A DNA stretch of 33,188 nucleotides from positions 1 to 33,188 of the forward strand of contig QMVZ01000003.1 in the NCBI GenBank assembly GCA_003661365.1. The letters run 5' to 3'. The translations under genes were made by a program, and so were the position numbers. Origin of the DNA: Thermoproteota archaeon (GTDB taxonomy: Archaea > Korarchaeota > Korarchaeia > Korarchaeales > Korarchaeaceae). The notes beneath the pieces are model-generated. The model saw only the letters and a program-made list of their open reading frames with translations. It did not search any database and was not told where the DNA came from. This document shows, piece by piece, positions 1 to 33,188 of this stretch; position 1 is the stretch's first letter; the number at the start of each line of letters is the position of its first letter.

Positions 1-2
1 AA

Positions 3-347
3 GAACCGATGGATGTCAGGGTAGTTGAAATAATGATTCATAAAGAACAAATGACTACAAGACCCCTTAAGATGCCAGAGGACACTTACTCTTGGCTAAA
101 GACAGAAATAAGAAGGGTAAACATGATGAAGGACTCAGATCCTCTCGAAATAAGGCGATTAACATCCAATCTTTTTGATTTAAGCTCAGCAAGGTTGAGA
201 AAAATAGTCAGATATCTCTTGCTTTCTCATGTTGATGATATGGAGTGGAGAATTCTTGAGCATCTTACTCCTGAGGAGAGGGTATTATATCTAGTCCTTA
301 AGGGAATTATAGATAAGTGGAGGAAGGATCTGAGGGAGGAGAAGTAG
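3..347 (+). CDS. GINS-complex subunit, A-domain (probably 5'-partial)
   Basis: GINS binds MCM at the replication fork as part of the archaeal CMG-like helicase. The visible protein is almost entirely a helical GINS A-domain. A PLKMPEDTYSWL segment (about residues 19-30 counted from the ATG at 9) resembles the 'LP-x-D-F-Y' helix, followed by a basic RLRKIVRYLLL helix and a LTPEERVLYLVLKGII helix ending the protein. Archaeal GINS proteins also have a small B domain: after the A-domain in the Gins51 type, before it in the Gins23 type. Nothing follows the A-domain here, so a B domain, if present, must lie upstream. The frame is open to the window edge, so the ATG at 9 may be internal. Six bases separate it from mcm, the usual neighbour of gins23. 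Family call fairly confident; subtype inferred. Confidence 0.65.
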   Translation, partial: EPMDVRVVEIMIHKEQMTTRPLKMPEDTYSWLKTEIRRVNMMKDSDPLEIRRLTSNLFDLSSARLRKIVRYLLLSHVDDMEWRILEHLTPEERVLYLVLKGIIDKWRKDLREEK

Positions 348-353
348 GTAAAA

Positions 354-3300
354 ATGAGTCTTGTAAGCTCTCCTTCTATTCCAACGGACATCAAGAGTTT
401 AAAGGCCATTTACAAGAGATTCCTAGAGGAATACAAAGACAAATCCGGAGAAGCCAAGTACAGGCGTGCCATCGATGAGATGATAGCTAATGGACGGCGA
501 TCTCTTATAATTGATTACCACGACCTGTTTGGTTACCCCCTGACAAGAGAACTAGCAAGAGATTTGCATTTTAATCCTGAGAAGCACATAGAGGCCGCGT
601 CTCAAGCTATTAAGGAAATTGTACTGACGTTAGTTGGAGACCTCGATTCCCCAGAAGTTACTTTCGTGAAATATCCCTTTCACGCAAGATTTGATAATCT
701 TCCTGAGACCACTAGCATAAGGGAGCTGCACTCTCAAGTCCTTAATAGATTCGTTCAAATAAAGGGGATCGTAATAAGAGTTTCTGAGATATTTGCCAGG
801 ATTTCGAAAGCAGCTTATCGATGCAAAAGCTGCGATGAGATGATCTTGATCGACCTCATGAAAGGAGAGCAAGACATTCCAAAAGTATGTCCTAATTGTG
901 GAGGAAGGCTTCTCTTTGATGAAGGGAATAGCGAGTACATCAATTGGCAACATATAAGGATACAAGAACTCCCGGAAGACCTACCACCTGGAGCCATGCC
1001 TAAGCACATCGAGGCAGAGCTTTGGGACGATTTAGTGGACAAAGTAAAGCCAGGAGATCAGATAATTGCAACGGGGGTCATTAAACTCCAACCTGCTTCA
1101 GGTTCTAGAAGGATCTCCACGAGACCCGTGTTAATTTACAAGAGGTACTTGGACCTCAACAATATCAAGGTCCCGTCAAAGGTTTACGAGAAGGTGGATA
1201 TATCGCCCGAGGACGAGAAGATTATTCTGAACCTAGCAAAGGATCCGAACATTGAAGAAAAGCTACTAAACTCAATAGCGCCCGCAATTTACGGATGGAG
1301 ACATATAAAGAAAGCAATCGTCTTAGCACTTTTTGGAGGCAACCCCCTTGTCCTTCCAGATGGGACGAAAATAAGAGGCGAGTTACACCTTTTGTTGGTA
1401 GGGGACCCTGGAGTCGCTAAGTGTGTGTCTGGGGATACCCTTGTATTTGTTGATGGAGAATTTTGCAGGATTGCTGATTTGGCTGAAGAATTATTGAAAA
1501 AGGGAAACAAAAGATTAGAAGACGGATATGCTGCAGAGGGCAATTTTAAAGTCCTTTCTATGACAAAGGATATGAAGATAGAGGAGAAAAAATGCGCAGG
1601 AATCGCAAAGAGAAAGGCTCCAGGTACTTTACTCGAAATAAAGACCGAGAGGGGACTTTCTATAAAAGTTACCCCAACTCATCCGTTTTTGACGATAGAC
1701 AAGAATGGACGGCCCCAATATGTGAAAGCAGAAGATCTGTTAATGGGATCTTATGTGGCTACTCTAGGACTTTTTGAGACTAAGCACAACCGCGATCCTC
1801 CCAAATGTTCTTTGAAAGTTGACCACGAACTAATGGAGATTTTAGGCTTCCTTTTGGGAAAGGCACAGTTTAGAAAGAGAAAATCCACAGTCCTAGTTAC
1901 TGTTCAAGCAAATGAAAGGTGTATAAACAGATTTACAAAACTAGTTAAGGGCTGTTTAAAGGCTAGAGGAGTCCGTGTGTATGAAACTAGGGGGAAAAAT
2001 AAGAAAATTGGGTTCTATATTTCCAAAGGCGTGTATGAAGACATGCTTTCGTTAATTCCGTCATTACAAGACAAGAAGATAGCCAGAAAGCTGCCATCAT
2101 GGCTAATCTATTCTCATAAAGATCTTGTACTGCCTTTTATCAAAGGATATGTTGCTTCTTCAGCCAATTTTTCCGAAAAACTCAAGAAATTATGGTTTTA
2201 CACGTATAATCAGGGGTTAACGCATCAGGTTAGGCTTATTCTCTTGAAGTTAGGAATAGCTCCAGATGTTGAGGTAAATAGGACGTGTAAGATAATTCTA
2301 AAGGGAGGTCCTCTTAAGCAATTTATAGGTTTAGTAGAAGAAGACTTTCCATTTTTCAATGGTTATGATTCAAAGATTGCAGGACCTAACAGCAAGCAAG
2401 CGAGACAAAGCCTTGGAGTTCCTCGCATAGGAAAGCTTGTAAAGAAGATTCGTGAAGAAATGAAAATTCCTAGGTCAACCCTTGCATCTCTCACAGGAAT
2501 CAAGCCTTATTTGCTTAGAAGATATGAACTTGGCATTTCAAGGGTTCCAAAAGAGCATCTAAGCAAGATCTCTAAGGCACTCAGGAAGGAGTTAAAGAGG
2601 AGATCCTCCACTTTCAGAAAGGCCGAAGTTGCCTCCATAAGAAAAGATCTCGGCCTTTTAGACTTCATTTCTGAGTCTACGGTGGATTGGGAAAGGGTAG
2701 TTGAGATAAAGAAGATAAGGAGGCATGAAGGCTGGGTATATGATATAGAGGTCCCTGGAACGAGAAACTTTGTAGCAAACGGATTTATTGTCCACAACAG
2801 CCAGTTCTTGAAGTATGCCGCAGAAGTTTCCCCAAGGGGATTATATACGACTGGAAAAGGCTCCACTGCTGCTGGTTTGACTGCTGCTGTGATTAGAGAA
2901 CCTGCAACAGGGGGTTGGACGCTGGAGGCAGGGGCTCTCGTGATTGCAGATGGTGGAATCGCTTGCATAGACGAGTTCGATAAGATGAACGAAGATGATA
3001 GAAGAGCTATTCATGAAGCGATGGAACAGCAGTCATATCATCCCTCAACTGAAATACAGTTCGCAGATGGAACCAAAAAACGGATTGGACAGTTTGTAGA
3101 TGAACTCATGGAAAAGCATCCAGAAAAAGTCATTGACGGCATAAACTGTCAGATTTTGCCTCTAGATCAAGAAATTGAAGTTTTCACAGTTGATCTTAGG
3201 ACATTTGAGATAAAGAGATCGAGAATTGATAGGGTAAGTAGGCACTTGGCTCCTTCATATTTTGTTAAGCTGAAGTTTTCGAATGGTAGAGAGGTAATTG

Positions 3301-4421
3301 TAACGCCAGAACATCCTGTTTTTGTTTATGATGAGGGTACTTTGATAACCAAGCCGGCTATCGAAGTTGAAAGCGGTGAGTCAACATTAGGCGTTCAAAG
3401 GCTTCCTGAGTTTTGTACATTATTCTCTAGAGATTGTAATAAGATTGAGGAACTTGTTATGAAGGATGGTGGCTTCAATCTGCTAACCATAGAAAGCGTA
3501 GAGGTCGTGCCAAACAAAGGAGATCTTTCGACGAAATGGGTCTACGATGTCACAGTAGAACCGACTCATAACTTTGTTTCACATGGTGTTGTTCTACATA
3601 ACACGGTATCTATAGCAAAAGCTGGAATAGTTGCGACGCTAAACGCGAGGACAACAATTATAGCTGCCGCAAATCCGAAAAGAGGTCGCTATGACGCAGA
3701 TTTATCTGTTGCAGAGAACATCAACTTGCCTCCAACGATCTTATCGCGTTTCGATTTGATTTTCGTAATTAGAGACATTCCTGATGTAACTCTGGACGAG
3801 AAAATAGCAGACCACATCCTCGCCCTTAGAGCTGGAACAGGAAAAGAAGCTCAGCCCCCAATTCCCCCAGATCTTCTAGAAAAGTACATTGCTTATGCAA
3901 GGAAGAGAATCAGACCGGTAATGTCTGAAAAAGCTGCGGAGTTAATCAAACAGTTTTACCTTGAAATGAGAAAGATGAGCATGAAGAAGGAGCAAGAGAT
4001 GGCTTTTGAATCTGTTGCAATCACTCCGAGACAATTAGAAGCCTTGATCAGGCTTAGCGAAGCCAGAGCAAAGATGTTTTTGAGGAGAGAAGTTACCGAG
4101 GAAGACGCAAAGGAAGCCATCGAACTCATGAAGATAATGCTGAGCACAGTTGGATACGATGTTGTCAGCGGTAGATACGACATATATGGTGTTATGGCTG
4201 GTAAGTACATATCTGAAGCAGAAAGACGTGCTAAAGAGATTGAGTTCTTAAGGGAAATGGAAGAAGATAGGAAAGGCCCTGTTCCGAAGGTAGAGTTCAT
4301 TCAGGAGATATCTAGGTTGCTAGGTATAAAGGAGGAAATCATTGAGAAGGATCTCAGAGTTCTTAGGGAAGAAGGTCATATATATGAACCTAGACCCGGA
4401 TACCTTTCCTTAGTAAGGTGA
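354..4421 (+). CDS. mcm: Replicative DNA helicase MCM (Cdc21) with two inteins
   Basis: Hexameric AAA+ 3'-5' helicase that unwinds DNA at the replication fork. The precursor is 1355 aa. Removing inteins at residues 357-815 and 894-1083 leaves 706 aa, a normal archaeal MCM length. The N-terminal domain has a C4 zinc site (C157, C160, C179, C182). Walker A, GDPGVAKS, is split by intein 1 between K and S. Walker B is IACIDEFDKM, and the following HEAMEQQ/T motif is split by intein 2. The arginine-finger motif LSRFDLIF and a C-terminal winged helix (FIQEISRLLGIKEE onward) are present. Each host motif is restored exactly by excision, and the frame is open throughout, so this is not a pseudogene. 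It follows the GINS gene by 6 bases and precedes hel308 by 5, suggesting one replication operon. Activity depends on both inteins splicing. Confidence 0.97.
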   Translation: MSLVSSPSIPTDIKSLKAIYKRFLEEYKDKSGEAKYRRAIDEMIANGRRSLIIDYHDLFGYPLTRELARDLHFNPEKHIEAASQAIKEIVLTLVGDLDSPEVTFVKYPFHARFDNLPETTSIRELHSQVLNRFVQIKGIVIRVSEIFARISKAAYRCKSCDEMILIDLMKGEQDIPKVCPNCGGRLLFDEGNSEYINWQHIRIQELPEDLPPGAMPKHIEAELWDDLVDKVKPGDQIIATGVIKLQPASGSRRISTRPVLIYKRYLDLNNIKVPSKVYEKVDISPEDEKIILNLAKDPNIEEKLLNSIAPAIYGWRHIKKAIVLALFGGNPLVLPDGTKIRGELHLLLVGDPGVAKCVSGDTLVFVDGEFCRIADLAEELLKKGNKRLEDGYAAEGNFKVLSMTKDMKIEEKKCAGIAKRKAPGTLLEIKTERGLSIKVTPTHPFLTIDKNGRPQYVKAEDLLMGSYVATLGLFETKHNRDPPKCSLKVDHELMEILGFLLGKAQFRKRKSTVLVTVQANERCINRFTKLVKGCLKARGVRVYETRGKNKKIGFYISKGVYEDMLSLIPSLQDKKIARKLPSWLIYSHKDLVLPFIKGYVASSANFSEKLKKLWFYTYNQGLTHQVRLILLKLGIAPDVEVNRTCKIILKGGPLKQFIGLVEEDFPFFNGYDSKIAGPNSKQARQSLGVPRIGKLVKKIREEMKIPRSTLASLTGIKPYLLRRYELGISRVPKEHLSKISKALRKELKRRSSTFRKAEVASIRKDLGLLDFISESTVDWERVVEIKKIRRHEGWVYDIEVPGTRNFVANGFIVHNSQFLKYAAEVSPRGLYTTGKGSTAAGLTAAVIREPATGGWTLEAGALVIADGGIACIDEFDKMNEDDRRAIHEAMEQQSYHPSTEIQFADGTKKRIGQFVDELMEKHPEKVIDGINCQILPLDQEIEVFTVDLRTFEIKRSRIDRVSRHLAPSYFVKLKFSNGREVIVTPEHPVFVYDEGTLITKPAIEVESGESTLGVQRLPEFCTLFSRDCNKIEELVMKDGGFNLLTIESVEVVPNKGDLSTKWVYDVTVEPTHNFVSHGVVLHNTVSIAKAGIVATLNARTTIIAAANPKRGRYDADLSVAENINLPPTILSRFDLIFVIRDIPDVTLDEKIADHILALRAGTGKEAQPPIPPDLLEKYIAYARKRIRPVMSEKAAELIKQFYLEMRKMSMKKEQEMAFESVAITPRQLEALIRLSEARAKMFLRREVTEEDAKEAIELMKIMLSTVGYDVVSGRYDIYGVMAGKYISEAERRAKEIEFLREMEEDRKGPVPKVEFIQEISRLLGIKEEIIEKDLRVLREEGHIYEPRPGYLSLVR
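1422..2798 (+). other. Intein 1 of MCM (459 aa), Walker A site, with degenerate LAGLIDADG endonuclease and HTH
   Basis: In-frame protein-splicing element, MCM residues 357-815. It begins with Cys1 (CVSGDTLVFVDG, block A), has a VTPTHPFL block B, a VYDIEVPGTRNFVANG block F, and ends FIVHN before extein Ser816. The middle is homing-endonuclease sized, but both LAGLIDADG-type helices look damaged. The first reads LGFLLGKA (497-504) with Lys where the catalytic Asp is expected. The second reads PFIKGYVASS (594-603) with no acidic residue. A Cro/CI-like helix-turn-helix follows at about 690-740 (REEMKIPRSTLASLTGI). The splicing residues look intact. I infer a splicing-competent intein whose endonuclease is probably inactive. 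Archaeal MCM/Cdc21 inteins in conserved motifs are known from Thermococcales. Confidence 0.93.
3033..3602 (+). other. Intein 2 of MCM (190 aa mini-intein), HEAMEQQ/T site
   Basis: In-frame protein-splicing element, MCM residues 894-1083. It starts with Ser1 (SYHPSTEIQFADG) right after HEAMEQQ, has a block B with VTPEHPVFV, a block F with VYDVTVEPTHNFVSHG, and ends VVLHN before extein Thr1084. At 190 aa there is no room for an endonuclease domain, so it is a mini-intein that cannot home by itself. Joining the flanks restores the MCM sequence MEQQ-TVSIAKAG. The nucleophile is Ser rather than the Cys of intein 1, so the two elements are not simple recent duplicates of each other. Confidence 0.92.
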
Positions 4422-4426
4422 ATTGA

Positions 4427-6571
4427 TTGCTGCTTGAACAGGCTCCGCTCCCAGAAAACATCAAGACCGCACTAAAGGGATGGGGTATTACCAAGCTCTT
4501 TCCTCCTCAGCAAGAAATCATAAAAAAGGGACTTGTTTCGTCAGGAAATTTCGTTTTGGCGGCTCCTACTGCAAGCGGCAAGACTTTGGCAGCCGAGCTA
4601 GCTATGCTCAACGAGCTGTTCAATGGAGGGAAAATAGTTTATGTCGTGCCTCTAAGGGCCCTGGCTTCGGAGAAATTCTCAAGCTTTTATCCTAGATATA
4701 AGGCTCTTGGATTTTCTGTTAGAATAAGTGTTGGAGACTATGATTCATCTGAAGAGCCTTTGCGAAAAGATGACTTGATCATAACCACTTATGAGAAGTT
4801 TGATTCAATACTTAGGCACCGAGCTTCATGGATCGGGGATATTAGCGCAATCATCTTTGATGAGATACATTATGTGGCTGATGAAGGTAGAGGTCCAGCT
4901 ATCGAGATGACTGTAGCTAAATTCATGGATTTAAACGAGACATGTAGACGAATAGCGCTTAGTGCAACCATTCAAAACATAGATCAAATAGCTGAGTGGT
5001 TGGAAGCTCAACCAATCGTAGTAGATTGGAGACCGGTCCCCTTAAGATATGGTGTTTTCTACAAAGGAGAAATAGTATTCCAGGATGGCAGGCGCCAAAC
5101 GTTACATGATGGTGGGGACTTGTCTGATCTAATTTTGGATTGTTTGGATGGGGGGCAGGTTCTGATCTTTTACATGAGAAGGAAAGCAGCGGTTAGCGGA
5201 GCTAAGAAAATAGCTAGGATATTCAAGAAATACGATGTTAAAATAGACAGGGAGGTCCTTTCTGAAAAGGCAGAGGAACTCGTTGAAGATGAGCCTTCAT
5301 CGCATCTTGCCAGAGAATTGGCAAGCGTTCTAAGGGAAGGGGTTGCGTTTCACCACGCAGGTCTCTCTCACAGAATGAGGACCATAGTGGAGGATTTGTT
5401 CAGGAGAAGATTTCTTCTAGCGCTTACGGCTACTCCAACTCTGGCAGCAGGCGTAAATCTGCCTGCTAGAAGGGTTGTTATCGCTTCTTACATGCGTTAT
5501 GATAGTATGGCTGGATATTCAAGGCCAATCTCCACGATGGAGTTCAAACAAATGGCAGGTAGGGCTGGAAGGCCAGATTACGATGAGGTAGGGGAGGCAC
5601 TTATCATTGCTCGATCTAAAGCAGAAACACAGAAGTTGTTTGAAAAATACCTATTTGCAGCCCCCGAACCAATATCCTCAAGCCTTCACAGCATAACGAA
5701 GTTAAGAGCTCAGATTTTATCTTTAGTAGCTTTAAAGGAGCCTACAAACGAAAAGGAGATAGAAGAGGTCCTTAACAAAACTCTGTTTTCCATACAAGGA
5801 GGAAGAAGGCTAATAATGAGGATTATTGACCCTATATTGGAGTTCTTACAGAAAAATGGGATGATTGAGAGAGTTGGAGGAGCATTGCTTGCCACAAAAC
5901 TTGGGAAAAGAGTTTCTCAGCTTTACATAGATCCGATGAGCGCCATTATGATGGTAGAAGCCATGGAGCCTGCTAATAGACTTTTGAAGAGGTCAATACA
6001 TGACCTGGAATTGTCTGTCTTGCAGTTTATTGGAATGCTACCAGATATGCCTAAGATAGGTCTAAGGAGGACAGAGTATGATAAAATCGGTATGATAATG
6101 GACGAATTAGAGTATCTTATTCCTCTTGCAGAGGCTCCTCTTGCATCATCGTATGAGTTACTTCAAACGATAAAGCTCGCGTTAACGCTAAGGGCTTGGA
6201 TAAGTGAGATGTCTATGGGTGAGATTGAGTACAAATTTAGAGTTGAGCCTGGTGATCTTCATAATGTCGTTCAAAACGCCGTATGGTTAGTATATTCGTT
6301 CTCTGAGATAGCAAGGCTGTTTCAAAAAAGAGAACTTTACAGATATCTTGAGAGGCTTATGGATAGGGTGAGATATGGGGTGAAGGATGAGTTGTTGGAT
6401 ATTGTGAGGATTCCCGGTATTGGTAGGAGAAGAGGCCGTATCTTGTATAATGCGGGATACACCTCCCCTGTTGAGATAGCACGCGCAGATGTGGCCGAGT
6501 TGGCGAGGCTTCCAGGTATTGGAGAGAAGATTGCCAGTAAGATAGTTCAGCTAGCTAGGGAGATGAACTAA
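4427..6571 (+). CDS. hel308: Hel308 superfamily 2 DNA helicase
   Basis: ATP-dependent 3'-5' DNA helicase acting on forked and stalled-replication structures, the archaeal relative of HELQ. It is 714 aa, the family norm. It has a Q-motif region (PPQQE, 26-30), Walker A APTASGKT (46-53), motif Ia VPLRALA, motif II DEIH (145-148), motif III SAT, and motif VI QMAGRAGRP near residue 375. The C-terminus holds the ratchet region and two helix-hairpin-helix units (IPGIGRRRG and LPGIGEKIA). The start is TTG at 4427, 5 bases after the mcm stop; an earlier in-frame GTG (4418) runs straight into a stop. The stop abuts the purB ATG. Co-transcription with mcm and gins fits a replication-fork repair role. 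Very confident. Confidence 0.96.
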   Translation: MLLEQAPLPENIKTALKGWGITKLFPPQQEIIKKGLVSSGNFVLAAPTASGKTLAAELAMLNELFNGGKIVYVVPLRALASEKFSSFYPRYKALGFSVRISVGDYDSSEEPLRKDDLIITTYEKFDSILRHRASWIGDISAIIFDEIHYVADEGRGPAIEMTVAKFMDLNETCRRIALSATIQNIDQIAEWLEAQPIVVDWRPVPLRYGVFYKGEIVFQDGRRQTLHDGGDLSDLILDCLDGGQVLIFYMRRKAAVSGAKKIARIFKKYDVKIDREVLSEKAEELVEDEPSSHLARELASVLREGVAFHHAGLSHRMRTIVEDLFRRRFLLALTATPTLAAGVNLPARRVVIASYMRYDSMAGYSRPISTMEFKQMAGRAGRPDYDEVGEALIIARSKAETQKLFEKYLFAAPEPISSSLHSITKLRAQILSLVALKEPTNEKEIEEVLNKTLFSIQGGRRLIMRIIDPILEFLQKNGMIERVGGALLATKLGKRVSQLYIDPMSAIMMVEAMEPANRLLKRSIHDLELSVLQFIGMLPDMPKIGLRRTEYDKIGMIMDELEYLIPLAEAPLASSYELLQTIKLALTLRAWISEMSMGEIEYKFRVEPGDLHNVVQNAVWLVYSFSEIARLFQKRELYRYLERLMDRVRYGVKDELLDIVRIPGIGRRRGRILYNAGYTSPVEIARADVAELARLPGIGEKIASKIVQLAREMN

Positions 6572-7933
6572 ATGCCCGTTCATCCTATTGAATATAGATA
6601 TGGTTCAAAAGAGATGAGGGAGATTTTCGAGATATCTACAAAGTACAAGCTTATGGCAGAGGTAGAGGCGGCTCTTGCTAAGGCAGAAGCCCAGGTGGGA
6701 CTTATACCTAAGGAAGCTGCTGAACATATAGTTAAAGCTGTAAGGGATGGTAGAATTCGGCCAGAGCGGATATTTGAGTTAGAGAAGGTCACTCAGCACG
6801 AAACCATGGCACTCGTTCTAACTATAGCAGAACAAGCTGGCCCTTATGGGGAATACGTGCACTTCGGTGCTACGTCCAACGATATATTAGATACGGCTCT
6901 AGCACTTCAACTAAAGCAGGCGATAACCTTAGTGAAACATAGACTCATTTCTTTAACAAGATCTATTATCGAGAGAGGGAGAGAAGCCCTAAATTTAATT
7001 TGTTTAGGCAGAACTCATGGAATAGCTGCTCTTCCAATGCCATTCGGGTTTAAACTTGCGGTCTGGGCTAGTATTATGAAAAATAACCTAGAAAGACTCA
7101 ATTCAGTTGAATCTAGAGTTGTTAGGGGTAAGATGAGTGGAGCTATAGGAACGATGGCTTCTTTTTATGGTAAGGGCAGGGAAATTCAGTCACTCGTTAT
7201 GCAAGAGCTGGGTTTGAGAGAAGCAGATATTTCAACTCAAATTGTACCGAGGGATTCGCTTGCTGAGTTAATATCCACACTGGCTCTGATCTCTTCAACA
7301 CTTGAACTAATTGCCAATGAGATAAGAAATCTGCAAAGGACTGAGATCGCAGAAGTAGAGGAGCCGTTCAAAGAGAGAAAGCAAGTTGGTTCTAGCACAA
7401 TGCCTCACAAGCGAAATCCCATAAGAAGCGAAAAGGTTTGCGGGCTAGCTAGAATAATGAGGGGTTTAGCTGTGGCTGCTTTTGAAAACGTAGTTCTTGA
7501 GCACGAAAGAGATCTCACAAACAGTTCTGTTGAACGAATAATGATTCCAGAAGCATTCCTCATTGTAGATGAGCAACTTAGATCGTTGGAATATGTCGTC
7601 AAGAACATGGTTCTAAAGGAAGAAGCGATGAAAGAGAACCTCAAGAGGGCGGGAGATCTCATAATGGCCGAAAGGGTGATGCTCGAACTGGCCAGGCGTC
7701 AAATGGGACGTCAAAAAGCCCACGAATTAATAAGAAACCTTTCAATGAGAGCCATGAAAGAAAGGAAGAGCTTTTTAGATCTACTCTCCCAAGAACCACT
7801 TGTTCTTGAGAAGATTTCTAAAGATGAAATTAGCTCTCTCTTAGATCCTGCTACCTACCTAGGAGAATCTAAAGAAGTGGCAGAGAAGATATTCAAGAGT
7901 ACTGAGGAGTTTTTAGACTCTATAACTACGTAA
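6572..7933 (+). CDS. purB: Adenylosuccinate lyase
   Basis: Catalyses two steps of purine synthesis: SAICAR to AICAR plus fumarate, and adenylosuccinate to AMP plus fumarate. It is a cytosolic homotetramer. The 453 aa protein carries the fumarase/lyase superfamily signature GSSTMPHKRNP at 273-283 (mobile catalytic loop), the GRTHG histidine region near 148-152, and the N-terminal HFGATSNDI segment typical of PurB. The ATG directly follows the hel308 stop, so it is probably translated from the same transcript, although its function is unrelated. Its last 8 bases overlap the 3' end of the convergent tRNA methyltransferase gene. Other superfamily members (argininosuccinate lyase, fumarase) fit less well. 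Confidence 0.95.
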   Translation: MPVHPIEYRYGSKEMREIFEISTKYKLMAEVEAALAKAEAQVGLIPKEAAEHIVKAVRDGRIRPERIFELEKVTQHETMALVLTIAEQAGPYGEYVHFGATSNDILDTALALQLKQAITLVKHRLISLTRSIIERGREALNLICLGRTHGIAALPMPFGFKLAVWASIMKNNLERLNSVESRVVRGKMSGAIGTMASFYGKGREIQSLVMQELGLREADISTQIVPRDSLAELISTLALISSTLELIANEIRNLQRTEIAEVEEPFKERKQVGSSTMPHKRNPIRSEKVCGLARIMRGLAVAAFENVVLEHERDLTNSSVERIMIPEAFLIVDEQLRSLEYVVKNMVLKEEAMKENLKRAGDLIMAERVMLELARRQMGRQKAHELIRNLSMRAMKERKSFLDLLSQEPLVLEKISKDEISSLLDPATYLGESKEVAEKIFKSTEEFLDSITT

Positions 7934-8723
7934 TTTGACTTTGTTGACCGTCGCTATCGATTATCTTTCTCATAATGATGATGAACCCCGTATGCCCTAT
8001 CATCCATGGCTTTGGCCTAGTTCTCCTCTCATCTACCTCGTATTCTCTAAGTAACACCTCATACACCTCTGCTACCCCGAAGCCATTGTCTTTAGCTGAT
8101 AGAACAACCTTCCTCATCTGTTCGTATGAGGGAACAAAACAGCAGATCGTTCCTCCGGGCTTTAAAGCTAAATGAGCTTGTTCGAAGACGTCCCAAGGAT
8201 TACCAATGTCCAGAAATATGGCGTCTACTTCTTTCTCGTCAAGATCTCTTATGTCTTTGTTTTTCAGGACTACATTCTTGACCCCAAATCTCTTTAAGTT
8301 CCTTGAAGCGAGTTTTAGAAAGTCTTTGTTTGTTTCATAACTAACGACTAAACCACTTTCCCCAACAGCAAATGAAAGACAGAGAGTTAGAGATCCAGAA
8401 CCCGTTCCTCCTTCAACAACTAAGGATCCTGGTGAGATGCCAGACTTAATTATCATGAAGGCGGCGTCCTTAGGATAAATTATCTGAGTCCTCCTAGGTA
8501 TTTGCTCCATTAGATCTGAAAGTGTAGGTTTTAGAACTAGAATGCTACCTCCTGTTGAGGTTTTGATTGAACTTCCCCACTCAAGTCCAATCACATCATC
8601 GTGACATATAGTCCCTAAATGGGTGTGGAAATACTCCCCTCTTCTCACTCGCCTTATAACTTTTCTCAATTCTCTTTTTCCTTTGTATATGAAAAGTACT
8701 AGATCGCCTTCTTTTATTGTCAT
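7926..8723 (-). CDS. trmI: tRNA (adenine-N1) methyltransferase, TrmI family (m1A57/58)
   Basis: SAM-dependent enzyme that methylates N1 of adenine in the T-loop of tRNA. The archaeal enzyme modifies A57 and A58, helping heat stability. The 265 aa protein has a small N-terminal beta domain (residues 1-65, starting MTIKEGDLVLFIYKGKRE) and a Rossmann methyltransferase domain. The SAM-binding loop is VEGGTGSGSLT (103-113), and the acidic motif DAIFLDIGNPW is where TrmI proteins bind the target base. The C-terminal TRPKPWMIGHTGFI segment is also TrmI-like. The ATG at 8723 lies about 25 bases below an AT-rich stretch (revcomp TTATTTA near 8746-8752), so the mRNA may be leaderless. It converges on purB with an 8-base overlap. 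Confidence 0.93.
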   Translation of the reverse strand: MTIKEGDLVLFIYKGKRELRKVIRRVRRGEYFHTHLGTICHDDVIGLEWGSSIKTSTGGSILVLKPTLSDLMEQIPRRTQIIYPKDAAFMIIKSGISPGSLVVEGGTGSGSLTLCLSFAVGESGLVVSYETNKDFLKLASRNLKRFGVKNVVLKNKDIRDLDEKEVDAIFLDIGNPWDVFEQAHLALKPGGTICCFVPSYEQMRKVVLSAKDNGFGVAEVYEVLLREYEVDERRTRPKPWMIGHTGFIIIMRKIIDSDGQQSQIT

Positions 8724-8902
8724 CTATGGATCATGTATGTGCGAGTAAATAATCATTGAAAAATTCGACTTGAGACGTATTCTATTTACGCACTCACCAT
8801 CACTTCAGATTCAATACTAACCGTTTCCTTATGTTCAAATAAAGATCTGTGGGTTCTTTCAAGGCTTAGGTTTCTTTTTTGGAGTTGCTTAAGGCATGTT
8901 AA

Positions 8903-8911
8903 CTTTTAAGA
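8903..8911 (+). promoter_or_regulatory. TATA box for the structured leader and winged-helix gene
   Basis: CTTTTAAGA lies about 27 bases upstream of position 8934, where the GC-rich structured segment begins. This is the usual archaeal TATA-to-start distance. It suggests transcription starts almost at the first base of that structure, leaving a leader of about 75 bases before the TTG at 9010. Inference from spacing only. Confidence 0.45.
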
Positions 8912-8934
8912 TAATGTTGATACATATATCTCAA

Positions 8935-9012
8935 CAAGGGTTCCCGGCGCCCCCGGGCGATCCCCTAGGAGGGGGGTTCCTAGGTAACCCAAGATGAAGG
9001 GGGAAGGCCTTG
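8935..9012 (+). promoter_or_regulatory. GC-rich structured RNA leader (candidate cis-regulatory RNA)
   Basis: An unusually GC-rich stretch in otherwise AT-rich spacer. Pairings read from the sequence: a closing helix GGGTT (8938-8942) with AACCC (8986-8990); a first hairpin, either CCCGG (8943-8947) with CCGGG (8953-8957) or CGCC (8948-8951) with GGCG (8956-8959); and a second hairpin, CCTAGGA (8964-8970) with TCCTAGG (8978-8984), whose loop is a run of G. CAAGG (8935-8939) also matches CCTTG (9008-9012), which contains the TTG start codon. That pairing would share bases with the closing helix, so two alternative states are possible. It matches no RNA family I recognise. It could be a translational switch, a stabilising 5' UTR or a separate small RNA. 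Confidence 0.5.
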
Positions 9013-9261
9013 CAGAATCATAAATTACTGAATGCCCATATAAGGATTCTAAGGAAGTTAGAGAAGGCCGGCGAGGACGGTGTTGTGGCTTCAGAACTAG
9101 TTCCAGAGAGGTCCTATAGGGAGTTCGTTCTTAGGTATCTTTGTATTCATGGATTAATTGAAAGACAGAAGCGATTTCGAGGTGAAAGGGTTTTCATAAC
9201 CGAGAAGGGCCTTTCACTGATTTACAAATTCAACAACGGGCACGAGGAACTCCCTGACTAA
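9010..9261 (+). CDS. Small winged-helix DNA-binding protein (83 aa)
   Basis: The sequence reads as a single winged-helix domain: helices LLNAHIRILRKLEKAG and VVASELV, a recognition helix SYREFVLRYLCIHGLI, then a basic beta wing RQKRFRGERVFITEKG. There is no second domain. Such proteins are usually transcription regulators, but the target cannot be read from sequence. The start is TTG at 9010, because a stop at 8995-8997 closes the frame and no in-frame ATG follows nearby. AGGGGG (8998-9003) is a plausible ribosome site 6 bases upstream. The start codon lies inside the possible pairing with 8935-8939. The gene stands alone between trmI (opposite strand) and the TGT gene. Family fairly sure; function unknown. 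Confidence 0.72.
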   Translation: MQNHKLLNAHIRILRKLEKAGEDGVVASELVPERSYREFVLRYLCIHGLIERQKRFRGERVFITEKGLSLIYKFNNGHEELPD

Positions 9262-9270
9262 TCTCCCCTC

Positions 9271-9280
9271 TCCTTTTTTT
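9271..9280 (+). terminator. T-run terminator after the winged-helix gene
   Basis: TCCTTTTTTT begins 10 bases after the stop codon. Archaeal RNA polymerase can terminate at U-runs without a hairpin, so this is a plausible end for the winged-helix transcript. It also sits where a promoter for the TGT gene would be expected, and no clear TATA box is visible there. Confidence 0.4.
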
Positions 9281-9317
9281 AGTAATAATCTCCTTCTTTA
9301 ATGAAGAGGGTCAAAAG

Positions 9318-11087
9318 ATGAAGGAAATTGGCTTTTTTTCAATACGAGCCAGAGACGCATCTGCAAGGCTAGGCACACTTGAAACCAAGAGCGGCGTCCT
9401 AGAGCTACCCGCTTTCTTTCCTGTCTATAACCCAAACAAGCCCATAATACCGGCAGAAGAGATCCTAAGCGATTTCAAAATAAAACAGATAATAACGAAC
9501 TCTTACATAATATATAGAAACCCGGATTTGAGATCAATGGTGCTTGACCGTGGTTTACACGCTACTTTAGGTTTTGATGGGATAATAATGACTGATTCAG
9601 GAGCATATCAGCTGTACAAATATGGAGAGGTGGAGGTTTCCAACATCGATATAGTTAGGTTTCAGCATCAGATTGGTTCTGATATTGGAAGCATAATAGA
9701 TGTTCCTATGGCGGCTCATATATCCTATCAACAAGCCAAAGAAGGGGTTAAAAAGACTATTGAAAATGCTAGGGAGCTAGATAAGATCAAAAATGAGCTA
9801 GAGGGGACAATTTGGCTTGGAACAGTTCAGGGCGCAAGATTTCAGGACCTGCTAGCTCGATGCGCAAGAGAGATCTCTTCTCTGTGTTTTGGATATTTCG
9901 GTGCAGGTTCGCTAAAAGTCGCTTTGGAAAGGTATGAGTACAATGTTCAAGTAGAATATCTACTTCGTGTTAGAGAGCTTTTACCTGCCGGAAAGCCCCT
10001 CCATTTTTGGGGGATAGGACATCCGTCCACGTTTGCCTTTTTTGTTGCTTTGGGTGCAGATAGTTTTGATTCTGCTGCCTATGCCTTGTTTGCCGAGGAT
10101 GGAAGGTATATGACCATTGAGGGAACCATGTACCTTGAGGATCTCGAAGAGTTCCCATGCAACTGCCCTGAATGCATAAAATACAATCCAGAGGAAGTTA
10201 GGTCCTTAACTAAAGACAAAAAAGTGCGTTTTTTGGCAAGACACAATCTTTACGTTTGCGTTGGGGAGATTAGGAAGATTAGAGAGGCTATTAGAGGAGG
10301 ATGGTTGTGGGAACTCGTCCAAATGAGAGCTAGATCTCATCCAAGCCTTTTAGAGGCCCTAAAATTTGCATTAAAGCATTTCAAAAGCGAATTAGAGAAG
10401 AGAGAGCCGTTTTCTAAGAAATCTGGTATCTTTTACTCCGGTGAAGAGACTATGGATCGTCCGGAGGTTAGTAGGGCAAAGAAAATGTTGCGAAGGGTGA
10501 CTGAAGCTAGACGTTTCTTTTCAACACACCTTTACGGCCAAGTACCAATTGGATTGAGGTACACCTATCCTTTTGGTCAAACACATGTTCCTGGTGAGGC
10601 CGAGCCTAAGGAAGAACCCAGCGATGAAGAGTTGCTGTCCCATTTGCTCCAATATCAGTTCGGTCCTGAGGCTAGAGACGCCTTTGAGAGCCCTAGAATT
10701 GTAAGGTCCAAAAGGACAGGCATGCCAAGACAGGTCTTTGATGGAGAAGAGAGGGTTGGCATGATAAGACACTATGATGGCATGTTCGTTCCCAGTTTAG
10801 AGGGAGCTAGGAAATTGATTAGAGTCTTGCCCTATCCTAAGTGCAGGGTTGTCGTGAAAAAGGAATTTGTGGAGGCTGTCGCAAGAGGGACTTCTGTTTT
10901 CACACATTTTGTTGATGATTTAGATCCTGAAATCAGGCCTTACCAAGAGATAATTGCAGTTGATGGATCTGATTCAGTCTTGGCTGTTGGTAAAACGATC
11001 TTGGCTGGACCAGAGGTTAGGGAATTTAAGAGGCATCCATTTATGAGAATTAGACATCACGTGCTTCCAAGAAAAGCTGAAAATTAG
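9318..11087 (+). CDS. tgtA: tRNA-guanine(15) transglycosylase (archaeosine synthesis)
   Basis: Exchanges guanine 15 in the D-loop of archaeal tRNAs for preQ0, the first tRNA-bound step toward archaeosine. The 589 aa length is that of a full archaeal enzyme. The N-terminal TIM barrel has TDSGAYQ with D93 (general acid/base position) and FDSAAYALFA with D251, the expected nucleophile. A zinc site follows with C281, C283, C286 and H309. The middle is the C1/C2 linker region. The C-terminus (about 510-589) is a PUA domain beginning YPKCRVVVKKEF. The ATG at 9318 follows a weak GAGGGTC site. It converges on the DUF359 gene with a 4-base overlap of stop codons. Single-chain form with PUA, not split as in some archaea. 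Confidence 0.96.
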   Translation: MKEIGFFSIRARDASARLGTLETKSGVLELPAFFPVYNPNKPIIPAEEILSDFKIKQIITNSYIIYRNPDLRSMVLDRGLHATLGFDGIIMTDSGAYQLYKYGEVEVSNIDIVRFQHQIGSDIGSIIDVPMAAHISYQQAKEGVKKTIENARELDKIKNELEGTIWLGTVQGARFQDLLARCAREISSLCFGYFGAGSLKVALERYEYNVQVEYLLRVRELLPAGKPLHFWGIGHPSTFAFFVALGADSFDSAAYALFAEDGRYMTIEGTMYLEDLEEFPCNCPECIKYNPEEVRSLTKDKKVRFLARHNLYVCVGEIRKIREAIRGGWLWELVQMRARSHPSLLEALKFALKHFKSELEKREPFSKKSGIFYSGEETMDRPEVSRAKKMLRRVTEARRFFSTHLYGQVPIGLRYTYPFGQTHVPGEAEPKEEPSDEELLSHLLQYQFGPEARDAFESPRIVRSKRTGMPRQVFDGEERVGMIRHYDGMFVPSLEGARKLIRVLPYPKCRVVVKKEFVEAVARGTSVFTHFVDDLDPEIRPYQEIIAVDGSDSVLAVGKTILAGPEVREFKRHPFMRIRHHVLPRKAEN

Positions 11088-11632
11088 TCATTTGCACATT
11101 CAAATGACTCTTCTAGGATCCTTATAGCCCTAGCCTTTTCTTGCTTGGTTAAGTGAACTATCACAGCCCCTTCTCCTGGCTGTCCATAGACAAAAAGGGA
11201 ATCTAATGGACCAATGATGGCTACAGGGAATCCAAGAAGATCTTCCTCCCCTTCAACTAACACAGCAACTTTTTGACCTGTATTCATGGCATTTATTGCC
11301 TTTTTTATGGTTAGCCAGGCCTCCATGGTTATCCACCCGGGAGGGTTTTTCGTCCTTAGAATAGTGTAGCCCTTTAGCGCCTCTTTTGGTTCTTCTATCC
11401 TTTGCCTTTGTACTTTGAGATCTAGAACACAGAGATTTGGTTTTATTCCTATTTCTATGAGGTTTTTGAAAACCGCATCGCCTACTGCCAAAACTAGTTT
11501 CTCCTCAAATAGATCTCTAGAGAGCTTTCTAACGACTAAGCCCTTAGGTCGACTAATGACAAGCCTAGCGTCCTGTTTCAGCTTTAAATCACAGATCAGA
11601 TCTCCTTGAAGAACTCTTTTAGTTCCTTTCAA
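11084..11632 (-). CDS. GTP-dependent dephospho-CoA kinase (DUF359)
   Basis: Phosphorylates dephospho-CoA with GTP in the last step of archaeal CoA synthesis; the DUF359 family was assigned this role in Thermococcus. The 182 aa protein shows the family pattern: VLAVGDAVFKNLIEIG, then the conserved IKPNLCVLDLKVQR, the NPPGWIT motif, and VEGEEDLLGFP followed by YGQPGEGAVIV. The start is TTG at 11632: the nearby ATG at 11639 is out of frame and quickly stops. In many archaea DUF359 sits beside RNA polymerase or ribosomal protein genes; here it is alone, tail to tail with the TGT gene. Family call confident; activity inferred from family. Confidence 0.88.
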   Translation of the reverse strand: MKGTKRVLQGDLICDLKLKQDARLVISRPKGLVVRKLSRDLFEEKLVLAVGDAVFKNLIEIGIKPNLCVLDLKVQRQRIEEPKEALKGYTILRTKNPPGWITMEAWLTIKKAINAMNTGQKVAVLVEGEEDLLGFPVAIIGPLDSLFVYGQPGEGAVIVHLTKQEKARAIRILEESFECAND

Positions 11633-11697
11633 CAGACATCACATCGTTTTGACGGTTTGGGTTTTGAAGAAATCCATAACCATTATTTTTGTAAAAA

Positions 11698-11806
11698 TGG
11701 GGCCGCCGGGATTTGAACCCGGGTCACCAGCGCCCCTAGCCGGTCAAAGAAAAGTAATCGTCTTGACCTCAGGCTGGCATCCTGGACCAAGCTAGACTAC
11801 GGCCCA
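11698..11806 (-). tRNA. tRNA-Pro(GGG) with a 34-base intron inside the anticodon
   Basis: Read on the minus strand: U8-A9, D-stem GTCT/GGAT, anticodon stem CCAGC/GCTGG, T-stem CCGGG/CCCGG with loop TTCAAAT, acceptor 3' strand CGGCCCC, discriminator A73 at 11698; CCA is not encoded. Between the anticodon-stem strands lie 41 bases, too many for a loop. Removing 11736-11769 leaves a 7-base loop CTGGGGC, anticodon GGG (Pro). The short variable loop rules out Leu, which a naive reading (GAG) would give. The first acceptor pair reads U1-C72, a mismatch. Mature length is 75 bases plus CCA. A TATA box lies 26 bases upstream. Confidence 0.9.
11736..11769 (-). other. Non-canonical tRNA intron (between positions 34 and 35)
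   Basis: The exon-intron junctions fold into a full bulge-helix-bulge: outer pairs GCC/GGC, 3' bulge AGG, four-base helix AGCC/GGCT, 5' bulge TGA, inner helix GGTCAA/TTGACC. Cutting after the second base of each bulge (TG^A and AG^G), as the archaeal splicing endonuclease does, removes exactly 34 bases and gives a normal loop. Most archaeal introns sit between 37 and 38; this one splits the anticodon between 34 and 35. Non-canonical sites usually require the heterotetrameric endonuclease found in TACK archaea. Confidence 0.85.
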
Positions 11807-11826
11807 GTTCAAAAAGCTCTAACCAA

Positions 11827-11837
11827 CATTTAAATAG
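11827..11837 (-). promoter_or_regulatory. TATA box for tRNA-Pro
   Basis: On the minus strand this reads CTATTTAAATG, centred 26 bases upstream of the tRNA 5' end, the spacing expected of an archaeal TATA box. Confidence 0.6.
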
Positions 11838-11963
11838 TTACATTTTTCCTAGAGACAGCTAGAACCTTTTCAGGTATAGAATCTCACATTTTCGCCTTTT
11901 GGGTAACCAAAAAATCGATGGATGAGGAAATTTTGCCCATTAAAATCTTTCTTGCATCGAGAT

Positions 11964-11975
11964 CTTTATAATATA
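11964..11975 (+). promoter_or_regulatory. TATA box for the DUF92 gene
   Basis: CTTTATAATATA is centred about 41 bases before the GTG at 12011, predicting a start near 11996 and a leader of about 15 bases that includes AAGAGAAAGGGA. The rest of the spacer back to the tRNA-Pro promoter (11838-11963) shows nothing I can assign. Confidence 0.55.
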
Positions 11976-12010
11976 GTAGTAACAAGCGGGTTAAGAGAAA
12001 GGGACCTAGA

Positions 12011-12805
12011 GTGTATACTAAGATAATAGGCCTTTCAATAGTTATTGCTCTTGGGCTTATCAGTCTTAGAAAGGGCTGGGTAGATTTTCTAGGGCTAATC
12101 AGTGGTTTTGTTGTTGGAGGGAGTATCGTTCTTCTAGGTGACTTAAAGGCTTTTTTGCCGATGATGGCCTTCTATTTATCTGGTAGTTTAGCTACGAAGC
12201 TAAAATACAAGAGAAAAGTTCAAAAAGAGGCTGCTCAGCCCAAAGGTGGAGCGAGAAGTTGGCAGAACGTTTTTGCAAACGGTTTAATGCCTGTGGTCTT
12301 TCTAGTTCTGTGGCGAACCTTGGGGTCTGAAAGATGGCTTTTTGCCTATATTGCTTCAGTCTCTGCTTCTATTGCTGATACTTTGAGTAACGAGATTGGC
12401 GTTTTGAATCCTTCTCCACCAAGACTTGTCACAAGACCCTGGATGGAGGTTGATCCTGGTACATCTGGAGGAGTTAGTCCGCTAGGCTTTTTAGTAGCTC
12501 TGGTTGCCCCCTTTCTCTTGGGATCTTTAACTAGTGCTGTTGGTCTCGTTGGATCCAATCCGGTTCTGTTTTCTACAATAACGGGCTTTTTTGGAAGTTT
12601 AGTGGATAGCATAATAGGAGCTGAGTGGCAGGCCCTTTACTTATGTCCTAAATGTGATAAGATAACGGAGTCAAAGGTTCATAGATGCGGAACTCAGGCC
12701 AAGCTAATTAAGGGGTATAGTTGGCTGAGTAACGACCTTGTTAATCTTATTATGAGTGGAACCACTGGTCTAGTTGGTTATCTGATTTCAGTAAGGTTTA
12801 TTTAA
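12011..12805 (+). CDS. DUF92 family integral membrane protein
   Basis: A 264 aa hydrophobic protein with about six membrane segments, starting with IIGLSIVIALGLISL at the N-terminus. The family hallmarks are visible: SWQNVFANGLMPV, ASVSASIADTLSNEIG, DPGTSGGVSPLG, and GFFGSLVDSIIGAEWQ. The plant member VTE6 is a phytyl-phosphate kinase, so an isoprenoid-phosphate kinase role is possible, but the archaeal substrate is not established. A loop with CPKC and a later Cys (residues about 214-230) could bind metal. The start is GTG at 12011, chosen because it sits just below a clear TATA box and just after a purine-rich site. Transcription appears independent of tfb downstream. Confidence 0.85.
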   Translation: MYTKIIGLSIVIALGLISLRKGWVDFLGLISGFVVGGSIVLLGDLKAFLPMMAFYLSGSLATKLKYKRKVQKEAAQPKGGARSWQNVFANGLMPVVFLVLWRTLGSERWLFAYIASVSASIADTLSNEIGVLNPSPPRLVTRPWMEVDPGTSGGVSPLGFLVALVAPFLLGSLTSAVGLVGSNPVLFSTITGFFGSLVDSIIGAEWQALYLCPKCDKITESKVHRCGTQAKLIKGYSWLSNDLVNLIMSGTTGLVGYLISVRFI

Positions 12806-12813
12806 TCTAACGT

Positions 12814-12827
12814 AAAATTTATATATC
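12814..12827 (+). promoter_or_regulatory. TATA box for tfb
   Basis: AAAATTTATATATC starts 9 bases after the DUF92 stop. It predicts a start near 12848 and a leader of about 19 bases containing GGGGGT just before the ATG at 12867. Confidence 0.6.
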
Positions 12828-12866
12828 ACTTCTCCAACGCATAGTGGAGAATACTTTTCTGGGGGT

Positions 12867-13865
12867 ATGTATTTCTTGTTCGAATATCCATCTTCTAGGG
12901 ATAAGAAAGAGAGTGAAGAGTCTCCCTTCATAGAGGAGAGGATTGTTTGTCCCAGATGCCATAGCACAAAAATTATTGAGGATGTTGATACTGGAGAGCT
13001 GGTTTGCTCTGAGTGCGGATTGGTGATAACAAAAGGTCTATTCCTTGAGGATAAAGATTGGAGAGCATTTGATACCGAGGAATTCATGGAAAGAGCCAGA
13101 GCAGGGGCTCCAGTCACTCCAACAAGACCCGCATATGGGTTAGATACCCAGATCTCTTTCTCAAAGGGAATTAGCCAAAAATCCATTCAGGCCCTGAGAA
13201 GAACAAAGAAGCACGTTAGAAGTAGAAAAGAGAAGAACGTGATGCCTGCGTTGTTTAAGATAAGGGCCATAGCAGAGCAGTTAGACCTTCCCACCCATAC
13301 GGTAGAGGATGCTGCCAAGCTATATAGAATGGCCTCGTCTGCTGGCCTTGTTAAAGGGAGGAGCATGGATGCTATGGTGGCGGCCGTCATCTACGCTGCA
13401 TGCAGAAGAACAGAGGTACCAAGATCTCTTGGAGAGATAGCTTCCTTCTTCAATCTTACAGAGAAAGAAGTAGGCCGCAGCTTTAGGTTCTTGTTTAGGA
13501 AGCTGGGTACAAGGATTCCACCACCGAAATCCGAAGTCTATGTCCCTAGGATCTGCTCTAAGCTGAAACTTCCTCAATCCATTGCTACAAGAGCAATAAA
13601 AATACTCAAGATAGCAAGAGAGGTTGGCGCAACGTTAGGGAGGGAACCTGTAGGAGTGGCGGCTGCTGCTGTTTATCTTGCATGTCAAGAGGCAGGAATA
13701 CATAGGACTCAGAGGGAGTTAGCACAAGCAGCCTCAGTGACTGAAGTTACTGTTAGAAACAGGTACCGTGAATTTCTAGAGAAAGTACGGCCTGTTCTTA
13801 AGGAAGAAGATGAAAAGGCGGCTGCTGCCGTAGTACCGGATGGTGCCAGTGACCAACAAAAATAA
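12867..13865 (+). CDS. tfb: Transcription initiation factor B (TFB)
   Basis: The archaeal TFIIB homologue, which bridges TBP-bound promoter DNA and RNA polymerase. The 332 aa protein has an N-terminal zinc ribbon (C28, C31, C47, C50), then the B-reader/linker region (DWRAFDTEEFMERARAGAP), followed by two cyclin-like repeats at about 125-220 and 225-315. The second repeat ends with a helix-turn-helix (TQRELAQAASVTEVTVRNR) that contacts the BRE. The ATG at 12867 is preceded by GGGGGT and a strong TATA box. The tail is rich in Glu, Lys and Ala. It heads a run of information-processing genes (aIF1, RpoP), and TBP follows 1.2 kb downstream. Confidence 0.97.
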   Translation: MYFLFEYPSSRDKKESEESPFIEERIVCPRCHSTKIIEDVDTGELVCSECGLVITKGLFLEDKDWRAFDTEEFMERARAGAPVTPTRPAYGLDTQISFSKGISQKSIQALRRTKKHVRSRKEKNVMPALFKIRAIAEQLDLPTHTVEDAAKLYRMASSAGLVKGRSMDAMVAAVIYAACRRTEVPRSLGEIASFFNLTEKEVGRSFRFLFRKLGTRIPPPKSEVYVPRICSKLKLPQSIATRAIKILKIAREVGATLGREPVGVAAAAVYLACQEAGIHRTQRELAQAASVTEVTVRNRYREFLEKVRPVLKEEDEKAAAAVVPDGASDQQK

Positions 13866-13921
13866 ATTTTCTAAAGGGATCGCAATATCCAGACCTGTCA
13901 AGGGAGGTCTTGCATAAAGTA

Positions 13922-14242
13922 ATGAGCTTCGGAGAAAGGTGCCCGATCTGCGGACTTCCAAAGGAGTTATGCGTCTGCGGTGAAATAGCCAAGGAGCAGC
14001 AGAAAGTTGTAATAAAAATCGAAAAGAGAAAGTACGGCCGCGAAGTGACTCTAGTTGAAGGAATTGATGCCAACGACACCGATGTTAAGGGATTAGTGAA
14101 ATACCTTAAGAAGAAGCTGGGTTGCGGTGGAACTTACAAAAAGAAAGAGGGTTTGCTTTTACTTCAGGGCGATCATAAGCGCAAACTTAAGGACATGCTG
14201 GTGCAATGGGGGATCCCAGAAGATAGGATAGAGGTGGTCTAA
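13922..14242 (+). CDS. Translation initiation factor aIF1 (SUI1 family)
   Basis: Ribosomal small-subunit factor that promotes correct start-codon selection. A C-terminal SUI1 fold (VVIKIEKRKYGREVTLVEGID to the end) includes the conserved LKKKLGCGGTYKK and LQGDHKRKLKDML segments. The N-terminus has four cysteines (C7, C10, C17, C19: CPICGLPKELCVC), a small zinc knuckle seen in archaeal members. I chose the ATG at 13922, giving 106 aa. A TTG at 13910 would add four residues, but it sits one base after the GGGAGGT ribosome site (13902-13908), too close to use it. The stop is followed immediately by rpoP, so the two are probably cotranscribed. Confidence 0.92.
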   Translation: MSFGERCPICGLPKELCVCGEIAKEQQKVVIKIEKRKYGREVTLVEGIDANDTDVKGLVKYLKKKLGCGGTYKKKEGLLLLQGDHKRKLKDMLVQWGIPEDRIEVV

Positions 14243-14389
14243 GTGTACGTTTGTATGAGGTGTGGAAATACTTTCCATAGGGAAGAGATGGAGGAATACT
14301 TCAAGGACTTTAGATGCCCGAAATGCGGATATAGAATATTGAAGAAAGTTAGGTCAGGAGCTGTTCCCAGACATGTGAAAGCCAAGTGA
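14243..14389 (+). CDS. rpoP: DNA-directed RNA polymerase subunit P (Rpo12)
   Basis: A 48 aa zinc-ribbon subunit of archaeal RNA polymerase, the homologue of eukaryotic Rpb12. It starts with GTG at 14243, directly after the aIF1 stop. Cysteines lie at positions 4, 7, 25 and 28 (VCMRCG and CPKCGYRI), followed by the basic tail VRSGAVPRHVKAK typical of the subunit. The last four bases (GTGA) also contain the start of the signal peptidase gene. Length and zinc pattern match the family. Confidence 0.93.
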   Translation: MYVCMRCGNTFHREEMEEYFKDFRCPKCGYRILKKVRSGAVPRHVKAK

Positions 14390-14904
14390 GGTCTTCCACA
14401 TTGAATAGAGAAAAGGAGATAGCAAAGTCAATTATAGAGATTATAGTAATCTTTGCTGTCGTTTTTATAATTGCAAACTATGGATTGCGTTTCTTACTTG
14501 GGGTAAAATATCCTCTAGCGGTCCCCACCTCAAATTCCATGTATCCCACGCTAAAGAAAGGAGATTTGCTTATAGTAACTAAAGCGGATCCCTACGAACT
14601 CAAGGAAGGGGACATCATTGTTTTTCAAGCATCATGGGCAAGCAAACCTGTTGTTCACAGGATAGTTAAGATAGAATGGTCTGGGGGTTCACCTATCTTT
14701 TACACAAAGGGAGATGCCAATTCTCACATAGATATGGGATTCAGAACGGTTGAAGATGTGATTGGAAAAGTGAAATATCGAGTTCCTATCCCGAGACTTG
14801 GGGAATTCCTGACCATACTTCAGAATAAGTGGGTGCGTATTACGCTGATAGGGATCCTTGGATACATGCTAATAGAGGATATACTCAAAAAGGAAGAAGA
14901 GTAG
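14386..14904 (+). CDS. Signal peptidase I (archaeal/ER type)
   Basis: Membrane serine protease that removes signal peptides from secreted proteins. It is 172 aa with an N-terminal membrane helix (about 14-33), catalytic Ser51 in TSNSMYPTLKKGD, His91 in VVHRI (His replaces the Lys of bacterial enzymes), Asp110 in TKGDAN, and a C-terminal membrane helix (about 150-166, ITLIGILGYMLI). The C-terminal anchor is usual in archaeal members. The GTG at 14386 overlaps the rpoP stop (GTGA), so translation is probably coupled. An ATG-initiated form would lose the N-terminal helix. The operon partners are unrelated in function. Confidence 0.92.
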   Translation: MRSSTLNREKEIAKSIIEIIVIFAVVFIIANYGLRFLLGVKYPLAVPTSNSMYPTLKKGDLLIVTKADPYELKEGDIIVFQASWASKPVVHRIVKIEWSGGSPIFYTKGDANSHIDMGFRTVEDVIGKVKYRVPIPRLGEFLTILQNKWVRITLIGILGYMLIEDILKKEEE

Positions 14905-15034
14905 GTCTTTGCCTTCATAACATGTTAGTTACCCTTATTTCTCTAAATTTCCATCATTTTAGGAGATGTTTAGGAAAGAAAGCTAAAAGGTTCTCCAGAA
15001 TTCAAAAAAGCAGTTGTAGAGAGCTTTAGCAAGG

Positions 15035-15044
15035 TATTTAAAAA
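15035..15044 (+). promoter_or_regulatory. TATA box for tbp
   Basis: TATTTAAAAA is centred about 34 bases before the ATG at 15074, predicting a short leader with a GGAG site at 15057-15060. The spacer 14905-15034 shows no gene or repeat I can support. Confidence 0.6.
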
Positions 15045-15073
15045 GTCCCCTTCTTAGGAGCATAGGGCTGCAA

Positions 15074-15661
15074 ATGGGGTTGGGGAGTGAAGAACATCCA
15101 GAAATTAAGAAAAAGCCTGAAATAAAAATACAAAACGTAGTTTCATCCGCAGATATAAGACAAAGGCTGGATCTCAATGAAATAGCTACTAAGATAAAGG
15201 AATCTAGATACGAACCGGATAAGTTCCCTGGATTAGTCCTTAAGCTGAAGGAACCAAAGGCTGCCCTCCTAGTTTTCAATAGCGGAAAGTTTGTATGTAC
15301 TGGAACGAAATCAATAGAGGAAAGCGCTATTGCCGTCCAAAAAGCGATAGAACTCATGAAGCAACACGGGATCAAGATAGAGGGAAAGCCTTTGATAAAA
15401 GCCGAGAACATAGTTGCTTCAGCCAAGCTATTCCTTAAGGTTGATATCGAGAGGCTTGCCTTTGAAATGCCAAATACCCTCTATGAACCTGAACAGTTTC
15501 CAGGTTTAATCTATAGGATGGATAGTCCCAAAGTGGTGTTCTTAGTATTTGCCTCTGGCAGCTTGGTATGCACAGGAGCTAAAAAGGAGGCAGATGTTAA
15601 GAGGGCTGTTTATAAGCTCAGGGATATATTATTAGAGCGCGGATATGCTAAACCTGAATAA
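15074..15661 (+). CDS. tbp: TATA-binding protein (TBP)
   Basis: Recognises the promoter TATA box together with TFB. The 195 aa protein has a charged N-terminal tail of about 22 residues and then two direct repeats (about 24-105 and 114-195). Each repeat has the saddle pattern: IVASA / VVSSA, YEPxxFPGL, a hydrophobic VFLVFASG / ALLVFNSG strand, and the VCTGAK / VCTGTK motif. Phe residues near YEPEQFPG are the DNA-kinking side chains in the family. The ATG at 15074 follows a TATA box and a GGAG site. It lies 170 bases after the signal peptidase gene with its own promoter, near tfb and rpoP. Confidence 0.97.
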   Translation: MGLGSEEHPEIKKKPEIKIQNVVSSADIRQRLDLNEIATKIKESRYEPDKFPGLVLKLKEPKAALLVFNSGKFVCTGTKSIEESAIAVQKAIELMKQHGIKIEGKPLIKAENIVASAKLFLKVDIERLAFEMPNTLYEPEQFPGLIYRMDSPKVVFLVFASGSLVCTGAKKEADVKRAVYKLRDILLERGYAKPE

Positions 15662-15666
15662 AATTA

Positions 15667-15693
15667 CGCCTTTAGACCTTGAGTTGAAAGGCG
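15667..15693 (+). repeat. Inverted repeat between tbp and AMMECR1
   Basis: CGCCTTT (15667-15673) and AAAGGCG (15687-15693) form a perfect 7-base stem with a 13-base loop. It starts 5 bases after the tbp stop and ends 11 bases before the AMMECR1 ATG. No T-run follows, so it is not a typical terminator. It could be an RNA hairpin affecting AMMECR1 translation or mRNA processing. Confidence 0.5.
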
Positions 15694-15704
15694 GGTTGTG
15701 AACT

Positions 15705-16325
15705 ATGAGCATCGAAAATATCGGAATTGAAGAAGGTGCTTACCTAGTAAAGCTAGCTAGAAGAGCGATTGAGACATATATTTTGGATGGAAGTAAGCTT
15801 AAGGTGGACCCCCCGTATGAGATATTGAAGTCCAATTTCGGAGTCTTCGTGACATTAAGCACTTATCCTAGAGGATTACTGAGAGGATGTATTGGCTATC
15901 CTGAGCCTATTTTGCCCCTGTACAGGGCAACGATTGAGGCAGCCATCGCGGCTGCCTTAGAAGATCCTAGATTTCCTCCTCTAACTGTAGGAGAACTAAG
16001 TTCCATTGTTGTTGAGGTATCTGTTTTAACTCCTCCTGAAAAGATCGTGTTAGATTCTAGGGAAAAACTTCCTGAGAATGTCATGATCGGAAAACATGGG
16101 CTAATGGTTAGGTCTGGATGGTTCGGTGGACTTCTCCTACCTCAAGTCGCTGTAGAGTATGGATGGAATTCGAGAGAGTTCTTAGATCAAACATGCATCA
16201 AAGCAGGAATGCAACCTGGGTGTTGGCTCAGGGAAGACGTAGATGTGTACAGGTTCTCTGCCCGCATATTTAAAGAGGAATCTCCTGCTGGAGAAGTTGT
16301 TGAAGAAATCCTAGAGAAGCATTAG
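15705..16325 (+). CDS. AMMECR1 domain protein
   Basis: A conserved protein of archaea and eukaryotes whose biochemical role is not settled. The 206 aa length fits a single AMMECR1 domain. The hallmark LRGCIGY is at residues 59-65, and the C-terminal half has GWFGGLLLPQVAVEYGW, then FLDQTCIKAG and the CW motif (PGCWLRED). In some archaeal genomes it is associated with MEMO and radical SAM genes; neither is next to it here. The ATG at 15705 is 43 bases after tbp, so it may be read through from the tbp transcript past the inverted repeat. It ends 3 bases before the convergent coiled-coil gene. Confidence 0.92.
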   Translation: MSIENIGIEEGAYLVKLARRAIETYILDGSKLKVDPPYEILKSNFGVFVTLSTYPRGLLRGCIGYPEPILPLYRATIEAAIAAALEDPRFPPLTVGELSSIVVEVSVLTPPEKIVLDSREKLPENVMIGKHGLMVRSGWFGGLLLPQVAVEYGWNSREFLDQTCIKAGMQPGCWLREDVDVYRFSARIFKEESPAGEVVEEILEKH

Positions 16326-16328
16326 AAC

Positions 16329-16838
16329 CTATCTTTCGAGTTCAGCAGACTTCCTTACAGACCATATGAGTTTTCCTATGAGATCGTTTATCTGATCTTC
16401 CTTTATGTTCGATATCTCGATTTTCCTTACCTCTCCAGCCTTCCCCTCCTCTAGTTCAAACTTTAAGGCTGGTTGCTCCTTACGCAATTCCCTCATGACT
16501 TTCCTCTTGAGGAAAGACTCTATTGGACCAGAGTTTGCGGGTATGAAGACTTTCTCCGAAGGTTTGAAGACTAACGTTTTTGATATCGGATTTACAAAGA
16601 TCTTCCCGACTTCAACTTCGCCAAGTCTTACTTCAATTATTCTTTTTTCAATCTCTTCAGATGGACGTTTCTCTAGCATTACATCGGCGCTAACAAGAGA
16701 CTCTTCTAAGAGAAGATCCTCTAACCTATCTAATATCTCTCTAAGCTCTTGCAGGGTACTATTAAGGCTACTAATGCTCTTTTTCATGTTTTCTCTTATT
16801 TCTAATAAGCGTTTAATTCTCTCACGATCTTTCTCCAT
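16329..16838 (-). CDS. Unrecognised coiled-coil protein, translationally coupled to lysS
   Basis: I do not recognise this 169 aa protein. Residues 1-60 are a charged coiled coil with Leu/Ile spacing (MKKSISSLNSTLQEL, then EILDRLEDLLLEE). Residues 65-169 look like a compact alpha/beta domain. Predicted strands lie around IIEVRLGEVEVGKIFVN and KTLVFKPSEKVF, then a helix PIESFLKRKVMRELRKE, a strand FELEEG...VRKIEISNI, and a closing helix DQINDLIGKLIWSVRKSAE. The layout of a coil followed by a small mixed domain recalls prefoldin-like or RWD-type proteins, but I see no signature. Its ATG lies 17 bases inside the 3' end of lysS in another frame, so translation is likely coupled. No membrane segment, signal peptide or cysteines. 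Confidence 0.7.
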   Translation of the reverse strand: MEKDRERIKRLLEIRENMKKSISSLNSTLQELREILDRLEDLLLEESLVSADVMLEKRPSEEIEKRIIEVRLGEVEVGKIFVNPISKTLVFKPSEKVFIPANSGPIESFLKRKVMRELRKEQPALKFELEEGKAGEVRKIEISNIKEDQINDLIGKLIWSVRKSAELER

Positions 16839-18447
16839 TACCTCTCCTTATTCTTTCAATGGCACTTAATATTAACGATTTTGAAGTTTCTATTCCGAGC
16901 CTGTGAATCAAGGGTCCAAGCTTAGGGCCTGAAGACCTCCCTAAAAGAAGGAAATAAACAGCAGAGAAGAACTTCCTGATGGGAACTTGGTTTTCCCTTG
17001 CCAATGAAAAGGCAAGGGATTGTATCTCTTCTGGATTCATATCATCTTCTATTGAGTCTAAGAACTTTTCAATGGTTTCCAATGTTTTGGGATCTATTTT
17101 CGGCGTCTCAACATGTATGTATGGGACTATCTCGTTTAGATAGTTCAGAGCACAGCGATGCAATTGAATGAACCAACTATCTTCTCTCAGTTTTTCTTGT
17201 GGGATTTCATAGTATTTTCCAATTATTTCAGAGACAAGCCTGAGCAAGGATTGTTCATCCATCTGCTTGAAGGGGAGAAGCGAGATAACGTTCATTATCG
17301 TTCCAAACCTGTATTCTTTAGGTTCTGGGACCTTTTCTAGAAGATATGAGTATTCGACCAAGCGCTTTATGTTAATTCTTCTTCTAGGATCCTTTATTCT
17401 ATCCAAATTATGATATTGTGCAAGTTTCTCTTCAAGTTCGTTAATGTATGTTGGAATCATCTCAAGCGAGATTGCTCTTGTACCTTTGTACCGTTTGAAC
17501 ATCAACATCCTAAGCACTTCAGGAGGGGAGTATCTCAGCCATTGCTGAGGAGTTATCACATTTCCTTTTGATTTGGATATCTTTGATCCAGTTCTGTCAA
17601 GGAACATCTCGTAAACTATCGTAAGCGGCGGATCGAACTTCAGTATTTCCTTGCAGATCCTAGCGTTAACTCTGAAAGAGTCGGTTATGTCCTTACCGTG
17701 AGGCTCAAAGGATATACCTAGTGCTGCCCATCTCGCAGCGAATTCCCCTCCCATCCATGCTAGTTTTCCAGTCCCCCTTCTGTAGCTAGCCTCGCCATTG
17801 TACCCACACCCTTTAATACCTTTGAACTCCTGATCGCAAACATAAAGGACCTTTCCTTCCTCTGGAAGAACCTTTGTAACCCTGGTTGTGTAAATTCTCC
17901 CACACCTTTCACAAACAGGCCAATAGTGTATCCAACCGAGAGGCTTGCTTGATCCAACCTCTTCCCTTATTATCTGGTCTACTTTTTCATGATTTCGCAG
18001 AAGAACGTCAATTGATTTGTCCAGAAGTCCAGATTTGTAAGCTTGCGTTGCCGATATGAACGTAAATTCTAATTCGAGCATCTCTAGGGCCTCGAGTAGC
18101 AATTGACTCATGTGTTCTCCATAACTAGAATGACATTTCCATGGATCTGGTATATCCGTTACTGGCATTCCAAGATATCTCTCATAGTCACTGGGAACTC
18201 CTACCGGAATCTTTCTTAGGCCATCTCTGTCATCACTGTATGCTATGAGTTCGCTCTTTGTACCCAATGCATCTAGCCCCAATTTCACTCCAAATGCCCT
18301 AATAGCATCTCCTACGGATCCTATATGGGGAAAGCCACTTGCTCCTATCCCACATTCAACTCTTAGTACTTTAAGGCCTCTATCTAGTTCCTTTTCTCTT
18401 TCTAGGACAGCTTTCGATATCGCATCGACCCAGAATTGTGGTGGCAT
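16822..18447 (-). CDS. lysS: Lysyl-tRNA synthetase, class I
   Basis: Charges tRNA-Lys with lysine. This is the class I form found in most archaea, unrelated to the usual class II enzyme. The 541 aa protein has the HIGH-type motif PHIGS (40-44), the KMSKS-type motif KISKSKGN near 290, and a cysteine-rich insert (CERCG, then C...GCGY) that is a likely zinc site. The C-terminal half is the helical anticodon-binding domain. The ATG at 18447 lies about 24 bases below CTTTTTTAAG, consistent with a nearly leaderless transcript. The downstream coiled-coil gene overlaps it by 17 bases. Confidence 0.96.
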   Translation of the reverse strand: MPPQFWVDAISKAVLEREKELDRGLKVLRVECGIGASGFPHIGSVGDAIRAFGVKLGLDALGTKSELIAYSDDRDGLRKIPVGVPSDYERYLGMPVTDIPDPWKCHSSYGEHMSQLLLEALEMLELEFTFISATQAYKSGLLDKSIDVLLRNHEKVDQIIREEVGSSKPLGWIHYWPVCERCGRIYTTRVTKVLPEEGKVLYVCDQEFKGIKGCGYNGEASYRRGTGKLAWMGGEFAARWAALGISFEPHGKDITDSFRVNARICKEILKFDPPLTIVYEMFLDRTGSKISKSKGNVITPQQWLRYSPPEVLRMLMFKRYKGTRAISLEMIPTYINELEEKLAQYHNLDRIKDPRRRINIKRLVEYSYLLEKVPEPKEYRFGTIMNVISLLPFKQMDEQSLLRLVSEIIGKYYEIPQEKLREDSWFIQLHRCALNYLNEIVPYIHVETPKIDPKTLETIEKFLDSIEDDMNPEEIQSLAFSLARENQVPIRKFFSAVYFLLLGRSSGPKLGPLIHRLGIETSKSLILSAIERIRRGNGERS

Positions 18448-18466
18448 CTAAATTCCTTACACTCTT

Positions 18467-18500
18467 AAAAAAGAGAAAAATTGGGGGGTGATCCCCTCAA
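18467..18500 (-). terminator. Hairpin plus T-run terminator after alba
   Basis: On the minus strand, GGGG-ATCA-CCCC (18496-18485) is followed by TTTTT (18480-18476) and TTTTTT (18472-18467), about 25 bases below the alba stop. This looks like a classical intrinsic terminator. The T-run also overlaps the probable lysS promoter. Confidence 0.6.
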
Positions 18501-18520
18501 TGCTTATCCTCCATTCAAAC

Positions 18521-18805
18521 TTAGACTGTCGTTAACTCTATCTCAATGACGCTAATGTCCCTTCTGCTTCCGTCTTCCTCTATTAGCTCGTCCGTCCCTG
18601 TCCTGATGTCAGTGATTTTGAGTTTTCCTGGGAAATACTTGAGTCTTGCAATTTCAGCCACATCAACGGCCCTTGAAATTGCCCTTCCACGCGCTTTAAG
18701 GATTATTTTTTTCACTCCTCTGTTGATTTGGAGGGTTGTAGCCATAACATAGTTTATTGCAGGTTTTCTACCAACATACACAATTCCTACTTCCTCGCTT
18801 GACAT
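18521..18805 (-). CDS. alba: Alba chromatin / nucleic-acid binding protein
   Basis: Small dimeric protein that coats DNA and binds RNA in archaea. The 94 aa length and sequence match Alba: an N-terminal VYVGRKPAINYVMA with Lys14 at the DNA-contacting and acetylation region, then KIILKARGRAISRAVDVAEI (helix entering the conserved GRAI-x-A-V motif), and a C-terminal beta hairpin that binds the minor groove. The ATG at 18805 follows a 36-base or longer leader that carries two hairpins. Transcription appears separate from rpoK, from a TATA box overlapping the rpoK stop, and ends at a hairpin/T-run. Confidence 0.95.
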   Translation of the reverse strand: MSSEEVGIVYVGRKPAINYVMATTLQINRGVKKIILKARGRAISRAVDVAEIARLKYFPGKLKITDIRTGTDELIEEDGSRRDISVIEIELTTV

Positions 18806-18840
18806 ATCCCTCGCCTTCCTGACTTACTATGAAGTAATGT

Positions 18841-18858
18841 TACCCATGAGGATGGGTA
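18841..18858 (-). repeat. Perfect hairpin at the alba transcription start
   Basis: TACCCAT and ATGGGTA form a 7-base stem with a 4-base loop. The predicted start from the TATA box at 18881-18887 is near 18857, so the alba mRNA would begin with this hairpin. A second smaller one (TTACT/AGTAA, near 18822-18837) follows in the leader. Confidence 0.6.
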
Positions 18859-18880
18859 GTAGGAGAGGATCGGCTTGAGC

Positions 18881-18887
18881 TATTAAA
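18881..18887 (-). promoter_or_regulatory. TATA box for alba
   Basis: Reads TTTAATA on the minus strand, immediately after the rpoK stop codon. It allows alba to be expressed apart from the thermosome-rpoK unit, as would be expected for an abundant chromatin protein. Confidence 0.5.
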
Positions 18888-18889
18888 CA

Positions 18890-19150
18890 TTACTCCTCTT
18901 CAATGAGTTCATTTACAGGGATGAGCTGGGACTCCCCAGTTATCCTTTTCCTTTCTATTAGAAGTGGTAAACGCCCCAGTTTTAGTTCTAGCTCGGCTAG
19001 CTTGATAGGATCAACCTCTCCTTCGGGTATCTCGTCCTCTTTAAGAAAGAGTGGGGAGCCAGCAGCGATTTGTTGGGCTCTAAGAGCTATTATCCTGGTT
19101 TTTTCGTACCGAGTTAATCTTTTAGGACCTATAATTTCTTCTTGGTTCAC
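18890..19150 (-). CDS. rpoK: DNA-directed RNA polymerase subunit K (Rpo6)
   Basis: RNA polymerase assembly subunit, homologue of bacterial omega and eukaryotic Rpb6. The 86 aa protein contains the family core: LTRYEKTRIIALRAQQIAAG (conserved helix), then VDPIKLAELELKLGRLPLLIERK, and ends in an acidic tail. It starts with GTG at 19150, overlapping the thermosome stop by four bases (GTGA), so the two are cotranslated. An acidic loop (EDEIPEGEVD) precedes the second conserved helix. Confidence 0.94.
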   Translation of the reverse strand: MNQEEIIGPKRLTRYEKTRIIALRAQQIAAGSPLFLKEDEIPEGEVDPIKLAELELKLGRLPLLIERKRITGESQLIPVNELIEEE

Positions 19151-20766
19151 GTCTCTACTCCTGCTCCCTTCTTTGGAAATTCTGTCTTGCCTGCAGCTGC
19201 GATAATGTCATCAATCTTTAAGATCGTCTCTGCAAATTCAGCGGCGGATTTAACGGCGTGGCTTACAACCCTTAGCGGTTCAATTACGTTCCTTTCCTTC
19301 ATGTCAACTACATCTCCGGTGAATATGTCGAATCCCTGATAGACATTCCCTAAGGCATGCCTTCTCGTCAACTCGGCCATCTTAACTACTGTATCCATTC
19401 CAGAGTTCTCAACTAATGTTTTAGGTACGACTTCGAGGGCTTCAGCAAATTTCTGAACTGCTGCCTGTTCTTTTCCACTCAGGGTGTTTGCGTAGTCTTT
19501 CAGGCGAAGTGCCAGCTCTAATTCAACAGCCCCACCACCAACTACTATCTTTCCGTCTTCAATGACATCTCTTACTACGCAGAGAGCATCGTGCAAGGCA
19601 CGCTCTGTCTCGTCAACAATCTGCTTTGATCCTCCTCTTATTAGTATTGAGACTGCCTTGGGGTTCTTGCACCCTTCAACGAATACCATCTTATCTTCTC
19701 CGATTCGACGCTCTTCTACTAGTTCTGCGTGTCCTAGGTCTTTCTCAGACATATCCTCTAGATTGACCACGATCTTTGCACCAGTGGCTTTAGCAAGCTT
19801 CTCCATGTCCGATTTCCTTACCCTTCTTACCGCCAGGATTCCCTTCTTGGCCAAGAAGTGCTGAGCTATGTCATCTATTCCCTTCTGACAGAAGACCACA
19901 TTAGCTCCAGTAGCTGCTATCTTATCTATTAGATCTCCTATCATGGCTTTCTCTTGATCTAAGAATTCCTTGATTTGAGATGGAGAGACTATTCTTATTT
20001 TTGAGCTTATTTCTGGCTTCTTAACTTCTAGAGCTCTTGAGATTAAGGCTATTTTTGCGTCAGCTACGGTCTTTGGCATTGCTGGATGAACCACTTCTTT
20101 GTCGATGACTATCCCTTGTATTAGCTGAGTATCAAATATGGATCCGCCTTCTTTCTTTTCCAACTTTATGTTGTCGATGTCTGTGACCCTCTTTCCATCT
20201 CTCTCTTCTACTACTGCTAGACAGGCCTTAACTGCCAGCTCAGAAAGGTGAGCTTTTGCTGAAGATACCGCTTTGGATCCCATCGCTATCTCAGCAACTT
20301 GTTTTAAGACCTCCTCGTCGTTCCAGGCTACATCGATTGATATCCCGTTGAGAATCTCCTGAGCCTTCTTCTCTGCCTTTCTGTAACCTGATATCACTAT
20401 TGTTGGATGAATGCCCATGTCAATGAGCTCTTCCGCCTTAGATAGGAGTTCTCCCGCTAAGATCACGACTGTGGTAGTCCCATCGCCCGTCTCTTGATCT
20501 TGTGTCTTTGCTAAATCTACCATCATCTTGGCAATTGGATGCTCAACCTCCATCTCCTTCATTATTGTGGCGCCGTCATGGGTGATTATAACGTCCCCGA
20601 ATGGGTCTACTAGCATTTTTTGCATTCCTTTAGGACCTAGAGCAGTCCTCACTGCATCGGCTATCGCCTTTGCTACAGAAATGTTTAATCTTAGGGCTTC
20701 ACGCCCCCTGGTTCTACTAGTGCCCTCTTTGAGTATAAGAACTGGGATTTTCGCTCCTTCCGACAT
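19147..20766 (-). CDS. Thermosome subunit (group II chaperonin)
   Basis: ATP-driven folding chamber of archaea. From the ATG at 20766 the protein is 539 aa. It has the nucleotide-binding motifs ITHDGATI (61-68) and GDGTTT (94-99), and the C-terminal [14 protein letters not shown] of the equatorial domain. An upstream ATG at 20784 would add six residues, but GAGGTGG lies 5 bases before the 20766 ATG and is a much better ribosome site. A strong TATA box lies at 20850-20857. The C-terminus (KKGAGVET) lacks the Gly-Gly-Met tail. rpoK follows with a 4-base overlap. This is the only chaperonin gene in the window. Confidence 0.97.
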
Positions 20767-20849
20767 AAAAACCACCTCAATCATTATTTTCGCTCTTAGT
20801 AATCCCCTAGCTGCAGGAAACTACCATCTTAACCTTAAAGGTGCTTCCA

Positions 20850-20857
20850 TTTATAAA
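20850..20857 (-). promoter_or_regulatory. TATA box for thermosome
   Basis: Palindromic TTTATAAA, about 85 bases above the thermosome start at 20766, giving a predicted leader of roughly 60 bases. Confidence 0.6.
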
Positions 20858-21114
20858 CTCTAATATTACTCCTCGAAGCACTTTCATCGGCCTTTGTCTA
20901 GTGGATAAATGAAGGAGAGGAGATATTGCCTTAAAAGTAGTGAAACTTGATATCGAAGTCATAAAGGTACAAAAGAGAGCTTGAGTCTCGTCGATTGTAC
21001 TTCATTCATCAATAAATGCGTCGCGTACAGCATGGAAAATTAACTGTTTTAACAAAATCCCCCCGTCGTGTTTGAGATGAGGATTATCTGAGTGATTGCG
21101 TTTCTTTACGAAGA
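20858..21114. other. Intergenic region upstream of thermosome
   Basis: With the thermosome leader this makes about 350 bases without a gene. No open frame of note is visible on either strand. There is a nested inverted repeat: GTACAA (20967-20972) with TTGTAC (20995-21000), enclosing GAGA and TCTC. ACTTGATATCGAAGT (20945-20959) is a near-palindrome. A C-run at 21059-21064 lies downstream of the epimerase stop. The palindromes could be protein-binding sites or an unrecognised RNA. Confidence 0.4.
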
Positions 21115-22485
21115 CTATAGTCCCCAGAGCTTCTTAAAATCATTTATCGAGGGTTTTTCCCCAAGTACCCTGATTATCTGGCGACTTTTCAGCGTTAAGT
21201 CAGGGCAGGGTCTGACGAAGCTTCCATTCTTCTCGTAGATCGATATTATCTTAACTAAATCCCCTTCAGCTTCTTTTACCGTGCGACCTGAAAGTTCTTT
21301 GTTCACTATGAAGGAAGTATAAACTGGAGCTCCTGAATCGAATTTTGGAGGAGTAAAGGCGATTTTCTCCTCTTCTAACCAATTGAGTAGAACCTCTGAT
21401 ATCTTAATAGATGCAGTTCCATCTCCAAACGGATTTGGAGCGCTCTTAACTCTCTCTACTAAAGCACTGTTATACAGGAAGTCGCTTACACACCTCTCTA
21501 TTTTAAGGGGATCGACTCCAGCCATAACGCCTATTCCCTCATCGATGATCTCGGGTCTTTCCGTGCTGTCCCTCAACACTACACATGGGACCTTCAGGGT
21601 AGCTGCTTCCTCTTGAACCCCTCCAGAATCTGTTGCCACAACAGTTGAATTGTCTAGAAGCTTCAAGAAATCGAGATATGATAGTGGATCTGTTATCTTT
21701 ATGTGCTTTGCTGTATATAGGCTTTTCAGAAGCCCGATCTTCTCCATGTTTTCCTTCGTTCTGGGGTGGAGGGGCCAGATTATTTGAACCTCTTTTAATT
21801 CTATGAGTGCGTTTACAATTGATTCAAGCCTTTCGGGATTGTCAGCGTTTTCCCTCCTATGCACGGTTACCGTCATTAAGAACTTTGAGGGATCTACCTT
21901 CAATTTTTTCAGGATGTTCGACTCAGCCCTGGCCTTTGGCAACATCTTTAGCAGGGCGTCAACGACCGTGTTACCTGTTACAAAAGTTCTCTCTGGAGAG
22001 CAGCCTTCGTTGAGTAGATTTGATGCTGCTCTCTCAGTAGGTGCAAAATTTAGGCTTGCCACGTGATCTGCTACCTTCCTGTTGATCTCCTCAGGCATAG
22101 TTGGGTCAAAGCTCCTAAGACCAGATTCTACGTGCACGAAGGGTATGTCCATCTTAGAAGCCATGATGGCAGTAGCCAAAGTCGAGTTTGTGTCTCCTAC
22201 GGCCAAGATTGCGTCTGGAAGGTAAGTTCCCACGACTTCCTCGGTTTTTTCAATTATCTTGTAGATTTGATATGGTTGAGAGCCAGAACCTACTCCTAGA
22301 TGATATAAAGGGGTAGGCAATCCCAATTCCTCAATAAAAATCCCGCTCATATTCCAATCGTAGTGCTGTCCGGTGTGCACCAGATCCACTTGGACGCCAG
22401 AACTCTTCCTAAGGGTATGAAAAAGGGGAGCAGCCTTTATAATCTCAGGTCTGGTGCCAACAAAAAAGAGTAGCCTCGGTAGCAT
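21115..22485 (-). CDS. wecB: UDP-GlcNAc 2-epimerase (WecB type) fused to a C-terminal TrkA-C (RCK_C)-like domain
   Basis: Converts UDP-GlcNAc to UDP-ManNAc for surface polysaccharide or glycan synthesis. Residues 1 to about 375 are a complete non-hydrolysing epimerase: FFVGTRPEIIK at the start, GDTNSTLA, HVESGLRSFDP, the PEEINRK segment, and DSGGVQEEA. The family is normally about 360-380 aa. About 72 further residues (GAPVYTSF to the end) read as a TrkA-C domain: SFIVNKELSGRTVKEAEG, VKIISIYEKNG, then P-x-PDLTL and IIRVLGEKP. Such domains bind small ligands in potassium channel regulators. I chose the ATG at 22485, preceded by GTGGAG; a GTG at 22497 would add four residues. It stands alone, with a TATA-like TTTAATAT near 22508-22515. 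Epimerase certain; extra domain likely. Confidence 0.9.
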   Translation of the reverse strand: MLPRLLFFVGTRPEIIKAAPLFHTLRKSSGVQVDLVHTGQHYDWNMSGIFIEELGLPTPLYHLGVGSGSQPYQIYKIIEKTEEVVGTYLPDAILAVGDTNSTLATAIMASKMDIPFVHVESGLRSFDPTMPEEINRKVADHVASLNFAPTERAASNLLNEGCSPERTFVTGNTVVDALLKMLPKARAESNILKKLKVDPSKFLMTVTVHRRENADNPERLESIVNALIELKEVQIIWPLHPRTKENMEKIGLLKSLYTAKHIKITDPLSYLDFLKLLDNSTVVATDSGGVQEEAATLKVPCVVLRDSTERPEIIDEGIGVMAGVDPLKIERCVSDFLYNSALVERVKSAPNPFGDGTASIKISEVLLNWLEEEKIAFTPPKFDSGAPVYTSFIVNKELSGRTVKEAEGDLVKIISIYEKNGSFVRPCPDLTLKSRQIIRVLGEKPSINDFKKLWGL

Positions 22486-22577
22486 TTCCCGCTCCACGAT
22501 CAGACTTGATATTAAAGTTATAAGCTACCATGTATCGCTGACGTAGTGGACATAGTAATGCTTTAGGAGGTGAATGG

Positions 22578-24752
22578 ATGTTCAGAGCAGTTCCAACTAA
22601 GCGTTTCTATCTCTATACGGCTAAGTGGAACAGAGATAGGCTAGTAAATGCACTTCTAGATTTTAACGAAGTAGAACTGACAGATATAAAGGATCCAGAA
22701 CTAAAACCATTGAAAGAAACTACAGAACTAGATGAATTTTATACGAAAGTACTTTTGAAGCTCAAACTCAAGTTAGAAGAAATAGAAGAGATCGTAGGTA
22801 AGAAGATTAGAACAGAAGATGTGGAAGGGGCTCTCTATATCACTCCAGAAGATGCCGAGAAGTTGCTAAAAAAAGTTGATGAAAAAATAGCTTTACTCAG
22901 AAATCTATTGGATCCTAAGTTGATTGAAAAAAGGAGAAAGGAGCTAGAGGAGGTTAACAATAAACTTGCCTGGTTAGAAGAAGAGATACTTTCTTCCCTT
23001 GAACCAAAGGTGAGAGCCAGTCTTAGGATTGAAGAAAAACATGCAAGGATATTTGAAGTTCTAAGCTTTTTAGAGGAGAACATAGATTCAATGGAGAAAA
23101 CAATTAAGGAAATTGCACAAAATCCCTCAAAAATTAAAGACAAGACATCAACCGTATACGAACTGACCGACTTGCTGTCTAAAATGGAGGAGAACTGGTT
23201 TTCTCTGCCGGAAGATATCAGAAACAGGATATCAAAAAAGTTCGAGAGACTGAAGGAGGGAATACATGAACTAGAATCACTAATGAACCAGCTATCAAAT
23301 CAAGAGAAAGAGGCTGAGGAGGTCCAGCTGACCTTTCATGACGAAATTATAAAGACTTGTCAGGATCTCCTAAGGTTCTTAGACGAGTTCAGGGGCGAGA
23401 TAGCAGACATAGGAAATTCGGTTCTTTCAACGTCAGTTTTGCTTTCCGAGGGCTTTTCTCTCGAGAAAGTGCTACCAGAATACGTTCAGAAGGCTAAACC
23501 TCTGATAGAGCGGAAAAGAAATCTTGAGGCAGAGATATCTTTGTTTGAAGATCTGTTTGAAAGAAGAGCTACTGAGATAGAGCGACTCAAGCAAGACATC
23601 CTCGGGCTGGGACAAAACATTGTGGCAGTTATGTTATGGATAAAGGGATTTCTTCTAAACTCAAAGATATTAGAATGCATCTATGAGGGAGAGAGAATCA
23701 TTGCGGTCTCTGGATGGATCCCGACCTCTTTAGAAGAGGAATTCAAACAGCATATGAGTTCTAGATTGGGACCTCTAATGGAGCTTAGATTAGAAGAAGA
23801 TAAGATGGGCCCATCTTACATACACCTTCCAAGGATATTTGCCCCATTCAGACTCCTAACACATAAAATGGTCGGATATCCTAAGGCCAAACAGCTCGAC
23901 CCAACGCCCTTGGTTTCTCTTCTATTTCCCATAATGTTTGGAATTATGTTTGGGGATATTGGTCATGGTCTAGCTGCGCTCTTATTTGGACTTTTCCTAC
24001 GAAGGAAGAAGGGAACTCTTAGAGATCTTGGAGGCATACTGGTGCCCATGGGAATATGTTCGATGTTCTTCGGTCTTCTATACGGAGAAGCCTTTCTGAA
24101 AGAGGTTTACCATCCGATTCTCTTCTCACCGATACACGAGCCCATCAGGATCCTCCTTGTAGCAATAATCTTCGGCCTTATCCATCTAAATATAGCGTTT
24201 ACTGCCAATATAGTCAGTAAACTCGGGGAAGGAAGGTATTTGGATGCAATATTTCACCATGGTGGATTGCTCACAGTAGGTATGTATGACTTGGCAGCCT
24301 ATGCAGTCTATAGGACAGGAGGAGATGTAATGTCGGCTTTAAAAGATCCCTTCATGATGGGCGCGGCTTGCCTGCTCGGAATAACCATGCTAGTTATGAT
24401 GATTGAGCCCAAGCTAAAGGGACATGGAATGTTTGAAGGGATCATGGAAGCTTTTGAGGCAGCTCTCGAAGGAACCATTGGTTTGCTTGCAAACACCCTC
24501 TCATATTTGAGGTTAGCTGGTTTTGCCATTTCTCACGCAGCGTTTGGCATAATTGTCAAATCTATTGTTGGAGAGGGCGGAAGTCTGCCGACATTCATCA
24601 TAGCATCTGCATCAATGAACCTGCTCGCCATGGGCTTGGAGGGTATGGCGGCATTTATTCAAGCTACTAGGCTTACCCTATACGAATTTATGACCAAATT
24701 CTTCAAAGGAGAGGGAAGAGCACTAAAAACGATAGATAGCTTGGTTGGATAA
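22578..24752 (+). CDS. atpI: A-type ATP synthase subunit I (a subunit)
   Basis: Membrane stator that forms the ion half-channels of the A-type ATP synthase. The 724 aa protein has a soluble N-terminal half (about 1-410) with long coiled coils and a C-terminal half with about seven membrane segments, beginning TPLVSLLFPIMFGIMFGD. The essential arginine lies in LSYLRLAGFAIS near residue 645. The GHGLAALLFG motif follows the first helix. The ATG at 22578 has an ideal AGGAGGTG site 5 bases upstream. The proteolipid gene atpK follows on the same strand, while all other subunits are on the opposite strand. Confidence 0.95.
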   Translation: MFRAVPTKRFYLYTAKWNRDRLVNALLDFNEVELTDIKDPELKPLKETTELDEFYTKVLLKLKLKLEEIEEIVGKKIRTEDVEGALYITPEDAEKLLKKVDEKIALLRNLLDPKLIEKRRKELEEVNNKLAWLEEEILSSLEPKVRASLRIEEKHARIFEVLSFLEENIDSMEKTIKEIAQNPSKIKDKTSTVYELTDLLSKMEENWFSLPEDIRNRISKKFERLKEGIHELESLMNQLSNQEKEAEEVQLTFHDEIIKTCQDLLRFLDEFRGEIADIGNSVLSTSVLLSEGFSLEKVLPEYVQKAKPLIERKRNLEAEISLFEDLFERRATEIERLKQDILGLGQNIVAVMLWIKGFLLNSKILECIYEGERIIAVSGWIPTSLEEEFKQHMSSRLGPLMELRLEEDKMGPSYIHLPRIFAPFRLLTHKMVGYPKAKQLDPTPLVSLLFPIMFGIMFGDIGHGLAALLFGLFLRRKKGTLRDLGGILVPMGICSMFFGLLYGEAFLKEVYHPILFSPIHEPIRILLVAIIFGLIHLNIAFTANIVSKLGEGRYLDAIFHHGGLLTVGMYDLAAYAVYRTGGDVMSALKDPFMMGAACLLGITMLVMMIEPKLKGHGMFEGIMEAFEAALEGTIGLLANTLSYLRLAGFAISHAAFGIIVKSIVGEGGSLPTFIIASASMNLLAMGLEGMAAFIQATRLTLYEFMTKFFKGEGRALKTIDSLVG

Positions 24753-24764
24753 GTGATTGGAAAA

Positions 24765-24776
24765 TATTTTAATAAA
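24765..24776 (+). promoter_or_regulatory. Probable separate promoter for atpK
   Basis: TATTTTAATAAA lies 13 bases after the atpI stop and predicts a start near 24797, 8 bases before the atpK ATG. A separate promoter would help make the c subunit in excess, as ring stoichiometry requires. Confidence 0.45.
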
Positions 24777-24804
24777 TCCATGTAGGGGGCAAGGGGAGAT
24801 TCAT

Positions 24805-25143
24805 ATGTCTGCGTCGACGAGAAAGATCTTGCTTTACTCCTTTATCCTAGTTCCGTTGGTCATTATATTCATAGCAGGGCACGTAATGGCTGTGGCGGCA
24901 GCAGAGGAAGTGGAGGCCATGGATGAAGAAGCTAGGAAATGGGCATTTATTGGTGCTGGTGTAGCTGTCGCAGCAAGCACATTTAATGCAGCTTGGGCAC
25001 TTCGTGCCGTCGCAATAGGCGGGACTGCCCTCCTTACAGAAAGACCTGAACAGTTCGGCGCCGTTCTACTTCTCGGAGGTCTTGCTGAGGGCGTCGCCAT
25101 ATACGGCTTGCTAGTGGCCATTCTAATACTTGGAAAGATATGA
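24805..25143 (+). CDS. atpK: A-type ATP synthase subunit K (proteolipid c subunit)
   Basis: Forms the rotating membrane ring. From the ATG at 24805 it is 112 aa. A first hydrophobic segment (8-30) ending in VMAVAAAEE looks like a signal peptide. It is followed by two membrane helices (about 46-72 and 83-109). The ion-binding glutamate is E95 in GGLAEGVAIYGLL; the neighbour is Gly rather than the Ser/Thr of sodium-binding rings, which mildly favours protons. A TTG at 24757 would extend the frame, but the ATG has AAGGGGAGA upstream and a TATA box between. Its last 21 bases overlap the end of atpC on the other strand. Confidence 0.93.
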   Translation: MSASTRKILLYSFILVPLVIIFIAGHVMAVAAAEEVEAMDEEARKWAFIGAGVAVAASTFNAAWALRAVAIGGTALLTERPEQFGAVLLLGGLAEGVAIYGLLVAILILGKI

Positions 25144-26151
25144 AGCTATCCCAACTATCCTTCGGAGGGTTTCAGACGAAACCCCCTCTTTCTTACCTAT
25201 AACTACTAATCTAATGGCCTGTGACTCCCATTCTGTTCTAAGGATGTACCAAATTGTATACGATACACCTACAAAGTTTCTCCTTGCAATTAGGCATGCC
25301 CTTTCAAGCAAATCACTGAATAGTATGAATTCCCATAAGAGAGGCTCCTCAATCTCCTTATGAACAGTAAGTATCCTCTTTGCTATCGCCGAATATCTGT
25401 TTAAGGTTGAAATTTTCTTTAGCGCCTCTTCAAAACTCTTCGTCGCTGATAGAATGTCATAAGCTTCTTGATCCATGGTTTCTTGCAATACTTGGATTCT
25501 ATCGGCCCTATCGCAATAAATGGCTCTCAGACAGACAACTACTAACCTCCCATCTACATATTTACGAAAAAGTTCTCTTAACTTTTTATCAATGAGACGA
25601 GTTTTAAGCTTCTTTGTAAGTAATTCTGCGTAAGATCTCTCCAGCAACATATCTAACAGAGCAATATCTTCCTCCCCGCTCTCTCTCCATTCTTCCATCG
25701 CTCTAAATATGGGTTCTACTTCTTTTGAGGGAGGTTTTCTTTTCATTTCGATCAACTGATATACTCCTGGGAGGAACTCGGCAGGAAAAACTTCTATGGG
25801 CACTTCTTGCTCGAATCTTTTGGCGTAAATCGTTCTTCTTAACCTCTCTATATCATATTTTGAAAGGTATGCGCACACAATTCCCGCCATTTTCTCATCA
25901 AGAAGGGAGAGGATGTAAGAAATTCTCTCATACATCAGTTTGTTTATGCGGGCTTCGATTTCCCTGTTGTCGAGGAGGTCATCTCTCGTCCTGAAGAACT
26001 TTCCGTACTCGGTGTTTCTGAGCTTTTCGAGCAATTGATCAAGATCCTCGGTATCAATAAGTGAGAGGAGATCCTTGTATGATAAGAGATGGAGAGCCAA
26101 CCCATGGCTTCTTATCACAGAGTATAGCCTCTTTCCACTAAACATTCTCAT
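25123..26151 (-). CDS. atpC: A-type ATP synthase subunit C
   Basis: Central-stalk adapter (the V-ATPase subunit d equivalent) linking the rotor shaft to the c-ring. The 342 aa protein is entirely helical and soluble. It shows the YDIERLRRTIYAKRF segment of the family, and RNFVGVSYTIWYILRTEWESQAIRLVVIGK near the C-terminus. The ATG at 26151 overlaps the atpD stop by 4 bases. It is the last gene of the F-H-E-A-B-D-C unit and ends inside the convergent atpK gene. Confidence 0.93.
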   Translation of the reverse strand: MRMFSGKRLYSVIRSHGLALHLLSYKDLLSLIDTEDLDQLLEKLRNTEYGKFFRTRDDLLDNREIEARINKLMYERISYILSLLDEKMAGIVCAYLSKYDIERLRRTIYAKRFEQEVPIEVFPAEFLPGVYQLIEMKRKPPSKEVEPIFRAMEEWRESGEEDIALLDMLLERSYAELLTKKLKTRLIDKKLRELFRKYVDGRLVVVCLRAIYCDRADRIQVLQETMDQEAYDILSATKSFEEALKKISTLNRYSAIAKRILTVHKEIEEPLLWEFILFSDLLERACLIARRNFVGVSYTIWYILRTEWESQAIRLVVIGKKEGVSSETLRRIVGIASYLSKY

Positions 26152-26765
26152 ACACCTCTCTTCAACATTCTATACTTCTTAATCCTGAGGAAATCCTCCA
26201 AGCTTTCCTCTTCCAATCTCTCTTCTATGTACTTGATCGCTCTCTCATGTTCTGGTATGATCACCTTTCTCAGCGTGTTAACTCTTCTCATGGTATCTGC
26301 GACCTCAATGGCAAGTCTCTCAAGGGCTGCTTCCAGCATAACGACATCTATCAATCTATCCATCATTCGTTGAAGTCCATCCAGGGCTGAAATCAGAGGT
26401 GCTTGTATGGAAGGTGATGGTTTGAAGCCCTTTTGAACGATTTGAGCTCCTGGTATCTCTACTCCCATGAGGCTAGTTGTTTTGACTTTAACTAGGAAGG
26501 GCTGGCTCAGTAGTGCAGCCTTCCTCATCTCTTCAACTCCAGCAATTGCATAAGCCACCTTTAACTGCTCGTAGACCTCCATCATCTCTTTGTCTAACTC
26601 TTTTCTTTCAATCAACCTTCCTTGAAGCGCTGAGAGCTCTTTGATTAGCTTATCTCTCTTCATTTCAAGGGTTTCTGCTCCCATTTTGAAGAATTCGACC
26701 CTTTTCCTAAGTTTTATTAGAAAGCCCTTCGTGGGAGCTACCCTTCCTACGGCTCTAAAGGCCAC
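26148..26765 (-). CDS. atpD: A-type ATP synthase subunit D (rotor shaft)
   Basis: Forms the antiparallel coiled-coil shaft that turns inside the A3B3 head. The 205 aa protein has an N-terminal APTKGFLIKLRKRVEFFKMGAETL (the family P-T-K/R start followed by L-K-x-K-R-D) and a C-terminal helix with IIPEHERAIKYIEERLEEE. The start is GTG at 26765, 5 bases after the atpB stop; the next Met is within the first conserved helix. It overlaps atpC by 4 bases. Confidence 0.94.
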   Translation of the reverse strand: MAFRAVGRVAPTKGFLIKLRKRVEFFKMGAETLEMKRDKLIKELSALQGRLIERKELDKEMMEVYEQLKVAYAIAGVEEMRKAALLSQPFLVKVKTTSLMGVEIPGAQIVQKGFKPSPSIQAPLISALDGLQRMMDRLIDVVMLEAALERLAIEVADTMRRVNTLRKVIIPEHERAIKYIEERLEEESLEDFLRIKKYRMLKRGV

Positions 26766-26770
26766 TCAAT

Positions 26771-28159
26771 TCACCCAGCCCTGTACTTCGGATGGTACTC
26801 TTTCATCACTTCCTCGCTTATCCTGGTAAGCTCCCTCTCGGGAATCATCGACAAGAGTTCCCACGCTATATCTAAGGTTTCTTCGATGGTTCTCCTCTCT
26901 TCAAACCCTTGCTTTACGAACTTCTCCTCAAATTCCGTTGCAAACTCATAGTACCTTTTCTCCCTCTCGCTCAATCCGGCCTCTCCTATAATGCTGGCAA
27001 GCTCCCTAGCCCTAGTTCCCATGGAATATGTAGCATAAAGCTGGTCTGAAACAGCCTTATGATCTTTTCTGGTCTTACCTTCACCTATTCCATCCTTCAT
27101 GAGCCTGCTAAGGCTCGGAAGAACGTCTATGGGCGGATATATCCCCCTGTTGTAGAGGGTAGTGCTCAGGAAGATCTGTCCCTCGGTGATGTATCCGGTG
27201 AGGTCTGGGATCGGATGGGTAAAGTCGCCTCCAGGCATCGTCAGTATTGGCATTAGAGTGATGGATCCAAGCCTTCCCTTTATTCTACCAGCTCTCTCAT
27301 AGAGGGATGCTAGATCGCTATACATGTACCCAGGGTAGCCCTTCCTGCTTGGAACTTCTTCCCTAGCAGCACTGATTTCCCTTAAAGCCTCGCAGTAGTT
27401 GGTCATGTCGGTCATTATGACGAGGACGTCCATACCTAAGTCGAAAGCAAGGTATTCAGCAGCTGTCAAGGCAACTCTAGGCGTAGTAAGCCTCTCAATA
27501 ACAGGGTCGTCTGCAAGGTTGAGAAACATGACCGACCTGCTCAAAGCCCCTAGTGCCTCGAACTGCTCCATGAAGAACCTTACTTCCTCTGTCTTCAGGC
27601 CTATGGCGGCGAAAACTATGGAAAACCTCTCCTCCTTTCCTGGAACGAACGCTTGTCGTGCTATCTGGGCAGCCAGTTCATTGTGAGGAAGACCCGATAT
27701 TGAGAAGATTGGAAGCTTCTGTCCTCTGACAAGGCTTAGCATTCCGTCTATAGCGGATATCCCCGTTTCGACGAACTCGTCCGGATAGTCCCTGCTAACA
27801 GGGTTTATTGGCTTTCCATCTATTTCCCTATAGTCCTCGGGTCTAATTGGAGGACCCCCGTCTATTGGCTGACCAGCGCCATTGAACATCCTACCTATCA
27901 TATCGCTGGAAACCGGAAGTTGAAGGGTCGTTCCTGTGAACTTTATCATGGCGTCGCTTTCAATTCCTTCTGGATCTCCCAGTACTTGGATTATCACCAT
28001 GTCCTTTCCAGCTTCTAGAACCTGTCCAGTCCATTCCCTGCCCTCTTCGGTGAAGATCTTGACTACTTCACCGTACTTAGCGTCAGGCACCCCTCTCATG
28101 ATGACGAGGGGTCCCTTTACCTGATCGATGCCCCTATACGTTAGTCCGCTAATACTCAT
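26771..28159 (-). CDS. atpB: A-type ATP synthase subunit B (regulatory head subunit)
   Basis: Non-catalytic nucleotide-binding subunit that alternates with A in the head. The 462 aa length is standard. The P-loop is degenerate ([14 protein letters not shown]), as in all B subunits. Conserved blocks include [65 protein letters not shown] and [18 protein letters not shown]. The ATG overlaps the atpA stop by one base (TAATG). Confidence 0.97.
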
Positions 28160-29940
28160 TATATCACCACCCTTTTCACGAGCGAAATCTCCTTCTCAAG
28201 CTTCTCCATTATGTTCTTTATGGCTTCTTCTACCCTATCTTCCTCTAGAAACTTTAGCCTTCCAAGATCTCCGATGACTTCCATTTTTTCTATCTCTGTA
28301 AATGGAACGCCAGCGTCTACGAGGGGCTTAACTTTCTTGTAGAATTCTAGGAGTGTCTTCAAGATTAGGACCTGCTTTCGCGGAGAGCAGTAAGTATCCA
28401 CTTCATGATAAGCGTTCTGCACCAAGAAACCTTCCCTTATCAGTTCTCCTACCAAAATGATCAGTCTGTTCTCGTCGGAGAGGGCACTTTCCCCGACAAC
28501 GCTAGCTATCTCTTCGAGGCGGGAGGATTCTTGAAGTATGGTCATGGCTTCCTCTCGTGGTGCATACATGTCCATCTCCACTTGCCTTATCCACCACTTC
28601 CTAACGTTATCCACGTACTTTGAGAAGCTCTGAAGCCAGTTTATTGCTGGAAAGTGCCTTTTGAATGCGAGAGTTGTATCGAGAGCCCAGAAGGTTCCCA
28701 CATACCTGATTGTGTGCTGAGTTACTGGCTCGTTTAGATCTCCTCCCGAAGGGCTTACTGCTCCAATTATGCTTACTGATCCTACCCTTCCATCCCCTCC
28801 TAGCGTCCTTACCTTGCCACCTCTTTCGTAGAAAGCCGCTATAAAGTCAGGTAGGTATGCTGGATATCCTCTCTCAGATGGGATCTCCTCAAGCCTAGAG
28901 CTGAGCTCTCTCAGAGCTTCCGCCCAACGAGATGTGGAATCAGCGGTCAAAACGACGTGATAGCCCATGTCCCTGTAGTACTCGGCATATGTAATGCCGA
29001 CGAAGATGCTGGCCTCCCTAGCTGGCACAGGCATGTTACTAGTGTTTGCAATTAGTATGCTCCTCCTCATGAGAGGAGCGCCAGTTCTAGGATCTACAAG
29101 CTTGGGGAAGTGGAGAAGGAGGTCTGTCATCTCGTTCCCTCTCTCCCCGCACCCCACATACACCACTACATCTGCATCTGCCCACTTAGAAATCTGGTGA
29201 AGCGTCACGGTCTTACCCGTTCCAAATCCTCCCGGAATGGCTGCAGTTCCCCCTTTCGAGATCGGGAAGAACGTGTCGATAACCCTCTGTCCGGTTACCA
29301 GCAGCTCGGTTGCTCCTAAGTATTCCTTAAACGGCCTTGGAACTCTAACTGGCCACTTATGGTACATCTTAAGTTCTATTTCCCTTGAATCCTCTCTTAG
29401 GGTGGCGATAACGTCTTCAATCTGGTAGGTTCCCTCAGGAACCACATCAACGACCTCTACCCTCCTCAAGTTGGGAGGAACCATTATCCTGTGGGTTATA
29501 GCTCCCTCAGGAACCTCTCCAATGACGCTTCCAGGTTCAAGCCTATCTCCCTTCTTAACAAGGGGCTTAAACTCCCACTTTCTGTCTCTTGGAAGAGTCG
29601 GAAGCCTTATACCTCTCTCTATGAAGGAGCCCGTCATCTCTGCGATCTTCTCTAAAGGCCTTCCAAGACCATCTAGAACCTGGCCTAAGAGTCCGGGGCC
29701 TAGCTCAACGCTAAGGGGCTCACCAGTCCTCTTAACAGGCTCTCCAGGGGACATCCCTGTCGTTGTCTCGTAGATCTGGATAACTGCTGTATCTCCCTCT
29801 ATTCTAACGATCTCCCCAGTTAGCTCCTCCTCTCCCACCAAGACGACCTCTCTTACCCTGGCCCCCCTCATGTTATCGGCTATAACGACGGAACCCTTAA
29901 TGTGCCTGATAACCCCTATACCTAACTCCTCGTTACTCAT
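28159..29940 (-). CDS. atpA: A-type ATP synthase subunit A (catalytic)
   Basis: Catalytic ATP-hydrolysing or -forming subunit. The 593 aa length is normal. The N-terminal beta barrel and non-homologous bulge region are present, followed by Walker [10 protein letters not shown] at about 235-243 (PFGSGKT in many relatives), [28 protein letters not shown], and [19 protein letters not shown]. No intein is present, although atpA is a common intein host. It overlaps atpE by 4 bases and atpB by 1. Confidence 0.97.
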
Positions 29941-30593
29941 TCATCACTCCCTCCAAAAAGCAGATCTATAAGCTTTGGCTCGTTTCTTTCCCTATAACCC
30001 ACAAGCCTTCCATCAAATGTGTTGTAAAACCTCCTTGTGTCACCCTCGTCCCTCGCTATTACGCCGCCTATTACGAAGGCCTGCTTTGTCACATCCACCT
30101 GCATGTCCACATTCATCTCCTTGCTCAGCCTCTCAGCCACCTTTCTCAGAACTGATAAGTCCTTTCCCTTCCCCCAGATATACAATTTGTTAGTCCCAAG
30201 TGCTTCGGCCGCCTCTCTGGCGTATTTCATCAGAATCTCCTCATAATTCCACTCTGGTAGCTTGTTTTCAGCTATAAGTGCAAGCTGCTCCCTTACTTTT
30301 TCGAAAAGAAGGTCAAGATATCTTTTCTGCATGGTGAGGATTTCCCTCTTTATCTTTATCTCTACCGCGCTGCTCTTCTTTGCTATCTCATCCTTAACCT
30401 TTCTGTCTATCTCCTTCTTCTTTGCCTCTATTATCCTGTTAGCCCTTCTTTCGGCTTCCTTAATTATCCTTTCAGCTTCTTCTTTCGCCTGAGAGATTAT
30501 CTCATCTGCCTTTCGCTTCGATACCTCTAAGATCGACTCTATCATCTCTTCAAGTTCCTTTCTCTCTACCGCTTCGACCTCAGCCTTCTTCAC
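29937..30593 (-). CDS. atpE: A-type ATP synthase subunit E (peripheral stalk)
   Basis: Pairs with subunit H to form the peripheral stalk that holds the head still. The 218 aa protein has an N-terminal coiled coil (residues 5-90, rich in Ala, Glu, Lys with 11-residue spacing: AKEEAERIIKEAERRA) and a C-terminal globular domain with VIARDEGDTRRFYNTFDGRL, the family signature. The start is GTG at 30593, inside atpH by 14 bases, so translation is coupled to its binding partner. Confidence 0.94.
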   Translation of the reverse strand: MKKAEVEAVERKELEEMIESILEVSKRKADEIISQAKEEAERIIKEAERRANRIIEAKKKEIDRKVKDEIAKKSSAVEIKIKREILTMQKRYLDLLFEKVREQLALIAENKLPEWNYEEILMKYAREAAEALGTNKLYIWGKGKDLSVLRKVAERLSKEMNVDMQVDVTKQAFVIGGVIARDEGDTRRFYNTFDGRLVGYRERNEPKLIDLLFGGSDE

Positions 30594-30894
30594 CTAGGAC
30601 TACCCCCCTCAAAACGATTTCAACTGCCTTTTCTATGTTCTTCTTTGCAAGCTCCTCCATCTCTGTTAGCTTTCCTGTCATTTCCTTGGTTATCTTTTCT
30701 ACCTCTTTCTCCACGATCTCATCTATGTTAGTGCCCAGCACTATGGTTTCAGCAGATCTCTCAGCTTCCTCCACTATTTCCTTTGCCCTCTTCTTTGCTT
30801 CCTCCACTATTTCCTTTGCCTGTTTTCTAGCATTCTCCAAAATCTCTCTAGACTTCTTGTCTGCCTCTACAATCAGTTCGACTAATCTTGGCAT
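30580..30894 (-). CDS. atpH: A-type ATP synthase subunit H (peripheral stalk coil)
   Basis: Small, almost wholly coiled-coil partner of subunit E. The 104 aa protein has 11-residue (hendecad) repeats, NARKQAKEIVEEAKKRA and KEIVEEAERSAETIV, which form the right-handed coil known for this subunit. The ATG at 30894 has GGGGGAAT upstream. It lies 13 bases after atpF and overlaps atpE by 14 bases. Sequence identity is low in this family, so the call rests on coil pattern, size and position. Confidence 0.85.
   Translation of the reverse strand: MPRLVELIVEADKKSREILENARKQAKEIVEEAKKRAKEIVEEAERSAETIVLGTNIDEIVEKEVEKITKEMTGKLTEMEELAKKNIEKAVEIVLRGVVLGEEG
30764..30820 (-). repeat. 33-base tandem duplication in atpH
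   Basis: Two identical 24-base segments (30764-30787 and 30797-30820) lie exactly 33 bases apart, i.e. 11 codons, matching one hendecad of the coil. The DNA identity, not only the protein pattern, points to a recent duplication or conversion of a coil unit. Confidence 0.85.
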
Positions 30895-30907
30895 AACATT
30901 CCCCCGT

Positions 30908-31252
30908 CTAAACTTTTAATCCCTTGAAACCGAGAGACTTCTCTATCAAATCACGAAGCTCCCTTAACCTCAGGCCTCTCGGTTTCTTTAAATCTGGTAT
31001 TACCGCAAATATTGGCTTGAAAATTCTTCTTTGGAGAATTCTCTCTCTGTAATCTGATATCATCTCCGCAACCGATTCGTTCATAAATACTATTTCAGGG
31101 AGCTCATCTTCCTCCCGCCTCAAAATGCGTAAGACCTCGTTTTTATCCCTCACAATGTAAGATTTTATGCCAATTGCCTCAAAAGCGGAAGCTAGTAGCT
31201 CATCATCCGTCAACAGCAAGGGTTGTGAAGGTTCGTATGTCTCACTCATCAT
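30908..31252 (-). CDS. atpF: A-type ATP synthase subunit F
   Basis: Small rotor-associated subunit bound to D in the central stalk. The 114 aa protein has a Rossmann-like fold: DDELLASAFEAIGIKSYIV, EIVFMNESVAEMI, FKPIFAVIPDLKK, then a closing helix LRELRDLIEKSLG. Two ATGs are possible (31252 and 31249); GAGGT lies about 8 bases upstream of the first. It is the first gene of the long minus-strand unit and shares an AT-rich promoter region with tRNA-Leu. Confidence 0.92.
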   Translation of the reverse strand: MMSETYEPSQPLLLTDDELLASAFEAIGIKSYIVRDKNEVLRILRREEDELPEIVFMNESVAEMISDYRERILQRRIFKPIFAVIPDLKKPRGLRLRELRDLIEKSLGFKGLKV

Positions 31253-31261
31253 CCTGCTACC

Positions 31262-31277
31262 TCATCCGGACGGATGA
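31262..31277. repeat. Inverted repeat in the atp operon promoter
   Basis: TCATCC-GGAC-GGATGA is a perfect 6-base inverted repeat with a 4-base centre. It lies between the TATA box and the predicted start of the minus-strand atp transcript (near 31263), the place for a repressor operator. Confidence 0.55.
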
Positions 31278-31280
31278 TAG

Positions 31281-31296
31281 TAAAAAATATTAAAAC
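31281..31296. promoter_or_regulatory. Shared TATA region for atp operon (-) and tRNA-Leu (+)
   Basis: The AT-rich block centred at 31290 lies about 27 bases from both the predicted atp start (31263, minus) and position 31317, 8 bases before tRNA-Leu (plus). A near-symmetrical ATATTAAA box could serve one or both directions. Confidence 0.5.
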
Positions 31297-31324
31297 ACTG
31301 AGCTGATATCCTTATCAATGGCGC

Positions 31325-31412
31325 GCGGGGGTGGCCGAGCCAGGTCAAAGGCGGCGGACTTAAGATCCGCTCCCATAGGGGTTCGTGGGTTCGAATCCCA
31401 CCCCCCGCACCA
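31325..31412 (+). tRNA. tRNA-Leu(UAA), CCA encoded
   Basis: Acceptor GCGGGGG (31325-31331) pairs with CCCCCGC (31402-31408). The anticodon stem GCGGA/TCCGC encloses the loop CTTAAGA, with anticodon TAA at 31361-31363. A long variable arm (TCCCATAGGGG) confirms the Leu type. The T-stem is GTGGG/CCCAC with loop TTCGAAT. A73 is at 31409 and CCA is encoded at 31410-31412. No intron. Confidence 0.96.
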
Positions 31413-31525
31413 TCTCTCTGACAATCATTTTTCGATCAGCTATATCAAATCAATTTTCAGTTCGAACTTTGGGTGTTAATTCATTCGAAAACCAGGGAGA
31501 TTTTGGAGCGAATAGCGTCCTCCAT

Positions 31526-31536
31526 ACTTTTTAAAC
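31526..31536 (+). promoter_or_regulatory. TATA box for the CYTH gene
   Basis: ACTTTTTAAAC centred near 31532 predicts a start near 31559, which decides the choice of ATG at 31573 over 31546. Confidence 0.45.
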
Positions 31537-31572
31537 AAGCGGATCATGATACTTGCAGAAAACACAGATGAG

Positions 31573-32184
31573 ATGCCAAAATTGAATGGTCATGCCATCG
31601 AAAAGGAGGTTAAGTTAAGAATCAAACACGCAAGATTCCTAGGTCTGTTAGAGAAACATGGGTTGAAGTTTTCCATCTCAAAGACAGCGACTCAGAGAGA
31701 TCTAATCTTCGATTTCCCTGATTTTAGATTGTTTAGAGGCGACCAGCTTTTCAGGATAAGATTAGAAAACGGGAAAGTAATGCTGACTTTCAAAGGCAGG
31801 CGAGATATATCGAGATATTCTAAAAGAAGAATCGAGATAGAAGAGGACATTGGGTCCGAACGTGCTATAGATGTTTTGGAGAAGATAGGCATCCGAGTCT
31901 CTGAGCCACCTAGCACGCTTGAAGCAACGGTTGAACTACTTAAACGAAGCGGAATGATTATGGTTATAGAGGTAGTTAAGGAGAGAACCCTTCTAAACTT
32001 GGAAGGATGGGGTTGTAACGTCTACTTAGATAAAGTTAGGGGTCTCGGTGAATTTGTTGAAATTGAGGGCGAGGGTGCAGATCAGTTAGTTGATGTGCTC
32101 GATTTGCCTAAAGCTGTTGTAATAGAAAGCTATGTTGAAATGTTAGTTCGCTCCCTAGATCATGAATTGTCATCGATATCGTAA
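31573..32184 (+). CDS. CYTH domain protein (class IV adenylate cyclase / triphosphatase family)
   Basis: CYTH enzymes act on triphosphates with two metal ions in a beta tunnel. In archaea the natural substrate is usually unknown; relatives are adenylate cyclases, thiamine triphosphatases and inorganic triphosphatases. From the ATG at 31573 the protein is 203 aa. The diagnostic E-x-E-x-K lies at residues 10-14 (IEKEVKLRI). Further basic and acidic strands follow: LFRIRLENGKVMLTFKGR, then KRRIEIEEDIG, and the C-terminal VYLDKVRGLGEFVEIEGEG. An ATG at 31546 would add nine residues but lies only 14 bases from the TATA centre. Flanked by tRNA-Leu and a convergent deaminase, without informative neighbours. 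Confidence 0.87.
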   Translation: MPKLNGHAIEKEVKLRIKHARFLGLLEKHGLKFSISKTATQRDLIFDFPDFRLFRGDQLFRIRLENGKVMLTFKGRRDISRYSKRRIEIEEDIGSERAIDVLEKIGIRVSEPPSTLEATVELLKRSGMIMVIEVVKERTLLNLEGWGCNVYLDKVRGLGEFVEIEGEGADQLVDVLDLPKAVVIESYVEMLVRSLDHELSSIS

Positions 32185-32353
32185 TTTGCTCCTACTATTA
32201 GTTTTTTAGCCAATTCTCTCACTCTTTCACTCTGATATCGCAAGGGTACTAGTTAACAAAGATAAGTGAATGCTAGGTTTTAACCATGGAATATAGCAAT
32301 TTATAACGTAATTCTTTCCCGTATATGTTCTTGTTGTGAAAATCAGTAAAATC

Positions 32354-33188
32354 TCATTTCATTAGCTCGGAGGAGATCCCTGACTTTTCTAATAGAGATT
32401 TGGAGGTCTTTGAAGCTCTAGTCATTATTTCTCTTTCATCTAAAGATATCAGCCTTTTTTGCCTCAATATTATTTTTCCGTTGATTATTACGCTATTTAC
32501 ATCGGTAGATCTTGTAGCATAAATTAGGTGAGATAATACCGAGTGGAGGGGTGTCCACCATGGTAGTTCTGTGTCTAGCAAAACGATATCTGCAAGCTTA
32601 CCCTCCTCTATTGAACCAACATTAAGGCCTAGACTTTTTGCTGGTATGATCGTGGCCATATCCAGCACTTGTTGAGCATTCATGACTGTTGGGTCCTTTT
32701 TTATGCATTTGTGTATAAGAGCAGCTGCTTTCATCGTTTCAAACATATCTACAGTATTATTACTCGCAGGCCCATCGGTTCCTAGTCCGACTGATACTCC
32801 TTTTGATAGCATTTCTGGAACTGGAGATATGCCAGCGGCTACCTTCAGATTGCTAATTGGATTGTGGGAGACTAACACATTCTTGTTTGTAAGAAGATCT
32901 ATTTCCTCTTTATTTGGCCATACAACATGAGCCGCTATGACTTTAGCCCTAAAGAGCCCTAAATCAGCTACATGTCTCACTGGAGTTTTCCCATACTTTT
33001 TCTTTATCTGTTCTACCTCAGAATAATCCTCGGCAAGATGAATCTGGATCAGACAATCGTTTTCTAGTGCAAACTCTATGCTTTCCTGCAGAAGATCAGG
33101 AGAGCATGTGTAGGGAGCGTGGGGCCCTATGGATGGTATGACAAGCTCTTCCTTATCTTTCCACTCTTTAACAAAATCTTTAGCTATT
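32354..33188 (-). CDS. MTA/SAH deaminase-type amidohydrolase (5'-truncated by window end)
   Basis: Metal-dependent amidohydrolase resembling 5'-methylthioadenosine/S-adenosylhomocysteine (or 5'-deoxyadenosine) deaminases. About 277 C-terminal residues are visible, and the frame runs open off the window. Motifs in order: GPHAPYTCSPDLL, IHLAED (substrate/metal His), VIAAHVVWP (metal His), VSHNPISNLKVAAGISPVPEML, GLGTDGPASNN (metal Asp) and KSLGLNVGSIEEGKLADIVLLD. The N-terminal metal-binding H-x-H motif lies outside. A GTG at 32980 is internal, because the conserved HAPYT motif lies upstream of it. It ends 170 bases from the convergent CYTH gene. Confidence 0.9.
   Translation of the reverse strand, partial: IAKDFVKEWKDKEELVIPSIGPHAPYTCSPDLLQESIEFALENDCLIQIHLAEDYSEVEQIKKKYGKTPVRHVADLGLFRAKVIAAHVVWPNKEEIDLLTNKNVLVSHNPISNLKVAAGISPVPEMLSKGVSVGLGTDGPASNNTVDMFETMKAAALIHKCIKKDPTVMNAQQVLDMATIIPAKSLGLNVGSIEEGKLADIVLLDTELPWWTPLHSVLSHLIYATRSTDVNSVIINGKIILRQKRLISLDEREIMTRASKTSKSLLEKSGISSELMK

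Follow-up and report, generated by a model that had tools for sequence, protein, structure and literature searches.

A UDP-GlcNAc 2-epimerase with a C-terminal RCK_C domain in Korarchaeota and other archaea, and a probable role of the tail as a control switch

On the minus strand of a korarchaeotal contig (QMVZ01000003.1, positions 1 to 33,188; this whole stretch of 33,188 nucleotides is called the window here), a complete UDP-GlcNAc 2-epimerase runs in frame into a short C-terminal tail, which raises the question of whether the tail is a genuine domain and what it does for the enzyme. A first-pass annotation, made from the sequence alone, had read the tail as a TrkA_C-like (RCK_C) ligand-binding domain at 21118-21333, and its reading of the motifs was correct, while its coordinates are close to the folded span obtained here (21124-21327). 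The features of the protein and its gene are as follows:

21115..22497, minus strand: fused ORF including the stop, 460 aa from GTG
22485, minus strand: ATG, alternative start of the fused ORF (456 aa), the start taken in the first-pass annotation
21118-22497, minus strand: coding span without the stop, 460 aa, epimerase followed by C-terminal RCK_C/TrkA_C
21382..22470, minus strand: non-hydrolysing UDP-GlcNAc 2-epimerase domain (WecB), residues 10-372, from TIGR00236, PF02350 and the Foldseek match to 4nes
21328..21381, minus strand: linker, residues 373-390, with the class-conserved motif P-x-F-x-x-G-(S/A)-P and AlphaFold2 pLDDT <50 at residues 378-388
21124..21327, minus strand: RCK_C (TrkA_C) domain, residues 391-458 as folded, from PF02080, AlphaFold2 and Foldseek
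21127-21303, minus strand: PF02080 match, residues 399-457

The epimerase half is a full-length non-hydrolysing UDP-GlcNAc 2-epimerase. It scores 363.3 bits against TIGR00236 over residues 10-372 (cut-off 210.15) and matches PF02350 with an E value of 1.8e-105, and the best structural match of the full AlphaFold2 model is the M. jannaschii epimerase 4nes (Foldseek E 1.4e-34, 43% identity). Key positions were assigned by correspondence with those given in PMC11464976 and PMC10622841. The protein has D102, E124, E136 and H213 in the catalytic positions (counterparts of E. coli D95, E117, E131 and H213) and Q44, H45, R214 and H244 in the allosteric site (counterparts of T. thermophilus Q40, H41, R209 and H240). 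All eight are invariant wherever aligned among the tailed enzymes. Because the residues of the UDP-GlcNAc allosteric site are intact, the tail is, judging from the sequence, an addition to an enzyme that has retained its known UDP-GlcNAc control site. A UDP-2,3-diacetamido-sugar may be an alternative substrate of this epimerase. The M. jannaschii enzyme (4neq/4nes) has the same full-length catalytic fold and the same catalytic and UDP-GlcNAc allosteric residues as the window protein, but in solved epimerases the chain, of 367-413 residues, goes no further than the catalytic domain (matches stop by about query residue 376), whereas in the window protein about 87 more residues follow, with RCK_C.

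The tail by itself matches PF02080 at 29.9 bits (E 5.3e-7), above the cut-off of 27, and scores 29.4 bits in a six-frame search of the genome, but within the whole protein the score is 26.5 bits, marginally below the Pfam cut-off. Of 16 diverged tails taken from genomes of relatives, 15 also match PF02080. The whole K. cryptofilum-like protein (L105) gave no TrkA_C match at E 0.01, and automatic annotation often misses the tail. A phmmer search of the PDB with the single tail found nothing useful, and a tail profile reached KtrA and MthK at E values of only 0.1-0.6, so that the sequence by itself would not have settled the fold. In a profile comparison by hhalign, the tail matched a pair of TrkA_C domains that a second protein of this genome carries, at 95% probability (E 3.8e-8). 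That genome, which is incomplete, holds three TrkA_C matches, namely the epimerase tail and the two copies in this PhoU-TrkA_C protein, which adjoins an MgtE-like divalent cation transporter (L001, contig C140, 1474-2688 and 115-1311).

Structure prediction points the same way. AlphaFold2 modelled the full protein (6 sequences) with a mean pLDDT of 87, the tail being mostly at 77-90 and joined by a flexible linker at 378-388; the tail alone (2 sequences) reached a pLDDT of about 92 over the domain, from tail residue 21 onward. The predicted order of elements is strand, helix, strand, short strands, strand, helix. When the tail model was compared with the PDB by Foldseek, all 50 best matches were RCK proteins (E 8e-5 to 7e-4, probability 1.00), with TM-scores of about 0.62-0.71 for nearly all, rmsd mostly of 1.5-2 A and identities of about 12-22%. 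Nearly all of them are regulators or channels of K+ transport, and they include KhtT, the calcium-gated channel MthK, KtrA, the TrkA-type TM1088, BusR and one animal Slo1 channel. The AlphaFold2 and Foldseek results thus give the tail the beta-alpha-beta-beta-beta-alpha fold of RCK_C rather than a different one, and a chance match to TrkA_C is ruled out by the predicted structure together with the hhalign comparison. The two checks that the first-pass annotation had proposed for its domain call, an HMM search against PF02080 and a predicted structure set against RCK_C, therefore both bear it out.

The fusion is not peculiar to this contig. The enzyme was found in 28 of the 29 genomes of the window's phylum (Korarchaeota), and the tail, whole or partial, in 23 of the 26 genomes of the window's class; since the in-frame fusion recurs in this way, an assembly or frameshift artefact is ruled out and the epimerase-RCK_C fusion is genuine. 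The three exceptions in the class are a genome with a degenerate tail (G026), one whose enzyme, 87% identical, ends at a contig end (G028), and an incomplete genome without a match. The tail is absent from all three phylum genomes that belong to other classes. In genus g5, the tails at two loci (L033 and L039) are degenerate, 61-67 residues long and hard to recognise as RCK_C, which suggests ongoing loss or a misplaced 3' end; genome G027 also has a copy whose tail is intact (L030). Some genomes of the class (G017 with L040, G006 with L036) have in addition an epimerase from a different subfamily that is without a tail and has none of the same neighbour genes.

Across nine class pairs, omega of the tail is 0.03-0.14, compared with 0.03-0.07 for the epimerase, and the tail is under purifying selection in Korarchaeota. 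These tail values rule out a decaying read-through tail in the class; for some Methanobacteriales pairs this is less clear, some pairs from that order and from other archaea showing weak tail constraint (omega 0.5-0.86, few sites). The tail nevertheless drifts faster than the enzyme, with a mean identity of 39% versus 58%, and no invariant pattern of ligand-contacting residues was seen in it beyond the structural P, G and V. With the BusR pocket as reference (I153, G154, V158, A164-I166 and P181, a hydrophobic pocket with a proline that contacts adenine), the pocket proline lies near its expected place in the window protein and is shifted or missing in many relatives, as placed by sequence alignment only.

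A search of 394 archaea found enzymes longer than the catalytic domain in further families, including Methanobacteriales, among whose carriers are M. thermautotrophicus-like, M. smithii-like and M. stadtmanae-like genomes; in Thermococcus-like and Methanocaldococcus-like families of the same search the enzymes end after the catalytic domain. The search for other WecB-TrkA_C fusions that the first-pass annotation had called for was thus productive both within the class and in several archaeal families. These other tails are 64-77 residues long (one has 92), sit at the same position as those of the class and follow the pattern L-x-G-K ... V-x-R-V-I-x-x-G-x-x-x-F-P-x-x-x-L-x-L-K-x-G. They lack the final RCK_C helix, and even weak matches to PF02080 are limited to 7 of 17, so the short tails may not keep the binding pocket. 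When the class tails (A1) and the short tails (A2) were compared by hhalign, the probability was 96.9% (E 1.5e-10), part of the score coming from the linker, and the two sets share position and pattern. In a single-sequence HMM control, only about 5 of 16 tails separated from shuffles. Given this weak control and the share of the linker in the score, the case for relatedness of the A1 and A2 tails appears good but not overwhelming.

As for origin, the tailed enzymes fall in a few clades of the catalytic-domain tree, and a constraint uniting all 57 tailed entries was not rejected (p-AU 0.42), which makes one old origin followed by losses possible. In bacteria, a search with the M. thermautotrophicus protein covered 198 Bacteroidota genomes and four single bacterial genomes; the matches listed stop close to where the catalytic domain finishes, apart from a few that run on through stop codons. 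No paper on an epimerase-RCK_C fusion was found among open-licence papers, in keeping with the earlier statement that no example had been described, but the fusion is far from isolated, being class-wide and present in a short version in other archaea.

In the window (19147-24752), the epimerase gene lies between a thermosome gene and a divergent gene for A-type ATPase subunit I. This arrangement recurs at L005, L105 (K. cryptofilum-like) and L109, with 1-2 ORFs between the epimerase and thermosome genes. Of the A-type ATPase genes of the window (22578-30894), those for subunits I and c/K form a pair on the plus strand, and those for C, D, B, A and the small subunits form a block on the minus strand. 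Of the 29 phylum genomes, 28 have genes, at non-adjacent positions, for nucleotide-sugar dehydrogenases predicted to be able to use UDP-ManNAc. The epimerase gene of the M. thermautotrophicus-like genome is followed immediately downstream by one for a nucleotide-sugar dehydrogenase whose best match is to UDP-ManNAc dehydrogenase models, and this adjacency supports a role of the tailed epimerase in the supply of UDP-ManNAc/UDP-ManNAcA.

Since the fusion is genuine and old and has been retained in several groups of archaea, the tail is probably a control switch. The first-pass suggestion of a regulatory add-on gains support from the conservation of the tail, from the purifying selection on it and from its separateness from the intact UDP-GlcNAc site. 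More specifically, we favor a model in which a working UDP-GlcNAc/UDP-ManNAc 2-epimerase of archaeal surface-sugar synthesis carries an RCK_C tail that dimerises, binds a small ligand and gives a second regulatory input, and we give this full model about an even chance. The epimerase would be expected to be dimeric, as its relatives are, and its two RCK_C tails would probably pair, as RCK_C domains do. RCK_C domains are reported to pair with the ligand between the protomers, and the isolated RCK_C of BusR is a dimer that is rotated by its ligand (PMC8517857). A small ligand held in the cleft between the paired tails would then shift the protomers relative to each other. Non-hydrolysing epimerases are controlled through a movement that opens and closes them over the active site (PMC11464976), and the shift could tune this movement, and with it epimerisation, on top of activation by UDP-GlcNAc. 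Candidate ligands would be a nucleotide sugar from a later step of the pathway, some other nucleotide or a cation.

Another conceivable ligand is c-di-AMP, which the tail would sense as KtrA, KhtT and BusR do, coupling the supply of surface sugars to the osmotic or potassium state of the cell. The best structural and sequence neighbours of the tail do include the c-di-AMP-binding domains of these three proteins, and a diadenylate cyclase gene is present in 7 of 20 short-tailed genomes outside Methanobacteriales. But the match between tail and RCK_C is one of fold, with MthK, which does not bind c-di-AMP, as close as KhtT; and PF02457 was found in none of the 29 phylum genomes (17 of them >90% complete), while 11 of 14 control genomes were positive, and in none of the eight tailed Methanobacteriales tested (G287, G168, G253, G385, G202, G030, G337 and G072). 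Crenarchaeota have likewise been reported to be without diadenylate cyclase (PMC6741144). Because of this absence from both groups, c-di-AMP is rejected as the general ligand, and the earlier suggestion of it as a signal is not borne out; in the phylum it is largely excluded unless there is a diadenylate cyclase of another family or uptake. We regard c-di-AMP sensing by the tail as highly improbable. The main rival is a tail that works as a ligand-free structural clamp, dimerising to join the epimerase subunits or making the enzyme more stable where cells are hot or salty; this is nearly as plausible as a sensor, although we would put it at somewhat doubtful when taken by itself. The rapid drift of a sequence whose fold is yet conserved would suit a clamp, as would the lack of a conserved pocket pattern and of diadenylate cyclase in the class; the conserved linker motif resembles a docking element, and RCK_C domains are dimeric even without ligand (PMC8517857). 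Against a clamp, hyperthermophilic archaeal epimerases without a tail (for example relatives of M. jannaschii 4neq, families f10 and f46) need none, and RCK_C domains generally serve to sense ligands.

The tail could also act as a tether that heterodimerises with a membrane or partner protein, for example a glycosyltransferase, a dehydrogenase or a K+ transporter with its own RCK. RCK_C domains do pair, contacts of this kind make up RCK rings, and the other TrkA_C domains of the same genome sit in a protein next to an MgtE-like transporter; but the epimerase gene shares no operon with an RCK partner, its neighbours being A-type ATPase and thermosome genes, and the neighbouring sugar dehydrogenase in M. 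thermautotrophicus is without an RCK domain, and so we consider a tether unlikely. Returning to the switch, a bolder version of it, which we put forward only tentatively, is an ancient archaeal control in which RCK_C gates the synthesis of the UDP-ManNAc precursor via a ligand that is new for RCK_C (e.g., a divalent cation or a nucleotide sugar formed later in the pathway), the module having been present in the common ancestor, before the split between the korarchaeotal and Methanobacteriales epimerases.

Comparison with known systems shows what is familiar here and what is not. The K+ regulators KhtT (7agv/7ahm), MthK (2aef etc.), S. aureus KtrA (4xtt) and TM1088 (3jxo) share the tail fold and PF02080, whereas the window tail is joined to a biosynthetic enzyme and accompanied by neither RCK_N nor a channel, in a phylum without c-di-AMP synthesis genes. 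BusR, a GntR-type transcription factor (7b5t), likewise has an RCK_C module on a non-transporter, where it gives small-molecule control (PMC8517857), but differs in its DNA-binding partner domain, its c-di-AMP ligand and its lack of any relation to sugar metabolism. A possible model of the logic is the human GNE epimerase, a UDP-GlcNAc 2-epimerase that is reported to be feedback-inhibited by the downstream sugar nucleotide CMP-Neu5Ac (PMC4793188); it belongs to the hydrolysing family and is not known to carry RCK_C, and the likeness is one of logic only.

Both halves of the protein belong to well-known families, and what is new is their combination, a sensor-type domain attached to an epimerase, which is widespread in archaea. 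Should the tail prove to be a sensor, a biosynthetic enzyme would be under the control of a domain best known from regulators of K+ channels, and a signal input would have been added at the first step towards archaeal ManNAc-type sugars. Archaea that have the fused RCK_C but are without diadenylate cyclase would be well suited to a search for RCK_C ligands beyond c-di-AMP and cations.
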